Shown one piece after another: positions 1 through 64,000 of a stretch of DNA of 64,000 bases; positions within the stretch are counted from its first letter, which is position 1; each line of letters opens with the position of its first letter. The translations under genes were made by a program, and so were the position numbers. The notes under the pieces are model-generated. The model searched no databases and had not been told where the DNA came from. It worked only from the letters and a program-made list of their open reading frames with translations. Source of the stretch: Herminiimonas arsenitoxidans (lineage in GTDB: Bacteria; Pseudomonadota; Gammaproteobacteria; Burkholderiales; Burkholderiaceae_D); contig NZ_LT671418.1 of the NCBI RefSeq assembly GCF_900130075.1, positions 1,674,001-1,738,000 on the forward strand. The letters run 5' to 3'.

Positions 1-1
1 T

Positions 2-1717
2 GGCATCGTTACAAAAGAAGGCGTCAAGGTCTTCTATAATCAGGCACAGAGCATTTACAAGAATGCATCGATAGCGATGCATCCCTTGGTGGCAGTAGCG
101 CAATGCAAACTGCTGACTGCCAATGAACCGCACCGCCCCGTCACACTGGACTGGCTGACCGAATGGCTGGCGGGCAAAGTCAAATTACCGTTCTTCCGCA
201 TAGACCCGCTCAAAATCGATTTCACCCGCGTCGCGGATGTGATGTCGGCTTCGTATGCAACACGCTTCCACATCCTGCCGGTTGAGCTCACGCCTAGCGA
301 ATTGGTAGTCGCCACATCTGAACCCTTCTCAACCGAATGGGAAGCAGAGATTGCCAAGATCACCCGTCGCAACGTCAAACTGGTCATCGCCAATCCGCTC
401 GATATCGCGCAATACACGACGCAATTTTTTGCGCTGGCAAAATCGATCAAGGGCGCGAAGAAGCTGAACGGCCAGGACGTTGCCTTACGCAACAACTTCG
501 AACAATTAGTTGAACTGGGCAATCACAAACAAGTCGATGCCAACGATCAGCACATCATCAACATCGTCGATTGGTTGTGGCAATACGCGTTCGAGCAACG
601 CGCGTCCGATATTCATCTGGAACCCAAGCGCGAATTCTGTGCGATACGCTTCCGTATCGATGGCGTGCTGCATCAGGTTTACCAAGTACCGCCAACCGTC
701 ATGATCGCGATGACTGCGCGTATCAAGTTGCTAGGCCGTATGGACGTGATTGAAAAACGGAGGCCGCAAGACGGCCGTATCAAGACACGCACCAACAATG
801 GCCAGGAAGTTGAATTACGTTTATCGACAATGCCAACCGCCTTCGGCGAAAAACTGGTGATGCGGATTTTTGATCCCGATGTCGTCGTTAAATCACTGCC
901 TGAACTCGGCTTCCCGCCAGACGATGCAGAGCGTTGGGATAACCTGACAACCAGACCGCACGGCATCATACTCGTCACTGGTCCGACCGGTTCCGGCAAG
1001 ACCACGACGCTGTACACAACCTTAAAAGCGCTGGCGACCAGCGAAGTCAATGTCTGTACCGTGGAAGATCCGATTGAAATGGTTGAGGGATCGTTCAATC
1101 AAATGCAGGTGCAGCACGGCATCGATTTATCGTTCGCCGATGGCGTGCGCTCGCTGATGCGACAGGATCCCGACATCATCATGGTCGGCGAGATACGTGA
1201 TCTGGAAACGGCAGAGATGGCGATCCAGGCTGCGTTGACAGGCCACTTGGTGCTCTCCACACTGCACACCAACGATGCACCATCTGCCGTGATGCGCCTG
1301 CTGGAACTCGGCGTACCGTACTACCTGCTGGAATCAACCTTGATCGGCATCATGGCGCAGCGCCTGACACGCACCTTGTGCACACACTGCAAATCGCCAG
1401 ATGGCGAAATGCTGGACGACGTTTGGCTCAGCCTGAGTGAAGGCTGGGATCTGCCCAAACCTACCACCATCTATAGACCTGTTGGCTGTCCTGAATGCCG
1501 GCAAACCGGCTATCGCGGCCGTACCGGTTTGTATGAATTGCTGACTGTCACACAATCCTTCTCCAAAATGATCAAGGCAGAAACCGATATTCATCAATTG
1601 AAGCAGCAAAGCATAGCCGACGGTATGAAGCCGCTGCGACTGGCTGGTGCATTGAAAATCATCGAAGGCGTCACCACAGCAGAAGAAGTCTTGAAGGTGA
1701 CAGCAGCACTCACCTGA
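2..1717 (+). CDS. GspE/PilB-family secretion ATPase (5' end outside window)
   Basis: Hexameric ATPase of the type II secretion / type IV pilus superfamily, expected to act at the inner membrane and drive pseudopilus or pilus assembly. The frame is open from base 2 with no stop, and the residues before the ATG at 77 read as normal coding sequence, so the true start lies to the left; the ATG at 77 is internal. An N-terminal MshEN-like segment is followed by the N2 and C ATPase domains. Walker A GPTGSGKT is encoded at 980-1003. The Asp box (VGEIRD), the Walker B region and the His box (STLHTND) follow. A CTHC...CPEC zinc-binding four-cysteine element lies near residues 460-505. No other secretion genes are in view, so type II versus type IV pilus use is undecided. 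Confidence 0.9.
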   Translation, partial: GIVTKEGVKVFYNQAQSIYKNASIAMHPLVAVAQCKLLTANEPHRPVTLDWLTEWLAGKVKLPFFRIDPLKIDFTRVADVMSASYATRFHILPVELTPSELVVATSEPFSTEWEAEIAKITRRNVKLVIANPLDIAQYTTQFFALAKSIKGAKKLNGQDVALRNNFEQLVELGNHKQVDANDQHIINIVDWLWQYAFEQRASDIHLEPKREFCAIRFRIDGVLHQVYQVPPTVMIAMTARIKLLGRMDVIEKRRPQDGRIKTRTNNGQEVELRLSTMPTAFGEKLVMRIFDPDVVVKSLPELGFPPDDAERWDNLTTRPHGIILVTGPTGSGKTTTLYTTLKALATSEVNVCTVEDPIEMVEGSFNQMQVQHGIDLSFADGVRSLMRQDPDIIMVGEIRDLETAEMAIQAALTGHLVLSTLHTNDAPSAVMRLLELGVPYYLLESTLIGIMAQRLTRTLCTHCKSPDGEMLDDVWLSLSEGWDLPKPTTIYRPVGCPECRQTGYRGRTGLYELLTVTQSFSKMIKAETDIHQLKQQSIADGMKPLRLAGALKIIEGVTTAEEVLKVTAALT

Positions 1718-1779
1718 CAAGGCAACACATCAACGCAAGCCGTTCATCCCATCATGAACGACCATCTCGGAGAACAGTG

Positions 1780-2571
1780 ATGAATGGCACGATGAAATCC
1801 ATATTAGGTTTGTTCCTGACGTTTTGTTTGAGCACCGTCTACGCTCAAACCGCGGAAAAGGTCGTCGATATTCCGACCAGACCGGGCATAACGCAACGCA
1901 TGCTCGTAATCACACCACCCGCACCCAAAGCTGCTGTCATTTTGCTCGCTGGTGGTCATGGTGGCTTGCAAATTGCACCTGGTGGATCTATCCATTGGGG
2001 CAAAGATAATTTCCTGGTGCGAGCCCGACAACTCTTCGCCAATCAAGGTTTTCTGGTTGTGCTAGTTGATGCGCCATCCGATCGCCTGTCCTCGCCATTT
2101 TTACGAGGCTTTCGCCAAACCCCAGAGCATTTGGCTGATATGAAAGCTGTCATTGCCTGGACACGCGGGCAGACAAAGACGCCAGTCTGGCTGGTTGGCA
2201 CCAGTCGCGGCACACAATCGGCAGCTTTTGTCGCGACGCAACTGCCGCCGCCAGAAGGACCGGATGGCTTGGCTCTTACATCAACCATACTGGTCGATAG
2301 CGAAGGACCGTCCGTACTCTCCATGCCTATGGACACGCTGAAGATTCCCGTACTGGTGGTTCATCATGAGCAAGATGGCTGCAGACTCTGCATCTTCAGT
2401 CTCACATCCAATTTGATGGATAAACTGCGTGACGCACCGAAGAAGCAGTTGATTTCCTTCACCGGCGGCGAAGATGTGGGTGATGCCTGCAACTCACGTG
2501 CGCATCACGGCTTTAATGGACTGGACAATGATGTAGTTGGAAAGATGTCAGAGTGGATGCTCGCCAATTGA
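1780..2571 (+). CDS. secreted alpha/beta hydrolase
   Basis: Predicted serine hydrolase exported to the periplasm; substrate unknown. The first ~20 residues form a signal peptide ending in VYAQ. The nucleophile elbow is GTSRG with Ser about residue 142, and an AHHGF segment near the C-terminus probably supplies the catalytic His. About 263 residues is normal for a one-domain alpha/beta hydrolase. A GGAG at 1769-1772 favours the ATG at 1780 over the GTG at 1777. It follows the ATPase gene by about 60 bases on the same strand, but nothing links their functions. Confidence 0.72.
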   Translation: MNGTMKSILGLFLTFCLSTVYAQTAEKVVDIPTRPGITQRMLVITPPAPKAAVILLAGGHGGLQIAPGGSIHWGKDNFLVRARQLFANQGFLVVLVDAPSDRLSSPFLRGFRQTPEHLADMKAVIAWTRGQTKTPVWLVGTSRGTQSAAFVATQLPPPEGPDGLALTSTILVDSEGPSVLSMPMDTLKIPVLVVHHEQDGCRLCIFSLTSNLMDKLRDAPKKQLISFTGGEDVGDACNSRAHHGFNGLDNDVVGKMSEWMLAN

Positions 2572-2698
2572 TAAACGTCATGGCAAAGTAACTTCCATCA
2601 AATATGCTCAGCAAAGTGCAAATACATTGCTATAGTGAGACCACAAGCGATATCGCGCTGCTTGATTAACTGCAATACATTTTTTCACGGAGAACATC

Positions 2699-2809
2699 AT
2701 GGGCAAAAGTCAGGACAGCAAGAAGGCAGTGAAGAAAGAACCTGCCAAAACAATGAAGGAAAAAAAGGAAGCGAAGAAACTGAAGAAAGAAGAATCTAAG
2801 CGTCAATAA
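2699..2809 (+). CDS. very small lysine-rich protein (36 aa)
   Basis: A short gene with a good ribosome site (GGAG at 2689-2692, 6 bases before the ATG) encoding 36 residues, roughly 40% Lys with many Glu and no Cys, Trp or aromatic residues. It begins MGKSQDSKK and ends EESKRQ. The composition suggests a soluble, possibly disordered or helical polycation that could bind nucleic acid or ribosomes; that is inference only. It ends 22 bases before a strong hairpin, giving a complete compact transcription unit. I do not recognise the family. Confidence 0.6.
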   Translation: MGKSQDSKKAVKKEPAKTMKEKKEAKKLKKEESKRQ

Positions 2810-2831
2810 TTCTTCAGCTTTGATCTCCATC

Positions 2832-2856
2832 ATCAGCACGCTTATAGCGTGCTGAT
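2832..2856 (+). terminator. hairpin terminator between convergent genes
   Basis: Perfect 11-bp inverted repeat ATCAGCACGCT / AGCGTGCTGAT with a 3-base loop, between the small lysine-rich gene and the convergent histidine kinase gene. The following T tract is weak, so termination strength is uncertain. Confidence 0.5.
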
Positions 2857-2903
2857 TTCAATTCAAGGTCTGCTTTTTCAACATCCAGTATCTATTTGCA
2901 GAA

Positions 2904-4373
2904 TCATGGTGATGGAAAACTAATCGTGATTTTCAGGCCAGGATGGGCAGCATTGCCATCGCCCGAGTTCGCCAGTGCAATCTCGGCGCCATGCAACACA
3001 GCAATATCGCGCACGATAGACAAGCCCAGACCTGCGCCACCGATATTTTTTTGCTGTGCTGATGGTGAGCGATAAAAGGCTGAGAAGACCCGTTCGCGAT
3101 CTTCTTTGGGAATACCTATACCGCTATCTTCCACTTCCAGTATCGCGCGTTGCGCAAGCGCATCCCGCCGCACATGCAAAATAATCTTGCCACTTACCGG
3201 CGTGTAATGAATGGCGTTGTCCACCACATTACTAATCAGCTCGTGCAACAACAATGCATGCCCCTTGATCATCACTTCTTCGGGCGCATCAAATGACAGA
3301 TCAATTTGTTTTTTAACCGCGGCAGGTGCATGCTCCAAACCAACTTGACGCGTCACTTCGGTGAGAGAAACCGGCGTGATATCGCTTTCAGCCATACCGT
3401 GTTCAGCACGTGCCAAGGTCAACAAACGATTGGCCAGATGGGCGGTGGATTCGGTTGTGCCAGCGATGCTTTCGACTATCTCGCGCATCTCCTGCCATGC
3501 GCGCGCATCGTTGGGATTGCGATCCAATTGACGTAGCGCCAATTCAGCCTGCGTCTTCAGCACCGTCAGCGGTGTACGCAGTTGGTGCGAGGCATCCGCA
3601 ATAAAGCGACGCTGACTGGTAATCAGTGCCTGCAAACGTCCCATATAACCATTCATTGCAGCGACCAGAGGACGTACTTCCTTGTGCACCCGATCAGCGT
3701 CAAAATCCGCCAAATCAGTCAATGAACGCGCCTCCACTTGCGCCTTCAATTGCATCAATGGACGCAATACCAAACGCACTGCAAACCACACCAGCAAGGC
3801 GGCCACCATTACCAGCAAGCCTTGACGCCATAAAGTACTAAAGAGAATTTGACGCGTCAGATCGCTGCGCGCATCCATGGTTTCACCAACCTGAATCAAG
3901 GCGATACCGCGCATGGAATCGTCATAGACCGGTTGATACAAGGCAGCAATGCGAACCTGTTGACCTTGATAAGTGGCGTGATAAAAGTGCACCAGTGCCG
4001 GATAGATTTCCGAACGTGGCACATCCGGCGGCAATGCCGGCAAATCTGCGTAACCGGAAACAAACTCACCATGCGTACCGGTTACCTTGTAGTAAATCCG
4101 TCCCAGCGTATCGGTTTCAAAACTATCCAGCGCCACATACGGTACGTCAGCCACTACCTTGCCATTCACCACAGAAACGCGTTCTGCCAATGCTCGCGTT
4201 GACGCCAGCAAGGCACGGTCGTACGCCAGATCGGCCACGTCCAAAGCATTGCGATAAACAGAGAAAGCATCCAGTGCGACCACCAGCAATAGCGGCACCA
4301 ACAGCCAGCGCAATAGCTGGCCGCGCAAACTGCCCATGGATTTGATTGGCTTGGCGGCTGCGCTTGTAGTCAT
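2904..4373 (-). CDS. tctE: TctE-like sensor histidine kinase
   Basis: Inner-membrane histidine kinase of 489 residues, like TctE kinases that sense tricarboxylates. A transmembrane helix lies near residues 15-35, a periplasmic 2CSK_N-type sensor follows to about 165, and a second helix near 180-200. A HAMP region leads to the H box (DASHQLRTPLTVLK, phospho-His near 260). The N box (HELISNVVDNAIHYTP) and G boxes (DSGIGI, GAGLGLSIV) are intact, so it should be active. Its ATG overlaps the stop of the regulator gene by 4 bases (ATGA). The Bug receptor gene diverges upstream, the usual tctDE/tctC arrangement. Confidence 0.85.
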   Translation of the reverse strand: MTTSAAAKPIKSMGSLRGQLLRWLLVPLLLVVALDAFSVYRNALDVADLAYDRALLASTRALAERVSVVNGKVVADVPYVALDSFETDTLGRIYYKVTGTHGEFVSGYADLPALPPDVPRSEIYPALVHFYHATYQGQQVRIAALYQPVYDDSMRGIALIQVGETMDARSDLTRQILFSTLWRQGLLVMVAALLVWFAVRLVLRPLMQLKAQVEARSLTDLADFDADRVHKEVRPLVAAMNGYMGRLQALITSQRRFIADASHQLRTPLTVLKTQAELALRQLDRNPNDARAWQEMREIVESIAGTTESTAHLANRLLTLARAEHGMAESDITPVSLTEVTRQVGLEHAPAAVKKQIDLSFDAPEEVMIKGHALLLHELISNVVDNAIHYTPVSGKIILHVRRDALAQRAILEVEDSGIGIPKEDRERVFSAFYRSPSAQQKNIGGAGLGLSIVRDIAVLHGAEIALANSGDGNAAHPGLKITISFPSP

Positions 4374-5053
4374 TTCTTGGCAGCGACTTCTAACAGATAA
4401 CCGAGACCGCGCAAGGTCGTGATGGCAACCACGCCATCGCCATCGCGTTGCAACTTCTTGCGCAGGCGATGAATATAGATTTCGATGGCATCGGGGTTGG
4501 CATCGTCCACCAGTGCAAATACTTCATCGAATAGTTTTTCCTTCGATACGGCGCGCCCGGCACGACTGATCAAAACTTCCAGCACTGCATGTTCACGCGG
4601 CGTCAGTGCCAAAGCTGCATCGCCATAGCTGAACATGCGCGATACCGTATCGAAACTTAATGCACCGCAACTATATACAGGTGCTTCACCACCTTGCGCA
4701 CGACGCAGCAAGGCTTTGACGCGTGCTTCCAACTCGACCAATTCAAACGGTTTGGCCAGATAATCGTCCGCACCGAGATTCAAACCCTGTACCCTGTCCT
4801 GCAAACCGCCGCGTGCTGTCAGTATCAATACCGGCGTTTTGCTGCCGCGGGCGCGCAAACGTTTCAATACTTCCAAACCATCCATCTTGGGCAAGGTCAA
4901 ATCGAGTATCACCAGCGCGTATTGTTGTGTATGCAACAAGCTATCGGCATCGGCACCGTTCATCGCACATTCGACCGACCAATGCGCATCTTGCAGCGCC
5001 TTGGTCAGCCAACGCGATAACTCAACATGATCTTCTATCAGTAAAATTCGCAT
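4370..5053 (-). CDS. tctD: TctD-like response regulator, OmpR family
   Basis: DNA-binding response regulator of 227 residues. The receiver domain starts MRILLIEDH, with the phospho-acceptor Asp in VILDLTLPKMDG (about residue 51) and the switch Lys in DYLAKPF. The C-terminal half is an OmpR/PhoB winged helix, ending RLRKKL...TLRGLGYLL. The open frame extends upstream to 5608, but the receiver fold begins exactly at the ATG at 5053, so I used that. Co-transcribed with the kinase gene; probably controls the divergent uptake genes. Confidence 0.88.
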   Translation of the reverse strand: MRILLIEDHVELSRWLTKALQDAHWSVECAMNGADADSLLHTQQYALVILDLTLPKMDGLEVLKRLRARGSKTPVLILTARGGLQDRVQGLNLGADDYLAKPFELVELEARVKALLRRAQGGEAPVYSCGALSFDTVSRMFSYGDAALALTPREHAVLEVLISRAGRAVSKEKLFDEVFALVDDANPDAIEIYIHRLRKKLQRDGDGVVAITTLRGLGYLLEVAAKK

Positions 5054-5377
5054 GGCCTTGTACGCACAGGTAAGAAAATATAGCCGCCAATACTCACACA
5101 GAAAATCGCCGTTGGCAAAATTCCGGGCTTCCGGAACACATCTCACGGGCTTGTGTGAAATGCGTTCTATGAAAGGTAATTGAAAGATTCGAGCCGTTAT
5201 GATGAAAAAAACGAGTAATGCATCTGCATTCAATGCTGCATCAACCGGCTGGCTCGATCCAGCTGGATGCATCATCAGCCCGCATGAATTTGCTGTAAAG
5301 AAATTTATGGTGGCTGGGCAGACAATAAAACCGAGTCGCACGAAAACGAGCGACCGAATAGAGGATGGCAGGAGACA
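5054..5377. other. divergent promoter region of tctD and the receptor gene
   Basis: 324 bases without a convincing gene. A 60-codon frame from about 5199 has no ribosome site and runs into the receptor gene, so I do not call it. The region should hold divergent promoters and TctD sites, but I could not define a direct-repeat operator by eye. Confidence 0.5.
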
Positions 5378-6337
5378 ATGACTACACCGATCAAGTTGAT
5401 TTGTGCACTCAGTGCATGCATCACATTCAGCGCTTATGCAGCAGCGCCGGTGCAATGCGTCGCGCCTGCCAAACCCGGTGGCGGCATGTCCGTCACCTGC
5501 AAGCTGATACAGCAAGGCTTGCAAAGCACCGATAAAGATATCGACGTCAAGATCAGCTACATGCCCGGCGGCATAGGTGCAGTCGCCTGGAACTCCTTCG
5601 TCACACAACGCCGCGCCGAAGCCGATACGCTAGTGGCCTTCTCCGGCGGCTCACTGATGAATCTGGCACAAGGCAAATACGGCCATGCCGATGTCAAGAA
5701 TGTACGCTGGGTCGCAGCAATAGGTGTCGATTACGGCATGATAGCCGTGCGCAACGACTCACCCTACAAGACACTGCGCGACTTGATGGAAGCGCTCAAG
5801 CAGCAGCCATCCAAAATCACCATAGGCACAGCAGGCACCGTCGGCAGTCAGGACTGGCTCAAGGTTTCATTGCTGGCCAAGCAAAGCAAGATTAATCCCA
5901 AGAGTTTGCGTTTCGTTGCGCTAGAAGGTGGCGGCGAAGCATTCACTGCCCTGCGCGCCGGCCATGTACAAGTGATCTCCGGCGATGCCTCCGAAGCAAC
6001 CCTGCATACCGATGGCGAAATTCGCGTCCTCGCCATCCTGTCCGAAAAACGTTTGCCCGGTGTATTAGCCAATGTGCCGACCGCCATCGAACAAGGCATA
6101 GATATCAGCTGGCCCATCATACGCGGCTTCTACATGGGACCGCAGGTCAGCGACGAAGCATACAAGCGCTGGGTGCACACCTTCGATCAGATGATGGCGA
6201 CGCCTGAATTCAACCGATTACGTGCTGCTAATGGCTTGTACCCGATAGCCCTGACCGGCGACCAATTAACCCACTACATCAATAAAACCGTTGAAGACTA
6301 TCGCAAACAATCCGACCAACTTGGCCTGATCAGATAG
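5378..6337 (+). CDS. tctC: Bug/TctC-family periplasmic receptor
   Basis: Soluble periplasmic binding protein of the tripartite tricarboxylate transporter family (319 residues), expected to bind a carboxylate. Signal peptide is residues 1-22 (AYAAAPVQC). The CVAPAKPGGGMSVTC segment matches the beta1 ligand loop of Bug proteins, with a GTAGTVGSQDW motif later. The ribosome site is AGGAGA at 5367-5372. No tctA or tctB membrane genes follow; the next genes are an ABC importer, so this is an orphan receptor. It could deliver ligand to a distant TctAB or act as a ligand-presenting co-sensor for TctE, as proposed for other orphan Bug proteins. Confidence 0.82.
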   Translation: MTTPIKLICALSACITFSAYAAAPVQCVAPAKPGGGMSVTCKLIQQGLQSTDKDIDVKISYMPGGIGAVAWNSFVTQRRAEADTLVAFSGGSLMNLAQGKYGHADVKNVRWVAAIGVDYGMIAVRNDSPYKTLRDLMEALKQQPSKITIGTAGTVGSQDWLKVSLLAKQSKINPKSLRFVALEGGGEAFTALRAGHVQVISGDASEATLHTDGEIRVLAILSEKRLPGVLANVPTAIEQGIDISWPIIRGFYMGPQVSDEAYKRWVHTFDQMMATPEFNRLRAANGLYPIALTGDQLTHYINKTVEDYRKQSDQLGLIR

Positions 6338-6384
6338 TTCTGGCCACGCCGATTCGTTCGGCAAAAAAATTCCGTGAAGCGCAC

Positions 6385-6429
6385 AAGGCGGCAAGTCTGT
6401 TTGGACTTGCTCTGGGTTCCCTGCGCCTT
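6385..6429 (+). other. intercistronic hairpin after the Bug receptor gene
   Basis: Inner 7-bp stem GCAAGTC/GACTTGC (6391-6397, 6404-6410) inside an outer AAGGCG/CGCCTT pair (6385-6390, 6424-6429). No T tract follows, so it more likely stabilises mRNA or partly attenuates than terminates fully. Confidence 0.4.
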
Positions 6430-6463
6430 ATTGAATAACTCAATCCACTAGGAGACGAAGCAA

Positions 6464-7564
6464 ATGTTGATCAAAAAACCTATAGCAATCGCACTAACTG
6501 CACTCTCGTTGAGCTTTACATTACATGCATCGGCACAAGTTCCTGCTGGTTACTCTGCCGACTACGCTAAGATCATTGACGGCGCCAAGAAGGAAGGCAA
6601 GCTGGTGATCTACAGCGCCACCGACTCCAAGGCTGTGGAACCACTGCTCAAGGATTTCGGTACGCTCTATCCTGGCATCAAGATTGAATTCAACGATATG
6701 AATTCAACTGAAGTGTATAACCGCTTTATTTCGGAAGCAGCGGCCGGCGGCACTACTGCTGACGTGTTGTGGTCCTCCGCGATGGACTTGCAATTCAAAC
6801 TGGTCAGCGAAGGTTATGGCGCGACCTACAAATCGCAGGAATCTGCAGCCATCCCTGCCTGGGCCAATTACAAAGACAGTGCTTACGGCACAACCTTCGA
6901 ACCACTCGCCATCGTTTACAACAAACGTTTAGTCAGCCCAGATGAAGTGCCATCTACCCATGCCGATCTGCTCAAACTGCTAACCACCAAGGCAGACAAG
7001 TTCCGCAACAAAGTCACCAGCTACGACATAGAAAAATCAGGCGTCGGCTTCTTGTTCATTACCGAAGATGCACAAACCAATCCGCAATTCTGGAATCTGG
7101 CCAAGTCCTTCGGCGATGTAGCGCTCCGCGTGCAATCGTCAACCGGCACCATGCTGGAACGCATCTCTTCCGGTGAGAACCTGATCGGCTATAACGTGAT
7201 CGGTTCTTACGCACAATCACGTGCCGCCAAAGATCCATCAATCGGCGTGGTCTTCACTAAAGATTACAACCTGGTCCTGTCGCGTGTCGCCTTCATCAAC
7301 AAGTCGGCTAAAAACATGAACGCATCCAAGTTGTGGATCGACTACCTGTTGTCCAAACGTGGCCAAACCATCATCGCTAATGAATCGCAACTGTATTCAT
7401 TGCGTTCCGATGTCACCGGCAATTCAACGCTGGCCGCTCTGACGACACAACTTGGTACTGCACTCAAACCGATTGCAATCACACCATCCCTCTTGCAATA
7501 CCTGGATCAAACCAAACGCCTAGCATTCCTGAAGCAATGGAAAGAAGCCGCAGGCAAGAAGTAA
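6464..7564 (+). CDS. ABC importer substrate-binding protein, family 1 (FbpA-like)
   Basis: Periplasmic ligand-binding protein of 366 residues in the Fe(III)/putrescine/phosphonate-type family 1. Signal peptide is residues 1-24 (LHASAQ), followed by LVIYSATDSKAVEPLL, the usual first strand of the fold. The ribosome site AGGAGACG precedes the ATG. I see no adjacent Tyr pair as found near the C-terminus of classical FbpA iron-binding proteins, so ferric iron is doubtful; an organic anion or metal-anion complex fits the TctDE context better. The permease and ATPase genes follow, making a complete importer. Confidence 0.78.
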   Translation: MLIKKPIAIALTALSLSFTLHASAQVPAGYSADYAKIIDGAKKEGKLVIYSATDSKAVEPLLKDFGTLYPGIKIEFNDMNSTEVYNRFISEAAAGGTTADVLWSSAMDLQFKLVSEGYGATYKSQESAAIPAWANYKDSAYGTTFEPLAIVYNKRLVSPDEVPSTHADLLKLLTTKADKFRNKVTSYDIEKSGVGFLFITEDAQTNPQFWNLAKSFGDVALRVQSSTGTMLERISSGENLIGYNVIGSYAQSRAAKDPSIGVVFTKDYNLVLSRVAFINKSAKNMNASKLWIDYLLSKRGQTIIANESQLYSLRSDVTGNSTLAALTTQLGTALKPIAITPSLLQYLDQTKRLAFLKQWKEAAGKK

Positions 7565-7578
7565 TTCATCTGTAGCAA

Positions 7579-7611
7579 GCAAGGTGGAAAACGTGATGTC
7601 TTCCACCTTGC
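7579..7611 (+). other. hairpin in the receptor-permease gap
   Basis: Perfect 11-bp stem GCAAGGTGGAA/TTCCACCTTGC with an 11-base loop and no T tract, 14 bases after the binding-protein stop. A hairpin here usually protects receptor mRNA and lowers downstream expression, giving excess receptor over permease. A similar element follows the receptor gene of the liv operon (40935-40968). Confidence 0.5.
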
Positions 7612-7686
7612 GTTCGAGATGACTGCAGAGCTTACGGCTGTATCCGCCCTGCGATTTAACACAGCTTATGCAAGGTATTTCTATTT

Positions 7687-9492
7687 ATGACTACGCTTAC
7701 TTCTATCCATCCGCTACCCAGCCGCTCCTGGCTGTCGCGCCTTAACTGGCCGCGCGGACTGGTCGTTACGCTGGCAGCGATTGCCATCTTTCTGCCACTG
7801 ATATTGATTTTTTATCAGAGCTTTTTATCTGCGCCGTTTTTTGCGCCTATCAAAACACTGAGTCTGGAACCGTATCGCTTCATCTTCGATGATCCTGATT
7901 TCCGCCAGGCTTTCATTAACGGTTTAACCCTCGCCACCGGTCTGGCCTTGATCGCCGTACCACTGGGCAGCATGCTGGCGTTCCTGATGGTGCGTACCGA
8001 TCTGCCTGGTCGCAACTGGATTGCACCGCTCTTGTTGGTGCCGATTTTTGTATCACCTATGGTGATCGGTTTCGGTTATGTAGTGTCTATGGGACCTGTT
8101 GGTTTCTATACGGTGTGGATGCAAGACATGCTGCGTTTGATCGGCATAGAAGCAACGCCATGGAATGTATACGCCTTCCCCAGCATCGTCATCATCGCCG
8201 GCTTGACACACGTACCACACGTTTATCTGTACGCCTCCGCTGCGCTCAAAAGTCTGGGTGCCGATGTGGAAGAAGCGGCACGCGTAGCCGGTGCTTCACC
8301 GTTGCAAGTTGCGTTGAATGTTTCCTTGCCTATGATCATGCCAGCGTTGGCGTATGCCGGCGTACTGGTGTTCTTCCTCGGCTTTGAAGTATTCGGTCTA
8401 GTACTGGTACTGGGTGATCCGGAAGGCCATTTGGTCTTGCCGACTTATCTGTACAAGCTGACCAACAAACTCGGCACGCCTTCCTATCATTTGATGGCAG
8501 CAGTTGCGGTGTGTCTGGTAGCAGTCACGCTGCCGCTGGTCATGATCCAACGCTGGTTGCTGCGTTCTGCCAATAAATATGTATCGATCAAAGGCAAAGG
8601 CTCGCGTCAAAAAGCGCTGCCTTTGGGTAAATGGAAATGGCTGGCCTTCGGCCTGATCGCAGCGTGGTTGATTTTCACGATAGTGATTCCATTGTCCGGC
8701 ATAGCCTTGCGCGCTTTCGTTTCGCACTGGGGTTATGGCGTATCACTGATCGACGCCTTCACCTTCCAGCATTTCCGCGATATCTGGGAACAACCGTCTC
8801 TGGTACGCGGCATCGTCAACACCATCTTGATCGGCGTGATCGGCGGCGGACTGGCAGTGGCTTGCTATTGCTGTATCGCACTCGCCATGCATCGCAAGTC
8901 GGATGGCATCACACGCTTCCTCGATTACAGCGTATTGATTCCACGCGCTGTACCGGGCTTGCTGGCGGGTCTTTCCTTCTTGTGGGTATTCCTGTTCGTA
9001 CCGTCCTTCCTCGACAACATGCTGAAGGGCTATGACAACTTCCTCGCGGTGTGGATGGTGGAACACGTCATTCCACAATTGCGTGAGCTGCGCTCCACCA
9101 TTTTCTCTGTGTGGCTGGCGTACTCGGTGGTGTGGCTGGCTTATGGCTTGCGCCTGATCACCACAGCACTGTTGCAGGTTGGTCCGGAACTGGAAGAAGC
9201 CGCACGTGCGGTTGGCGCACGTCGTTCACAAGTAACTCGTGACGTCACGCTGCCACTGGTGCGCTACGGCGTACTCGGCGCATGGCTGATGGTGTTCCTG
9301 ATTTTCGAACGTGAATATTCGACCGGCGTTTATCTGTTGTCGCCCGGTACCGAAGTCATAGGCGCACTGATCGTCTCGCTGTGGGCATCCGGCTCCGTCG
9401 ATTTGGTCGCCACTCTCTCCTTTATCAACATCACGCTGGTGGCCATAGGCCTCGGCATCGCACTGCGCTTCGGCGTCAAGTTGCACGACTAA
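7687..9492 (+). CDS. ABC importer permease, fused double domain (FbpB-like)
   Basis: Inner-membrane permease of 601 residues with two tandem permease modules of about six helices each, as in FbpB/AfuB and other family-1 importers. Each half has an EAA loop contacting the ATPase: DVEEAARVAGASPLQVALNV in the first and ELEEAARAVGARRSQVTRDV in the second. A charged linker near residue 300 separates the halves. The ATG at 7687 follows a weak AAGG. One gene supplies both halves of the pore. Confidence 0.88.
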   Translation: MTTLTSIHPLPSRSWLSRLNWPRGLVVTLAAIAIFLPLILIFYQSFLSAPFFAPIKTLSLEPYRFIFDDPDFRQAFINGLTLATGLALIAVPLGSMLAFLMVRTDLPGRNWIAPLLLVPIFVSPMVIGFGYVVSMGPVGFYTVWMQDMLRLIGIEATPWNVYAFPSIVIIAGLTHVPHVYLYASAALKSLGADVEEAARVAGASPLQVALNVSLPMIMPALAYAGVLVFFLGFEVFGLVLVLGDPEGHLVLPTYLYKLTNKLGTPSYHLMAAVAVCLVAVTLPLVMIQRWLLRSANKYVSIKGKGSRQKALPLGKWKWLAFGLIAAWLIFTIVIPLSGIALRAFVSHWGYGVSLIDAFTFQHFRDIWEQPSLVRGIVNTILIGVIGGGLAVACYCCIALAMHRKSDGITRFLDYSVLIPRAVPGLLAGLSFLWVFLFVPSFLDNMLKGYDNFLAVWMVEHVIPQLRELRSTIFSVWLAYSVVWLAYGLRLITTALLQVGPELEEAARAVGARRSQVTRDVTLPLVRYGVLGAWLMVFLIFEREYSTGVYLLSPGTEVIGALIVSLWASGSVDLVATLSFINITLVAIGLGIALRFGVKLHD

Positions 9493-9505
9493 TCAGGAAA
9501 TCATC

Positions 9506-10600
9506 ATGAACGAATTAAGCGTCAATGACTTGCATCTCGACTACGGCACCGGCGCCAGCGCCAATCAGATTCTCAAAGGTGTCTCGATGGAATTGCAACG
9601 CGGCGAAGTAGTCGCCTTGCTGGGGCCATCCGGCAGCGGCAAGACGACTTTGCTGCGCGCGGTAGCAGGTCTGGAATCACCGAAGTCAGGCGATATAAAA
9701 ATCGGCGAACGCACCATGTTCGATGGCAATCGTAAGCTGGAAATTCCAGCGGAAGAACGCAATCTGGGTCTGGTGTTCCAGTCCTATGCGCTGTGGCCAC
9801 ACAAGACCGTTTCTGACAACGTCGGTTACGGTTTGAAGTTGCGCAAGATGAGCAGCAGCGACATTGCCGAACGCGTCAAGACCGTGTTGAACCAACTCGG
9901 TCTCGGCCAGTTAGGCGACCGCTTTCCACATCAATTGTCCGGTGGTCAGCAACAACGTGTCGCCATCGCGCGCGCGCTGGTGTACAACCCACCCGTCATT
10001 CTGCTGGACGAACCACTCTCGAATCTGGATGCCAAGTTGCGCGAAGAAGCGCGTGCCTTCTTGCGTGAGCTGATCGTACGACTCGGTTTGTCAGCACTGA
10101 TGGTCACGCATGATCAAGCCGAGGCAATGGCGATCTCTGATCGCATTCTGTTGCTCAACAACGGCAAGATCGAACAACAAGGCACGCCGCAGAGCATGTA
10201 TGAAACGCCGAACACCTTGTTCACGGCGGAATTCATGGGTAGCAATAACCGCTTGCCAGCCAAGATACTGCAGCGTGAAGGCGAGCATGTCGTATTGCAA
10301 ATCGCAGGCGGCAATGTCAAGGCCACACTGCGCGGCCACAGCAGCGACAACAACGATGCCACCGCCATTATCCGCGTCGAGCAAATCAACATCTCCGATA
10401 CATCCGTCGACAACGCGATCAAGTTACCGCTCTCCACCTGCATGTACTTGGGTGATCGCTGGGAATGCGTCTTCCGCAATGCAGCCGAAAACGGCACTGA
10501 CGGTACTGTCCTACGCGCTTATGCAAAACAACGATTGGCACCAGGCGAATACTGGCTGCAATTGCCGCAGCACGCGCTCTGGGCATTCCAGACCAATTAA
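9506..10600 (+). CDS. ABC importer ATP-binding protein (FbpC/PotA-like)
   Basis: Cytoplasmic ATPase of the importer, 364 residues. Walker A GPSGSGKTT (about 39-47), Q loop (LVFQSYALWPH), signature LSGGQQQRVAIARAL, Walker B VILLDEPLSNLDA and switch His (MVTHDQAEAMAIS) are all intact. The last ~110 residues form a TOBE regulatory domain typical of iron, spermidine and sugar importers. It starts 13 bases after the permease stop with a CAGGAAA ribosome site, so the two are co-transcribed. Confidence 0.9.
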   Translation: MNELSVNDLHLDYGTGASANQILKGVSMELQRGEVVALLGPSGSGKTTLLRAVAGLESPKSGDIKIGERTMFDGNRKLEIPAEERNLGLVFQSYALWPHKTVSDNVGYGLKLRKMSSSDIAERVKTVLNQLGLGQLGDRFPHQLSGGQQQRVAIARALVYNPPVILLDEPLSNLDAKLREEARAFLRELIVRLGLSALMVTHDQAEAMAISDRILLLNNGKIEQQGTPQSMYETPNTLFTAEFMGSNNRLPAKILQREGEHVVLQIAGGNVKATLRGHSSDNNDATAIIRVEQINISDTSVDNAIKLPLSTCMYLGDRWECVFRNAAENGTDGTVLRAYAKQRLAPGEYWLQLPQHALWAFQTN

Positions 10601-10716
10601 TCATCGATCAGACATCACAGAAAAGGAGGCACATCCATCACATGTAAACGCTTTTGTGCAGCGTGGTCGTATCGCACAGCCAACACCAAAATATCAAATA
10701 AATGGGGACATCAAAC

Positions 10717-11784
10717 ATGAAGAAGAAATATCTGGCGACAGCAATGCTCGCCGCATTCGGCGCTATGGCAGCCAGCGCTTACGCGCAGACCAACGTCACC
10801 GTCTACGGTATCGTCGATACCGGTGTCGAATACGTCAACAACGCCAATGCCAGCAAGAATAGTCTGGTTCGCCTTAGCTCCGGCGCGATGAATACCTCGC
10901 GTCTGGGCTTCCGCGGTACTGAAGATCTGGGCGGCGGTTTAAAGGCAGTATTCCAGTTGGAAAGCGGCTTCAAGGTCGATACCGGTGCGCAAGATACTGC
11001 CGACTATTTTGGTCGCCAGGCCAATGTCGGCCTCGAAGGCAGCTGGGGCCGCATCGTTGCCGGACGTTCTTTCACCACCACCTATGATTTCATCCTGCCT
11101 TTCGATCCTATGGGCTATTCGGCCAGTTATTCATGGATTACCTCGGCTGGTGCAACCGGCGGTCGTAAAGACGGCATGGTGACCAATCTGGCTAACATGG
11201 TCAAATACTTAGGTAAATTTGGCGACTTCAAAGTTGGCGCAACGTATAGCTTTGGTGAAGTTGCAGGCAACACTAGCGATAGTGCCAAGTATGACTTGGG
11301 TGCAGGTTACGAAAAAGGTCCGTTGCGCCTCGCTGCGACAGTACAGCGTGCCAATGGTACGGCAAACGGTGTTGGCATATACGACAAAACCACCATCATG
11401 CATTTAGCCGGCGATTATCAAATCACCGATGCATGGGCTGTCGATCTTGGTTATCGTAATTACAAAATGAAGCTGGCGACCAATGCTCCCGACAAGCGCA
11501 GCGATTTTTACTGGGCTGGCGTCACGTATAAAACTACACCGGCTCTGACCTTGATCGCACTGCTCTCCTATCAAGACATCAAGAACGTCGCGGCCAACAC
11601 CGATGCCGATCCATACATGCTCTCGCTCCGCGCAAAGTATGCTTTGTCGAAACGTACCGATTTGTATTTGAGCGGTGCTTACGCCAAGGCAAAGAACGGA
11701 CAACTGGTTGGTCTGTCGCGTGATGACGTCGGTTACGCTAGCAATCAGCGCGGCATCATCGCCGGCATCCAGCATCGCTTCTAA
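10717..11784 (+). CDS. general (classical) Gram-negative porin
   Basis: Outer-membrane 16-strand beta-barrel porin, 355 residues, of the Burkholderiales Omp32/OpcP type. Signal peptide is residues 1-23 (ASAYAQ), then the family start TNVTVYGIVDTGVEYVNN and SRLGFRGTEDLGGGL. It ends in an aromatic residue (QHRF), the signal for barrel assembly. An upstream in-frame ATG at 10702 would spoil the signal peptide; the GGGGAC at 10704-10709 fits 10717. It follows the importer and probably lets the same solute cross the outer membrane. Confidence 0.9.
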   Translation: MKKKYLATAMLAAFGAMAASAYAQTNVTVYGIVDTGVEYVNNANASKNSLVRLSSGAMNTSRLGFRGTEDLGGGLKAVFQLESGFKVDTGAQDTADYFGRQANVGLEGSWGRIVAGRSFTTTYDFILPFDPMGYSASYSWITSAGATGGRKDGMVTNLANMVKYLGKFGDFKVGATYSFGEVAGNTSDSAKYDLGAGYEKGPLRLAATVQRANGTANGVGIYDKTTIMHLAGDYQITDAWAVDLGYRNYKMKLATNAPDKRSDFYWAGVTYKTTPALTLIALLSYQDIKNVAANTDADPYMLSLRAKYALSKRTDLYLSGAYAKAKNGQLVGLSRDDVGYASNQRGIIAGIQHRF

Positions 11785-11853
11785 AAACTGTGTGTTTTAA
11801 ACTGCGCGGAATATTCATTCCGACTGGCGAATAGACTTACCAAGTAGCACGAC

Positions 11854-11887
11854 AAAAAAAGAGGAACCCAAACGGGTTCCTCTTTTT
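11854..11887. terminator. bidirectional intrinsic terminator, porin / terC
   Basis: Stem GAGGAACCC/GGGTTCCTC (11861-11869, 11874-11882) flanked by A7 on the left and T5 on the right, so it works in both directions between convergent genes. Confidence 0.88.
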
Positions 11888-11930
11888 ACTTGAGGAGCAG
11901 CACATCAGTGCCGCTCCGTCTTGCTTCAGC

Positions 11931-12701
11931 TTAAGCCGTTACGCCGTCCTGAACTGACTCAGGCGCATCGCATGCTGCCATGTGGTGATTTCTGCGCATA
12001 CGGATGTTGAACAGTTCCACCACCAGCGAGAAGCCCATTGCACCGTAGATGTAGCCTTTCGGGATATGGATCGCGAAACTCTCAGCCACCAGTACAGCAC
12101 CGACGATGACCAGGAAGCAGAGTGCCAGCATCTTGATGCTTGGGTACTCGTTGACGAATTCGCCAATTGCTTTTGCCGAGAACATCATCACGCCAACTGC
12201 GATCACGATAGCGACGATCATGATTTCAACCTGGCTGACCATACCCACTGCGGTAATGACTGAATCCAGCGAGAACACGATATCGATCACAGCGATCTGT
12301 GCCAAGGTCATCGCGAAGCTTGCCTTCTTCACGACAGCTTTCGTTTCCTCTTCTTGATGCGTACCCATCAATTCCTTGATCTCGGACGAAGCCTTGTACA
12401 ACAGGAACAGACCACCGAAGAACAGAATCAGATCGCGACCGGAGAAGCCCATGCTGCCAATTGTGAATATCGGTTCGACCAATCCCATCATCCACGACAG
12501 ACTCAGTAACAACAGGATACGTGTACCCATCGCCAAGCCCAGACCGATGATGCGGCCTTTTTGCTGTTGATGTTTCGGCAGGCGATCAACCAGAACCGAA
12601 ATGAAAATGATGTTATCGACGCCGAGCACAATCTCCAGCATCGCTAACGTTGCTAATGCGATCCATGCTTCTGGCGTAGTAAAAACTTGTAGAAATTCCA
12701 T
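11931..12701 (-). CDS. TerC-family integral membrane protein
   Basis: Inner-membrane protein of 256 residues with about seven transmembrane helices. It carries the TerC/Alx signatures LEIVLGVDNIIFISVL near the N-terminus and IDIVFSLDSVITAVGM in the middle; the acidic residues in these helices are thought to bind metal. Family members help Mn2+ homeostasis, including metalation of exported proteins, and some were first noted for tellurite resistance. The last ~20 residues (HHMAACDAPE) are a hydrophilic tail. A structured leader upstream suggests metal control. Confidence 0.88.
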   Translation of the reverse strand: MEFLQVFTTPEAWIALATLAMLEIVLGVDNIIFISVLVDRLPKHQQQKGRIIGLGLAMGTRILLLLSLSWMMGLVEPIFTIGSMGFSGRDLILFFGGLFLLYKASSEIKELMGTHQEEETKAVVKKASFAMTLAQIAVIDIVFSLDSVITAVGMVSQVEIMIVAIVIAVGVMMFSAKAIGEFVNEYPSIKMLALCFLVIVGAVLVAESFAIHIPKGYIYGAMGFSLVVELFNIRMRRNHHMAACDAPESVQDGVTA

Positions 12702-12768
12702 AATAGTCTCGAAAAAATTGGTGAATGCCTTACGCGCATCTCACGCCAACAGGGTGGGTTGATCGCAG

Positions 12769-12887
12769 AGTTCGTTTTGGCAAATATTTTTATGCTTGAA
12801 GCCAATTGCCTTTTCAACAATCAGCACCGGTGCTCCTACATCGGTCTTCCCCTTTTCAAACCACCGTTTCTGGCAGGTGAACGAACT
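12769..12887 (-). promoter_or_regulatory. candidate yybP-ykoY (Mn2+) riboswitch leader of terC
   Basis: Read on the minus strand, AGTTCGTT (12880-12887) pairs perfectly with AACGAACT (12769-12776), closing a domain of about 119 bases. Inside are a CACC...GGTG hairpin, then AAAAGGGGAAG, whose GAAG-CCGAT pairs with ATTGG-CTTC, and a small GCACCGGTGC hairpin. A purine GGGGA loop beside a terC-type gene is the hallmark of the yybP-ykoY class. The second conserved loop is only loosely matched, so the class is not certain, but an ordered leader is well supported. Confidence 0.5.
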
Positions 12888-13166
12888 TTAACGGAATCCT
12901 AACATTACTGGAAATCGAATTTAGCATGATTTATATACGGAAAAACCGAAGAGTATTATTTTTAAACGGATAAAAACGGATGATTAAAGCTGTATAAATC
13001 GACATTGAATATGTCGATTACCTAGCTAAGTTGCTGAATTTACACGGGAAGAGATAAAAATCGAGGCAAGAATCGGGAGAAATACGTGGGCTGGCGCTCC
13101 CGATCAGTAAAACAGCTAAAACATAGTTAATTCACACTAATTTTCATAACAAATTCTTAACGACGA
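12888..13166. other. AT-rich gene-free stretch upstream of the terC leader
   Basis: About 280 bases between the terC leader and the end of the next minus-strand gene. It is AT-rich and should contain the terC promoter (roughly 12890-12970). I see no open frame with a ribosome site and no clear terminator for the epimerase-like gene that ends at 13167. Confidence 0.4.
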
Positions 13167-14084
13167 TCAATTTTCGTCAGAAACCTTGTTCAAATGACTC
13201 AAAGCCTGCTCTACCGTCGCATAGCGCAAGCGCACGCCCAGCTCAGCCTTGATCCGCTGATTCGCCAAGCGACGCGATTCCGACATGAAGGACAACATCA
13301 TTGGTGACACCTCGTGCTGCAACTTCTCGCGCGACAAGCGCGGCGGACGCGGCAGCGACAAGGCATCGGCCACTGCATCAAAGTAAGCGCCCATCTTCAT
13401 ATCGCTATCATCGACCGCGTGATAAATACGGCAAGGCTGCGCACGGAACAAGGCCAGCGCAATGATCTGCGCCAGATCCTCGGCATGGATATGGTTGGTA
13501 TATACGTCATCTTCAGGCAACAAGGCTGGCGAGCCTTTCTTCAAACGGTCGACAGGCAGGCGATCATCAGCATAAATACCAGGCACGCGTAAGATGCTCA
13601 GGCGCGATTGCGAACGACGTGCCCAGGCACGCAACACTTTTTCAGCATCCACCCGTCTGGTCGCGCGCGGATTATGCGGCTGCACCGTACGCGTCTCGTC
13701 TACCCACTCACCACCGCAATCGCCATACACGCCGGAAGTGCTGACATAAACCAGTGTCGCGTGGTCGGGTAAAATGGCGGTCAGATTACGTGTGCGCTTA
13801 TCCGTAGCGCCTGCCGATTGCGGTGGTGCCAAATGCACAATATGCGAGGACAAGCGCGCCAAACGTGCCAGCGTAGCCGGCTCATCCAGATTGGCGATGA
13901 CAGGAACCGCACCGGCAGCACGTAATTCTTCCTGCCTGGATAACTGCGTAGTGACGGCAAAAATGCGAAAACGGTCGCGCAACAGCGGCAGCAAACGCAT
14001 GCCTACATCGCCGCATCCCAGAATCAGCAGACGCGGTTTGCCGAAGGTGTTGGCAGTATTTTTGCTTTTAGTATTTATTTTCAT
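13167..14084 (-). CDS. NAD(P)-binding epimerase/dehydratase-like protein
   Basis: Extended short-chain-dehydrogenase-like protein of 305 residues. The Rossmann motif is LLILGCGDVGMRLLPLL near residues 18-34, with VYVSTSGVYGD (Ser and Tyr of the SDR site) near 110; the canonical YxxxK Lys is not clearly present, so catalysis is uncertain. It resembles YeeZ-type proteins of unknown function. I chose the ATG at 14084; an earlier in-frame start at 14135 would overlap the divergent gene. No good ribosome site is visible. Its start lies only 12 bases from that of the divergent ferredoxin reductase. Confidence 0.72.
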   Translation of the reverse strand: MKINTKSKNTANTFGKPRLLILGCGDVGMRLLPLLRDRFRIFAVTTQLSRQEELRAAGAVPVIANLDEPATLARLARLSSHIVHLAPPQSAGATDKRTRNLTAILPDHATLVYVSTSGVYGDCGGEWVDETRTVQPHNPRATRRVDAEKVLRAWARRSQSRLSILRVPGIYADDRLPVDRLKKGSPALLPEDDVYTNHIHAEDLAQIIALALFRAQPCRIYHAVDDSDMKMGAYFDAVADALSLPRPPRLSREKLQHEVSPMMLSFMSESRRLANQRIKAELGVRLRYATVEQALSHLNKVSDEN

Positions 14085-14096
14085 GATCGAGATTGT

Positions 14097-15125
14097 ATGA
14101 CGTTCCAAGTAACTGTTAAGCCGAGTGGTCGGCAATTTAGCTGCGAAGCAGATGAAACCATTTTGAATGCGGCGATACGCGCCGGCGTCGGCTTGCCTTA
14201 CGGCTGCAAGAATGGCGCGTGCAGTAGCTGCAAGGGCATGATCCTATCCGGTACGGTAACGCATGGCCCGCATCAGGCACGCGCCTTGTCGCCAGCCGAT
14301 GAAGCCGTAGGATTTTCCCTCTTCTGCTGCGCCCGTCCACATAGCGATATCGAGATCGAAGCACGCGAAGTGCTCGGCATCGGCGAGTTCCCAATCAAAA
14401 AATTACCATCACGCGTCGCCAAACTGGAAAGACTGGCTGATGACGTCATCGCCATTTCTCTGCAATTGCCCGCCAGCGAACGCCTGCAATATCGCGCCGG
14501 TCAGTACATCGAGTTTCTTTTAAAAGATGGCAAGCGCCGCAGCTACAGTCTGGCCAATGCACCGCATCTGGATGAGCAATTGACGCTGCATGTACGCCAC
14601 ATGCCGGGTGGCCTATTCACCGATCAGGTATTCACGACGATGAAGGAGCGCGACATCCTACGCTTCGAAGGTCCGCAAGGTACTTTCTTCTTACGCGAAG
14701 ATTCGAAAAAACCAATGGTCTTGCTGGCCTCCGGCACCGGCTTTGCACCTATCAAGGCCATCGTCGAGCAAGCGCTGCACGACAAGAGCGCACGTCCGAT
14801 GACTCTCTACTGGGGTGGCCGCCGTCCGAAAGATTTGTACATGCATGCGATGTGCGAAGAATGGGCACGCACAGTCCCGCACTTCACTTACGTTCCTGTG
14901 ATCTCGCACGCAACAGCAGACGATCAATGGACAGGCCGTAGCGGCTTTGTACATCAAGTCGTGATGGCAGATCTGCCTGATCTGTCGAATTATCAAGTGT
15001 ACGCATGCGGTGCACCGGCGATGGTAGAAGCAGCGCAAGCCGATTTCAGCGCTGTATGTAAATTGCCGGCTGACGAGTTCTACGCTGACGCCTTCACCTC
15101 GGAAGCAGATCTGGCCGCGGGTTAA
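14097..15125 (+). CDS. ferredoxin-FAD-NAD(P)H reductase (CDP-glucoseen reductase-like)
   Basis: Soluble electron-transfer flavoprotein of 342 residues. A plant-type [2Fe-2S] domain (1-90) has CKNGACSSC with a fourth Cys in FSLFCCARP. An FAD domain follows, with RSYSLAN (RxYS) near 145, then an NAD(P) domain with ASGTGFAPIKAI and a terminal CGAP...FYADAF. This is the build of AscD/CDP-6-deoxy-glucoseen reductase and of oxygenase reductases. No sugar-biosynthesis or oxygenase genes lie nearby, so the partner is unknown; in Burkholderiales it is often a stand-alone gene. Confidence 0.85.
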   Translation: MTFQVTVKPSGRQFSCEADETILNAAIRAGVGLPYGCKNGACSSCKGMILSGTVTHGPHQARALSPADEAVGFSLFCCARPHSDIEIEAREVLGIGEFPIKKLPSRVAKLERLADDVIAISLQLPASERLQYRAGQYIEFLLKDGKRRSYSLANAPHLDEQLTLHVRHMPGGLFTDQVFTTMKERDILRFEGPQGTFFLREDSKKPMVLLASGTGFAPIKAIVEQALHDKSARPMTLYWGGRRPKDLYMHAMCEEWARTVPHFTYVPVISHATADDQWTGRSGFVHQVVMADLPDLSNYQVYACGAPAMVEAAQADFSAVCKLPADEFYADAFTSEADLAAG

Positions 15126-15191
15126 TCCGCTTGTTGATTAGCTATTAAGCTTTTAACCACGCGGCGTGCCGCTGAGCAAGAGTGGCGAAAA

Positions 15192-15225
15192 ACGTTTTGA
15201 CGCACTGCGCAAAACGTCATAATAT
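15192..15225 (+). promoter_or_regulatory. sigma-70-type promoter with overlapping inverted repeat
   Basis: TTGACG (15197-15202), a 17-base spacer, then TAATAT (15220-15225) is near consensus. An inverted repeat ACGTTTTG...CAAAACGT (15192-15199, 15210-15217) covers the -35 box and most of the spacer, a good place for a repressor. Transcription should begin near 15232. Confidence 0.6.
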
Positions 15226-15231
15226 TCTTCA

Positions 15232-15349
15232 CATGAATATGACCGCCAAACTCTTGCGACGCCGTAACCAGCTGCCCCAGCCTTGGATGCCGTGCGTGTA
15301 AGCGTAAGCCGATCACTCAGCCACAGGCAAATCCTGTGGCTTTTTTTTT
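15232..15349 (+). ncRNA. candidate small RNA or leader transcript (~118 nt)
   Basis: A strong promoter predicts initiation near 15232, and a strong terminator ends at about 15349, giving a self-contained short transcript between the reductase and the ArgD-like gene. It contains a 22-codon frame (15233-15301), [19 protein letters not shown] and three more residues, whose ATG would be at or next to the transcript 5' end (leaderless). Three consecutive Arg codons (cga cgc cgt) are notable before an arginine-pathway type gene. It could be a small RNA, a leaderless miniprotein, or a leader peptide with attenuator. I see no convincing antiterminator. Confidence 0.4.
15320..15349 (+). terminator. 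strong intrinsic terminator before the ArgD-like gene
   Basis: Perfect 8-bp stem GCCACAGG/CCTGTGGC with a 5-base loop, followed directly by nine T residues (15341-15349). Confidence 0.9.
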
Positions 15350-15413
15350 AGTAATTCTTAGTAGTTTTCGTACCAAATATTCTTTCAATTATTTGCGCTC
15401 AGGAGTAGCCGAA

Positions 15414-16616
15414 ATGGAATTCAGCCAGTACCCCGTCAATTCACTGCTCTACATCACCAACCGTCCTGAACTGGTTTTCACCGAAGGCGACGGCATGTGG
15501 CTGACCGACCATAATGGCAAACGCTACCTCGACTACCTGCAAGGCTGGGCCGTCAACTGTCTCGGCCATTCGCCACAATGCATGCAAGATGCGCTGGCAA
15601 CGCAATCGAAAAAATTGATAAATCCATCACCTGCGTTCTACAACGAACCATCGATCGCATTGGCCGCATTGCTGACCGATAACTCCTGCTTCGATCGCGT
15701 GTTCTTCGCCAATAGCGGCGCAGAAGCAAATGAAAGTGCGTTCAAGCTCGCGCGCAAATGGGGCAAGCTCAACAAAAATGCCGCTGGCGAAAATCGCTAC
15801 GAAATCATTACCTTCGATCACAGCTTCCACGGTCGCACGATCGCTGCCATGTCGGCCAGCGGCAAAGCCGGTTGGGACACGATATATGCGCCGCAAGTGT
15901 CAGGCTTTTTCAAAGCCACACTGAACGATCTCGATAGCGTCAAGAAACTCATCACCGACAAAACCGTCGCCGTGATGCTCGAGCCTGTACAAGGCGAAGG
16001 CGGCGTCATTCCGGCATCGCGTGAATTCATGCAAGGCTTGCGTGCGCTGACCAAAGAACACGGTGTGCTGTTGATCGTCGATGAAGTACAAACCGGCATG
16101 GGCCGCACTGGCGAACTGTTCGGTTATCAATTGTCCGGCATCACACCAGACATCATGACGTTGGGCAAAGGCATAGGCGGCGGTGTACCACTGGCTGCGA
16201 TGTTGTGCCGCGAAGAAGTCGCCTGCTTTGAACCAGGTGACCAAGGTGGCACCTACAACGGCAATCCATTGATGACAGCCGTTGGTATCGCCGTCGCACA
16301 AACATTGTTGGCACCGGGCTTTCTGCAATCGGTCAAAGACAAAGGCGCTTACCTCAGCGCAGCCTTGCTGAAACTCACAGAGAAGCACGGTCTGGCTGGC
16401 GAACGCGGCGACGGCTTGTTGCGCGCACTGAAACTGGGCTCGGACATCGGTCCACAAATCGTCGAAAAAGCACGTGACTTGGCACCAGTCGGTTTGTTGC
16501 TGAACTCGCCGCGCCCTGACCTGCTGCGCTTCATGCCTGCGCTGAACGTATCGTATGAAGAGATAGACCAGATGATAGACATGTTGTCTGGTGTGTTGAG
16601 CGACCTGAAGCCTTGA
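15414..16616 (+). CDS. argD: acetylornithine/ornithine-type aminotransferase (class III, PLP)
   Basis: PLP enzyme of 400 residues that moves an amino group from acetylornithine or a related omega-amino acid to 2-oxoglutarate. Visible motifs are [15 protein letters not shown] (phosphate-binding), [21 protein letters not shown] with the PLP-ring Asp, and [14 protein letters not shown] holding the Schiff-base Lys. AGGAG at 15401-15405, 8 bases before the ATG at 15414, sets this start; the longer frame from 15336 overlaps the terminator. Some Burkholderiales carry several ArgD paralogues, so the exact substrate is not certain. Confidence 0.82.
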
Positions 16617-16624
16617 GCGGACTG

Positions 16625-17155
16625 ATGATGCTGCATAGCGCCTCGATCAAGATAGCCAGCTTGCGCGGACTATTACTCGCGCTGCTGGCAGCATCACTAC
16701 TCGCTGCCTGCGGCACCTCAGCGCCAATCAAGCGGCAATCGACAGGAAGCATACTGTACGAGCCTCAACCTATCAGCGAAAAAGGGAATGAAATCGCGCT
16801 CTATGCGATGGGCATGATAGACACCGGTTATCAATTCGGTGGCAAGAATCCTGAAGCCGGACTGGATTGCAGCGGCATGGTGTCCTATATCTATCGTCAG
16901 GCGCTCAACATGAACGTTAGCGGTAGCGCTGCAGACATCGCACGTCTTGGCAAAGAGATCGATCCGCGCACCTTGCGTCCCGGCGATCTGGTGTTCTTCA
17001 ACACCATGAATCGACCGTTCTCACACGTCGGCGTCTACATAGGCGATGGCCGCTTCATCCATGCGCCATCCAGCAAAGGCAAAGTACGCATAGCGCGTAT
17101 GGACAATGTCTACTTCGCGCCCAGGTTTGAGATGGCGCGTACTTACTTCGACTGA
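16625..17155 (+). CDS. NlpC/P60 peptidoglycan endopeptidase lipoprotein
   Basis: Predicted cell-wall cysteine peptidase that cuts stem peptides, about 176 residues. The N-terminus is a lipoprotein signal with lipobox LLAAC. The NlpC/P60 domain shows the catalytic Cys in GLDCSGMVSYIYRQA and the His in SHVGVYIGDGRFIHAPSSKG. ATGs at 16625 and 16628 are both possible. It starts 8 bases after the aminotransferase stop and may be read through from it. Confidence 0.85.
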   Translation: MMLHSASIKIASLRGLLLALLAASLLAACGTSAPIKRQSTGSILYEPQPISEKGNEIALYAMGMIDTGYQFGGKNPEAGLDCSGMVSYIYRQALNMNVSGSAADIARLGKEIDPRTLRPGDLVFFNTMNRPFSHVGVYIGDGRFIHAPSSKGKVRIARMDNVYFAPRFEMARTYFD

Positions 17156-17175
17156 ACCTTTTTCGACTACCCATC

Positions 17176-17790
17176 GTGAGTGATTCCAAACCCAAGTCCA
17201 ACACCGATCATCGCATCTGCTTTGTCGGTGACTCCTTTGTCCAAGGCACCAGCGACCCGCTGTGTCTGGGTTGGGCCGGACGCGTCACACAAGATGCCGT
17301 AGCGCGCGGTATCAACATCACCCACTACAACCTCGGCATCCGCCGCGATACCAGTCGTGATATTGCGGCACGTTGGGAACAGGAATGTGCAGCGCGCTTG
17401 CCGGCTGACTGTGAACAGCACGTGGTGTTTTCATTCGGCGTCAACGACAGCGCTATCTATGAGGGCGTGTTACGCGTTCCTGAAGAAGAAAGTCTGGCCA
17501 ACTGCAAGAACATCCTGCAGTCCGCTTCAGCACGCTACAAGACATTGATGGTTGGACCACCACCTATGCCGGACGCACCGCACAATCGTCGTGTTGCACA
17601 ACTGGATCAAAAGTTTGCTGAAATCGCGGCCAGACTCAATATTCAATACTTATCGATATTTGAAACTCTGCGCAAAGACGAGCATTGGCTGAAGGAAGCA
17701 ATTGCCAATGATTTTGCGCATCCGCGTAAGTATGGGTATGACCGCTTGGCCGGATTGGTACAGAACTGGTCGGGATGGTGGTTTAGATAA
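17176..17790 (+). CDS. SGNH/GDSL-type hydrolase
   Basis: Cytoplasmic esterase/lipase-like hydrolase of 204 residues. Block I is CFVGDSFVQG with the nucleophilic Ser, Gly is in NLGIRRDTS, Asn in FSFGVNDS, and the Asp-His pair in NDFAHPRKYGYDRLA. All four SGNH residues are present, so activity is expected; the substrate is unknown. It has no signal peptide. The start is GTG at 17176, 20 bases after the peptidase stop, so the genes are probably co-transcribed. Confidence 0.8.
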   Translation: MSDSKPKSNTDHRICFVGDSFVQGTSDPLCLGWAGRVTQDAVARGINITHYNLGIRRDTSRDIAARWEQECAARLPADCEQHVVFSFGVNDSAIYEGVLRVPEEESLANCKNILQSASARYKTLMVGPPPMPDAPHNRRVAQLDQKFAEIAARLNIQYLSIFETLRKDEHWLKEAIANDFAHPRKYGYDRLAGLVQNWSGWWFR

Positions 17791-17826
17791 CTCTGCTCAC
17801 TTATTGCGGAGTGATACCGGACAACG

Positions 17827-18084
17827 CTATTTTCTGCACTGATACGGGCTTTCACCTTTCAACTCTTGTCCAGTTTGCGCATCACGAATAAGTACAGTTG
17901 CGCCAGGATGGGCCGAGCACATTGCATTCCTCACTGTGTATATACCACGACCTTGTGCGCCAACTTTCCACTTCATATCTGATCCATCAGGCAACGTACC
18001 ACTCACAACATAATTGCCGGACATCGTGACACAGCCAACCAAACTGGCGACAAACAACAGAATGGAAAGACGAAGAAACATCAT
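17827..18084 (-). CDS. small lipoprotein of unknown function
   Basis: 85 residues with a lipoprotein signal (LLFVASLVGC lipobox) followed by a short domain containing two more Cys (NAMCSAHP and PYQCRK) that could form a disulfide. It is convergent with the GDSL hydrolase. I do not recognise a named family. Two consecutive ATG codons (18084, 18081) are both usable. Confidence 0.6.
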   Translation of the reverse strand: MMFLRLSILLFVASLVGCVTMSGNYVVSGTLPDGSDMKWKVGAQGRGIYTVRNAMCSAHPGATVLIRDAQTGQELKGESPYQCRK

Positions 18085-18177
18085 ATTATTCCTTGAGAAT
18101 TTTTCGATCTGACTAAGTTACCTATTTCATTTTTTGGGGACAAGCCATAACTATGGGATTGACATCAATTTAAATAT

Positions 18178-18203
18178 AAAAGCGACGCATTGCGTCGCTT
18201 TTA
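18178..18203. terminator. hairpin terminator, copy 1 of a repeated element
   Basis: AAAAGCGACGCA followed by TGCGTCGCTTTT, a near-perfect palindrome with A and T flanks. The same core reappears at 19001-19027 on the other side of the 180-residue orphan gene. Confidence 0.7.
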
Positions 18204-18339
18204 TACTAAGAAATTCCTGTTACCTACATTAGGTATACGAGCAAAAATAGCACTGCCATCTATTCCCATAGACACGAAGACATTCATATTTTTCCTGCCA
18301 GTACCAGAGTGGCAATCAAGGACTTATACCTTATGTATT

Positions 18340-18882
18340 CTAGGCCAGCGTAAACGGCGGCGGAACGGTTTTCGATCCCTCGATCAAGCCATAGACCGCC
18401 ACGTTCAACGCTGTTTCAGCGCCTATTGTTCTGCTGCACTCTGCAATGATAAAAGCAGTCGCCAGAGTTGCTGCTTGTGCAGCTTGCTCAAAATTCAGAT
18501 TGTTCTCTTGCATGATGAGAAGCAGGCCATCCTGCAGCGAGGTAATTGATTCCTCGAAGGACAAGTTAGGTTCTTCGCCGCGCAAAGACTTGTCTCCTCC
18601 CAGCTTTTCCGTATCCAGTGGTATCCCCCGGCTTGTAAGCGCAGAGGACAAAAGCGCCAGTAAGTCCGGAGCTTTTTCGTTTGCCTCTGCCGACAAAACA
18701 ATCGCTCCTCGCTCCAGCTTATCCAGATCAAAGTTAAATGATCTCAAAAGAAAACTGCCCGATAAGCGTGCAACCACCGCAATCACTGTCTCTGGATGTA
18801 TTGCACGATTTTGACCTATCCGCATTGCCAACAGCTCGACTATCTGCCCGGCCGCATTGTTCTGTTCACTTGTAATATTCAA
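18340..18882 (-). CDS. hypothetical protein (180 aa)
   Basis: Soluble, mostly helical protein with no Trp or Tyr-rich core motif, signal peptide or recognised domain. Residues 60-100 are Ala/Leu/Ser-rich; the C-terminal half (FEQAAQAATLATAFIIAECSR) is a strong amphipathic helix. A clear AGGAGG ribosome site lies just before the ATG, so it is really translated. Two copies of one hairpin flank the gene as terminators at 18178 and 19001. No function can be assigned. Confidence 0.6.
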   Translation of the reverse strand: MNITSEQNNAAGQIVELLAMRIGQNRAIHPETVIAVVARLSGSFLLRSFNFDLDKLERGAIVLSAEANEKAPDLLALLSSALTSRGIPLDTEKLGGDKSLRGEEPNLSFEESITSLQDGLLLIMQENNLNFEQAAQAATLATAFIIAECSRTIGAETALNVAVYGLIEGSKTVPPPFTLA

Positions 18883-19000
18883 AAATCCTCCTGATGTATT
18901 CGTCTTACTATGCAGTTCTAATTTTCACGACTGTGTGAATATAGAAAATCGCTTTCGTTTAAGCAATCCCATATCGAAAAGATATATGGAATTTAAAGTA

Positions 19001-19027
19001 AAAAAGCGACGCATTGCGTCGCTTTTT
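19001..19027. terminator. hairpin terminator, copy 2, after lpdA
   Basis: AAAAAGCGACGCA / TGCGTCGCTTTTT, with the same GCGACGCATTGCGTCGC core as the hairpin at 18178-18203. On the minus strand it ends the pyruvate dehydrogenase operon 23 bases after the lpdA stop. Confidence 0.8.
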
Positions 19028-19049
19028 GTTTGAGCAAATAAAGCTCAGC

Positions 19050-20876
19050 TTATTTCTTGCGCATCGGTGGCAAATCAGTACAAACACCTTTGTACACTTC
19101 AGCCGCCATACCAATTGACTCACCCAAGGTCGGATGCGGGTGGATGGTTTTGCCAATATCAACTGCATCTGCACCCATCTCGATCGCCAGCGCGATTTCA
19201 CCGATCATGTCGCCAGCATGTGTGCCGACTATGCCACCACCAACGATACGATGTGTTTCTGCATCGAACAGCAATTTGGTGAAGCCTTCGTCACGACCAT
19301 TGGCTACGGCACGACCCGATGCTGCCCATGGGAAGTGACCTTTTTCGAGCTTGATGCCTTTGGCTTTGGCTTCATCTTCGGTGATACCTACCCATGCCAC
19401 TTCTGGATCGGTATAAGCGACAGAAGGAATCACGCGTGCGTCGAAGTAGGCTTTTTCACCAGCGGCTGCTTCTGCTGCGACGTGAGCTTCGTGCACGGCT
19501 TTGTGTGCCAGCATAGGTTGACCAACCAGATCACCGATAGCGAAGATGTGCGGCACGTTGGTACGCATTTGCGCATCGACTTCGATAAAGCCACGGTCGG
19601 TAACAGCTACGCCAGCTTTGTCGGCTGCAATCTTCTCGCCATTCGGGCTGCGGCCAACTGCAACCAGGACCAGATCGTAGACTTGCGGTTCCGGCGCTGT
19701 CACACCGGCTTCGGCCGCTTCGAAAGAAACCTTGATGCCTTCTTTCAATGCTTCGACCGCTACAGTCTTGGTCTTCAACATGATTTTATCGAAGCGCTTC
19801 TCGTTGAACTTCTGCCAGACCTTGACCATGTCACGATCTGCGCCTTGCATCAGGCCATCCATCATTTCGACCACGTCTATGCGTGCACCCAGTGTAGAAT
19901 AAACCGTCGCCATTTCCAAACCGATGATGCCGCCGCCGATGACCAGCATGCGCTTAGGCACGCTGCGCAATTCGAGCGCACCAGTAGAATCGACGATGCG
20001 TGGATCTTGCGGCACGAAAGGCAAGTTCACTACTGACGAACCGGCAGCGATGATCGCTTGTTTGAAGTGTATGGTTTTCTTGCTGCCGTCTGCTGCGGTC
20101 ACTTCAATGTGATTCGGACCGACGAACTGGCCTACGCCTTGTACGACATTGACCTTGCGTGCTTTCGCCATACCAGCGAGGCCGGTGGTCATCTTGCCGA
20201 TGACTTGTTCCTTGTAGCCGCGCAGTTTGTCGATATCGATTTGCGGCTTGCCGAAGGTCACGCCATGCGCTGCCATCGAAGCTGTTTCATCAATCACTGC
20301 CGCTACGTGCAGCAAAGCCTTGGATGGAATACAACCGACGTTCAGGCAAACACCGCCGAGTGTCGAGTAACGTTCAATCAGGACGGTAGACATGCCCAGA
20401 TCGGCTGAACGGAAGGCTGCGGAATAACCGCCAGGACCTGCGCCCAGAACCATCATGTCGCACTCGATATCTGCGGTACCGCCGAAGCTGGCTGCGCTTG
20501 GTGCAGCAACTGGCGCTGCAGCCTGAACTGGTGCTGGAGCAGCAGTTGGAGCCGGTGCTGCTGCAACAGGTGCAGGAGCTGGCGCGGCGGCTGGTGCTGG
20601 TGCTGGCGCAGGAGTCGCAGCCGGTGCCGGCGCGCTTTCCGATGCTTCCAGGATCAGCAACAGTGAGCCTTCAGCAATTTTGTCGCCCAGTTTGACTTTC
20701 AATTCTTTGATGACACCGGCGTGGCTGGATGGAATCTCCATACTGGCTTTGTCGGATTCGACTGTAATCAGCGATTGATCGACCTTGATCGTATCGCCCA
20801 CATTGACCAGCACTTCAATAATTTCAACTTCCTTGAAATCGCCGATATCGGGGACTTTCATTTCAATCATGCTCAT
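19050..20876 (-). CDS. lpdA: dihydrolipoamide dehydrogenase (E3) with N-terminal lipoyl domain
   Basis: E3 of the pyruvate dehydrogenase complex, 608 residues: reoxidises dihydrolipoyl groups and passes electrons to NAD+. Residues 1-76 are a lipoyl domain with the lipoylated Lys43 in ESDKASME, then an Ala-Pro linker to about 130. The flavoprotein follows, with FAD motif VLGAGPGGYSAAF, redox disulfide CLNVGC, NAD motif VIGGGIIGLEMA and C-terminal HPHPTLGES. The lipoyl domain is nearly the same as that of the E2 encoded upstream. Lipoyl-bearing E3 is known in Betaproteobacteria and Neisseria. Confidence 0.95.
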   Translation of the reverse strand: MSMIEMKVPDIGDFKEVEIIEVLVNVGDTIKVDQSLITVESDKASMEIPSSHAGVIKELKVKLGDKIAEGSLLLILEASESAPAPAATPAPAPAPAAAPAPAPVAAAPAPTAAPAPVQAAAPVAAPSAASFGGTADIECDMMVLGAGPGGYSAAFRSADLGMSTVLIERYSTLGGVCLNVGCIPSKALLHVAAVIDETASMAAHGVTFGKPQIDIDKLRGYKEQVIGKMTTGLAGMAKARKVNVVQGVGQFVGPNHIEVTAADGSKKTIHFKQAIIAAGSSVVNLPFVPQDPRIVDSTGALELRSVPKRMLVIGGGIIGLEMATVYSTLGARIDVVEMMDGLMQGADRDMVKVWQKFNEKRFDKIMLKTKTVAVEALKEGIKVSFEAAEAGVTAPEPQVYDLVLVAVGRSPNGEKIAADKAGVAVTDRGFIEVDAQMRTNVPHIFAIGDLVGQPMLAHKAVHEAHVAAEAAAGEKAYFDARVIPSVAYTDPEVAWVGITEDEAKAKGIKLEKGHFPWAASGRAVANGRDEGFTKLLFDAETHRIVGGGIVGTHAGDMIGEIALAIEMGADAVDIGKTIHPHPTLGESIGMAAEVYKGVCTDLPPMRKK

Positions 20877-20979
20877 CGCTTTAGCTCCATATTTTTTATC
20901 CTGCTCGTCCCGCTCTATGCGTCGAGTCCTGGATTGATATTTTTTAGTAACCTTGAATTACACGTTATCCATTACAAAT

Positions 20980-21549
20980 TCATCCCTGCATGGGAAAACT
21001 GATGATCTGAAACGGTGCTGCCGTATTCTTGTCAAACTCCGCTCCTGCATGCACGCCGATTTCTGCAATTTCCTTGGCACTGGCTGCACCGTCGTAAACT
21101 GCATACATCGCGCCCAGAGCAAAATTTCGTCCGCTACCTATGCCCCAGAAACGATCGAAACTGAATACTTCACGATACGAGTAAATACCGAAGATGCCGT
21201 GCGGATTCGCTATCAAAGTCGCGATCTGCGAAGACTCGTAAGGGTCGTCTTCCTCTTCTTTCGTATTCAGGAAGTACTTATCTTTCAGTATCTGATGCGC
21301 CTTGGTAAAGGTATCGAAGACTTCATCGCGGCTATTCAACTTGCAGTCTTCGCCCATGCTCGTCAGCAATTTACGCATGACGGGAAAATGCGCAGCTGTG
21401 CCGGCCAAGGTGATGTAGGAGTCGCCGATACGGAACATCTTGTTGTTCTCTTCGTACGCATGAGACAAACGTGTATCGCCGAAGGTCACCAGTGAATCGC
21501 AGGCAATCGCGATTTCATTATTCTTTTTGACAACCACACAAGTAGTCAT
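20980..21549 (-). CDS. bph: HslV/proteasome-like Ntn hydrolase (betaproteobacterial proteasome homologue)
   Basis: 189 residues with the proteasome beta-subunit fold. The start MTTCVVVKKNNEIAIACDS matches HslV: after Met removal Thr1 is the N-terminal nucleophile and the Asp in CDS is residue 17, as in HslV and 20S beta subunits. Lys36 in NNKMFRI probably equals catalytic Lys33 with a 3-residue insertion. A later IGSGRNFALGAMYA matches the HslV GSGG..A region. This fits BPH, a proteasome relative described from Betaproteobacteria as double-ring assemblies. It lies between aceF and lpdA on the same strand, so it is probably co-transcribed with pyruvate dehydrogenase. No HslU-like ATPase gene is near. 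Confidence 0.82.
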   Translation of the reverse strand: MTTCVVVKKNNEIAIACDSLVTFGDTRLSHAYEENNKMFRIGDSYITLAGTAAHFPVMRKLLTSMGEDCKLNSRDEVFDTFTKAHQILKDKYFLNTKEEEDDPYESSQIATLIANPHGIFGIYSYREVFSFDRFWGIGSGRNFALGAMYAVYDGAASAKEIAEIGVHAGAEFDKNTAAPFQIISFPMQG

Positions 21550-21607
21550 GCCAACACCTCATGAAGGTGAACAGAATATTTGAAATCGCTCATTGCGGTG
21601 CGGTCGA

Positions 21608-22966
21608 TTACAGCAGCGACTTGCGCAGATCGGTCAGCATTTCGCTCAGATACGTCACGAAACGTGCGCCCATAGCACCATCGATCACGCGGTGATCGTA
21701 AGATAGCGACAAAGGCATGATCAAGCGCGGCACAAATTGCTTGCCATCCCATACCGGCTTCATCGAAGTTTTCGACAAACCGATAATCGCCACTTCCGGT
21801 GCATTGATCAACGGTGTGAAGTAAGTACCGCCGATGCCGCCCAAGGACGAGATCGTGAAGGTCGCGCCCTGCATGTCGGAACCTTTAAGCTTGCCGTCGC
21901 GTGCCAACGCCGACAGTTCGCCCATTTCCTGTGCGATCTGCGTAACCGACTTCTGATCGACGCCTTTGACGACAGGAACTACCAAACCTTGCGGTGTGTC
22001 GGCAGCGAAGCCGATGTTGTAGTACTGCTTGAGGATCAGGTTTTCACCAGATGCATCGAGCGAGGAATTGAACTCTGGGTATTTTTTCAGCGCTGCAACG
22101 CAAGCCTTGATGACGAATGCGAGCATCGTCAACTTGACGCCGGATTTTGCCAGCGCGGTGTTGGTCGATTTACGCAGTTCTTCCAGCTCGGTCACGTCCG
22201 CTTCGTCGTATTGCGTAACGTGCGGAATCATGACCCAGTTGCGATGCAAATTCGGGCCACTGATTTTCTTGATACGCGACAGTGGTTGCAAGGTGGTTGT
22301 ACCGAACTTGCTGAAGTCCAGCGATGGCCATGGCAACAGATCCAGACCTGCACCGCCGCCTGTTTTCACTGGTGCCGCAGCTGCAGTCGCAACCGGACCG
22401 GCAGCAATGATGCCCTTCACATAATTCTGTACGTCTTCCTGCGTGATGCGTCCTTTAGGACCAGAGCCGACGACCTTGCCGAGATCAACACCGAGTTCGC
22501 GTGCGAACTTGCGTATCGATGGCGACGCGTGTGCTTTGTGGCTGGCCACAGTCGCTGGAACTGCGGCAGCTACTGGTGCAGCTTGAACCGGAGCTGGCGC
22601 GGCGACCGGCGCAGGAGCAACAGGTGCCGGAGCAGCTACTGGCGCTGGTGCTGCGGCAGGTGCAGCTTCAACCTTGACTGGTTCCGGAGCAGGTGCTGCA
22701 GGCGCCGGAGCCGCAGCAGGAGCTGCAGCGGATTCTTCCAGCAACAAGACCAACGCACCTTCTGCGATTTTGTCACCGAGTTTGATTTTCAATTCTTTAA
22801 TCACACCAGCGTGGCTGGATGGGATTTCCATACTGGCTTTGTCGGATTCAACCGTGATCAGGGACTGATCGACTTTAATCGTATCGCCCACTTTGACCAA
22901 CAGTTCAATGACCTCGACTTCTTTGAAGTCGCCGATATCCGGGACTTTGACTTCGACCATGCTCAT
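21608..22966 (-). CDS. aceF: pyruvate dehydrogenase E2, dihydrolipoamide acetyltransferase
   Basis: Core acetyltransferase of the complex, 452 residues, moving acetyl groups from lipoyl arms to CoA. One lipoyl domain (1-76, Lys43), a long Ala-Pro linker, a peripheral-subunit-binding domain (about 145-185, SPSIRKFARELGVDL) and a catalytic domain ending DHRVIDGAMGARF with the active His. It has a single lipoyl domain, fewer than E. coli; the E3 carries another. It begins 112 bases after aceE, with a large hairpin in the gap. Confidence 0.95.
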   Translation of the reverse strand: MSMVEVKVPDIGDFKEVEVIELLVKVGDTIKVDQSLITVESDKASMEIPSSHAGVIKELKIKLGDKIAEGALVLLLEESAAAPAAAPAPAAPAPEPVKVEAAPAAAPAPVAAPAPVAPAPVAAPAPVQAAPVAAAVPATVASHKAHASPSIRKFARELGVDLGKVVGSGPKGRITQEDVQNYVKGIIAAGPVATAAAAPVKTGGGAGLDLLPWPSLDFSKFGTTTLQPLSRIKKISGPNLHRNWVMIPHVTQYDEADVTELEELRKSTNTALAKSGVKLTMLAFVIKACVAALKKYPEFNSSLDASGENLILKQYYNIGFAADTPQGLVVPVVKGVDQKSVTQIAQEMGELSALARDGKLKGSDMQGATFTISSLGGIGGTYFTPLINAPEVAIIGLSKTSMKPVWDGKQFVPRLIMPLSLSYDHRVIDGAMGARFVTYLSEMLTDLRKSLL

Positions 22967-22995
22967 CTTTTATCTCCGCTTGTTTGCGTGTCCAC

Positions 22996-23056
22996 CATCA
23001 CGACTGCGGGGAGGCAAATGGTGATTTCCATTTGCGTCCCCGTCGCCTCAGTGATG
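22996..23056 (-). other. long hairpin in the aceE-aceF gap
   Basis: CATCAC (22996-23001) pairs with GTGATG (23051-23056), and inside it GGGGAGGCAAATGG pairs imperfectly with CCATTTGCGTCCCC. There is no T tract. It may protect the aceE mRNA end or tune aceF expression. Confidence 0.5.
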
Positions 23057-23078
23057 AGGAAGGATTTTTGTATGTAGA

Positions 23079-25775
23079 TTACAGCGTAACCGGATTGGCT
23101 TTTTCTGGATTGATGCCGTACTTCGCAATTGCTTCTGCAACCACGGAAGTAGCAATCGCACCTTCATCTGCCAATGCCTTGAGTGCCGCGATCGTGACGA
23201 AGTAACGGTTGACCTCGAAGAACTCACGCAATTTCGCGCGGCTGTCCGAACGGCCGAAGCCATCAGTGCCCAGTACTTTGTAGGTACGATCTTTCGGTAC
23301 GAACGCACGTACTTGTTCTGCAAAGGTACGCATGTAATCGGTCGCCACCACGATAGGACCCGCTGTGCCTTGCAAGGACGAGGTGATGTGCGCCTGACGT
23401 GGTTTGTCGGTCGGGTGCAGCATGTTCCAGCGTTCTACGTCCTGACCGTCGCGGGCCAGCAAGGTGAACGATGGTGCGGACCAGACATCGGCAGTAACGC
23501 CCCAGTCGTCTTTCAACAAATCGGCAGCAGCGATCACTTCGCGCAGGATGGTGCCGGAGCCCATCAGCTGTACGCGGTTCTTCGCTTTTTTCGCGCCTTC
23601 TTGCAGCAGATACAGACCTTTGAGGATGCCCTCTTCCTGACCTGGCTTCAAACCTGGTTGTGCGTAGTTCTCGTTCATCAGGGTGATGTAATAGAACACG
23701 TCTTCCTGGTTTTCGATCATGCGCTTCAAGCCGTCATGCATGATGACTGCGACTTCGTGCGCGAAGGTTGGATCGTAAGGAATGCAATTCGGGATAGTCG
23801 AAGCCAGGATGTGGCTGTGACCATCTTCATGCTGCAAGCCTTCACCGTTCAGCGTGGTACGACCAGCTGTACCGCCGAGCAAGAAGCCACGTGCACGGAT
23901 ATCGCCCGCTGCCCATGCCAGATCGCCGATACGTTGCAGACCGAACATCGAGTAGAAGGTATAGAACGGCACCATCACACGGTTGTTGCTCGAGTACGAA
24001 GTTGCAGCTGCAATCCATGAAGCCATCGCGCCAGCTTCGTTGATACCCTCTTGCAGAATCTGACCGGCTTTATCTTCACGGTAGAAGCTGACTTGGTCCT
24101 TATCGACTGGCTCGTACAACTGACCTTGACGGTTGTAAATACCGATCTGACGGAACAAGCCTTCCATACCAAAGGTACGGGATTCATCAACCAGAATAGG
24201 TACAACGCGTTTGCCCAGATTTGCATCGCGCAACAGGATCGAGATGATCCGTACATACGCTTGTGTGGTCGAGATTTCACGACCTTCTGCGGTTGGGTCC
24301 AGCACTGCTTTAAATGCAGCCAATTCTGGCACCGGCAATGTTTCTTCTGCCTTCTGACGACGCTGTGGCAAGTAACCGCCGAGCGCTGCACGACGTTCGT
24401 GCAGGTATTTCATTTCCGGCGCGTCATCTGCTGGCTTGAAGAATGGAATATCAGCCAGTTGATCGTCAGGAATAGGCAAGGCAAAGCGGTCGCGCATTTC
24501 GCGTACTGCTTCGTCATCCAGTTTTTTGGTTTGATGCGCAGTGTTACGCGCTTCGCCCGATTTGCCCATACCGTAACCTTTGACGGTTTTGACCAGCAGG
24601 ACGGTCGGTTGACCTTTGTGTTCTTGCGCTTGCTTGAAGCCAGCGTAAATCTTGTGTGGATCGTGGCCGCCGCGCAGCAGATGCCAGATGTCGTCATCCG
24701 ACATGCGCGAAACCATTTCCAACAATTTTGGATGCTTACCGAAGAAGTGCTTACGTACATAAGCGCCGTCTTTGGCTTTGTAATTCTGGTATTCACCGTC
24801 CAGCGTTTCCATCATCACGCGTTGCAAAATGCCGTCTTTGTCTTTAGCCAGCAGTGGGTCCCAGTTGGAACCCCAGATAACCTTGATGACATTCCAGCCT
24901 GCGCCACGGAATTCGCCTTCGAGTTCTTGAATGATCTTGCCGTTGCCGCGTACCGGACCGTCCAGACGCTGCAAATTACAGTTGACGACCATGACCAAGT
25001 TGTCGAGTTGTTCGCGACCAGCTACGCCGATTGCGCCCATCGATTCCGGTTCATCCATCTCACCGTCGCCGCAGAATACCCAGACTTTACGGTTATCGGT
25101 TTTAGCCAGCTCACGTGCGTGCAGATATTTCAGGAAGCGTGCCTGATAGATAGCCATCAATGGACCCAAGCCCATCGATACAGTCGGGAACTGCCAGAAG
25201 TCTGGCATCAATTTTGGATGCGGGTAGGAAGACAAACCGTTGCCGTCCACTTCGCGACGGAAGTTCAGCAATTGTTCTTCGCTCAAACGACCTTCGAGGA
25301 AAGCGCGTGCATAGACACCTGGCGATGAATGCCCTTGGATGTACAGCAAATCACCGCCGTGATCTTCGGTTGGTGCGTGCCAGAAATGGTTGAAGCCGGT
25401 ACCCAGCATGTTCGCGAGTGACGCGAAGCTGGAGATATGACCACCCAGATCGCCGTCTACGCGGTTGGCTTTAACAACCATCGCCATCGCATTCCAGCGC
25501 ATCCATGAGCGCAGGCGTTCTTCGTATTCGAGGTTGCCTGGCGAGTTTTCGCCCAGGTCTGCAGGGATGGTATTGACGTATGCGGTATTGCCGGAGAATG
25601 GGATCTGCGAACCACGACGACGTGCCAGATCAATCAGGCGCTCCATCAGGTAATGAGCGCGGTCAGGGCCCTCGTTTTCGATAACCGCTTCGAGGGCATC
25701 AAGCCACTCTTGCGTTTCCATTACATCGGGATCGTTGGCGGCTTGCGCCAATACCTGGTCGAGCTGGGCTGACAT
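23079..25775 (-). CDS. aceE: pyruvate dehydrogenase E1, homodimeric type
   Basis: Thiamine-diphosphate enzyme that decarboxylates pyruvate and acetylates the E2 lipoyl group; 898 residues, the usual size of the homodimeric form. The ThDP/Mg motif is VFCGDGEMDEPESMGAI about residue 230. The N-terminus (ETQEWLDALEAVIENEGPDRAHYLMERL) is the E2-binding region typical of AceE. AGGAGACA precedes the ATG. It is the first gene of the operon aceE-aceF-bph-lpdA; no PdhR regulator gene is adjacent. Confidence 0.96.
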   Translation of the reverse strand: MSAQLDQVLAQAANDPDVMETQEWLDALEAVIENEGPDRAHYLMERLIDLARRRGSQIPFSGNTAYVNTIPADLGENSPGNLEYEERLRSWMRWNAMAMVVKANRVDGDLGGHISSFASLANMLGTGFNHFWHAPTEDHGGDLLYIQGHSSPGVYARAFLEGRLSEEQLLNFRREVDGNGLSSYPHPKLMPDFWQFPTVSMGLGPLMAIYQARFLKYLHARELAKTDNRKVWVFCGDGEMDEPESMGAIGVAGREQLDNLVMVVNCNLQRLDGPVRGNGKIIQELEGEFRGAGWNVIKVIWGSNWDPLLAKDKDGILQRVMMETLDGEYQNYKAKDGAYVRKHFFGKHPKLLEMVSRMSDDDIWHLLRGGHDPHKIYAGFKQAQEHKGQPTVLLVKTVKGYGMGKSGEARNTAHQTKKLDDEAVREMRDRFALPIPDDQLADIPFFKPADDAPEMKYLHERRAALGGYLPQRRQKAEETLPVPELAAFKAVLDPTAEGREISTTQAYVRIISILLRDANLGKRVVPILVDESRTFGMEGLFRQIGIYNRQGQLYEPVDKDQVSFYREDKAGQILQEGINEAGAMASWIAAATSYSSNNRVMVPFYTFYSMFGLQRIGDLAWAAGDIRARGFLLGGTAGRTTLNGEGLQHEDGHSHILASTIPNCIPYDPTFAHEVAVIMHDGLKRMIENQEDVFYYITLMNENYAQPGLKPGQEEGILKGLYLLQEGAKKAKNRVQLMGSGTILREVIAAADLLKDDWGVTADVWSAPSFTLLARDGQDVERWNMLHPTDKPRQAHITSSLQGTAGPIVVATDYMRTFAEQVRAFVPKDRTYKVLGTDGFGRSDSRAKLREFFEVNRYFVTIAALKALADEGAIATSVVAEAIAKYGINPEKANPVTL

Positions 25776-26069
25776 AATTTGTCTCCTGATTTGTCTTTAG
25801 TACCGTTCTTTGTAAGAACGATCCGTCATTTTTAAAACTGATAACACGTATAGTCGTGTAGTTTGCGCTGAGTTTAACAGCAGTTTTTGTTATTTTCAAA
25901 TGGCGATATCATTTCTCATAATGCGAAATTATGCGGCATAGCAGCATTTTTGCGGACTTTTAGCGGCATTTTAAGAGCATGTAAACTCGCCGCAAAAGCA
26001 CCATTCAGACATGTCCTGATAAGCCTTTATAATCTAGGACTTACTCCTTCAATCACCTACATTTAACTC

Positions 26070-26921
26070 ATGACCGCTCAAATCATCGATGGAAATTTGC
26101 TTTCTCAACAACTACGCAAAGACGTCGCCGTCCGCGCCGCCGCGCTGACTGCCAAAGGCAAGCAACCTGGCTTGGCTGTGATCCTGGTCGGTGCCGATCC
26201 GGCTTCCCAAGTGTATGTACGTAACAAGGTCAAGGCTTGCGAAGACAATGGCCTGTATTCGCTGATGGAGAAATATGAGGCGGACATGACGGAAGCGGCC
26301 CTGCTGGCGCGTATCGCTGCGCTGAACGCTGATCCTAAGATCCACGGCATCCTGGTGCAAATGCCTTTGCCCAAACATATCGATCCGAATAAAGTGATTG
26401 AAGCGATTTCCCCGCGCAAGGACGTCGATGGTTACTCCGTATTAAGTGCAGGCGAATTATTGACTGGCCTACCCGGCTTCCGCCCTTGCACGCCTTACGG
26501 TTGCATGAAGTTGATCGAAAGCACCGGTTTCAAACTAGCTGGCAAGCACGCCGTCGTCATCGGCCGCAGCAATACCGTCGGCAAACCGATGGCATTATTG
26601 CTCTTGCAAGCTAACGCAACCGTCACCATCTGTCATAGTGGAACCGCGGATCTTGCTTATCACACACGTCAGGCCGATGTCGTTGTAGCCGCCACCGGCC
26701 GCCGCAACACCCTGACTGCAGACATGATCAAACCCGGTGCCATCGTGATCGATGTCGGCATCAACCGCGACGACAACGGCAAGCTGTGCGGCGATGTCGA
26801 CTTCCCGAATATCAAGGAAGTTGCCAGCCACATTACTCCAGTCCCCGGCGGCGTCGGTCCTATGACTATCACCATGCTTCTGGTTAACACCATAGAAGCA
26901 GCAGAGAGAGAAACCAACTGA
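26070..26921 (+). CDS. folD: bifunctional methylene-THF dehydrogenase/cyclohydrolase
   Basis: Interconverts 5,10-methylene-THF and 10-formyl-THF in two steps, supplying one-carbon units. 283 residues, normal length. The catalytic Lys is in [10 protein letters not shown], the folate-site motifs are VQMPLPKHI and [11 protein letters not shown], the NADP loop is [11 protein letters not shown], and the C-terminal signature is [11 protein letters not shown]. It is read away from aceE across 294 bases, and its stop overlaps the next start (TGATG), so the peptidase gene is translationally coupled. Confidence 0.96.
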
Positions 26922-28996
26922 TGAATATTGCCCTGAACCCACTGCTGGATTTTTCCGACCTCCCACAATTCGATGCGATCAAGCCCGAGTACATCGGCTC
27001 CGCCATCGACAGCCTGCTCGACCAGTGCCGCACTGTCGTCACTGAACTCGAAGCACCGACCGCGCAAGTCACATGGGAAAATTTTGTCGAACCGTTAGAG
27101 AACGCAACGGAAAAACTCAGCCGGGCTTGGGGCATCGTCAGTCATTTGAATTCCGTTGTCGATACGCCGGAACTGCGCGCTGCGTATAACGAGAATCAGC
27201 CGAAGATCACCGAGTTCTGGACTGGCTTGGCACAAAATCTGACGCTCTTCACTAAATACAAAGCACTGCAACTGGGCCCGGATTACGCCAGCTTCTCGGT
27301 TGCGCGTAAGAAGATCATCGAAAACGCCGTGCGCGATTTCCGCCTCGGCGGTGCTGAATTGGCAGAAGAAGATAAACCGCGCTTCGCCGAGATCCAGGAA
27401 AAGCACGCTGCATTGACGACCAAGTTTTCCGAAAACATCCTCGATGCGACTAATGATTACGCCTTGTATATAGAGGACGAAGCGAAATTGTCCGGCCTGC
27501 CGGACGATGCCAAGCAAGCTGCGCGCGCTGCAGCCGAGAAGGATGAGAAGTCTGGCTACAAGTTCACGCTGCATTTCCCATCCTACTTCCCGGTACTGCA
27601 ATACGCCGACAACCGCAATCTGCGCGAAACGATTTATCGCGCCAATGCGACCAAGGCCTCTGAGCTCGGCGGTCATCCGGAATGGGACAATACGCAAAAT
27701 ATCGTCGACATCCTGAAACTGCGTAATGAAGAAGCCAAGATGCTCGGCTACAAGAACTTCGCCGAGGTTTCATTGGTATCGAAAATGGCGCAGACGCCGG
27801 ATCAAGTCATCAGCTTCCTGCAGGATCTGGCAAAACGCGCGCGTCCATTTGCCGAAAAAGATTTGGCAGAACTGCGCAGCTTTGCGCAAAAAGAACTCGG
27901 CATCGAAAAGCTGGAAGCCTGGGACACCACCTACGCTTCGGAAAAACTGCGCGAACAACGCTATGCGTTTTCCGAACAGGAAGTGAAGCAATACTTTCCA
28001 GAACCAAAAGTCACCGCTGGTTTATTCCGCACTGTAGAGACCTTATTTTCGGTTTCTATCAAACCCGATGACGCACCAGTCTGGCATCCGGATGTGAAAT
28101 TCTTCCGCATTGAAAAAGACGGCGCTTTGGTTGGTCAGTTCTATCTCGATCTGTACGCACGCCAAGGCAAACGCGGCGGTGCATGGATGGACGACGCACG
28201 CGGTCGTCGTCGCATTGCCGAAGGCAAGGACGGCATACAAACACCGATTGCCTACCTGACCTGCAACTTCACCGAACCGGCAGTCGTCAACGGCCAGACC
28301 AAACCGTCGCTGTTCACACATGATGAAGTCATCACGCTATTCCATGAATTCGGTCACGGCTTGCACCACATGCTGACGCGCGTCGAAGAACTGGGCGTGT
28401 CTGGCATCTCTGGCGTGGAATGGGATGCAGTCGAACTGCCTTCGCAATTCCTGGAAAACTTCTGCTGGGAATGGGATGTGCTGGAGCACATGACGGCACA
28501 CGCGGACACCGGTGCTGCCTTGCCGCGCGCGTTGTACGACAAGATGATCGCCGCCAAGAATTTCCAATCCGGTCTGCAAACCTTGCGTCAGGTGGAATTC
28601 TCGCTATTCGATATGCACCTGCATTACGACTACAATCCAGACGGCAGCAAAACCGTGCAAGACGTCTTGAATGAAGTGCGCGCACAAGTCTCGGTCATGA
28701 CGCCGCCACCTTTCAATCGCTTCCAGCATTCGTTTTCGCATATATTCGCTGGCGGCTATGCAGCCGGTTACTATAGCTACAAATGGGCAGAAGTCTTGTC
28801 TGCTGATGCCTACGGTGCATTCGAAGAAGCAGGTAAAGCGAGCGGCAATGTCTTGTCCAGCGATACCGGCGCACGTTTCTTGCGTGAGATTCTGGCGATG
28901 GGTGGTTCGCGTCCTGCGATCGATTCGTTCAAGGCTTTCCGCGGTCGTGAACCAACTATCGATGCCTTGCTGCGTCACAGCGGCATGGCAGCCTGA
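26921..28996 (+). CDS. prlC: oligopeptidase A, M3 family
   Basis: Cytoplasmic zinc metallopeptidase of 691 residues that degrades short peptides, including cleaved signal peptides. The zinc site is FHEFGHGLHHML near residue 475 (HExxH), with the third ligand Glu in SGVEWDAVELPSQ. The length matches OpdA/PrlC. Coupled to folD; the same folD-prlC order occurs in related bacteria, though no functional link is known. Confidence 0.93.
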   Translation: MNIALNPLLDFSDLPQFDAIKPEYIGSAIDSLLDQCRTVVTELEAPTAQVTWENFVEPLENATEKLSRAWGIVSHLNSVVDTPELRAAYNENQPKITEFWTGLAQNLTLFTKYKALQLGPDYASFSVARKKIIENAVRDFRLGGAELAEEDKPRFAEIQEKHAALTTKFSENILDATNDYALYIEDEAKLSGLPDDAKQAARAAAEKDEKSGYKFTLHFPSYFPVLQYADNRNLRETIYRANATKASELGGHPEWDNTQNIVDILKLRNEEAKMLGYKNFAEVSLVSKMAQTPDQVISFLQDLAKRARPFAEKDLAELRSFAQKELGIEKLEAWDTTYASEKLREQRYAFSEQEVKQYFPEPKVTAGLFRTVETLFSVSIKPDDAPVWHPDVKFFRIEKDGALVGQFYLDLYARQGKRGGAWMDDARGRRRIAEGKDGIQTPIAYLTCNFTEPAVVNGQTKPSLFTHDEVITLFHEFGHGLHHMLTRVEELGVSGISGVEWDAVELPSQFLENFCWEWDVLEHMTAHADTGAALPRALYDKMIAAKNFQSGLQTLRQVEFSLFDMHLHYDYNPDGSKTVQDVLNEVRAQVSVMTPPPFNRFQHSFSHIFAGGYAAGYYSYKWAEVLSADAYGAFEEAGKASGNVLSSDTGARFLREILAMGGSRPAIDSFKAFRGREPTIDALLRHSGMAA

Positions 28997-29041
28997 CGAA
29001 CTTTCGCAAGGGCGAAAACGTTATACGACGGAGACGATGAA

Positions 29042-29650
29042 ATGAAAAACGGGTTGTCCTGGCTCTTGCTCTCCTTGCTGGTTTCAGCAAACGCGCATGC
29101 GCAGCTCTACAAATGGGTAGCCCCGGATGGCAAAGTGTCGTACAGCGATACGCCACCGCCCTCTTCCATCAAAAAAGTGGAAGAGAAAAATCTTTCTTCA
29201 TCCGGCCCCGTCGGCTCCGGCCTGCCATTTGAATTGGCCGCAGCCGTCAAAGCCAATCCCGTCACGCTGTACACCACAGCCAATTGCAGCGCTTGCGATA
29301 GCGCACGCAGTTTATTAAATGCACGCGGCATTCCGTTTACGGAAAAAACTGTAAACAACAATGACGATATCGCACGCCTGCAGCAAGTTGGCGGCGACAA
29401 GCAATTGCCGTTTTTAACGGTAGGACGCAATAAACAATCCGGCTTTGAAACTGAATCCTGGAATACGATGCTGAGCGCCGCGTCTTATCCGGAAAGCAGC
29501 CAACTGCCGAGCAGTTATCGCAATCCTGCGCCTCAGGCTGCAGCACCGAAAAAAGCCGTCGAGCAAAAAGCCAGCACCGTGCAAAACCATGAAACGCCTA
29601 GCGACAGCCTGCCGGCTGCCGGCAATGCGCCGCCAGGCTTCCGTTTCTGA
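29042..29650 (+). CDS. secreted DUF4124-glutaredoxin fusion protein
   Basis: 202 residues: signal peptide (NAHAQ), DUF4124 segment LYKWVAPDGKVSYSDTPPP (about 21-40), then a glutaredoxin/thioredoxin fold with YTTANCSACDSARSLL, a CxxC-type site reading CSAC, and QLPFLTVG with the conserved cis-Pro. The tail is Pro/Ala-rich. It should be periplasmic and bind or reduce a thiol partner. It follows oligopeptidase A by 45 bases with a GGAGACG-type ribosome site, likely in the same operon. Confidence 0.75.
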   Translation: MKNGLSWLLLSLLVSANAHAQLYKWVAPDGKVSYSDTPPPSSIKKVEEKNLSSSGPVGSGLPFELAAAVKANPVTLYTTANCSACDSARSLLNARGIPFTEKTVNNNDDIARLQQVGGDKQLPFLTVGRNKQSGFETESWNTMLSAASYPESSQLPSSYRNPAPQAAAPKKAVEQKASTVQNHETPSDSLPAAGNAPPGFRF

Positions 29651-29721
29651 ATTCTGTAATACGAATCTGCGTGCTATACAGCTCTGCGCTTCTCTTGATA
29701 GTTCGTTTTTGAAAATTTGCC

Positions 29722-30147
29722 ATGACCCGTATCGACTTTCACAGCAACGTGCCGAACAAAATCGCTTATGCATGCCGTCTGGCTCGCAAGGCACGTAATG
29801 CCAATTTCCAGATCGTGATCCTGGTGCAGGATAAAGCACAACTGGCCGAGCTGGATGAAGCGCTCTGGGCGTTTTCCGAACAGGACTTCCTGCCGCATGT
29901 AATGCTGGGTGATGCACTGGCAGCGCAAACGCCTATCCTGCTCACAGCAGATCAGACGATGGAGTCGCCCCATACGCAAATCCTGATCAATCTATCGGAC
30001 ACCTCGCCAGCGCACTTCGCGCGTTTCGAGCGTATGTTTGAGGTTATTTCCTCCGACGATGCGGACAAGTCGGCCGGACGTGAGCGCTACAGTTTCTATA
30101 AACAGCGCGGTTATCCGCTCACTCATTTTGTGGCTGAACCTACATGA
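29722..30147 (+). CDS. holC: DNA polymerase III chi subunit
   Basis: Clamp-loader accessory subunit that ties the polymerase III holoenzyme to SSB. 141 residues with the HolC fold: MTRIDFHSNVPNKIAYACRLARKA at the N-terminus and RERYSFYKQRGYPLTHF at the C-terminus, including the SSB-tail-binding basic residues. In most Betaproteobacteria holC follows pepA; here pepA is not in view. Its stop overlaps the next start (ATGA). Confidence 0.88.
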   Translation: MTRIDFHSNVPNKIAYACRLARKARNANFQIVILVQDKAQLAELDEALWAFSEQDFLPHVMLGDALAAQTPILLTADQTMESPHTQILINLSDTSPAHFARFERMFEVISSDDADKSAGRERYSFYKQRGYPLTHFVAEPT

Positions 30148-30545
30148 GTAACTCATCCTCGCAAGATTTCGGCATTCCCGTACTGACGGAAGTCATACAA
30201 ACACCGCCACGCGTCGCGCCTGTCGCCGAAGACTCAAAGGAAGCGGATGACGCAATCCATGCGCATGCAGCAGAAACCAGCACCAGCCCGGCAGCGCACC
30301 AACCGATAGACGGCTGGCTTGATGAAGAATGGTCGCGTCTGGAACAAAAGGTGAGTGAGCGTGTGCTCACACAACTGCTGGAACGCATCGAACCGGTGCT
30401 GGAACAACGCATCAAGGACAATCTCGCGCAAGTAATGCAGCTAGCCGCAGAGGGAATCAAGCAGGATTTGCATCAAACTCTGGCCGAAGCCATTAGCGAT
30501 GCCGTGGCGCAAGAAGTGGACAAACTTCATTTTTCAAATAAATAA
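30144..30545 (+). CDS. DUF2486-like protein downstream of holC
   Basis: 133 residues: a flexible Ala/Pro/Glu-rich first half with an early VPVLTEV-like segment (GIPVLTEVIQ), and a helical second half rich in Leu, Gln and Glu (residues 60-130) that looks like a coiled coil. It overlaps holC by 4 bases, so the two are translated together; the family habitually follows holC in Burkholderiales. The role is unknown; a clamp-loader or polymerase partner is a guess from linkage. Confidence 0.65.
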   Translation: MSNSSSQDFGIPVLTEVIQTPPRVAPVAEDSKEADDAIHAHAAETSTSPAAHQPIDGWLDEEWSRLEQKVSERVLTQLLERIEPVLEQRIKDNLAQVMQLAAEGIKQDLHQTLAEAISDAVAQEVDKLHFSNK

Positions 30546-30560
30546 ATTTATTCTTAAATT

Positions 30561-30579
30561 CTTTGTTTTTTAAACAAAG
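30561..30579. promoter_or_regulatory. inverted repeat upstream of dadA
   Basis: CTTTGTTT TTT AAACAAAG, a 19-base perfect inverted repeat 16 bases after the holC partner stop and about 110 bases before dadA. It could be a weak terminator or an operator in the dadA promoter. Confidence 0.35.
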
Positions 30580-30692
30580 TAAGATTTCATTTGTTTTTAC
30601 AAGAAAAAAATTACGTCGATTATGAACGCCTAAAAAACAAATAACTTTCTACAATTTAGCCATTGGACAACACTAAATGGCTGGAGATTGTG

Positions 30693-32006
30693 ATGAAAGT
30701 AATTGTATTGGGTTCGGGCATTATCGGTACCTCGTCCGCATGGTTTTTGAACAAGTCGGGGCACGAAGTTACCGTGATCGAACGCCAACCCGGCGCCGCG
30801 CAAGAAACCAGCTTTGCCAACGGCTGTCAGATTTCCGTCTCGCACGCAGAGCCTTGGGCCAATCCGGCCGCACCAATGAAAGTCCTGAAATGGCTGGGCA
30901 AGGAAGATGCGCCTCTGCTGTATCGCTTCCGTCCTGAATGGCTGCAATGGAAATGGGCACTCAACTTCCTGCGTGAATGCACGCCGGGACGCACCGCCGA
31001 CAATATCCGCCAAATCGTTGCCATCTGCGAATACAGCCGCCAAACCCTGCAAGCAGTACGCGCAGAAACCGGCATCAACTACGATCAGTTGACCAGTGGC
31101 ATCTTGCACTTCTATACCGATCAAAAAGAATTTGACGATTCCCTGCCTGCGGCAAAATTGATGCGCGACCTCGGCTGCCCACGTGACTCTATCGGCGCTG
31201 ATGAAGTCGTCCGTATCGAACCAGCACTGGCCAGCATCCGCGACAAAATCGTTGGTGGTGACTTTACTGCTACCGATGAATCGGGCGACGTCTATAAATT
31301 CACCAGCGGCCTGGCCGCCAAAGCGGCAGAAGCCGGCGTCAACTTCCAGTACAACACTTCCGTCACGCGTTTGTTGACCGAAGGCAGTGGCGCGAATGCG
31401 AAGATCACCGGCGTCGAAGTCATCGGCCCAGATGGTCGTCACCAAGTGCTGCATGCCGACGCTTATGTGATGGCGATGGGTAGCTTCTCGGCAGAACTGG
31501 TTCGTCCGCTAGGCATAGACCTGATGATCTATCCTGGCAAAGGTTATTCGGCCACTTACAAAGTGACCGACCCAGCAGCCGCACCGACAGTATCCCTGAC
31601 GGATGACGGCTATAAATTGGTAGTATCGCGCCTCGGTGATCGTTTGCGCGTGGCAGGTACTTGCGAGTTGAACGGCTATACGCGTGAACTCAATACCGCA
31701 CGCTGCGAAGCGATCACGCGTCGTACCAAAGAACTGTTCCCAGGCGCCTGCGATTATGAGAATCCGGTTTACTGGACCGGCTTGCGCCCATTGACGCCAT
31801 CGAACGTGCCTTACATTGGCAAAACCAAGTTCAGCAATCTGTTCCTGAATACCGGTCACGGCACACTCGGTTGGACCATGGGTTGCGGTTCGGGTCGTGC
31901 TTTGGCGGATATCGTTTCGGGACGTCAACCGGATCTGGATTTCAAATTCACCGGCATGCCATATCGTCCTTCCAAGCAGATAGTAACTACGCTCTCCCCT
32001 GCTTAA
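30693..32006 (+). CDS. dadA: D-amino acid dehydrogenase
   Basis: Membrane-associated FAD enzyme that oxidises D-amino acids, D-alanine above all, to keto acids and ammonia, passing electrons to quinone. 437 residues. The FAD motif is VIVLGSGIIGTSSAWFL with the following Glu in VTVIERQPG. The C-terminal FAD motif is NTGHGTLGWTMGCGSGRALADI. GGAG at 30682-30685 supports the ATG at 30693 over a TTG at 30663. An Lrp-type regulator lies just downstream on the other strand, as is common for dad genes. Confidence 0.92.
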   Translation: MKVIVLGSGIIGTSSAWFLNKSGHEVTVIERQPGAAQETSFANGCQISVSHAEPWANPAAPMKVLKWLGKEDAPLLYRFRPEWLQWKWALNFLRECTPGRTADNIRQIVAICEYSRQTLQAVRAETGINYDQLTSGILHFYTDQKEFDDSLPAAKLMRDLGCPRDSIGADEVVRIEPALASIRDKIVGGDFTATDESGDVYKFTSGLAAKAAEAGVNFQYNTSVTRLLTEGSGANAKITGVEVIGPDGRHQVLHADAYVMAMGSFSAELVRPLGIDLMIYPGKGYSATYKVTDPAAAPTVSLTDDGYKLVVSRLGDRLRVAGTCELNGYTRELNTARCEAITRRTKELFPGACDYENPVYWTGLRPLTPSNVPYIGKTKFSNLFLNTGHGTLGWTMGCGSGRALADIVSGRQPDLDFKFTGMPYRPSKQIVTTLSPA

Positions 32007-32020
32007 ACAGCATGTCCCAT

Positions 32021-32059
32021 AAAAAAACGCTGCGTGTGAATCACACGCAGCGTTTTTTA
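32021..32059. terminator. bidirectional terminator between dadA and lrp
   Basis: A7 then CGCTGCGTGTGA / TCACACGCAGCG and T6; a 12-bp arm pair that serves both convergent genes. Confidence 0.9.
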
Positions 32060-32078
32060 TTGTCTGAAAAATTCCGTC

Positions 32079-32588
32079 TTATTTTTTGATGCGTACCTGC
32101 ACCTCTGCCGACTTCTCGTCGAAGGCGATCCGCGTATCGAATTTCGCTCGCTTCATCGGGAAGCGCGATTGAAAATGGCGCACATTGCCGGAACCGGAAA
32201 TCGCCCGGCGAACAAATTGATAATACGCATCCATATCGACCACGTGCACCACCAGGAAGTAATCGTAATCGCCTGATACGAAGTAGCACTGCATCACTTC
32301 TGATTCCTTGCCCATGCGCACTTCAAATTCCTGCATGTGTTCATCGGATTGATTCCCCAAAGACACTTCCAGAAACGCCAACATACCGTAACCCAGCGCA
32401 AACGGGTCTATCATCGCCACATCTGCGCTGATAATGCCCGCATCGCGCATATCGCGAATACGGCGTAAACAGGTCGGTTGCGAGATATGCACTTTGTCCG
32501 CCAAGGTGCGCGTCGGCGTCTGGTTATCCTTTTGCAGCAAGTTCAGCAACTTGCGGTCAACTTTGTCCAGGGTATGAAGTTTGCTCAT
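32079..32588 (-). CDS. Lrp/AsnC-family transcriptional regulator
   Basis: 169-residue leucine-responsive type regulator. N-terminal winged HTH: LDKVDRKLLNLLQKDNQTP then VHISQPTCLRRIRDMRDAGII. C-terminal AsnC/RAM ligand domain with VMQCYFVSGDYDYFLVVHVVDM. It diverges from the LivK-type receptor gene over about 140 bases and converges on dadA; it may control either or both in response to amino acids. It has Pro-Thr-Cys in the recognition helix, as in BkdR-like members. Confidence 0.9.
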   Translation of the reverse strand: MSKLHTLDKVDRKLLNLLQKDNQTPTRTLADKVHISQPTCLRRIRDMRDAGIISADVAMIDPFALGYGMLAFLEVSLGNQSDEHMQEFEVRMGKESEVMQCYFVSGDYDYFLVVHVVDMDAYYQFVRRAISGSGNVRHFQSRFPMKRAKFDTRIAFDEKSAEVQVRIKK

Positions 32589-32728
32589 ATAAAATCGTGT
32601 GAACCTCGAAAATTACACAAAAACGCTTTGCGTCGCATTTTCTTATGTTGTAAGGTCATTGTCTTGAAAGACAGGCGTGCCCAGTGTTGCAGCTACTCTG
32701 TATTTTTACAATCCTCAGGAGAAAATAT

Positions 32729-33874
32729 ATGCAGTTCAGGACCAAAATGATTCCATTGGCTGGCGCAATCGTATTCGCGCTCGCCGGCAGTGCGTTTGCG
32801 CAGGAACAAATCGTCAAGATCGGCCACGTCGGTCCGATCACTGGTACTGACGCGCACATGGGTAAAGACAATGAAAACGGCGCGCGCCTGGCAGTCGAAG
32901 AACTCAATGCCAAAGGCGTGGTGATCAACGGCAAGAAGGTCAAACTGCAATACATGCCGGAAGACGATGCTGCTGATCCTAAACAAGCGACTGCTGCTGC
33001 CACTAAACTGGTCGATGCCAATGTCGCCGTCGTGATCGGTCACCTGAATTCCGGTGCCACCATCCCTGCTTCAAAAATCTACGCTGACGCGGGCATCGTA
33101 CAAATCTCGCCTTCTTCCACCAGTCCAAAGTACACGCAGCAAGGCTTCAAAACCGCTTTCCGCGTGGTAGCCAATGACGCACAACTGGGCCGCGTACTGG
33201 GTCAATATGCAGTCAAAACCCTGGGCGGTAAAAATGTCGCCGTGATCGATGACCGTACCGCTTACGGCCAAGGCGTGGCAGAAGAATTTGCCAAGGGCGT
33301 CAAATCTGCCGGCGGCACCGTCGTCGCCAGCCAGTACACCAATAACAAGGCAACTGACTTCAACGCGATCCTGACTTCGATCAAGGCGAAGAAACCTGAC
33401 ATCATTTTCTTTGGTGGCATGGATGCAGTCGGCGGCCCTATGCTGCGCCAAATGAAACAACTCGGCATCAATGCCAAGTTCATGGGCGGTGACGGTATCT
33501 GTACCGGTTCGCTGCCTGGCCTCGCAGGTGCTGGCCTCGGTGAAAACAATGTCTACTGCGCGGAAGCCGGTGGCGTGGAAGATTCCAAGAAATCAGGTAT
33601 GGATAAATTCCGCGCTGCTTACAAGAAGCGTTATGGCATCGATGTGATCTACACCGCAGCCTATGCTTACGATGCGACGTATGCCGTCATCGATGCGATG
33701 CAAAAAGCAAAGTCATGGGACTCAGCCAAGTATCTGCCTGAGCTGGCCAAGATCAATTACCCAGGCGTGACCGGCAATATCGCGTTCGATGCCAAGGGTG
33801 ATATCAAGGATGGCACGCTGACCTTGTACACCTATCGCGGTGGCAAACGTGAAGAACTGGCCGTCGTGAAGTAA
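32729..33874 (+). CDS. LivK-type branched-chain amino acid binding protein (lone)
   Basis: Periplasmic type I binding protein of 381 residues. Signal peptide is 1-23 (GSAFAQ), then VKIGHVGPITGTDAHMGKDNENGARLAVEELN, the family start. The ligand loop GHLNSGATIPAS is present. CAGGAG before the ATG at 32729 fixes the start. It is followed by a terminator with no permease genes, so it must share transport parts encoded elsewhere. Confidence 0.87.
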   Translation: MQFRTKMIPLAGAIVFALAGSAFAQEQIVKIGHVGPITGTDAHMGKDNENGARLAVEELNAKGVVINGKKVKLQYMPEDDAADPKQATAAATKLVDANVAVVIGHLNSGATIPASKIYADAGIVQISPSSTSPKYTQQGFKTAFRVVANDAQLGRVLGQYAVKTLGGKNVAVIDDRTAYGQGVAEEFAKGVKSAGGTVVASQYTNNKATDFNAILTSIKAKKPDIIFFGGMDAVGGPMLRQMKQLGINAKFMGGDGICTGSLPGLAGAGLGENNVYCAEAGGVEDSKKSGMDKFRAAYKKRYGIDVIYTAAYAYDATYAVIDAMQKAKSWDSAKYLPELAKINYPGVTGNIAFDAKGDIKDGTLTLYTYRGGKREELAVVK

Positions 33875-33894
33875 GTGGTACTTGCTTCCAAGAC

Positions 33895-33927
33895 AAACCG
33901 CCCGAGGTCAAAACCGGGCGGTTTTTT
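33895..33927 (+). terminator. intrinsic terminator after the lone receptor gene
   Basis: Stem AAACCGCCCG / CGGGCGGTTT with a 10-base loop and a T tract reaching 33928. Confidence 0.9.
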
Positions 33928-33957
33928 TATGGCTGCATGATATGCAATGCGGTCGAT

Positions 33958-33984
33958 AAAAAAGCACCACAAAGGTGCTTTTTT
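33958..33984. terminator. second terminator, end of the amide-uptake operon
   Basis: A6 then GCACC ACAAA GGTGC and T6. It is symmetric and works for the minus-strand XRE gene that ends at 34016, and as back-up for the plus strand. Confidence 0.85.
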
Positions 33985-34015
33985 ATTTTTGCTACAAGCA
34001 TCAAACAGCTTGAAA

Positions 34016-34612
34016 CTAAAACGTGGCAGGTGAATTGACCCACAATACTTTTGCAACGACTTTTCCAATATTTCTGTAGCCATGCGGCACGCTACTCGAA
34101 AAAGTGAAAGCGTCGCCCGGTCCCAGTTTGTAGCTCTCGTCTCCGAGGTTCAACTCCAACATACCTTCCAGCACATAGCCGACTTCTTCACCTGTGTGTT
34201 CGATCTGGCCATCGCTGGCTGCACCTGGTTCCACGATGTGAATATTGGCCTGCAGCAAGCCACCACGCGTCGGCAACACCAGACGCTCCATCGAGATGCC
34301 GCCCGTTTTAATCACCGGCCGCTCACCCTCACGCAAGATCGGGCCAACCACCACCGCTTCTTCCGACATCAGCGTCGATATATTTGTATCCAGCGCCATG
34401 GCCAATCTGTGCAACATCGCCAGCGACGGTGTCGCCGAGCCACGCTCGATCTTGGAAATCAAGCTCTCGGAACACTCAGCCTTTTTCGCCAGTTGTATCA
34501 GCGTCAAGCCTGCCACCAGACGTGTATGACGCAGACGCACGCCGAGACTGGATACCGACGCCTTCTTGTCGACAGATTCGATGCTTGCAACAGAATCGCG
34601 TTTCATCTTCAC
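34016..34612 (-). CDS. XRE-family regulator with cupin sensor
   Basis: 198-residue regulator. Residues 20-75 form an HTH_3 domain (LGVRLRHTRLVAGLTLIQLAKKAECSESLISKIERG, quoted in parts), and 120-195 a cupin barrel (EEVGYVLEGMLELNLG, PGDAFTFSSSVPHGYRN). This is the PuuR/SutR build, in which the cupin senses a small metabolite. It lies last in the operon behind the hydrolase gene, separated by 51 bases, and is the natural candidate to bind the two palindromes at 42214 and 42255. Confidence 0.87.
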   Translation of the reverse strand: MKMKRDSVASIESVDKKASVSSLGVRLRHTRLVAGLTLIQLAKKAECSESLISKIERGSATPSLAMLHRLAMALDTNISTLMSEEAVVVGPILREGERPVIKTGGISMERLVLPTRGGLLQANIHIVEPGAASDGQIEHTGEEVGYVLEGMLELNLGDESYKLGPGDAFTFSSSVPHGYRNIGKVVAKVLWVNSPATF

Positions 34613-34663
34613 TTTCTCTACCCGTTAAAAATGGCACTCTCGAACATCAGGCATCGATGCAAC

Positions 34664-35956
34664 TTAACGGTTGGCCAACTCCACTACCGTATAAGCAAGT
34701 GCCTGCACGCCTAAATACAAATCTTCCGGCGCGGTTTCCTCGGCGGCATTGTGACTGATTCCGCCCTTGCTTGGCACAAAAATCATCGCCGTCGGGCAAT
34801 GTTCGGCCAGATACATCGCATCGTGGAAGGCACCTGAGGTCAAATGTTGCGGATCGCCACGCTGGGCCAGATGACCGGCACGCACGCAAGCGCGCTCTAT
34901 CAGCGTCAGCATATCTTCCGGGAAATGCGTAGGCGGACGCGAGAAGAAGCATTCAAAAGCAATGTTGCCACGCCATGTATAGGCAGCAACAATCTGTTGT
35001 AAAAACTTCTCAAACCGTTCCAACACTTCGGCATCGACGCAACGCACGTCGATCGTGAAATCGACATTGCCCGGAATCGTATTGACGGAATTCGGACCGA
35101 CCTGCCAGCGCCCCAAAGTGAGGCGTAAATTACTGGCCGCTTCTGCCGCGGCATGCGCATACAACTGATGGGCTATCGTGACTGCTGCCTTCATCGCATC
35201 GCTACGCTCATCCATAGGCGTAGTGCCTGCATGCGCTGCCATACCAGTGCATGACACACGATACCAGCGCACGCTTTGGATGCCGGTTACAACGCCCAAG
35301 GCTGCATTCGCACGTTCCAATACCGGACCTTGCTCGATATGCAATTCCACACAAGAAGCGATAGGCAGCGCGAGCTCTCTATGCGTGACATCCTTTGCTT
35401 GTTGCAAGGCCTTATCAACTGCTTCGCCAAATGTAATGTTGTCGCTATCTTTCACTGCGCGATAAGCAGGCAAACGGGATGGATCGACAAAAGCACTCGA
35501 TCCCATCGCACCGGGACCGAAGCGACTACCCTCTTCATTCGTCCATGCCACCACTTCAATCGCACGACGCGTAGAAATACCAGCATCGTTCAAGGCAGAG
35601 ATCACTTCCAATCCGGCCAATACTCCATACGCGCCATCCAGCTTGCCGCCGACCGGTTGTGTATCGGCATGACTACCAGTCAGCACTGGTGGTAAATCTG
35701 TCGTGCCGGGACGACGGAAAAACAGATTGGCGCAATCGTCGATCTCCACTTCGCAGCCCAAGGCGCGCGCGGTATCGATCAGATGACGACGTGATGCCAA
35801 ATCAATGTCCGTCAATGTTTCACGCGCGACACCGCCATCGTCACGTCCGCCAAAAGCCGCCAATGCAGCAATCGCATCTTGCAGGCGTGCGCTATTAACG
35901 TGATCTTGTGCATTCTCTGCAGCAGTAGATGAAGTAGCCGTTTGATTCTCAGTCAT
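34664..35956 (-). CDS. M20-type Zn hydrolase: N-carbamoyl-L-amino acid hydrolase / allantoate amidohydrolase
   Basis: 430-residue binuclear metal hydrolase that splits carbamoyl or ureido groups, releasing ammonia and CO2. Metal ligands show in GSHADTQPVGGKLDGAYGV (His, Asp), WTNEEGSRF (Glu) and ELHIEQGPVLE, with a late SGAFHDAMYLA His. The members of this group (AllC, HyuC/AmaB, beta-ureidopropionase of bacterial type) cannot be told apart by eye. It lies directly downstream of the amidase gene with a 14-base gap, so both should act on the imported solute. Confidence 0.85.
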   Translation of the reverse strand: MTENQTATSSTAAENAQDHVNSARLQDAIAALAAFGGRDDGGVARETLTDIDLASRRHLIDTARALGCEVEIDDCANLFFRRPGTTDLPPVLTGSHADTQPVGGKLDGAYGVLAGLEVISALNDAGISTRRAIEVVAWTNEEGSRFGPGAMGSSAFVDPSRLPAYRAVKDSDNITFGEAVDKALQQAKDVTHRELALPIASCVELHIEQGPVLERANAALGVVTGIQSVRWYRVSCTGMAAHAGTTPMDERSDAMKAAVTIAHQLYAHAAAEAASNLRLTLGRWQVGPNSVNTIPGNVDFTIDVRCVDAEVLERFEKFLQQIVAAYTWRGNIAFECFFSRPPTHFPEDMLTLIERACVRAGHLAQRGDPQHLTSGAFHDAMYLAEHCPTAMIFVPSKGGISHNAAEETAPEDLYLGVQALAYTVVELANR

Positions 35957-35970
35957 GTTGGTGTTCCTGT

Positions 35971-37269
35971 TCAGTTGATCGAGGCAAAAGTGCGCTCGAG
36001 TAAATGTGCTGCCGCCAGTGCGCGCGCATCACTCCAACGCGGCCCCGTAAGAGTGACGCCCAGTGGCATGCCGCCCGGGCCATTTCCCAGCGGTACGTGC
36101 ACGCATGGATTGCCGAGCAGCGACCACATGCGATTGAAAATCGGATCGCCGGTAGCAGCCAGTCCTGCTGGCGCTTCACCTTCTGTACTTGGCGAGAGCA
36201 GTATGTCTACCGTTTCAAACACGCCAGCGACCATTTGGCGCGATGCCGCAGCCAAGGTCTGTGCTGCGACATACGCAGGACCATCGATGGCTCTACCTGC
36301 TTCCAGCAAAGCTGCAAAGGCATCGCTGAAACCATCTGGACTGGTACGTGCTTCAGATGCAAATGCCGCCGCTGCCTCATAACCCATGATGCGAATTTGT
36401 GCGTCGGTCAAACCAGCGCAAGGTGCCGGCAAATCGACATCACTGATGATGGCACCAGCGCGTTCCAGCAAGCGCGCCGCCTGCTCCAGTTTTTCGCGTG
36501 CACCAACACTGGCTCTATCCCAATGTGCAGTACGGCAAATACCGATACGCAAGCGCGGTGCCGCAGCATCCGACGACAGCATCGATGACAAAGGCAAACG
36601 CGCCAGCGCACCGATAAAGAAAGCTGCGTCGTCCACGCTACGCGTCAATACGCCGACAGTATCCAGACTAGGCGCCAATGATTTGATACCGGCCAAGGAC
36701 AAAGTGCCGAAGGTCGGCTTGTAGCCGACCACCCCACAATACGCCGCAGGCCGGACGATAGATCCTGCCGTTTGCGTACCAAAAGCTGCCGGCACCATGC
36801 CGGATGCAACTGCTGCTGCCGAACCGCTGGATGAACCGCCCGGCGTATGATCGGCTGCTCCATGAGGATTACGCGTCGGGCCAGGACGGAAAGTAGCGAA
36901 CTCTGTCGTGACCGTTTTACCCATCACCACCGCACCTGCGCTGCGGGTACCGGCAACGCAAGCTGCATCCAGCAATGGTCGATAGTTGCTGTAAATCGGT
37001 GAACCATAAGTGGTCGGCATATCTGCCGTATCCATCAAATCCTTGACGCCTATCGGCAAGCCGTACAACAAACCGGCATGCGGTTGCGCATCAAGGCTGC
37101 GCGCCTGTTCAATCACGTGTGCCGCATCGAAATGCTGCCATGCGTGCACTGCCGGTTCATATTCTTCAATATGTGCGATACCGGCACGCGCCACCATTTC
37201 CACCGACACTTCACGACGCGCGATACAGGCAGCGAGCTCCTTCAGGGACGAACTTGCGTAATCTTTCAT
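35971..37269 (-). CDS. amidase-signature enzyme
   Basis: Cytoplasmic amidase of 432 residues using a Ser-cisSer-Lys triad: Lys in GVKDLMDTADMPTTYGS and the Gly/Ser-rich signature PGGSSSGSAAAVASGMVP near residues 145-160, nucleophile in QTAGSIVRPAAYCG. It hydrolyses a C-N amide bond; the substrate is probably what the neighbouring importer takes up. It resembles AtzE/biuret-type and GatA-like amidases but is not the GatCAB subunit, since gatB and gatC are absent. Confidence 0.87.
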   Translation of the reverse strand: MKDYASSSLKELAACIARREVSVEMVARAGIAHIEEYEPAVHAWQHFDAAHVIEQARSLDAQPHAGLLYGLPIGVKDLMDTADMPTTYGSPIYSNYRPLLDAACVAGTRSAGAVVMGKTVTTEFATFRPGPTRNPHGAADHTPGGSSSGSAAAVASGMVPAAFGTQTAGSIVRPAAYCGVVGYKPTFGTLSLAGIKSLAPSLDTVGVLTRSVDDAAFFIGALARLPLSSMLSSDAAAPRLRIGICRTAHWDRASVGAREKLEQAARLLERAGAIISDVDLPAPCAGLTDAQIRIMGYEAAAAFASEARTSPDGFSDAFAALLEAGRAIDGPAYVAAQTLAAASRQMVAGVFETVDILLSPSTEGEAPAGLAATGDPIFNRMWSLLGNPCVHVPLGNGPGGMPLGVTLTGPRWSDARALAAAHLLERTFASIN

Positions 37270-37283
37270 GCAGCTTTTTCCAT

Positions 37284-37991
37284 TTAACCGAAGTAAGCAG
37301 AGCGTACGTCGTCGTTACTAGAGAGTGCTTCTGCCGTGCCTTGCGCCATCACGCGGCCTTGCGACAGTACGTAGCCATAGTGTGAAATCGCCAGTGTCTG
37401 CCGTGCGTTCTGTTCCACCAGCAGCACCGTGATGCCCATTGCATTGATCTGCTTGATGACCTTGAAGTTTTCTTTGACGTAGAGCGGCGACAAACCTAGC
37501 GAAGGTTCATCAATCACCAGCAACTTCGGCTCAGCCATCAAACCGCGACCGATAGATACCATCGCCTGCTCGCCACCCGACATGGTGCCGGCCAGTTGTG
37601 CTGCGCGTTCTTTCAGTCTTGGGAAAATTTCATACACGCGCGCCAAACGTTCGCGTACCACTGCGCCGTTGGTTTCCAGGAAGGCACCGAGCGCCAGATT
37701 TTCTGCCACGCTCATACGCGGAAAAACCTTACGGCCTTCCGGTATGCACGAGATGCCGCTGGCGATAATCGAGTGCGTTTTTTCACCGGCAAGATTGCGC
37801 CCACCCCACAAAATTTCGCCCTGGCGTGGTGGCGTCAAACCCAATATCGAACGAATCAGCGTGCTCTTGCCTGCACCGTTGGCACCGAGTATGCAAGTGA
37901 TCTTGCCTGGCGCCACTTCGATGGAAACGTCGTGTAATACATTCACCTTGTCGTATCCGGTGGTGAGTCCCTTGACGGTCAGGTTGCTCAT
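37284..37991 (-). CDS. livF: ABC importer ATPase LivF-type
   Basis: 235-residue ATPase of a branched-chain amino acid/amide importer (HAAT family). Walker A is GANGAGKST; signature [16 protein letters not shown] (variant of LSGGQ); Walker [14 protein letters not shown]; switch His replaced by [11 protein letters not shown] as is normal for LivF. The start at 37991 overlaps the livG stop by ATGA; the longer frame to 38090 lies inside livG. Confidence 0.92.
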
Positions 37992-38815
37992 TCTGCTTCT
38001 CCAAGATAAGCGGTTTGCACATTGGGGTCGGCAGTGATTTCTGCGTACGTACCTTCGGCAATTTTTTTGCCGTAATTGAACACGATGCAACGATTGGTAA
38101 TCCGTTCGATGACATTCATTTCATGTTCGATCAGTACGACGGTCAGATTCGCCAGCTTGCTGCGCACCTGCAAAATATCGTCCATCAAGGCTTCAGTTTC
38201 ATCGTGCGTCATACCGGCCGAAGGTTCATCCAGCAATAACAAACGCGGGCCACTCAACAAGGCACGACAGACTTCGATCCGACGTCGGTCAATCATGGTG
38301 AAGGTTTCCACCGGCTCGAACATGCGTGCCACTAAAGGTGGGCTGAAGATATTGAGCAAGGCTTCGACCTTGGCAACGTAAGCATCGTATTCAGCACGGA
38401 AAGCCTTACGACGGAACAGATTGAAAAACAGTCCGTGCTGCATGTGCTGGTAATCGCCGATGACGATGTTGTCGAACACTGTCAGTGGCAATGACAGACG
38501 CGAACGTTGGAAAGTACGCGCCACACCGCTGCGATAAATCTCTTGCGGCGTCTGACCGATGACTTCCTGCCCGTTATAAATGATGGAGCCGCTGCTAGCC
38601 TTGTACAAACCAGTCAGGACATTGAAGAAGGTGGTTTTGCCCGAACCATTCGGCCCCAGCAAACCCAGCACTTCACCTTCATTGATGTGCATATTGAGTT
38701 TATCCAATGCCGTCAGACCGCCGAAGCGCATCGTCAGATCGGAGACTGCAACTAATTGAGTGTTCACGGCTGTGCCAGATTCAGGATTCATGAATGTCGT
38801 GTTTTCTGCGTTCAT
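37988..38815 (-). CDS. livG: ABC importer ATPase LivG-type
   Basis: 275-residue ATPase partner of LivF. Walker [11 protein letters not shown]-loop [10 protein letters not shown], Walker [16 protein letters not shown] and switch segment [11 protein letters not shown] 20-residue N-terminal extension rich in Asn and Thr precedes the usual start; an internal ATG could also serve. The start overlaps the livM stop by 4 bases, so all liv genes are translationally linked. Confidence 0.92.
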
Positions 38816-39978
38816 TGCGCACCCTTTCTACTAAAGAACAGGCGTGTCTTGCGTGGCAATAAACCATCTGGACGGAACAGCAGAATGGCGATCACCAATG
38901 CTGCGTACAACAACACGCGATATTCCTGAATGAACTGGAGTTTTTCGGGCAGCATCAAAACGATAATCGCAGCTGGAATCAAACCGACAGGATTACCGAG
39001 ACCACCGAGAATCACGATAGACAACATCAACAAGGAATCGGAGAAGGTAAAGTTATTCGGCGCGATAAAGCCCACCATCATGCCGTACACGCTACCGGCA
39101 ATACCTGCAAACAAATTACCCATGGTGAAAGCGATCACCTTCCAACGTGCGATATGCAAGCCGAAAGTAGCCGCTGCGGTTTCGTCGGTACGCACCACGT
39201 CCATGCTCAAGCCTACCCACGAACGTTCCAGCGCCTTGATCAGCACGAAAGCGCTGGCGCAGATCACCAAACTCAACAGAACATAAGAGACGTAGAACGA
39301 GAACTCGATACCAAACAGCGAGAAGCCCTCATTGAAAGCATGACCGAACAACTGCATGCCCGGCACTTGCAAACCTTGCGGTCCACCGAGTACATCGTTG
39401 ACTTCAATAAAGGTCTTGAACAGGATGCCAAAAGCAATCGTAACCAACGCTGCATAGTGACCACGTGTACGCAGCACCGGCAGGATCAGCACCGAGCCGA
39501 TGATTGCCGCAACCACACCCGAGATCGCAATATTCGCCAACTGCGGCAAACCGGTATGCGTCGCCAGCACCGCTGTGGTGTAACTACCGATACCGAAGAA
39601 AGCTGCGCCCGCAAAGTTAGCCACACCAGCAAAACCGAATTGCAAGGTCAAACCCATGCAAGCAGTCGAGTACAGCAAGACTGCGCAAATCATCATCAGT
39701 ACAAAGTGACTATCGTAAAACGCAGCCACCAGTGCCAACAGACCAACCACAGTCCAGATGCGCGCCAAACCGGGACGGCTGGCCGCTGCCTGTTCGATCT
39801 GCTGCGTAGTGCCCAGCTTTTTCCCTATCATGACCAAAGCCAATGCAACCACGATCAATACACCGATCGCTACTTGTGATTCCGCATGCAGGAACAACCA
39901 CATGTAAGCGGTCACCAGCAAGGTCGCCAAAGCCAGTACTAGCTTGGCTGAATGTGTTTTCAATTTGTTGTCGCTCAT
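38812..39978 (-). CDS. livM: ABC importer permease LivM-type
   Basis: 388-residue inner-membrane permease with about ten helices. It has the LivM motif TGLPQLANIAISGVVAAIIGS and the EAA-like loop SWVGLSMDVVRTDETAAATFG. I chose the ATG at 39978, one base beyond the livH stop; a longer frame to 40008 overlaps livH. N-terminal residues 1-15 are charged and cytoplasmic. Confidence 0.9.
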   Translation of the reverse strand: MSDNKLKTHSAKLVLALATLLVTAYMWLFLHAESQVAIGVLIVVALALVMIGKKLGTTQQIEQAAASRPGLARIWTVVGLLALVAAFYDSHFVLMMICAVLLYSTACMGLTLQFGFAGVANFAGAAFFGIGSYTTAVLATHTGLPQLANIAISGVVAAIIGSVLILPVLRTRGHYAALVTIAFGILFKTFIEVNDVLGGPQGLQVPGMQLFGHAFNEGFSLFGIEFSFYVSYVLLSLVICASAFVLIKALERSWVGLSMDVVRTDETAAATFGLHIARWKVIAFTMGNLFAGIAGSVYGMMVGFIAPNNFTFSDSLLMLSIVILGGLGNPVGLIPAAIIVLMLPEKLQFIQEYRVLLYAALVIAILLFRPDGLLPRKTRLFFSRKGAQ

Positions 39979-39979
39979 A

Positions 39980-40909
39980 TCAGACTCGCTCGCTTGATTT
40001 TTCGGCAATCAGCCCGGTTGGTTTCCAGGCCATCACAATGATGACAACGGCAAATGCAAAGACGTCTTTGTATGCACTTGGAATATCCGGTATCAGTGCC
40101 GGCAGCATCGCGCTACCAAACACCTGCAATCCGGCGAACAGGAAGCCGCCCAGAATCGCGCCGTAAATATTGCCGAGGCCACCGAGAATCGCAGCCGAGA
40201 AACCAATCACGCCCAACAGCAAACCGACGTTGAAATTGATTTCGTTGTAATACAAACCGTTCATCACACCAGCCAATGCCGCCATGCCGGAACCGAGTGC
40301 AAAGGTCAGTAAGACTACTGCTTCAAAATTGATACCCATCAGACGTGCAGTTTCACCATCCTGCGCTACCGCACGTATCGCCATACCGAGGCGTGTGCGT
40401 GTAATCAAAAAGTGAACGCCTGCAATAATCGCCAGACCGCTGAGCAGCAGAATCACGTTATCTGCACGCAAGGCAAAGCCGGCAAAATCAATCGAGCCTG
40501 TAGGCAGTAAAGACGGGAATGGTTTGGAGTTCGAACCATCGGGATAGAACAGACGCACAGACTCGCGCATCACGGTGCCCAGCATCAGCGTCGCCAACAA
40601 GGTGTTGAGCGGCGGGGCCTTGTGCAAAGGCAGAATCAGGAATTTGGCAATCGCAGCGCCCAATAGTCCGGTCACACATACCGCACTCAGCACTACTGCT
40701 ATCAAACGTATCCAGGGTGAGCCGATATCCAGCATCAAGACCCCGGTCGAGGCCGTCAGGCCTGCAAAAGCGCCGACCATCAAAGTATCGCCATGCGAAA
40801 ACTTGATGACATCGAGTACGCCGAAAAACAAGGTAAAACCAACTGCAACCATGGCGTAAATCATGCCTAGCATCAGTCCGTTGAATATATATTGACCGAT
40901 TTCACTCAT
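39980..40909 (-). CDS. livH: ABC importer permease LivH-type
   Basis: 309-residue permease with eight or so helices. The start MSEIGQYIFNGLMLGMIYAMVAVG is the family N-terminus and GGAGAAAG stands before the ATG at 40909. The coupling loop is RTRLGMAIRAVAQDGETARLMG; GGLGNIYGAILGG follows. Pairs with LivM to form the pore. Confidence 0.92.
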   Translation of the reverse strand: MSEIGQYIFNGLMLGMIYAMVAVGFTLFFGVLDVIKFSHGDTLMVGAFAGLTASTGVLMLDIGSPWIRLIAVVLSAVCVTGLLGAAIAKFLILPLHKAPPLNTLLATLMLGTVMRESVRLFYPDGSNSKPFPSLLPTGSIDFAGFALRADNVILLLSGLAIIAGVHFLITRTRLGMAIRAVAQDGETARLMGINFEAVVLLTFALGSGMAALAGVMNGLYYNEINFNVGLLLGVIGFSAAILGGLGNIYGAILGGFLFAGLQVFGSAMLPALIPDIPSAYKDVFAFAVVIIVMAWKPTGLIAEKSSERV

Positions 40910-40934
40910 CGCTTTCTCCACTTCATGTCTATCG

Positions 40935-40968
40935 TGTTGCAGGCGTGGCCATGAGCCAGCCTGCAACA
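40935..40968 (-). other. hairpin in the receptor-livH gap
   Basis: TGTTGCAGGC/GCCTGCAACA arms continued by TGGC/GCCA across one bulged base; 14 pairs in total and no T tract. It stands in the same place as the hairpin after the 6464-7564 receptor gene and probably raises receptor over permease levels. Confidence 0.5.
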
Positions 40969-41003
40969 GATCGTGTCTGCTTTACATTTGCTTCGTATCT
41001 GTA

Positions 41004-42179
41004 TTACAGACCGGACAATTTGCGTTTACCGGTAGCGTAGATGCTGTCTTCCCAGATCACCCACTTGCCATCTTGAACCACGTACTTGGTTACCAGCGGC
41101 ACGATGTTTTGACGATGATCATCGAAAGTCACTTTACCGATCAGCGTGTCAGCATCTTTGGTTTGGTTCAGTACATCGCGTACCTTCTTGCGATCCGGAC
41201 CGACTTTTTCAACTGCATCCATGATCAGGTTGGCAGCCGCGAAAGCGAATGGACCGTAGGCTTCAGGTGGTTCGCTGTATTTTTGCAATTGGTACTTTGC
41301 AGTGAAGTACAAACCACCAGGAATTTTTTCCCATGGTGCGCCTTCGATGAAGGACAGTGATCCTTCAGCCAGCTTCTCGCCTACGCCTTGGATATACGCG
41401 TCTGATTTGATGCCGGAAGTACCTTCAAACTGTGCCTTGATGCCCAGTTTTTCCATTTGAGTACGGATACGTACGCCCAGTGGTGTCAGGCCGCCGAAGT
41501 ACACGACTTCAGGTTTCAGTTCGCGGATTTTGGTCAGTTCGGTGCTGAAATCCTGCTGGTCTGCAGTCACGCCGAATGTTGCCAGCACGGTGCCGCCATT
41601 CTTTTTGACGAATTCGGAGAAGTACTTGTTGTGACCTTTGCCGTAATCGGTGGTGTCATGAATGATCGCCCACTTCTTGTAGCCTTGCGCAATCATGAAC
41701 TTGGCCGCAACTTCACTTTGGTTAATCATCGTGCCATTGACGCGATGTACTTCCTTGAAGTTATTACCGTAAGTGATTTCTGGCAGTACTGCGCCCCACA
41801 CGACGACTGGCAAACCGAAGCGGTTATAAACACCGACCGTACCCATCGCAACCGCCGAGCAGAAATGCGTTACGCCAGCGATGATGCTTTTGTCAGCAGC
41901 GATTTTGGTCGCTACCTGTACGCCAACGTTAGGACGACATTCATCATCCTGCGTGACCAGTTCATAGGTATATTTGGCTTTTGGATCAGCGTTGCGCAAA
42001 CGCACCGCCAGATCAGCAGAATTGCGCCCACCGAGGCCAATGGAGGAGACGCCACCAGTCAACGGACCTACAAATGCAATTTTCACGACATCTTTAGCCG
42101 ATGCCTGCATGCTCAGCAAACTCATGCCCACGGCGGCACATAATGCTGCAGCCTTTAATACTGTATTAGTCTTGCTCAC
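41004..42179 (-). CDS. LivK-type receptor of the amide-uptake operon
   Basis: 391-residue periplasmic binding protein, first gene of the operon. Signal peptide is 1-28 (MQASAKDVV), then VKIAFVGPLTGGVSSIGLGGRNSADLA. It differs from the lone LivK at 32729 in the ligand region (VTHFCSAVAMGTVG in place of GHLNSGATIPAS), so the ligand is probably not a simple branched-chain amino acid. CCTTGGAG lies just before the ATG. Confidence 0.87.
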   Translation of the reverse strand: MSKTNTVLKAAALCAAVGMSLLSMQASAKDVVKIAFVGPLTGGVSSIGLGGRNSADLAVRLRNADPKAKYTYELVTQDDECRPNVGVQVATKIAADKSIIAGVTHFCSAVAMGTVGVYNRFGLPVVVWGAVLPEITYGNNFKEVHRVNGTMINQSEVAAKFMIAQGYKKWAIIHDTTDYGKGHNKYFSEFVKKNGGTVLATFGVTADQQDFSTELTKIRELKPEVVYFGGLTPLGVRIRTQMEKLGIKAQFEGTSGIKSDAYIQGVGEKLAEGSLSFIEGAPWEKIPGGLYFTAKYQLQKYSEPPEAYGPFAFAAANLIMDAVEKVGPDRKKVRDVLNQTKDADTLIGKVTFDDHRQNIVPLVTKYVVQDGKWVIWEDSIYATGKRKLSGL

Positions 42180-42213
42180 TTTTTTCTCCTTGGAGTATGG
42201 GTCGACGGGAACA

Positions 42214-42230
42214 ATTCAAGTTGCTTGAAT
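42214..42230. promoter_or_regulatory. operator palindrome 1, ATTCAAG-N3-CTTGAAT
   Basis: Perfect 7-bp arms around TTG, 35 bases before the receptor ATG. The same arms recur at 42255. Placement and repetition mark a regulator site; the XRE-cupin protein of the operon is the best candidate. Confidence 0.7.
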
Positions 42231-42254
42231 GACAGTAACAACAAAAACCTACAT

Positions 42255-42271
42255 ATTCAAGTACCTTGAAT
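42255..42271. promoter_or_regulatory. operator palindrome 2, ATTCAAG-N3-CTTGAAT
   Basis: Same arms around TAC. The centres of the two sites are 41 bases apart, close to four helical turns, so two dimers could bind on one face of the DNA. Confidence 0.7.
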
Positions 42272-42534
42272 CACATTCAGCAACAACCGTGCCAATCGGA
42301 AATTGAAGAGTGAGTCTCTATATAGAGAAAAGGCGAAATGGACTGTGGTAAAGACGTAACAACAGCCAGGAAAAAGATGGAAATGACACAAGTTCATGCG
42401 CCGAAATGGCGAGATCTTGCACCGAATGCGGGAGCATCCGAAGGCGGAAAGACAATGCCACAACCAGAACACTACCTAGTTAACGAGGCCTGACAACTCA
42501 AGGCAATCACGCTACTTGGTCAGAAAATAGACGA
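42272..42534. other. promoter region without genes
   Basis: About 260 bases between the operators and the cytochrome terminator. It contains a self-complementary TCTCTATATAGAGA (42315-42328). A 71-codon minus-strand frame at 42257-42472 has no ribosome site and overlaps the operator, so it is not called. The operon promoter should lie here. Confidence 0.4.
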
Positions 42535-42561
42535 AAAAAAAGCGCCTACCGGCGCTTTTTT
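42535..42561. terminator. terminator after the cytochrome c gene
   Basis: A-rich run, AGCGCC TACC GGCGCT, then T5; in the minus direction it lies 20-45 bases beyond the cytochrome stop. Confidence 0.85.
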
Positions 42562-42579
42562 CTTGCAATCACAAGCTGA

Positions 42580-42888
42580 CTATTTCAGCGTCATGATCCA
42601 TGTAACGAGCGTACGAGCTTCCGCTTCGCTTACTTGTGCATTGGCTGGCATCGGCACGGTTCCCCATGCGCCGCTACCGCCTTTCAATACTTTCTGTACC
42701 AGCTTGTCTTCCGCGCCTTTTTGACCGGCGTACTTAGCTGCGACATCTTTAAAGGAAGGACCCAGCACTTTATTCGTCACCGAATGGCAAGCCATACAGT
42801 TCTTTGCCTTCGCCAAATCGGCATTTGCCATCGCGACATTGGACACGCCGGCAGCCAGAAACAAACACACCAACAAGGAACGTTTCAT
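42580..42888 (-). CDS. small periplasmic cytochrome c, class I (c551/c8-like)
   Basis: 102-residue single-heme electron carrier. Signal peptide 1-22 (AMANA), heme-binding CMACH at about 31-35, and the distal Met in VPMPANAQV. The size and PxxPM-type loop suit cytochrome c551/c8, which donates electrons to terminal oxidases or nitrite reductase. TTGGAGAAAAGC before the ATG at 42888 sets the start. It is a single-gene unit with its own terminator. Confidence 0.88.
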   Translation of the reverse strand: MKRSLLVCLFLAAGVSNVAMANADLAKAKNCMACHSVTNKVLGPSFKDVAAKYAGQKGAEDKLVQKVLKGGSGAWGTVPMPANAQVSEAEARTLVTWIMTLK

Positions 42889-43043
42889 GCTTTTCTCCAA
42901 GGATTGATCGCCGCTATTCTACCGTGTTTCACCTACACGAGACATTGCGCTGTACCGATACAACGTATACATAGCATCCAGGTTGACAACTGTAATTGAC
43001 CGTTACTATTTTTCACAATATGCTGCGTCGTCAAGGAGGAAAC

Positions 43044-43259
43044 ATGCCGCTCATTATCGTGATCGTATTGCTAACGGTCTTGAAATATTTTGAAGTTGGA
43101 CCGCTCGCCGATATCTCATGGTGGTGGATCGTCGGCCTCATCGCCGTTGCCTTTATCTGGTTTGAATTCATCGAGCGCATGCTCGGGCTCGATAAACGCA
43201 AAGCACATGAACAACTCGAAAAAGCACGCAAGGAACGTATCAAAAAAACGTTCAAATAG
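43044..43259 (+). CDS. small Trp-rich membrane protein (TIGR04438 type)
   Basis: 71 residues with two transmembrane helices: MPLIIVIVLLTVLKYF and WWWIVGLIAVAFIWFEFIERMLG, then a very basic tail (KARKERIKKTFK). Strong AAGGAGG at 43032-43038, five bases before the ATG at 43044, replaces the longer frame. Burkholderiales carry this small Trp-rich family with unknown function. Confidence 0.75.
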   Translation: MPLIIVIVLLTVLKYFEVGPLADISWWWIVGLIAVAFIWFEFIERMLGLDKRKAHEQLEKARKERIKKTFK

Positions 43260-43414
43260 CCCACACCACCTTTAAATGCTTGCTGAAAACCAATACCAGC
43301 CTGAAAATACAAGCGTCTGTAATCTATAAAAAACGTCTGCCCATTCAGTGCGAGATCATTTGCTGCTCTCTCATCCACGATAATAGTTTTCAAAAAAACT
43401 GATGTGACTGCCTG

Positions 43415-45088
43415 ATGTTGAATCTCCAGAGCATAAAGTTTCGAATCATTGCACTCGGTGTTGTGCTGCTCGTTGTCGGCATACTGGTACGTCATTTTTT
43501 TGCCGTTCCACTGATTGAGGAACGCGTACAAGCTTTGGCAGCAACACAGCAAATGTCTGTCGCATCCTATATTGCGCAAGATATTGACCATAATCTGGCT
43601 TCACGTCTGTCACTGGTAGAAAGCTTTGCCGCCGACCTGCCGCCTGCATTGACAAGTCAGCCGAATGAATTGAATAGCTGGCTTAATCAACGACAACGTA
43701 TCAATCCCATCTTCGATGGTGGATTACTTGTCATCAAACCTGATGGCTATGGTCTTTTAGCCGCAGCGCCTGCCTCAACAGATCATGACCGCATGGACTT
43801 TGCAGCAACAGACTGGTTCAAGAACACCGTACGAGACAACAAAGCGGTCATGGGTCGCCCATCGTTTGAACACAACAATCCCGCTATCGTTTTCTCAGCG
43901 CCGGTTCACGATGAAGAGGGGAAAATCATCGCTGTGTTAGCTGGCATTGCCTCACTGAATGCACCTGGCTTTCTCGATCATCTGCAAAAGGCAACGCTCG
44001 GCGCTACTGGCGGTTTCTTGCTGGTTTCACCTGCAGATAAATTATTTGTCGCAGCCAGCGATCCCAACATGATCATGAAGCCGACGCCACCTATCGGCGT
44101 CAATCTGCTGCATGACCGCGCCATGCTGGGCTATCGTGGTTCTGGTGTAACGATCAATGCCAAGGGAGTCCAAGAACTGTCTGCCATGGCGTCTGTGCCA
44201 AGTTCGGGATGGTTCGTGGTTGCGCGCATGCCGACAGCAGAGGCTTTTCAACCCGTTACTGCACTGCGTGAATTCATTCTAAAAGCCAATGCGATTTTAT
44301 CCATCAGCATACTTGTCGCGCTGCTGGTAATGCTGTCGCGCATTTTGCGCCCACTGACTGACGCATCACGCGCAATACACAATATGGCTGATGGCAAGGC
44401 CAGGCTGACAGCTTTACCGGTGGAGCGCGAAGACGAAGTAGGAAAACTCGTGCGCGGCTTTAACTTTCTGGTAGCCAAATTAAGAAGAGAAGAAGCTGCA
44501 CTCAAGGCCAGCGAAGCACGCTTGAAGTTCATGGCGCATCACGACTCTTTAACAGGCCTATACAACCGCGTCATGCTGGAAGATCACGTGCACCAGGCAC
44601 TGGCACGCGCGGAACGCGATAATGTGCAAGTCGCCTTGTTGTTTTGCGATCTGGATGGCTTCAAGATCATCAACGATCAACATGGGCACGATGTCGGAGA
44701 CGATATATTGCGCCAGGTCGCTACGCGCTTGTCAGTTGATCGGCGGCGCGTTGATACGGTCGCCCGTTTAGGCGGCGATGAATTTATCATCTTGCTGAGC
44801 GGCCTCAGCGATGCGCGCACCGCTGCCAGTCATGTTGCCCAACAATGTCTGAGCGCGATCAGTGCACCCTTTGATGTGGATGGAAAATCGTTTACCTTAG
44901 GCATATCAATCGGCATCGCTCTACACACAGGAGCAGCCATCGCACCATCTGTTCTGATGGAAAAAGCCGACATCGCGATGTATCAGGCCAAACATGGAGG
45001 AAAAGGAAAATTCCTTTTCTTTGAAGATGAAAATAGCACTCCTCCCACAGAGTCAACCAGCATCAACAAAGAAGTAAGCGCCTCATAA
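43415..45088 (+). CDS. membrane diguanylate cyclase, dCACHE-HAMP-GGDEF
   Basis: 557-residue enzyme making cyclic di-GMP. A first helix (about 10-28) and a second (about 290-312) bracket a periplasmic dCACHE sensor; HAMP is near 313-365. The GGDEF domain has an intact GGDEF motif at about 453-457, with RRVD just upstream forming the RxxD product-inhibition site. No EAL domain. The intact site means it is probably active and feedback-controlled. The signal is unknown. Confidence 0.9.
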   Translation: MLNLQSIKFRIIALGVVLLVVGILVRHFFAVPLIEERVQALAATQQMSVASYIAQDIDHNLASRLSLVESFAADLPPALTSQPNELNSWLNQRQRINPIFDGGLLVIKPDGYGLLAAAPASTDHDRMDFAATDWFKNTVRDNKAVMGRPSFEHNNPAIVFSAPVHDEEGKIIAVLAGIASLNAPGFLDHLQKATLGATGGFLLVSPADKLFVAASDPNMIMKPTPPIGVNLLHDRAMLGYRGSGVTINAKGVQELSAMASVPSSGWFVVARMPTAEAFQPVTALREFILKANAILSISILVALLVMLSRILRPLTDASRAIHNMADGKARLTALPVEREDEVGKLVRGFNFLVAKLRREEAALKASEARLKFMAHHDSLTGLYNRVMLEDHVHQALARAERDNVQVALLFCDLDGFKIINDQHGHDVGDDILRQVATRLSVDRRRVDTVARLGGDEFIILLSGLSDARTAASHVAQQCLSAISAPFDVDGKSFTLGISIGIALHTGAAIAPSVLMEKADIAMYQAKHGGKGKFLFFEDENSTPPTESTSINKEVSAS

Positions 45089-45140
45089 CAAGCACTGCTT
45101 GTGCAGGCTGTGGAGCAAGTGCAAACAATAAGGCAAGCCA

Positions 45141-45668
45141 GTGCCAACATCCTATTTCATCAGACGTCTCTTACTCACACTCGTACTTCTGACCTCGCCC
45201 TTGCTGGTTTTTGCTCAAACCAAGGCCAACTTGCCGCCAGCATTGGGCAGCGCAGTCAAATCCTTGATCGCCATCCTGTCGGATAACGATACGGTTGCCA
45301 GCAGCCCTCGCCTATTACGCACCGTCAGTCTGGATGATGGTGCGCCGGATGACTATGCACTGGTCTCGTTCACGCTGTCATATTTCGACGGTGGCAATGA
45401 ATACTTTAACTATCTCGCTGCTTTCAAACGAAGCAATACACCAGGTAGCAAGACGCAACGCCCACGCTACAGACTGATTGCTGCAGTACCGGTCGGTGGC
45501 AAGGCATGGCGCTCAGTCGACTTTAACCATTTGCGTTATACAGATGGTCGCATCGAATTCGACACCAAGGAATATCGTGACCATGAGCCGTTTTGCTGCC
45601 CCAGCAAACCCGCCAAAGCGGTCTATCTGCTGGATAGATTGAGTTTGAAAGAGATCAAGACCGACTAG
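45141..45668 (+). CDS. secreted hypothetical protein (175 aa)
   Basis: Signal peptide 1-26 (LLVFAQ) then a beta-rich domain with paired Cys near the end (EPFCCPSKP). DDYALVSFTLSYFDGGNEYFNYLAAF looks like a strand-turn region. The start is GTG at 45141 with an AAGGCAAG just before. It follows the cyclase gene by 52 bases and may be co-transcribed. I do not recognise the family. Confidence 0.6.
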   Translation: MPTSYFIRRLLLTLVLLTSPLLVFAQTKANLPPALGSAVKSLIAILSDNDTVASSPRLLRTVSLDDGAPDDYALVSFTLSYFDGGNEYFNYLAAFKRSNTPGSKTQRPRYRLIAAVPVGGKAWRSVDFNHLRYTDGRIEFDTKEYRDHEPFCCPSKPAKAVYLLDRLSLKEIKTD

Positions 45669-45849
45669 CGATCTGCCGCGACTCATGTTCCTCCTGCGGA
45701 AATCAGGTGGAAATTTTCATATTTAAAAATTATTTTCATCTCACTGCATCCAAATTGGCATCCGGCGGGTAGTACCAGTATCAGTGCATAGATATCCATT
45801 CATTGGGTACTTCAAGCTGATCACCTTTAACTACTCTAAGGAAACCATC

Positions 45850-46389
45850 ATGAACGCTTCCATTTCAGCCGTCGCAATCGCTTCCGCCGCTGTATTACTG
45901 TCTGCCTGCTCGACTACCCCTATGTATTCGCAGGAAACATTACCAGCATCGGTTCAAGTCCCGTCTGGCCACCGTGTTGCGATGCAAACCGTTGGTGCTG
46001 GCGATATCACTTATCAATGCCGCGTCAAGAAGGATATGGCAGGTCAGTTTGAATGGGTGTTTGTCGGGCCAGATGCGATTCTGTCCGATCGTAGTGGCAA
46101 CGCAGTCGGCAAATATTACGGCCCTCCAGCAACGTGGGAAAGCAATGACGGTTCAAAAGTAACCGCTACTCAGGTCGCGGTTGCGCCAGCCGGCACAGGT
46201 CATATTCCACTACAACTGGTTAAAGCCAATCCAGCTGTCGGTAGTGGTGCTATGAGCGGTGTGACATACATCCAACGCGTGGCAACTAAAGGTGGTGTTG
46301 CGCCTGCATTGGCTTGTAGCGCAGCCAATCTCGACAGCAAGGTCATTGTTAAATATCAGGCCGACTATATTTTCTGGAAAGCCGCTTAA
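45850..46389 (+). CDS. DUF3455-family lipoprotein
   Basis: 179 residues with a lipoprotein signal (AVLLSACST lipobox) and a DUF3455 domain: VPSGHRVAMQTVGAGDITYQC, then FVGPDAILSDRSGNAVGKYYGPPATWES. AAGGAAA precedes the ATG at 45850. Family members are often found beside ECF sigma and anti-sigma genes, as here (46496 and 47047), so it may be a target or sensor of that pair. Confidence 0.75.
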   Translation: MNASISAVAIASAAVLLSACSTTPMYSQETLPASVQVPSGHRVAMQTVGAGDITYQCRVKKDMAGQFEWVFVGPDAILSDRSGNAVGKYYGPPATWESNDGSKVTATQVAVAPAGTGHIPLQLVKANPAVGSGAMSGVTYIQRVATKGGVAPALACSAANLDSKVIVKYQADYIFWKAA

Positions 46390-46495
46390 GCAAGTAAAGT
46401 CAGCCGAAGGTATCGGTGGGTGAAATGTCTCAGTATAATTAATTGGTAATCAATGGCTCCGGTCCATCCCAATTACTTAAAGGCTGCCGACAATT

Positions 46496-47050
46496 TTGCC
46501 TGCCGACTTGAACTCCTTCGACTATGACGCTGCTCTCAGTGCTTGCGCACGGGGCGATCAGCAAGCGCTGAAAAGCATTTATCTGCAAGACAGCAGACAT
46601 CTGCTCGGCGTTGCATTACGCATCGTCCGGCAGCGTCATCTTGCCGAAGATGTCGTGCACGATGCATTCGTCAATATCTGGAACAAAGCTGCCAGCTTCG
46701 ATGCCAAGCGCGGTACAGGTCGAGGTTGGATATACAGCGTGGTGCGTCATCAAGCCTTGAACATGGTGCGTGATCGTGATCGCGAAACATACGCAGACGA
46801 AGAGTCGATAGAAACACTGCAATACGAAAATGGCGAATTGGTCGCTGACCAATTCGAATTGAATTCCAGCCTGGGGCAGTTACATGACTGCTTGTCCCAC
46901 CTCGACAGTGCGAAGCGCAATAGCATCTTGTGCGCGTACGTCGATGGTTGCAGCCACAGCGAAATCGCGCAACGTCTGAATGCGCCGCTAGGGTCAGTCA
47001 AAGCATGGGTCAAACGTGGTTTGGCCGCATTGCGGGAGTGCATGGGATGA
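46496..47050 (+). CDS. ECF sigma factor (RpoE/SigK-like)
   Basis: 184-residue alternative sigma factor. Region 2: LKSIYLQDSRHLLGVALRIV and DVVHDAFVNIWNKAASFD; region 4: RNSILCAYVDGCSHSEIAQRLNAPLGSVKAWVKRGLAAL. There is no ATG or GTG between the in-frame stop at 46478 and the domain, so translation probably starts at TTG 46496, with AAAGG at 46479-46483. The stop overlaps the anti-sigma start (ATGA). Confidence 0.9.
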   Translation: MPADLNSFDYDAALSACARGDQQALKSIYLQDSRHLLGVALRIVRQRHLAEDVVHDAFVNIWNKAASFDAKRGTGRGWIYSVVRHQALNMVRDRDRETYADEESIETLQYENGELVADQFELNSSLGQLHDCLSHLDSAKRNSILCAYVDGCSHSEIAQRLNAPLGSVKAWVKRGLAALRECMG

Positions 47051-47745
47051 ACGAGTCATTCGACGAATTGCAAGAGCTAGCCGGTGAATATGTGCTGGGC
47101 ACATTGGCTGCCGCAAAACGCAAAGAAGTTGAACAGCGCCTGCCACACGAGCCTGTGCTACGCAGTGCCATCGACGCATGGGAACAACGCCTGTTGCCAT
47201 TAAGCTCGCTAGCTGAGACAGAAGAACCCTCGCCGCAATTGTGGCCGCGTATTCTGAAAGATCTGCGTCGTCCATCTGCGGCAGCACAAGCTAATTGGTC
47301 GCGCTGGTGGAATGATCTCCGTTTCTGGCGCGGCCTGGCCGCGAGCGGTGTTGCCGCTGCCGTCATTCTCGGTACGATGCTTGCGATCCGTCCACCGATA
47401 CCCGCACCAACGTTCATGGTAGTGCTGGTCGAGCCGCAACAACAGACGCCTGGCTGGATCGTACAAGCCAGCCTTGATCGTCAGATCACGCTCACACCAT
47501 TACGCACCGTCGACGTGCCAAATCAAAAAGCATTGCAATTCTGGACCAAGGGCGAAGGCTGGACCAAACCGGTATCACTAGGCTTGGTACAACCAGGAAA
47601 ATCGCTCCAACTCACCTTGGATAAATTGCCACCGCTACAAGCGAACCAATTGTTTGAAATCACCTTGGAACCGGATACAGGATCGCCTACAGGCAAACCA
47701 ACCGGACCTATCCTCTTCATCGGTAGAGCCGTCAAAACGACATGA
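47047..47745 (+). CDS. anti-sigma factor, RskA-like
   Basis: 232-residue inner-membrane protein. A cytoplasmic zinc-less anti-sigma head (ELAGEYVLGTLAAAKRKEVEQRL) of about 90 residues, one helix (LAASGVAAAVILGTMLAI, about 97-115) and a C-terminal RskA domain outside (about 120-232). It binds the sigma factor encoded just upstream. The RskA domain has VEPQQQTPGW and FEITLEP typical of this group. Confidence 0.88.
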   Translation: MNESFDELQELAGEYVLGTLAAAKRKEVEQRLPHEPVLRSAIDAWEQRLLPLSSLAETEEPSPQLWPRILKDLRRPSAAAQANWSRWWNDLRFWRGLAASGVAAAVILGTMLAIRPPIPAPTFMVVLVEPQQQTPGWIVQASLDRQITLTPLRTVDVPNQKALQFWTKGEGWTKPVSLGLVQPGKSLQLTLDKLPPLQANQLFEITLEPDTGSPTGKPTGPILFIGRAVKTT

Positions 47746-47774
47746 CAACACGCCGACTCATGTCGGTTAGAGAA

Positions 47775-47900
47775 ACAGATTCTGACTCGTTACACACTCA
47801 ACGTGCTCCAGAATCTGTCCTCTACATTGTGTATGTGACAAATAAGCGTGCTGAATCGATAGCGAACACGCTATCGGTGCGCGCTAAAGCGCATTTACCG
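47775..47900. other. hairpin-rich gene-free region
   Basis: Three successive inverted repeats: ACAGATTCTG/CAGAATCTGT (47775-47784, 47809-47818), CGATAGCG/CGCTATCG (47857-47864, 47869-47876) and a TGCG...CGCA repeat with an inner CGC TAAAG (from about 47878). None has a T tract. It may terminate the sigma operon or encode a structured RNA. Confidence 0.4.
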
Positions 47901-47968
47901 ATTTTAAGTGTCCGTAACATTCCACACACTGCGTAGAATGCGTGGTTTCACTCACGAGTACACAAATC

Positions 47969-48235
47969 ATGAAAAAGACCGGAATGGCAAAGAGCGACGC
48001 CAAAAAACTGATGGGCAAAATAGCAGCACCCGGCGGAGCAAGTTTTGGCAGCGGCGCGCCAGTAGTGATAGACCGTCGTGAACAGCGCAAGCGCGATCAA
48101 GCATTGGGACTGGTGCCATTTGCAGTCAAACTCAACAGCGATTTAATTCAGCAATTGCAGACACTGGCAAAAGAACGCGGTATTGATCTAAACGAAGTGA
48201 CTGCAGAAATTTTGATCAAAGGCCTCAAGGCTTAA
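47969..48235 (+). CDS. small protein with possible ribbon-helix-helix domain
   Basis: About 88 residues. The N-terminal half is basic and Gly/Ala-rich; the C-terminal 38 residues (VPFAVKLNSDLIQQLQTLAK, then DLNEVTAEILIKGL) resemble a ribbon-helix-helix DNA-binding fold. The start is uncertain between ATG 47969 and GTG 47942; neither has a good ribosome site. A DNA- or RNA-binding role is inferred only. Confidence 0.5.
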   Translation: MKKTGMAKSDAKKLMGKIAAPGGASFGSGAPVVIDRREQRKRDQALGLVPFAVKLNSDLIQQLQTLAKERGIDLNEVTAEILIKGLKA

Positions 48236-48244
48236 TTTTGATTA

Positions 48245-48754
48245 GTGTCAGAGATTAATAGTTCTTTATTGGCAAAAGCAGACATCGATTACGCACATAT
48301 GACTGACGATACTATTGATAACCGTCCCGTCTACCATGCTGCTTGCCACTGTGGCACTGTGCGCTTTACCGTACTGCTAACCGATGGCTTGCGAACGGTC
48401 CGTAGGTGCAATTGCTCCTATTGCCGCATGCGTGGTGCGGTGGCGGTATCTGCCAACTTGGATGACATCAAAGTGTTGCAGGGCAAAGAGGCACTCACGC
48501 TTTACCAGTTCAATACTGGTGAAGCCAAACATTACTTCTGTTCACGCTGCGGCATTTACACCTTTCATCAACGGCGCTCTGCGCCGCACCAATACGGCGT
48601 TAATGTTGCGTGCATTGAAGGAATGAGTCCTTTTGACTTTGCGGAAGTGCCTGTCAATGAAGGCAGAACACACCCTAAGGATCGCGCTGAAGGCGGACCT
48701 TTGATTGCCGGTTGGCTTCGTTACGAGGCTAACCCGACGGCACATGAAAACTGA
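48245..48754 (+). CDS. GFA-family zinc protein
   Basis: 169-residue protein of the glutathione-dependent formaldehyde-activating (GFA/CENP-V) family. Zinc ligands CHCGTVRF, CNCSYC and FCSRCG are all present. True Gfa activity is rare in this family, so a formaldehyde role should not be assumed. Start GTG 48245 or ATG 48299 are possible; the first is listed. It starts 9 bases after the previous stop. Confidence 0.8.
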   Translation: MSEINSSLLAKADIDYAHMTDDTIDNRPVYHAACHCGTVRFTVLLTDGLRTVRRCNCSYCRMRGAVAVSANLDDIKVLQGKEALTLYQFNTGEAKHYFCSRCGIYTFHQRRSAPHQYGVNVACIEGMSPFDFAEVPVNEGRTHPKDRAEGGPLIAGWLRYEANPTAHEN

Positions 48755-48925
48755 TTGTTGACGCAATATATGTCTGCTTTCGATAAATAGCAGCCACTCA
48801 ACCCTGCGACAGGATCCGTCTAAATTTTTACAGCTCATGCATATTCTGATCACAGGTGCCGCTGGCTCTGGAACATCAGTAATAGATATGCGAACTGCCT
48901 AGGTTAATCCAGACCATATAAATAA

Positions 48926-48958
48926 AATGCGTGATGCCTTTTCAGGTCATCACGCATT
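48926..48958. terminator. hairpin terminator between convergent genes
   Basis: AATGCGTGATG / CATCACGCATT, 11 bp with an 11-base loop, between the GFA gene and the minus-strand aminotransferase gene. Confidence 0.7.
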
Positions 48959-48982
48959 GTCTCTTCATTGCTGCAAGAGTTT

Positions 48983-50149
48983 TTAAACCATCGTGTCCAA
49001 AGCTTTGGACAGATTTGCTACTGTACGTTCGATGTTGTGCAGCTTGTCCAAGCCAAACAGACCAACGCGGAAGGTCTTGAAGTCAGGACGCTCATCGCAT
49101 TGCAATGGCACGCCAGCGGCAGTTTGCAAGCCGGCTTCCACGAATTTCTTGGAAGATTGTATGCCGTCATCGTTGGTGTAGCTGACGACCACGCCTGGAG
49201 CTTGGAAGCCTTCTGCCGCAACACTCTTGTATCCTTTTGAGACCAGCAACGCGCGCACTTTGTCGCCCAACTCTTGTTGCTCGGCACGAACTTTGTCGAA
49301 GCCGTAGGCTGCAGTCTCTTCCATCACACCGCGCAGGACCGTCAATGCGTCCGTAGGCATGGTGGTGTGGTAAGCGACGTTGCCTTGCTCGTACGATTCC
49401 ATGATCTGCAACCACTTGCGCAAATCGCAAGCGAAGCTGGTGCTTTGGGTCGAATCGATTTTTTCACGTGCGCGTGCGCTCAACATGATGAAGGCACAAC
49501 CTGCGGAAGCGCTCCAGCCTTTTTGCGGTGCGCTGATCAACACGTCAACGCCGGTCGCTTGCATATCAACCCACATGGTGCCGGAGGCGATGCAATCCAG
49601 TACGAACAAGCCGCCCACTTCATGCACAGCGTCGGAGACTTGGCGCATGTAGTCATCTGGCAACATGATGCCGGAAGCGGTTTCCACATGTGGAGCAAAC
49701 ACCACTGCAGGTTTGGTCGCCTTGATGGTAGCGACGACTTCAGCTATCGGTGCAGGTGCAAAAGGTGACTGTGCGGCATCTTCCAACTGACGTGCTTTCA
49801 GCACGGTAGTCGAGGAAGGAATGTTGCCGGCGTCCAGAATCTGAGTCCAGCGGTAGCTGAACCAGCCGTTGCGGAGGATCAGGCAAGGATTGTTGGTCGC
49901 GAACTGGCGCGCAACTGCTTCCATACCAAAAGTACCGCTACCAGGCATAACAACGGCTGATTGCGCCTTGTAGACCTGTTTTAATGTTTTGGAAATGTCA
50001 TTCATCACGCCTTGAAAGCGTTTAGACATATGATTAATCGCGCGATCGGTATAGACGACGGAGTATTCAAGAAGGCCGTCGGGATCGACGTTTGGTAATA
50101 GACCTGGCACGTTTGCTCCAGAAATAATAAAGAAATTCGGCCTGGCCAA
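48983..50149 (-). CDS. class V aminotransferase (alanine-glyoxylate/serine type)
   Basis: PLP enzyme of 388 residues. PGSGTFGMEAVARQF near residue 70 and LDCIASGTMWVDMQATGVDVLISAPQKGW show the PLP-ring Asp and the Schiff-base Lys (QKGW). It resembles alanine-glyoxylate and serine-glyoxylate aminotransferases and the PucG group of purine catabolism. A purine link fits the carbamoyl-hydrolase operon in the same window, but the two loci are 7 kb apart and not co-transcribed. Ends in a terminator. Confidence 0.85.
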   Translation of the reverse strand: MARPNFFIISGANVPGLLPNVDPDGLLEYSVVYTDRAINHMSKRFQGVMNDISKTLKQVYKAQSAVVMPGSGTFGMEAVARQFATNNPCLILRNGWFSYRWTQILDAGNIPSSTTVLKARQLEDAAQSPFAPAPIAEVVATIKATKPAVVFAPHVETASGIMLPDDYMRQVSDAVHEVGGLFVLDCIASGTMWVDMQATGVDVLISAPQKGWSASAGCAFIMLSARAREKIDSTQSTSFACDLRKWLQIMESYEQGNVAYHTTMPTDALTVLRGVMEETAAYGFDKVRAEQQELGDKVRALLVSKGYKSVAAEGFQAPGVVVSYTNDDGIQSSKKFVEAGLQTAAGVPLQCDERPDFKTFRVGLFGLDKLHNIERTVANLSKALDTMV

Positions 50150-50303
50150 GATTTGCTTGGGCAGGCCACAAAAGGCACAGAAATGCCGAAAACCCGAGAT
50201 TTTACCAGAGTTGGCTTACCAACTCTGGATTACGCCAAGAATGCCCGCTGGAATGTCCGTTTTGGTGCATTTGGACGTTTCTTGCTGCGGGCAGCTGTTG
50301 CGA

Positions 50304-51479
50304 TCAAGCCGACTTAAGGCTTTGCGCTTCAGGCGCTGGTTTTTCGCCCAGCGCGATATCGACGATCATCTCGTGCGCCAGCGCGCCGAGTTCTTGTCGC
50401 AGGTCATCCATAGACAATTTGCCAGGAATCAACAAGTGCGCGCCAACCTTGAATGTTTGCTTGCCGGACACGCCGCTGCGCACGATTTCGGTATGTATGC
50501 TTTCGATGCTGATATTGCGCTCTGCCAGGATTTTGGTCAGATTGCTGACGATGCCGACCTGATCGTCGCCAACCAGTTCGAGTTCAACGCTCTTGATTGA
50601 ATCGGATACGTTAGCACCATCGCTCTTCGCAACAACGACTTGCAAGCCGCTGGATTCCAGTCCGCGCAGCGCGTTGGTCAGTGCATCTGCATTCTCACGT
50701 GGCACCTCAAAGTGCACCATACCGGCAAATTCTCCAGCCAGTCTAGTCATGCGGCTGGCGGCCCAGTTGGCGCCGTAACGCTGTGCACGTTCAGCCAGTG
50801 AGCGAACGATGCCGTGACGGTCAGTGCCGACGATGGAAACGACCAGCGAGGTTGTGTTCGACGTTACTTCTTCTGCCAGCACGACAGAGCGGCGGATCAT
50901 CGGTGCTTTAGTTGCGAAGCGTGCATCTTGCTGGAAGGCTGGCAGTTCGCCGTGCTCGGCAGCGTGATGGATGACTTTGCTCAACAATTGCAAGCCCATC
51001 GGTGCCAGTGCGCGTTCCCACAGTTCGCGCGCGCTTTCACCTTTTTCGACAAAGCACCAATCCTGCGCAGCAATCGCGCCTGCATCCCAACCATCGGCCA
51101 AGTGATAGATAGAACCGCCCGCGATAGGGTCGCCTTCCAGAATGGTCCACTCAACCGCTGCAATGCCACGATGTCTAGGCAATAGCGAAGGGTGATAACC
51201 GATACCGCCCAGACGCGCACGTGCCAAGGCTTCGTCGCTAACGCGTGCATGCGTATGTGCCGCGAGGATAATATCGGTGCCTTCTGCAATCGCCTCGCCC
51301 GGCACAAAGCGCGGGTTCTCGAGGATATGCAGCGGAACGCCAGCCGCGCGTGCGGCTTGTGCCAGACGGTCGTCTTCAGACGGAGCGACGACGCTTGTGA
51401 ATTCGATGCCTTCTTCCTTGCGTAATGTCTCGAACACCAAGGCGCCGAAGAAACGCGATCCTACCAATGCACATTTCAT
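50304..51479 (-). CDS. formyltransferase-like domain fused to two ACT domains
   Basis: 391 residues. Residues 1-185 match the Fmt/GART formyltransferase fold, with YHPSLLPRHRG (His96) and WDAGAI (Asp132). The His-Asp distance (36) equals that of E. coli Fmt (110, 146), but the Asn of Fmt (108) is Gly94 here. Two ACT domains follow (about 212-285 and 298-375), each with a VGTDRHGIV or VGDDQVGIV ligand loop, like the GcvR regulator. No C-terminal tRNA-binding domain of Fmt is present. Perhaps an amino-acid-regulated folate enzyme or sensor. It diverges from no near gene. Confidence 0.8.
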   Translation of the reverse strand: MKCALVGSRFFGALVFETLRKEEGIEFTSVVAPSEDDRLAQAARAAGVPLHILENPRFVPGEAIAEGTDIILAAHTHARVSDEALARARLGGIGYHPSLLPRHRGIAAVEWTILEGDPIAGGSIYHLADGWDAGAIAAQDWCFVEKGESARELWERALAPMGLQLLSKVIHHAAEHGELPAFQQDARFATKAPMIRRSVVLAEEVTSNTTSLVVSIVGTDRHGIVRSLAERAQRYGANWAASRMTRLAGEFAGMVHFEVPRENADALTNALRGLESSGLQVVVAKSDGANVSDSIKSVELELVGDDQVGIVSNLTKILAERNISIESIHTEIVRSGVSGKQTFKVGAHLLIPGKLSMDDLRQELGALAHEMIVDIALGEKPAPEAQSLKSA

Positions 51480-51939
51480 TTTTATCTATTCCTATATTTA
51501 TATACACAAGCGGCGTGCGGAACCCTGTTCGGTGATGCCGAGGCGACTGACTTTGCAGACTCGCCTTGTTGGGGCATGTGACGGGCTTTGAGGCCATCGG
51601 GATACGCTTTAATTTTTTCGTGATTTCACGTCACGTAGCGCGCAAGGATACCAGAAAGGGCCAAGCAATACGGCATCCAGAGTGATGCTGACTGCCTGAA
51701 AAGTTGTTATTACGATCATGTTTCACACCAAGAAGTCAGTACGCACTATCCACTTCAAACACCGCTTTTACTTGATCACTAGCGCTATGGTCTGCTTATC
51801 CACATGACCTAGGCATATCCCATAAACACAGCATTGCCTTGTTATCTTTGCAGTGCGAACATCCATCAACTCACTCTGTGAGTGATTTAACTCGATGTTC
51901 AATGCCAGTGCACTGCTCAACTTAATCGCTAGGTAACCT
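51480..51939. other. 460-base gene-free region
   Basis: Between the fusion-protein gene and the zinc-ribbon gene. It contains the promoter of the former and a self-complementary CGTGATTTCACG (about 51618-51630). A 61-codon minus frame at 51768-51953 lacks a ribosome site. I see no RNA gene or other clear feature. Confidence 0.4.
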
Positions 51940-52296
51940 ATGTACCGATGCACTCATTGTGATCATTCCGAAATTTCCTACTTCAAAAAATGGAGCTCTT
52001 GCTCGACGAAACCAGTCCAATGTATTCGATGCGAAAAACTAAGCTATGTCCCCGACACGGTATCTAACGGTATTTTTTCTATCGGGACATTGCTACTTGT
52101 ACTGACGGCGATATTTGCAATTTCAACTAGCTCTTGGTCCTTGGCAATCCTGGGCCTTGTTGGTTCAATTACGTGTTACGGATTGTTGTGGCACATAGTT
52201 AAACTGCAGCCAACAACGGCCGAACAAGCAGCTTCAGCCAGAAATTTAAGTTGGGGCATGCTTATGCTTGCTGGCTTAATTGCTCTTTTTAGCTGA
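51940..52296 (+). CDS. zinc-ribbon membrane protein (118 aa)
   Basis: Starts MYRCTHCDH and continues CSTKPVQCIRCEKL, giving two CxxC pairs of a zinc ribbon, then two or three transmembrane helices (IGTLLLVLTAIFAIS, LAILGLVGSITCYGLLW, LSWGMLMLAGLIALF). The cytoplasmic ribbon plus helices recalls small DUF983-like proteins, but the family is not recognised. The region is relatively AT-rich. Confidence 0.6.
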   Translation: MYRCTHCDHSEISYFKKWSSCSTKPVQCIRCEKLSYVPDTVSNGIFSIGTLLLVLTAIFAISTSSWSLAILGLVGSITCYGLLWHIVKLQPTTAEQAASARNLSWGMLMLAGLIALFS

Positions 52297-52508
52297 ACGA
52301 AAGTATTCGCTTAATTGGCATTAATGTACGCGCCGAATAATGTAGGCATGGGCCGTGTCCTTTCACAATCAACTACGTCCGCTTTGCGTCGAAAACGGAC
52401 ATGCAATAGTTGAGTACAAGTCCTGCGATTAAGTAGCTACGTTAGAACGCCAACGGGTACATCGCCCTTTTATTTCAGAGCAGCGATGTACTGGCCTCGC
52501 CGAGCAGC

Positions 52509-53789
52509 TTAGAAGCGATAGGTCGCACCGATACCCAAGCCGTTCGCACTGTTTTTGTAATCGGCACTATAGGTTTGACCAAACGGAAACTGGTTGGAGT
52601 TGTTCACACTCACTTTTTCTTCTTTGCGATAAAAGTAAGCCACATCAATTGTCAGATCCTCGGTTGGGCTCCAGCCGGCACCCAGACTTAGGATAGTTCG
52701 GTCACCTGTAGGCATACGCGGTGAGCGGTCTATATTATTTGTCGGTGACTGGTCAAACGTCAGACCGGTGCGCAGCATCCATTGTTTGTTCAGTTGGTAG
52801 GACGTTCCGATGGAATAGGTCCAAGTGTCGCGCAAGTTCTGCTCCTCCGTGATGGTGGTGAATGCATCTGGAGCCAGGGCACCCCCAGTCACGTTGGCGT
52901 TGTTGACGGTAATGTTTTTCATGCGGCTCCAGCGTGCCCATGTCGTACCGGCGTACAGGGTCCAGGCATGGTTCAACTGTTGTGTAACCGAGAGGTCCCA
53001 CGACTCAGGTGTTTGGATTTTCAAGGAAGCTTCGTAACGACCTGCCAGCAGCACGGGAGCCGGAGTGCCGGCACCAGGGATGACGCTAGTGTTTCCTTTG
53101 AGCGTGTAATTAACTTTCGAGTGGTAGGTCAGGCCGACGCGAGTAGTCTCGCTTGCCTGGACCAGCAAGCCGAAGTTGTAGCCATAGCCGATGTCATCAC
53201 CCTTGATCCGGACCTGACCGTCATTTGGCGAGAATGCAGTCTTGAATGACGATTCCAGTGTGCTTGAGATGCGGTTGATGGTTGGCCCAAAACCGATCGA
53301 GACATTGTCGTTGAATGCGTAGCTGATGGTCGGTTGGAAAGTCACGACCTTGATTTTGCTCTTGCTACCGAAGTTACGGCCCTGAAAAGTGCTTTCGTAT
53401 TCAGTGTTCAGGCCGAACGGAGTGTAGACGCCCAGGCCGAACGTCCATTTGTCATCAAGAGGTGTGACATAGAAGCCCATAGGCACAGTCGTGAAAGGAA
53501 CCATGTCGCCATTATTGGTGCCGACGCGATTGCCATTGGCGTTGCTGATGTCGCTCTTGCTATCGATAGCAGCAATACCACCGGTGACTTGTTGGCGTTT
53601 GAGGCGCGACATGCCGGCGGGGTTGCCAAACACAGTACTGGCATCGTCGGCAGAGGAAGCGCGGCCAGCAAAGCCTGTGCCCATGGCACTGATACTTTGT
53701 TCGTTAAGTGCGTAACCATTAGCGAGTAGTTGTGAGGATGCGATGGCAGCGGTAATGGCAATCGTGGTTTGGAGCGTAATTTTTTTCAT
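52509..53789 (-). CDS. FadL/OmpP1/TodX outer-membrane transporter
   Basis: Outer-membrane beta-barrel for hydrophobic compounds such as long-chain fatty acids, 426 residues. Signal peptide is 1-23 (QLLANGYALNEQS), with the hatch motif SAMGTGFAGRASSADDASTVFGNPAGMSRL typical of FadL (quoted in parts: GFAGRAS, NPAGMSR). It ends in an aromatic YRF. The ATG at 53789 matches the signal peptide; longer frames reach 53849. No ribosome site is strong. No partner genes are nearby. Confidence 0.88.
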   Translation of the reverse strand: MKKITLQTTIAITAAIASSQLLANGYALNEQSISAMGTGFAGRASSADDASTVFGNPAGMSRLKRQQVTGGIAAIDSKSDISNANGNRVGTNNGDMVPFTTVPMGFYVTPLDDKWTFGLGVYTPFGLNTEYESTFQGRNFGSKSKIKVVTFQPTISYAFNDNVSIGFGPTINRISSTLESSFKTAFSPNDGQVRIKGDDIGYGYNFGLLVQASETTRVGLTYHSKVNYTLKGNTSVIPGAGTPAPVLLAGRYEASLKIQTPESWDLSVTQQLNHAWTLYAGTTWARWSRMKNITVNNANVTGGALAPDAFTTITEEQNLRDTWTYSIGTSYQLNKQWMLRTGLTFDQSPTNNIDRSPRMPTGDRTILSLGAGWSPTEDLTIDVAYFYRKEEKVSVNNSNQFPFGQTYSADYKNSANGLGIGATYRF

Positions 53790-54030
53790 TATTGGAGTTA
53801 GCGCATCACACATTGTGATGAAAAAGCGATGAATAAATCCATGAAGCATGGTTCATGGGAGGTACAGGTATGCAAATCGATGGGGTGGATTCTATAGAAA
53901 GAAAGTACATTGTTATATTAAAAATGCAATATGTTGATTCAGCCCATTTGGCTCGAAAGCAAGCATCCGCTATCAGCCAGAAGCAGGCATTCGGGTAAGA
54001 TTTTGTTTTTGCAATGTCGAAAGTAAAAAC

Positions 54031-54522
54031 ATGAATATCCGCCAAGCCGTTGAGTCCGACTTCTCTGCAATGTGGCCAATATTCCAAGAAGTGGTTTCTT
54101 CTGAATCAACGTATGTATTCGCAGCAGACACAAGCTACGAGGATGCATACGCGTACTGGTTTAGTCCCGGTGTTACATCCTATGTCGCTGAGGATGAAGG
54201 GAAAATTGTTGCGATGTATAAGCTCGTTCAGAATCAGCGTGATTTGGGTGGGCACGTATCGAATGCATCCTTCATGGTGCACTCCAGCGGTAGCGGCAAA
54301 GGACTAGGTCGAAAGCTTGGAACGCACTGCCTCCAAGAGGCAAAGAAAGCTGGGTATCTAGCCATTCAGTTCAATTTCGTAGTCAGCACAAATACAGCTG
54401 CTGTTTCACTCTGGCAGAAACTTGGATTCTCAATTGTGGGCACTCTTCCAAAGGTGTTTGCTCACAAGGAACTGGGACTTGTCGATGCCTATGTAATGCA
54501 CCGATTCCTCGACGACGTTTGA
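54031..54522 (+). CDS. GNAT N-acetyltransferase
   Basis: 163-residue acetyltransferase using acetyl-CoA. The Q/RxxGxG/A CoA loop is SGSGKGLGRKLG near residues 88-98, with the C-terminal SLWQKLGFSIVGTLPKVF strand-helix of the family. It resembles PhnO/RimI-type small-molecule or amine acetyltransferases; the substrate is unknown. Confidence 0.8.
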   Translation: MNIRQAVESDFSAMWPIFQEVVSSESTYVFAADTSYEDAYAYWFSPGVTSYVAEDEGKIVAMYKLVQNQRDLGGHVSNASFMVHSSGSGKGLGRKLGTHCLQEAKKAGYLAIQFNFVVSTNTAAVSLWQKLGFSIVGTLPKVFAHKELGLVDAYVMHRFLDDV

Positions 54523-54673
54523 TATCTGCTGTGGGTCGGCTCCAGACATTCCGCCCTCACTTCTTAAATCCACAAGCGGATTCCACTCTCTTCGGCTTTG
54601 CAAACACGGATTTATTTTGCGGCATAGCCATGCCTATGTGTAGACTGTCGCCTTACTATTTTTTGTCTGAATC

Positions 54674-55477
54674 ATGTCCATCACCATCAACGAAGAACTA
54701 CAAGCGTATATCGATCCACTGACTAGCGATGAACACGCCGCGCTTGAACGCAGCCTGCTTGCCGAAGGTTGTCGCGATGCGCTTGTACTGTGGGGCGATC
54801 TGCTGATCGATGGACACAACCGTTACGGCATCTGCAAAAAGCATGGTATCGCTTTCAACACCGTGCAGAACGAAGCGTTCAAATCCATGGACGACGTTCA
54901 CTTGTGGATGATCGACAATCATCTGGGACGACGCAGCGTATCGGATTTTCAGCGTGGCGTGCTTGCTCTGCGCAAGAAAGAAATCTTATCCACACGTGTA
55001 GCACAAGCCAAAGAATCCTCAGCCACGCCTGAGGCTGCCGACGTCGTCACGCAGCCTTCTGCAGAACCAGCATTGACGCGTGATGTAATTGCTCGTGCGG
55101 CGCGCGTGAGTAGTGTCACGCTAGGTCAAATCGAAAAAATCCAAAAGACGGCGACGCCTGAATTGGTCAATGCGGTGAAGACAGGTATGGTGTCGATTAA
55201 TGCCGCGGCCACCATCTCGTCCTTACCGAGCGAACAGCAAAAAGAAGCGGTTGCCGGTGGTAAAAAAGAATTGCGCCAAGTTGCGCGTCAAGTACGCGAA
55301 GCCAAACTGCCGCCTAAGCCGGAGCCAACTCCACCGCCCGACGACGCTACGCCTGATCAGATCACCATCCATCGCTTGAATTTGGTGATTACCGAACTCA
55401 ATGAAGAACGCGACCAACTGAAAAAGAAGGTGCAGCATCTGACCATTGCACTCGCAGAGGCACGCGGCGCTCACTGA
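54674..55477 (+). CDS. orphan ParB-like nuclease/DNA-binding protein
   Basis: 267 residues. Residues 1-80 resemble a ParB/Sulfiredoxin N-domain (ERSLLAEGCRDALVLWGDLLIDGHNRYGICK); a middle Glu/Ala-rich linker; a helix-turn-helix about 135-170 (TRDVIARAARVSSVTLGQIE); and a C-terminal coiled coil (ITELNEERDQLKKKV). It has no ParA partner and no obvious parS, so partitioning is doubtful. A degraded copy of its 3' end lies at 57746. Confidence 0.7.
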   Translation: MSITINEELQAYIDPLTSDEHAALERSLLAEGCRDALVLWGDLLIDGHNRYGICKKHGIAFNTVQNEAFKSMDDVHLWMIDNHLGRRSVSDFQRGVLALRKKEILSTRVAQAKESSATPEAADVVTQPSAEPALTRDVIARAARVSSVTLGQIEKIQKTATPELVNAVKTGMVSINAAATISSLPSEQQKEAVAGGKKELRQVARQVREAKLPPKPEPTPPPDDATPDQITIHRLNLVITELNEERDQLKKKVQHLTIALAEARGAH

Positions 55478-55547
55478 GTGGAATCGTCGTCTATCGAGGA
55501 ATACGCTCTGCCCGCTTAAAGCGTAAAAGCGGGCACTAAACGATTCC

Positions 55548-56477
55548 TTATTTGCGCAGCGCCAACCAGTTCTCCAGAAATTGTACGCACACCCGCACAT
55601 TCGCCGTCATGCCTAATCGCGTCGGATAGATTGCCCACACGTCTGCCTCCTGACTATATTCCGGCAGTACCCGCACCAAACGCCCTTCAGCAAGGCTAGG
55701 TCCGACATCCCAGATTGAGCGCAAGATAATTCCATGATCATCGATGGCCCATTGATGAACCAGTTCACCATTGTTGGTTGACAGCGCGCCGCTAACACGC
55801 ACGACTTCCGGGCCTTGCGGTCCGGTCAGCTTCCAGCGGCCGAAATCCTGATCGCGCTCGCGTATCACTATGCATTCATGCTGCAGCAATTCGGTGAGTT
55901 CTTGCGGCGTGCCATTGCGTTCTAAATATGCCGGCGAGGCACACAGAATGCGTGAATTCTCCGCTATCCGTCGCGCGATTAAATGCGACTCCTCAACCTG
56001 CCCTACTCGAATATCGAGATGAAATCCTTCAGCGATCAGGTCAACCGGCCGATCCAGCAATTCAAGTTGGATTTCCAGCTCGGGATATTCCCGTGCCAAC
56101 GCAGACATGGCTGGCGAAACCCGATTGCGCCCGAATCCTGAACTGGTGCACAAGCGCAGAAGCCCACGCGGCGAACTCCCTTTATCCGATATCGCATCTT
56201 CCAGCTGATCGACATCTTCCAGTATGCGTTGCGCCCACTGGTGAACCACACTGCCATGATCCGTCAGCGAGACTCTGCGTGTAGTCCTATGCAGCAATCG
56301 CACCTGCAAGGTTTTTTCCAGTATGGCGATGCGCTTGCTCACGAGCGCGTTGGAGACGCCAAGCTCTAGCGCCGACGCAGCAAAACTCTGCTTGCGCACG
56401 ACGACACAGAACAGACTGAGGTCTTCCAAAAGTGGCCGGCTTACTTTAAGGTCAGAGCGCAGACGAGCAGTTTTCAT
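55548..56477 (-). CDS. dmlR: LysR-family regulator (DmlR-like)
   Basis: 309-residue regulator with HTH FAASALELGVSNALVSKRIAILEKTL near residues 20-55 and an effector domain to the end. It diverges from a decarboxylating D-malate/tartrate dehydrogenase gene, the usual dmlR-dmlA order, so it probably activates that gene with a C4 acid. The ATG at 56477 is used; a GTG at 56492 is possible. Confidence 0.85.
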   Translation of the reverse strand: MKTARLRSDLKVSRPLLEDLSLFCVVVRKQSFAASALELGVSNALVSKRIAILEKTLQVRLLHRTTRRVSLTDHGSVVHQWAQRILEDVDQLEDAISDKGSSPRGLLRLCTSSGFGRNRVSPAMSALAREYPELEIQLELLDRPVDLIAEGFHLDIRVGQVEESHLIARRIAENSRILCASPAYLERNGTPQELTELLQHECIVIRERDQDFGRWKLTGPQGPEVVRVSGALSTNNGELVHQWAIDDHGIILRSIWDVGPSLAEGRLVRVLPEYSQEADVWAIYPTRLGMTANVRVCVQFLENWLALRK

Positions 56478-56511
56478 GGAGACATTGTTCACGATACGTG
56501 TTCTTTTAGAT

Positions 56512-56542
56512 TACAGATTGCCTGATTGTATATTCATCTGTA
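56512..56542. promoter_or_regulatory. inverted repeat in the dmlR-dmlA promoter
   Basis: TACAGAT (56512-56518) and ATCTGTA (56536-56542) are perfect 7-base arms 17 bases apart. Their place between the divergent genes suits a LysR-type binding site. Confidence 0.45.
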
Positions 56543-56599
56543 TTCGGTAAGATCAATCCGTGCTTTAACTCCCCATAAAAATCACGAAAGGTTACCGCC

Positions 56600-57676
56600 A
56601 TGAAAGCCCATAAAATTGCAGTCATCGCCGGCGACGGCATCGGCAACGAAGTAATGCCAGAAGGTTTGCGCGTACTGGAAGCCACCGCACGCAAATTCAA
56701 CATCGCTCTCGAATTCACGACTATGGAATGGGCCAACTGCGAGTATTACCTCAAGCATGGAAAAATGATGCCGGATAACTGGCAACAGCAGCTGGAGGGT
56801 TTCGAAGCTATCTATTTCGGCGCGGCCGGCATGCCGGATCTGGTTCCCGACCATATCTCGCTGTGGGGTTCACTCATCAAGTTCCGTCGCGACTTCGACC
56901 AATACGTCAACTTGCGTCCGGTACGTCTGATGCCTGGCGTTCCCTGCCCTCTGGCGAATCGCAAGCCTGGCGATATCGATTTCTATGTGGTCCGTGAAAA
57001 TACCGAAGGCGAATATTCAGCAGTAGGCGGAAAAATGTTTGAAGGCACGGAGTATGAATTCGTGACGCAGAATGCGATTTTTTCGCGTAAAGGTACGGAC
57101 CGCATTCTGAAGTACGCATTCGAATTGGCACAAAGCCGTCCGAAAAAACATCTGACGTCCGCCACTAAATCGAATGGCATTTCCATCAGCATGCCTTACT
57201 GGGATAGCCGCGTCGAAACAATGGCACCATCGTATGCAGATGTGCGTTGGGACAAATATCACATCGATATTTTGTGCGCCCGTTTCGTATTGTCGCCAGA
57301 GCGCTTCGACGTGGTGGTGGCGTCCAACCTGTTCGGCGACATCCTGTCGGATCTTGGCCCAGCATGTACTGGCACCATCGGTATCGCACCGTCAGCCAAC
57401 CTGAATCCTGAACGCAAATTCCCATCACTGTTCGAACCAGTGCACGGTTCGGCACCTGACATTTTCGGTAAAAACATCGCCAACCCTATCGGCATGATCT
57501 GGTCTGGCGCGATGATGCTCGACTTCCTTGGCAATGGCGATGCGAACTACAAGGCAGCGCACGACGCCATCATGAAGGCAATTGAAAAGGTGCTGGTACA
57601 GGGACCAAATACGCCCGACCTTGGCGGTAGCGGTAACACTACCGACGTTGGCAAGGCGATTGCTGCTGCGCTTTGA
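56600..57676 (+). CDS. dmlA: D-malate/tartrate dehydrogenase (decarboxylating)
   Basis: NAD-dependent beta-decarboxylating dehydrogenase of 358 residues, related to isopropylmalate and isocitrate dehydrogenase; oxidises D-malate (and tartrate) to pyruvate (or related acids) with CO2 release. Motifs: VIAGDGIGNEVMPEGL at the start, YVVRENTEGEYSAVGG and FVTQNAIFSRKG in the middle, SNLFGDILSDLGPACTG with the Mg-binding Asp, and FEPVHGSAPDIFGKNIANP. Start MKAHKIAVIAG has AAAGG upstream. Confidence 0.9.
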   Translation: MKAHKIAVIAGDGIGNEVMPEGLRVLEATARKFNIALEFTTMEWANCEYYLKHGKMMPDNWQQQLEGFEAIYFGAAGMPDLVPDHISLWGSLIKFRRDFDQYVNLRPVRLMPGVPCPLANRKPGDIDFYVVRENTEGEYSAVGGKMFEGTEYEFVTQNAIFSRKGTDRILKYAFELAQSRPKKHLTSATKSNGISISMPYWDSRVETMAPSYADVRWDKYHIDILCARFVLSPERFDVVVASNLFGDILSDLGPACTGTIGIAPSANLNPERKFPSLFEPVHGSAPDIFGKNIANPIGMIWSGAMMLDFLGNGDANYKAAHDAIMKAIEKVLVQGPNTPDLGGSGNTTDVGKAIAAAL

Positions 57677-57702
57677 TAAAAAATTCGGACTTAACACTCA
57701 TA

Positions 57703-57732
57703 AAAATGGCGAGCCGATCGGTTCGCCATTTT
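57703..57732 (+). terminator. terminator after dmlA
   Basis: AAAATGGCGA (57703-57712) pairs with TCGCCATTTT (57723-57732), a 10-bp stem with A and T ends. Confidence 0.85.
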
Positions 57733-57745
57733 GCGTTTTAGCCTA

Positions 57746-57823
57746 TTGGTTATCGAGCTCATTGAAAAATGAGGGAAACTGAAAAAGAAAGTCCAGTACC
57801 TAGCTATTGCGCTCGCAATGGCA
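57746..57823 (+). pseudogene. decayed copy of the ParB-like gene 3' end
   Basis: Bases 57776-57823 align to the end of the ParB-like gene (54674-55477) with about 37 of 48 matches by eye; the peptide LKKKVQYLAIALAMA parallels LKKKVQHLTIALAEA. Upstream the match continues (LVIELIEK versus LVITELNEE) with one codon missing and a TGA stop in place of an Arg codon. It is a remnant of a second copy lying just beyond dmlA. Confidence 0.7.
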
Positions 57824-57997
57824 CAATCATTTCCCCCATAACTATGGGATGTTAAAAGCAATGATTCTGTCGTGTAATGACACGCTTTTCAGAATCAACA
57901 GCACAGCACGCTCCGTAAAAATTCACTAAAACAACACTCTAAAGCGTCACGGATTTTATCTATAGTCTTAAAATCCGATAAAACATAAGGGAACACT

Positions 57998-58513
57998 ATG
58001 ACTCCACAACAAATAGTTGCACTGGGCATTCGTATCTTCGCGTTGTTTGCAGCATTTCACAGTATCCCGTATCTCATCAGAACACCGACTGATATCTCAA
58101 ATACTGGCTTCGATAGCAGTGTTTATTTATCCTACGGTTTTGGTGTATTTCTCTTGATAATTGCCATACTGTTTTGGTTTTTCCCAATGACACTAGCACA
58201 CCGAATTGTTCCGATAACAAAAGCTGAGAATCGTTTAAATGTGCAAGCATTTGATTTAGTCAGAGCAGGAGGGGTTTTAATCGGTCTCTGGATATTTTCC
58301 ATTGCCTTGCCTGGCGCATTGTGGTTTCTGTCTATTGGCATTGCAACAGCCACAGAGAACCAATCCTATATCGCGGCACTTCCAGTCGAGGGGAAAATCA
58401 AACTCGCCTATTACGCAGTAAACCTTGGACTTTCGCTCATCCTTATTTTCAAGTCACACCTCTTTGCATCCATTGTGATTAGGGACTCCCAGATACCAAA
58501 AGATAACATTTAG
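57998..58513 (+). CDS. hypothetical membrane protein (171 aa), low GC
   Basis: Four predicted helices (near 10-25, 48-68, 92-118, 140-160) with short loops; no motif recognised. Base composition is visibly lower in GC than the surroundings. AAGGGAAC precedes the ATG. It may have been acquired laterally, together with the next gene. Function unknown. Confidence 0.55.
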   Translation: MTPQQIVALGIRIFALFAAFHSIPYLIRTPTDISNTGFDSSVYLSYGFGVFLLIIAILFWFFPMTLAHRIVPITKAENRLNVQAFDLVRAGGVLIGLWIFSIALPGALWFLSIGIATATENQSYIAALPVEGKIKLAYYAVNLGLSLILIFKSHLFASIVIRDSQIPKDNI

Positions 58514-58567
58514 TACGCTTTAAAATTTCGCCAAGATTCGTTAACCAAATTTAACTGCATAGTGTGG

Positions 58568-58900
58568 ATGATGAGAACTTACAACTATGACCAATTGAGC
58601 CGGATGCCTTATTCAGATATATGCGAAATTATCTTAGTTAAAGAGGAGTTCAAGGTAAGGGCCACCGACTCAACGGGGTTACGCATATCCCTGTTTCTCG
58701 ATACAGAAAGATGCTTTCATTTAAGTAGGAAGCGCTTACTAGATAGACTTCACTATCTAGGTGCTGCACGTCATGGACTATTTGTTCCGGGCTTTATGCC
58801 TATATGGAATCGGGCTTTGATGCATGGATTTACTGTTAACGAAGTCAAGCAGTCTGATAACGTCTATGAGATTTTTTTTACATACGACCGTTCTTCCTAA
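58568..58900 (+). CDS. hypothetical protein (~110 aa), low GC
   Basis: Small soluble protein with many aromatic and charged residues (HYLGAARHGLFVPGFMPIWN) and no known motif. Starts at 58562 (GTG), 58568 or 58571 are all possible; ATG 58568 is listed. Low GC as in the gene before it. A hairpin terminator follows at 58988. Confidence 0.5.
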   Translation: MMRTYNYDQLSRMPYSDICEIILVKEEFKVRATDSTGLRISLFLDTERCFHLSRKRLLDRLHYLGAARHGLFVPGFMPIWNRALMHGFTVNEVKQSDNVYEIFFTYDRSS

Positions 58901-58987
58901 TGAAGCTACCTGCAATAAATCTCAACCCAAGATGTATGCATTGAGTCAAAAACAGTCATATCTCAATATTAAACAATCACAGCAATA

Positions 58988-59017
58988 AAAAAGGCCGGAT
59001 AACAATTCAGCCTTTTT
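58988..59017. terminator. terminator after the low-GC orphan genes
   Basis: AAAAAGGC and GCCTTTTT around a 14-base loop. Confidence 0.6.
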
Positions 59018-59191
59018 ACATACATCAAGGAATCAACATCAGCCCGTAACAGCATTTTTTCTAGCCAGCGGAACCAACTTAGAAAAACTCAACAACACGC
59101 CGCTCGTATAACCAAAATCTCTGGCGTCATTGCTTGCTATCAGCTCACAGCGAAAATTTATTCTTCAGATCCGCATCGCCCACCGAATCCA

Positions 59192-59740
59192 TCAATAGCT
59201 TGATCTAAATGTCTTGCCTTGATTCCATCTCGACAACCAATGTTTTGAATAAGATGTTGCGAGCTCCTGGTTGTTCCAAACCACAATCACATTTTCACTA
59301 TTCGACTTTGCTGCTGCCTGACTGTAATTGAACGATCCGGTTTGCACATGCCGGTTATCCGCAATAATGTACTTGTCATGATGGATGGCATAGGCCGAGA
59401 CAGTTCGTGTTGGTATGCCGCCGTTTACCAGCAAGTTCAAAGCAGCAATATTTGCTTTACCTTTATTACCTTGCTCATCGACAACGACTTTGACGTCCAC
59501 CCCACGCTTCTTCGCGGCCAATAACGCCTTCACGATGACTGGCGATGTGAAGGAATATGCAGCAACGCGAAGCGTGCGATCAGCCGATACAATTTGCCGT
59601 AATACTAGTTGCTCTGCGCCTTGCTTCGGCGAGAAAGCGTTCTCTACGGCTGGAGCAGCTGAAATATTCGATGCAGTTGCAAATGCTGATGATCCAATGA
59701 ATGCGATTAGAAGTGCTGCTTTGATGACTTTACTGTTCAT
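59192..59740 (-). CDS. secreted phospholipase D-family nuclease
   Basis: 182 residues with a signal peptide (ATASNISA) and one PLD motif: His121-Asp-Lys123, four residues, then Asp128 (HHDKYIIAD), followed by GSFNYSQAA. One HKD motif of this length fits the Nuc/EDTA-resistant endonuclease group, which forms dimers for activity and cuts DNA in the periplasm or outside the cell. It is not beside a secretion system or immunity gene. Confidence 0.87.
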   Translation of the reverse strand: MNSKVIKAALLIAFIGSSAFATASNISAAPAVENAFSPKQGAEQLVLRQIVSADRTLRVAAYSFTSPVIVKALLAAKKRGVDVKVVVDEQGNKGKANIAALNLLVNGGIPTRTVSAYAIHHDKYIIADNRHVQTGSFNYSQAAAKSNSENVIVVWNNQELATSYSKHWLSRWNQGKTFRSSY

Positions 59741-59949
59741 GCGATTCGCATTTATTTTGAAGAGAGATGAGCACCCAAGTATACCTTCGCTGGACTGCTA
59801 TCGACCACAAACAAGCTATCAAATTGCAGCTTCAAAGAAGACATTCCTCGTAGTTGAATTTTGTAATCAAGCTGTTTGCAGTTTTATGCGAACGCGCAAA
59901 GTCCCATGTTAAATTGACACTCTTCAATTTTTAAAAGCCAGGCCACACT

Positions 59950-60564
59950 ATGCTCGAAGACGTCCCCAACCCTATCGATCTCCGCCTCATGTCCGATGCG
60001 CGTGCATGGGAGCAATCGTCCATGGAGAAACGTCCTTATCGAGCGGAGTTCTTTGCCAAATTCACCGATGAAATATCTGTCGCTTGCCCTACCGCTCCAC
60101 GCATACTCGAACTCGGTTCCGGCCCCGGCTTTTTAGCGGAACACATTCTGCGTTCAATACCGGATGCATCGTGCGTCCTTCTAGACTTTTCACCAGCGAT
60201 GCACGAGTTGGCTAGAGCGCGTTTGGTAGCGTTCGCTAGTCGCGCAGAGTTTATCGAACGTTCATTCAAAGAAGCTGACTGGGAATCCGGTCTTGGAACA
60301 TTCCCATGTATCGTTACAAATCAAGCCGTCCATGAACTTCGCAACAAACGTCACGCATCAACCTTGCATGCCCAAGTGCGCACTCTGTTGAAGCCTGGCG
60401 GTAGTTATCTCGTCTGTGATCACTTCGTTGGAGAGAATGGAGTGACAAACGAGCAGCTCTTTATGACTGTAGAAGAGCAGCGGGAAGCACTTCTTTTTGC
60501 AGGTTTCAAATCAGTCAGACAAGTCTTGCTGAAAGGGAGCTTGGTTCTACATCACGCGACGTAA
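59950..60564 (+). CDS. class I SAM methyltransferase
   Basis: 204 residues with motif I ILELGSGPGFLAEHIL near 50-65, motif II CVLLDFSPAMHELA and motif post-II IVTNQAVHEL. Resembles methyltransferase-11/25 types acting on small molecules. No partner genes suggest a substrate. A terminator follows. Confidence 0.82.
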   Translation: MLEDVPNPIDLRLMSDARAWEQSSMEKRPYRAEFFAKFTDEISVACPTAPRILELGSGPGFLAEHILRSIPDASCVLLDFSPAMHELARARLVAFASRAEFIERSFKEADWESGLGTFPCIVTNQAVHELRNKRHASTLHAQVRTLLKPGGSYLVCDHFVGENGVTNEQLFMTVEEQREALLFAGFKSVRQVLLKGSLVLHHAT

Positions 60565-60633
60565 TTTATTGCCAGAAGGTCTGCAAGCAATAACCATTCA
60601 ATATAGCTCGCTAGCACTTCCAATTTTTATAAC

Positions 60634-60673
60634 GAAAACGCCCACATCTTCGGCATGAGATGCGGGCGTTTTC
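60634..60673. terminator. bidirectional terminator
   Basis: GAAAACGCCC (60634-60643) and GGGCGTTTTC (60664-60673), with inner CATCT/AGATG pairing. It lies between the methyltransferase and the DUF3297 gene, which run toward each other. Confidence 0.8.
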
Positions 60674-60732
60674 ACATGAGACAGGATAGTCATCAAGCTG
60701 TATAGCTACTAATGACCCAAAGCGGAATGTTC

Positions 60733-60981
60733 TTACTTGTAGAAAGGTTCGACCTTGCCTTTTACTTTAATCATTAAGGGATTGCCCTTGCGATCGAGTG
60801 CTTTTCCGGCAGGGACTTTAATCCATCCTTCGCTGATGCAATACTCCTCAACTTGAGTACGCTCTTTATCGTTAAAGTTAATGCCTATATCGTGTTCAAA
60901 TATGGCGGCGTTGTAGTATGGGCTGCGAGGATCGACTGAGAGTCGGTCAGGGAGCGAGGGGCGGTGTGTAGTATCGTTCAT
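60733..60981 (-). CDS. DUF3297-family small protein
   Basis: 82 residues starting MNDTTHRPSLPDRLSVDPRS, with YNAAIFEHDIGINFNDKER and WIKVPAGKALDRKGNPLMIK typical of DUF3297. A short acidic-to-basic soluble protein of unknown function. The ATG at 60981 begins the conserved block; an earlier start at 60996 is possible. Confidence 0.75.
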   Translation of the reverse strand: MNDTTHRPSLPDRLSVDPRSPYYNAAIFEHDIGINFNDKERTQVEEYCISEGWIKVPAGKALDRKGNPLMIKVKGKVEPFYK

Positions 60982-61083
60982 GCCGACAATTATCAACTAT
61001 ATGATTAAGCAAAACAAATTTTTGCTTTGTTTTGCTCATCACTCGACCACCGCTGCCGATCAGTTTCAGCATTATTCTTAACG

Positions 61084-61413
61084 TTATTTCATTTTTTTGA
61101 ATGAAATTTCGCGCGCCAGGACTTCGCCGGTACGGCGATCCAGCATCATTTTTACCTTGCGATGCTGGTTGTCGTAGGCAGTTACCTTGAGCAAGAGATC
61201 ACGTACTTCCGCTTTTCTAATCTGCAATCCTTGTGCCGTGACGCGGCGTTCCAGCTCTTCGTAGCTGAGCGTACCGGCGTTGGAAATCGGTGCCAGCGTG
61301 CTTGGTGTAGCAATCGGTGCGGGTTGCGCTACAGCCGGCCCGGCTTGTACCGCAAAGGCGAGGACCGCTATGATGGCTAAGATGACTGTGAATTTGATGA
61401 CATTTTTGTCCAT
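61084..61413 (-). CDS. secreted PepSY-domain protein
   Basis: 109 residues: signal peptide (to about 28, AVAQP) and one PepSY domain (LSYEELERRVTAQGLQIRKAEVRDL...RRTGEVLAREISF). PepSY domains bind or inhibit proteases or sense periplasmic conditions. Divergent from a second PepSY gene at 61536 that heads a two-component operon. Confidence 0.75.
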   Translation of the reverse strand: MDKNVIKFTVILAIIAVLAFAVQAGPAVAQPAPIATPSTLAPISNAGTLSYEELERRVTAQGLQIRKAEVRDLLLKVTAYDNQHRKVKMMLDRRTGEVLAREISFKKMK

Positions 61414-61535
61414 TTGAAAACCTCACTGTATGACTGCCGGAATTGACAACTTCCGTTATACGCAAGGCAAGCTGACACCAGCCTCGCATGCAGCGTCAGG
61501 TAAATGTCAGTTAGCCGTTCTGTATACTGTTCGTC

Positions 61536-61838
61536 ATGCTGAAAAAACTTTTCATCTCTTTACTCCTGCTCATCCCGATAGGGCTGCCCTTGCTCGTGTC
61601 GGGTAAAGACAAGGATCACGACGTCGCTTATGAAGCCTTGCAACGCGGGCAGATTTTGCCCTTGTCGACCATACTGTCGCGAACTGCAACGCAAGTTTCC
61701 GGCGAAGTGATCAAGGTAGAACTCGATAGCAAGCGGCTCGAGTACAAGTTAAAAGTGTTGAGCGCCAATGGCCAGGTCCGCAAAGTGCGCGTGGATGCCC
61801 GCAACGGTACACTGCTAAGCATCAAAGACGATGATTGA
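61536..61838 (+). CDS. PepSY-like secreted protein heading a two-component operon
   Basis: 100 residues: signal peptide then PepSY-type repeat (ILSRTATQVSGEVIKVELDSKRLEYKLKVLS, quoted in parts; RKVRVDARNGTLLSI). It ends 12 bases before the response-regulator ATG, so it is co-transcribed with the regulator and kinase. Some PhoPQ-like systems carry such a secreted modulator; that role is inferred. Confidence 0.75.
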   Translation: MLKKLFISLLLLIPIGLPLLVSGKDKDHDVAYEALQRGQILPLSTILSRTATQVSGEVIKVELDSKRLEYKLKVLSANGQVRKVRVDARNGTLLSIKDDD

Positions 61839-61850
61839 AAGAAATCACTG

Positions 61851-62516
61851 ATGAGAGCATTGCTAGTAGAAGATGATCCGGACGTCGGCCAGCATGTGTT
61901 GCAGGCACTGCAAGAAGCCGGCTTCGTGGTTGACTGGTCGCGCGATGGCAATGACGCGTGGTTCAAAGGCGATGTCGAAGAGTTCGATGTCGCGATTCTC
62001 GATCTTGGTCTGCCTCAGCTCGATGGCCTATCGGTGCTCAAGCGCTGGCGCGCAGCCAAGCGTACGTTCCCGGTCTTGATCTTGTCGGCACGCAGCAACT
62101 GGGCTGAAAAAGTCGAGGGCATAGAAACCGGTGCCGACGACTATCTGGCCAAACCTTTTGAAGTGGCCGAATTAATTGCACGCACACGCGCACTGGTACG
62201 TCGTGCTGCCGGCCACGCCGATCCTATTTTGACTTGCGGTGCACTGACGCTGGATACCCGGCGCATGACGGCTACTGTAGACAATCAGCCGGTGCGCTTG
62301 TCACCATTGGAATTTCGGTTTTTCTCTTACCTCGCGCATCAACCCGGACGACCGGTATCAGCTGGTGAACTGGCCGAGCATTTGTACGGCGACAACGAAG
62401 GTAGCGATACCAACGCCATCGAGGCGCTGGTGCTGCGCATGCGTCGCAAGTTCGGCGCCGACCTGATTGAAACCCGCCGCGGCTTCGGCTACATGCTGTC
62501 GGGATCAGGCGATTGA
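61851..62516 (+). CDS. OmpR-family response regulator (PhoP-like)
   Basis: 221 residues: receiver with phospho-Asp in VAILDLGLPQLDG (about residue 51) and Lys in DYLAKPFEV, then a winged helix ending VLRMRRKFGADLIETRRGFGYML. The stop overlaps the kinase start by ATGA, a coupled pair. Confidence 0.92.
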   Translation: MRALLVEDDPDVGQHVLQALQEAGFVVDWSRDGNDAWFKGDVEEFDVAILDLGLPQLDGLSVLKRWRAAKRTFPVLILSARSNWAEKVEGIETGADDYLAKPFEVAELIARTRALVRRAAGHADPILTCGALTLDTRRMTATVDNQPVRLSPLEFRFFSYLAHQPGRPVSAGELAEHLYGDNEGSDTNAIEALVLRMRRKFGADLIETRRGFGYMLSGSGD

Positions 62517-63877
62517 GTACGCGTTCGCTTCGCTTACGCCTGTTGCTGTCGGCGGCCTTCGCCGTCCTGATTGCGATGTTGATTGCCTGGTTCGTCATGA
62601 CCTGGTTGTTTGCCCGTCATATCGAACGACGCGTGGCGGTGGAGCTGGAAAACGAAGCCATCATTCTGTTATCTGACCTGAGGCTAAGTCCCAATCAAGA
62701 ACCGCAAGTGGACGAAACACCAGCCAATCCGCGCTTCAACTTGCCCTCTAGCGGACTGTACTGGCAAGTGAGCAATTCCAAAGGCATGCAACGTTCACGT
62801 TCACTCTGGGATGAATCGCTGCCACTACCGACTCCTGCACCTCCACTCAGCAACTGGCGCACACGTACCATCGACGGTCCTTTCGGGCAGCGACTGTTCT
62901 TGTTGGAACGCAGCATATTGCTATCGGCTGATACTCCTCCAATACTGCTGCAGCTAGCACAAGACAAAGCCCAACAATATGTAGCGCGCAAGGAGTTTGG
63001 TCATGACCTCGGTTTATTTCTCGCCATACTCGGCGCGGTACTGGTCGCTGCAGCCGCTTTGCAAGTAAGCGTCGGGCTCAAACCTTTGGGTAGATTGCGA
63101 CATGAATTGCTGCGCCTGCAGAACCATCCTGCATCGCGCCTGACCAATTCGCATCCACAGGAAATAGCGCCATTGATAGACGCCATCAACCGCCTGGCAG
63201 ATGCGCGCGAAGCCGATTTGACACGCGCCAAACGCCGCGCGGCCGACCTCGCGCATTCGTTGAAGACGCCATTGGCAGCACTGGAAGCGCAAAGCAATCG
63301 CGCACGAGCGGCTGGCGCAAGCGAGGCGGCTGATGGTATCGAACATGCCATCAGTGCGATGACCATGGCGGTCAATGCTGAGCTCAGCCGTTTGCGCGTG
63401 GACTCGGTACGCAACAATCTCTATGCCAGCGCATCGTCACCGCAGCAAGCTGCAGAACAAATCGTCGGTGTGATTGAACATACAGCGATTGGTGAATCGC
63501 TAGTGTTTGATATCGATATTCCTACATCGCTGAGCGTGCCAGTGCCGCTCGATGATCTCAAGGAATTGCTGGGCGCACTGATGGAAAATGCTGCGCGCTT
63601 CGCCCGACGTCGAGTCTGCATGCAAGGGCAGATGACGGCAGATGGCAACGTTGAGTTGCTTATAGAAGATGATGGCAAGGGTGTTGATGCTGGCACACTA
63701 CATACGCTGCAACATCGCGGCAAACTGGACGAGGCTGGTCCCGGTCATCACGGACTCGGCCTCATCATCGCGCGCGAACTGGTAGATGCAACCAATGGCC
63801 AGATGCAGCTCACACACAGCGCCCTGGGCGGCTTGAAGATAGTACTGACTTGGCCGATGGCGGCGCGCTCGATCTAA
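62513..63877 (+). CDS. sensor histidine kinase (PhoQ-like)
   Basis: 454 residues: a transmembrane helix near 12-33, a periplasmic sensor, a second helix near 165-185, and a HAMP-like segment. The H box reads AADLAHSLKTPLAALEAQ, the SLKTPL form typical of PhoQ-type kinases, and the ATP-binding G boxes are DDGKGV and HHGLGLIIARELV. The signal, perhaps a divalent cation or peptide, is unproven. The N box is LLGALMENAARFARRR. Confidence 0.9.
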   Translation: MSTRSLRLRLLLSAAFAVLIAMLIAWFVMTWLFARHIERRVAVELENEAIILLSDLRLSPNQEPQVDETPANPRFNLPSSGLYWQVSNSKGMQRSRSLWDESLPLPTPAPPLSNWRTRTIDGPFGQRLFLLERSILLSADTPPILLQLAQDKAQQYVARKEFGHDLGLFLAILGAVLVAAAALQVSVGLKPLGRLRHELLRLQNHPASRLTNSHPQEIAPLIDAINRLADAREADLTRAKRRAADLAHSLKTPLAALEAQSNRARAAGASEAADGIEHAISAMTMAVNAELSRLRVDSVRNNLYASASSPQQAAEQIVGVIEHTAIGESLVFDIDIPTSLSVPVPLDDLKELLGALMENAARFARRRVCMQGQMTADGNVELLIEDDGKGVDAGTLHTLQHRGKLDEAGPGHHGLGLIIARELVDATNGQMQLTHSALGGLKIVLTWPMAARSI

Positions 63878-63921
63878 GATTAAATCCGACCAACTCTTTC
63901 AATATTCCTCAGTTGGAATTT

Positions 63922-63957
63922 GAGTCATGGCTGGCATCAACGCGCCAGCCATGACTC
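63922..63957. other. 14-bp hairpin after the two-component operon
   Basis: GAGTCATGGCTGGC and GCCAGCCATGACTC around an 8-base loop, 45 bases after the kinase stop. No T tract follows, so it may be a Rho-independent-like stop with weak tail, or an mRNA-end protector. Confidence 0.5.
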
Positions 63958-64000
63958 GTCACCCTAACTAGCTGTAGCCGCCGCGTTTGCTCTAGCCTTG

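Follow-up and report, generated by a model that had tools for sequence, protein, structure and literature searches.

In this work, we analyzed the gene of a betaproteobacterial proteasome homologue (BPH) that lies inside the pyruvate dehydrogenase complex (PDC) operon in a 64,000-nucleotide stretch of the Herminiimonas arsenitoxidans genome (contig NZ_LT671418.1, positions 1,674,001 to 1,738,000; the whole stretch is hereafter called the window), together with the genomic contexts of its homologues. The comparative results support the view that the linkage to the PDC goes back to a single ancient event, in which the gene entered the aceF-lpdA gap in a common ancestor of several betaproteobacterial families, and we consider it fairly probable that BPH, a descendant of HslV, performs there a proteolytic job that is unspecific for the PDC and dispensable. 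Structures of BPH have been solved, yet this proteasome relative is functionally unexplained, and the genes next to it in its operons are a main clue to what it does. Both the presence of BPH in a PDC operon and a negative test of the main inference drawn from it are already in print; what is new here is the distribution of BPH contexts across genomes.

For these contexts, Fuchs et al. reportedly cite Valas and Bourne (2008) as their source. The gene is described in the PDC operon of Cupriavidus metallidurans, with argG in Thiobacillus denitrificans and with Hsp33 in Laribacter, and Sideroxydans is given as having BPH as the sole family member (PMC5777263). According to the text of the same paper, two BPHs form homo-tetradecameric double rings, residues of the HslU interface are not conserved, no partner ATPase was found, removal of the start Met exposing the catalytic Thr1 was shown for the Cupriavidus protein, and epoxomicin was bound at Thr1. 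Two BPHs had no protease activity in vitro, being inert on peptides and casein, and carbonylation patterns were unchanged by BPH both in extracts and in an Escherichia coli strain without the major proteases (PMC5777263). Pull-downs in C. metallidurans recovered neither PDC subunits nor HslU (section 6 of the paper), and BPHs with a Ser1 are described there from organisms outside the Betaproteobacteria. Its main text does not contain the words riboflavin, ribD, yajQ, hslR or Hsp15, and yajQ, hslR and the riboflavin genes are neighbours that the present survey adds to those named in that text.

The host genome (G000; 3.78 Mb in a single contig, with Herminiimonas as the nearest named relatives) holds one BPH copy, and the features of its operon are collected in Table 1. 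An earlier note, made from the sequence alone, had described the gene order on one strand with gaps of 112, 58 and 103 bases, a terminator after lpdA and none in the interior, and the coordinates agree with this description. None of 200 shuffles was as good as the hairpin past lpdA, which is missing from the list of the consensus scan, probably because its T run was taken up in the stem; the same scan gave no minus-strand terminator-like site in the three gaps and no promoter-like site in the aceF-bph gap. The ATG of bph is preceded within a few bases by GAGGTG, which resembles a ribosome-binding site. We regard the site upstream of aceE as weak because the number of such sites is near chance, with eight found in the region and 6.7 expected. 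From the gaps and the terminator, bph is likely to be co-transcribed with the genes of E1, E2 and E3. Directly past the terminator, a 180-residue open frame on the minus strand (18340-18882) has no Pfam or NCBIfam match at E 0.001. On the other flank, divergent from aceE, the plus strand carries folD and an M3 oligopeptidase of the thimet oligopeptidase type (PF01432; 26070-28996), a second peptidase beside the PDC operon.

Table 1. Features of the PDC operon in the window (positions are those of the window).
Feature	Position	Strand	Basis
aceE, pyruvate dehydrogenase E1 (homodimeric type)	23079..25775	minus	TIGR00759 1448.7 bits, cut-off 859.9
aceF, dihydrolipoamide acetyltransferase E2, one lipoyl domain	21608..22966	minus	TIGR01348 614.5 bits, cut-off 552.1; PF00364, PF02817, PF00198
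bph, betaproteobacterial proteasome homologue (BPH), 189 residues	20980..21549	minus	phmmer to PDB 5ovu_A, E 5.6e-84; PF00227
lpdA, dihydrolipoamide dehydrogenase E3, N-terminal lipoyl domain	19050..20876	minus	TIGR01350 468.7 bits, cut-off 408.8; PF00364 at 5-76
Rho-independent terminator of the operon	19001..19027	minus	12-pair stem, loop of 3, T run; -23.2 kcal/mol, z -5.54
Weak promoter-like site upstream of aceE	25871..25899	minus	9/12 consensus, TG before the second hexamer

The inserted gene, which the note had called HslV-like and compared with BPH, is a BPH. Besides belonging to the proteasome family (PF00227, E 4.6e-8), its product matches 5ovu_A over residues 2-185 and 5ovs_A over residues 2-182 (E 6.1e-37), which we assign to the C. 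metallidurans and T. denitrificans proteins, respectively, by way of the Lys37 that PMC5777263 gives for the argG-type protein; 126 of the 184 positions aligned with 5ovu (68%) are identical. Thr1, Asp17 and Lys36 stand where the note had placed them, counted after Met removal, and are accompanied by Gly49 and Ser138; Thr1 comes straight after the Met, with no propeptide. Throughout an alignment of 225 rows, in which the window is joined by 224 loci and 216 sequences are distinct, Lys36, Gly49, Gly137 and Gly139 are invariant, Asp17 is present in 224 rows and Ser138 in 216, and the first residue is Thr in 213 rows and Ser in the other 12. The pore loop of the window's protein, LNTKEEEDDPYESSQ, is long and acidic (net charge -5); the charge is -4 to -5 in the 76 PDC-linked rows, window included, and the loop is acidic in nearly all rows of each genomic context, four Ser1 copies having one that is not clearly acidic. 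Where it is kept, BPH is under purifying selection, with pairwise dN/dS values of 0.054, 0.044, 0.028 and 0.036 in four comparisons, near those of aceF (0.018 to 0.043) and above those of lpdA (0.010 to 0.015); these values, from a custom script of the Nei-Gojobori type, are rough because dS reaches 0.99.

The absence of a partner ATPase nearby, also remarked on from the sequence, was borne out for hslU, which has no match in the window. In the host genome, hslU scores above the cut-off only at C1:2968384-2969727, beside the true hslV, and this hslV-hslU pair (C1:2968384-2970285) is about 1.3 Mb away. With one representative taken per family, HslV and HslU were each found in 26 of the 28 that bear BPH (the tallies become 28 of 30 when two BPH-less relatives are taken in), and both were missing at the thresholds used in the remaining two, G024 and G046, whose completeness is estimated at 100% and 99%. 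HslU is therefore no obligate partner of BPH; occasional use of HslU may occur.

Across the order, BPH was found in 151 of 399 genomes and in 71 of 159 genera. Besides the window's own locus, we fetched 149 loci from 146 genomes of this order sample, spread over 28 families; four genomes with a BPH match without a listed place (G046, G233, G351 and G376) are left out of the counts. With contexts labelled by the ORF clusters found within 1.5 kb on the same strand, which are not curated annotation, 15 loci have PDC genes as neighbours, 62 hslO and/or hslR, 50 argG and/or yajQ, and 22 none of these. The simple gene call used does not contain the BPH gene at L159, L225 and L240, which are context-labelled all the same, and it picked the opposite frame at several loci such as L102. 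In an NCBIfam check of a single representative per main neighbour cluster, HslO (276.1 bits, cut-off 244), ArgG, ArgF, ArgD and YajQ were above their cut-offs, and the Hsp15 representative reached 93.1 of 148 bits, under the cut-off but with this family as its sole hit. PDC-linked loci are found in seven of these 28 families (f1, f3, f9, f19, f20, f31 and f49). A further 75 named loci comprise 60 PDC-linked ones, 8 with hslO, 5 with riboflavin genes and 2 others; these favour close, PDC-linked copies because they were found with the query's own patterns, and owing to this bias the context proportions are taken from the order sample. The two sets partly overlap, so that the 224 loci plus the window reduce to the distinct BPHs counted above and the 75 PDC-linked loci to 69. 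Among the neighbour clusters of the fetched loci, no gene was seen travelling with BPH across contexts. The idea of BPH as a plasmid gene was rejected after a search of 72,556 plasmid records gave no match at E 1e-5.

Several of these contexts deserve a description of their own. In 36 of the 149 loci, all of them among the 50 labelled as arginine loci (L207, L209, L217 and L221 are examples), the strand of bph also carries, not more than 1.5 kb away, a yajQ gene (cyclic-di-GMP-binding family NF003819, by a check of one representative). In five gammaproteobacterial MAG contigs (L095, L096, L098, L105 and L108), a BPH of the Ser1 type sits between ribD and ribE in a riboflavin operon, of which ribD and nrdR of L108 and ribE of L098 were named by NCBIfam and the rest by clustering. 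Ser1 BPHs also exist inside the betaproteobacterial order, in 6 of the 149 loci: L208, L211, L213, L206, L235 and L239. In the genomes of the first three (G157, G342 and G118, respectively), a Thr1 copy is present as well, and the Ser1 copy, which has the non-acidic loop LNPRKDSDDAYKTTR, is a second paralogue.

The BPH tree bears on the origin of the PDC linkage. In this tree (122 rows after an 85% identity filter; a quick one, with SH-aLRT values in place of bootstrap and a long Thioploca row), all 31 PDC-linked rows fall on one side of one branch (SH-aLRT 96), and the linkage labels require one change, against an average of 27.9 for shuffled labels, which makes several independent insertions into the PDC operon superfluous. 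The arrangement is constant: all 75 PDC-linked loci have aceF upstream on the same strand, and 72 have lpdA downstream, the contigs of the other three (L062, L090 and L110) ending first. The BPH-PDC operon of L091, a contig labelled Rhodospirillales, groups with that of the Burkholderiales contig L088 in both the BPH and the lpdA trees; L091 is probably misbinned or mislabelled.

Within the window's family, presence and absence, read from drafts and MAGs as well as from complete genomes, divide into 58 of 145 genomes with BPH and 87 without a BPH match. The conserved insertion in the aceF-lpdA gap that the earlier note had proposed to look for holds for every genome of the family that bears the gene, and does not hold for the family as a whole. 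In all 58, the BPH match begins 11 to 241 bases past the aceF match on the same strand, counting one of two BPH places for G437 and the second piece of a split match for G474 and G488. Both aceF and lpdA were matched in 71 of the 87 BPH-less genomes, the other 16 lacking one or both at strict thresholds, and in all 71 they lie on one contig and one strand, only 2 to 394 bases apart, which leaves no room for bph between them; these distances are between match ends, gaps counted from upstream-most start codons being too small or negative in several cases. In the 40 BPH-less genomes fetched, hand-picked from the 71, tblastn gave no trace of BPH, and two of these 40, which belong to the window's own genus (G416 and G513), have 112-base aceF-lpdA spacers that hold no bph.

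On a tree of aceE plus aceF (81 rows, 39 of them BPH-less; also quick and without bootstrap, L046 and L299 being dropped as too short), the presence of BPH changes 10 times, at least 8 of them on strongly supported branches and one inside the window's genus, a count that could be inflated by transfer of the whole operon because the tree is built from operon genes. Such counts alone cannot separate gain from loss; loss is favoured because the site is always the same and the BPHs form a single clade. The BPH match of G488, a 1.7-Mb genome belonging to genus g2, lies between aceF and lpdA (G488:C53:10599-11155) and is split into two overlapping pieces, which suggests decay in a reduced genome; the match of G474, a poor assembly, is likewise split.

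Two types of lpdA occur in the window's family, and the distant one is about 55 to 65% identical to the E3 core of the window. In the lpdA tree, from which L061, L062 and L063 were dropped as too short, the distant type forms one clade with full SH-aLRT support, and it is scattered on the aceE plus aceF tree with six changes. E3 was replaced several times, then, with BPH keeping its place; L112, L113 and L041 exemplify the exchange when compared with the window. Co-evolution of BPH with the E3 type was considered from the raw counts (the distant type in 13 BPH-bearing and 3 BPH-less rows, the near one in 27 and 36, respectively) and rejected, as independent pairs amount to about one each way and the link is gone after correction for kinship.

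From the presumed co-expression with E1, E2 and E3, the earlier note had argued for a part of BPH in quality control, turnover or processing of the PDC or of lipoylated proteins, and it had itself named the occurrence of the gene elsewhere in most relatives as the finding that would speak against this. At the level of the order that is what we observe, since 134 of the 149 BPH loci adjoin no PDC genes, and the published pull-downs were negative (PMC5777263). A dedicated PDC role is thus unsupported, and the operon looks like a convenient place of expression rather than a pointer to the PDC as a substrate. We consider it unlikely that the PDC or lipoylated domains have in BPH a dedicated factor for quality control or processing, co-expressed for that purpose, even with a position inside the operon kept through the divergence of seven families, strong purifying selection on bph, and long, Ala/Pro-rich flexible linkers in E2 and E3 that might be accessible to an ATP-independent chamber. 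Apart from the loci away from PDC genes and the pull-downs already mentioned, the PDC genes occur without bph in all 71 BPH-less genomes of the family that have both genes matched, and lpdA was exchanged without effect on BPH. Moreover, aceF was found in 18 of 21 representatives of the families with BPH elsewhere (three have no aceF match at the threshold), with aceE upstream in all 18, lpdA within the 1.5-kb flank in nine and BPH within it in none. More doubtful still is a capture of BPH by the PDC in the PDC-linked clade, whereby it would act co-translationally on nascent or unlipoylated E2 or E3 and could be lost but no longer moved. We keep this reading because the gene was never seen to move in that clade; if it were true, the capture would have left its trace in the fixed position within the family, which contrasts with several different positions in the rest of the order.

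The explanation that we favour, PDC-unspecific proteolysis from a gene that entered the operon once, would run as follows. BPH is an HslV-descended member of the proteasome family, its start Met probably removed to expose the catalytic Thr1. Judging from the 68% identity, it very probably assembles like its solved homologues into a tetradecamer of two rings, whose active sites face inward and whose pore loop is long and acidic. The single insertion would have placed bph in a transcript with the PDC genes, where the operon most likely supplies steady expression. Its job would most likely be an ATPase-free proteolysis, of a housekeeping or stress-related kind, in which the acidic loop gates the entry of a narrow range of unfolded or flexible substrates. 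In sister lineages, a bph beside hslO/hslR, argG-yajQ or other genes would do this job just as well; the repeated loss of the gene suggests that this job is dispensable. Against PDC-unspecific proteolysis stand the lack of in vitro protease activity for two BPHs and the unchanged carbonylation (PMC5777263), the Ser1 copies whose pore loop is not clearly acidic, and the fixed position in the 58 family genomes and 75 PDC-linked loci, which could mean selection for staying. Possible, though not likely, is the proposal of Fuchs et al. (PMC5777263) that BPH serves as a general protease under oxidative stress and needs no ATP, in the manner of the free 20S core, hence its Hsp33/Hsp15 (Hsp15 being added by the present survey), arginine synthesis or PDC neighbours. 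The 62 loci with hslO (Hsp33) and/or hslR (Hsp15-like) and the acidic pore loop shared by nearly all rows per context agree with it, but the inertness on casein and peptides and the carbonylation results in extracts and in protease-deficient E. coli (PMC5777263) do not, and argG and the PDC are stress-linked only loosely. We give little credence to a non-degradative role, as a specific processing enzyme or transpeptidase of a single substrate: an intact, epoxomicin-reactive Thr1 with no general protease activity (PMC5777263), an active site nearly invariant in 225 sequences and the description of the monomeric relative connectase as a ligase (PMC8665760) would fit it, whereas the ring chamber hides the active sites, unlike in connectase, and no gene accompanies BPH from one context to another. 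Finally, the patchy distribution (58 of 145 family genomes) and the apparently broken copy of G488 might recall a decaying relic without function, a very improbable view that is largely refuted by the purifying selection on bph (dN/dS 0.028 to 0.054) and opposed by its complete active sites.

Taken together, one origin, repeated loss and the exchange of E3 weaken the clue that the PDC neighbours had offered, and the same results open the PDC hypothesis to a test on natural pairs. One natural comparison sets close relatives of the Herminiimonas type that carry bph against others that lack it at the same site; BPH-bearing genomes without HslV and HslU provide another.

Within the proteasome-like proteins, the BPH of the window shares with HslV of the HslVU system the fold family, the Thr1/Asp17/Lys pattern and a weak HMM match to residues 2-51. 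However, it is far under the equivalog cut-offs (26.7 against 157.75 bits for TIGR03692, 27.4 against 137 for NF003964) and has no adjacent hslU, and on these grounds it was rejected as a true HslV. Anbu, connectase and the other groups discussed in PMC8665760 belong to the same proteasome-like superfamily, in which the text of that paper treats BPH as a group of its own, with double heptameric rings. The T. denitrificans protein (PDB 5ovs/5ovt) is of the same family, but differs from that of the window in its argG operon context and in having Lys37 instead of Lys36 (PMC5777263). The window's protein and the BPH of a different species, C. metallidurans (5ovu), between which no functional difference was seen, have in common the aligned Thr1, Asp17, Lys and acidic loop, as well as the same kind of operon (PMC5777263).
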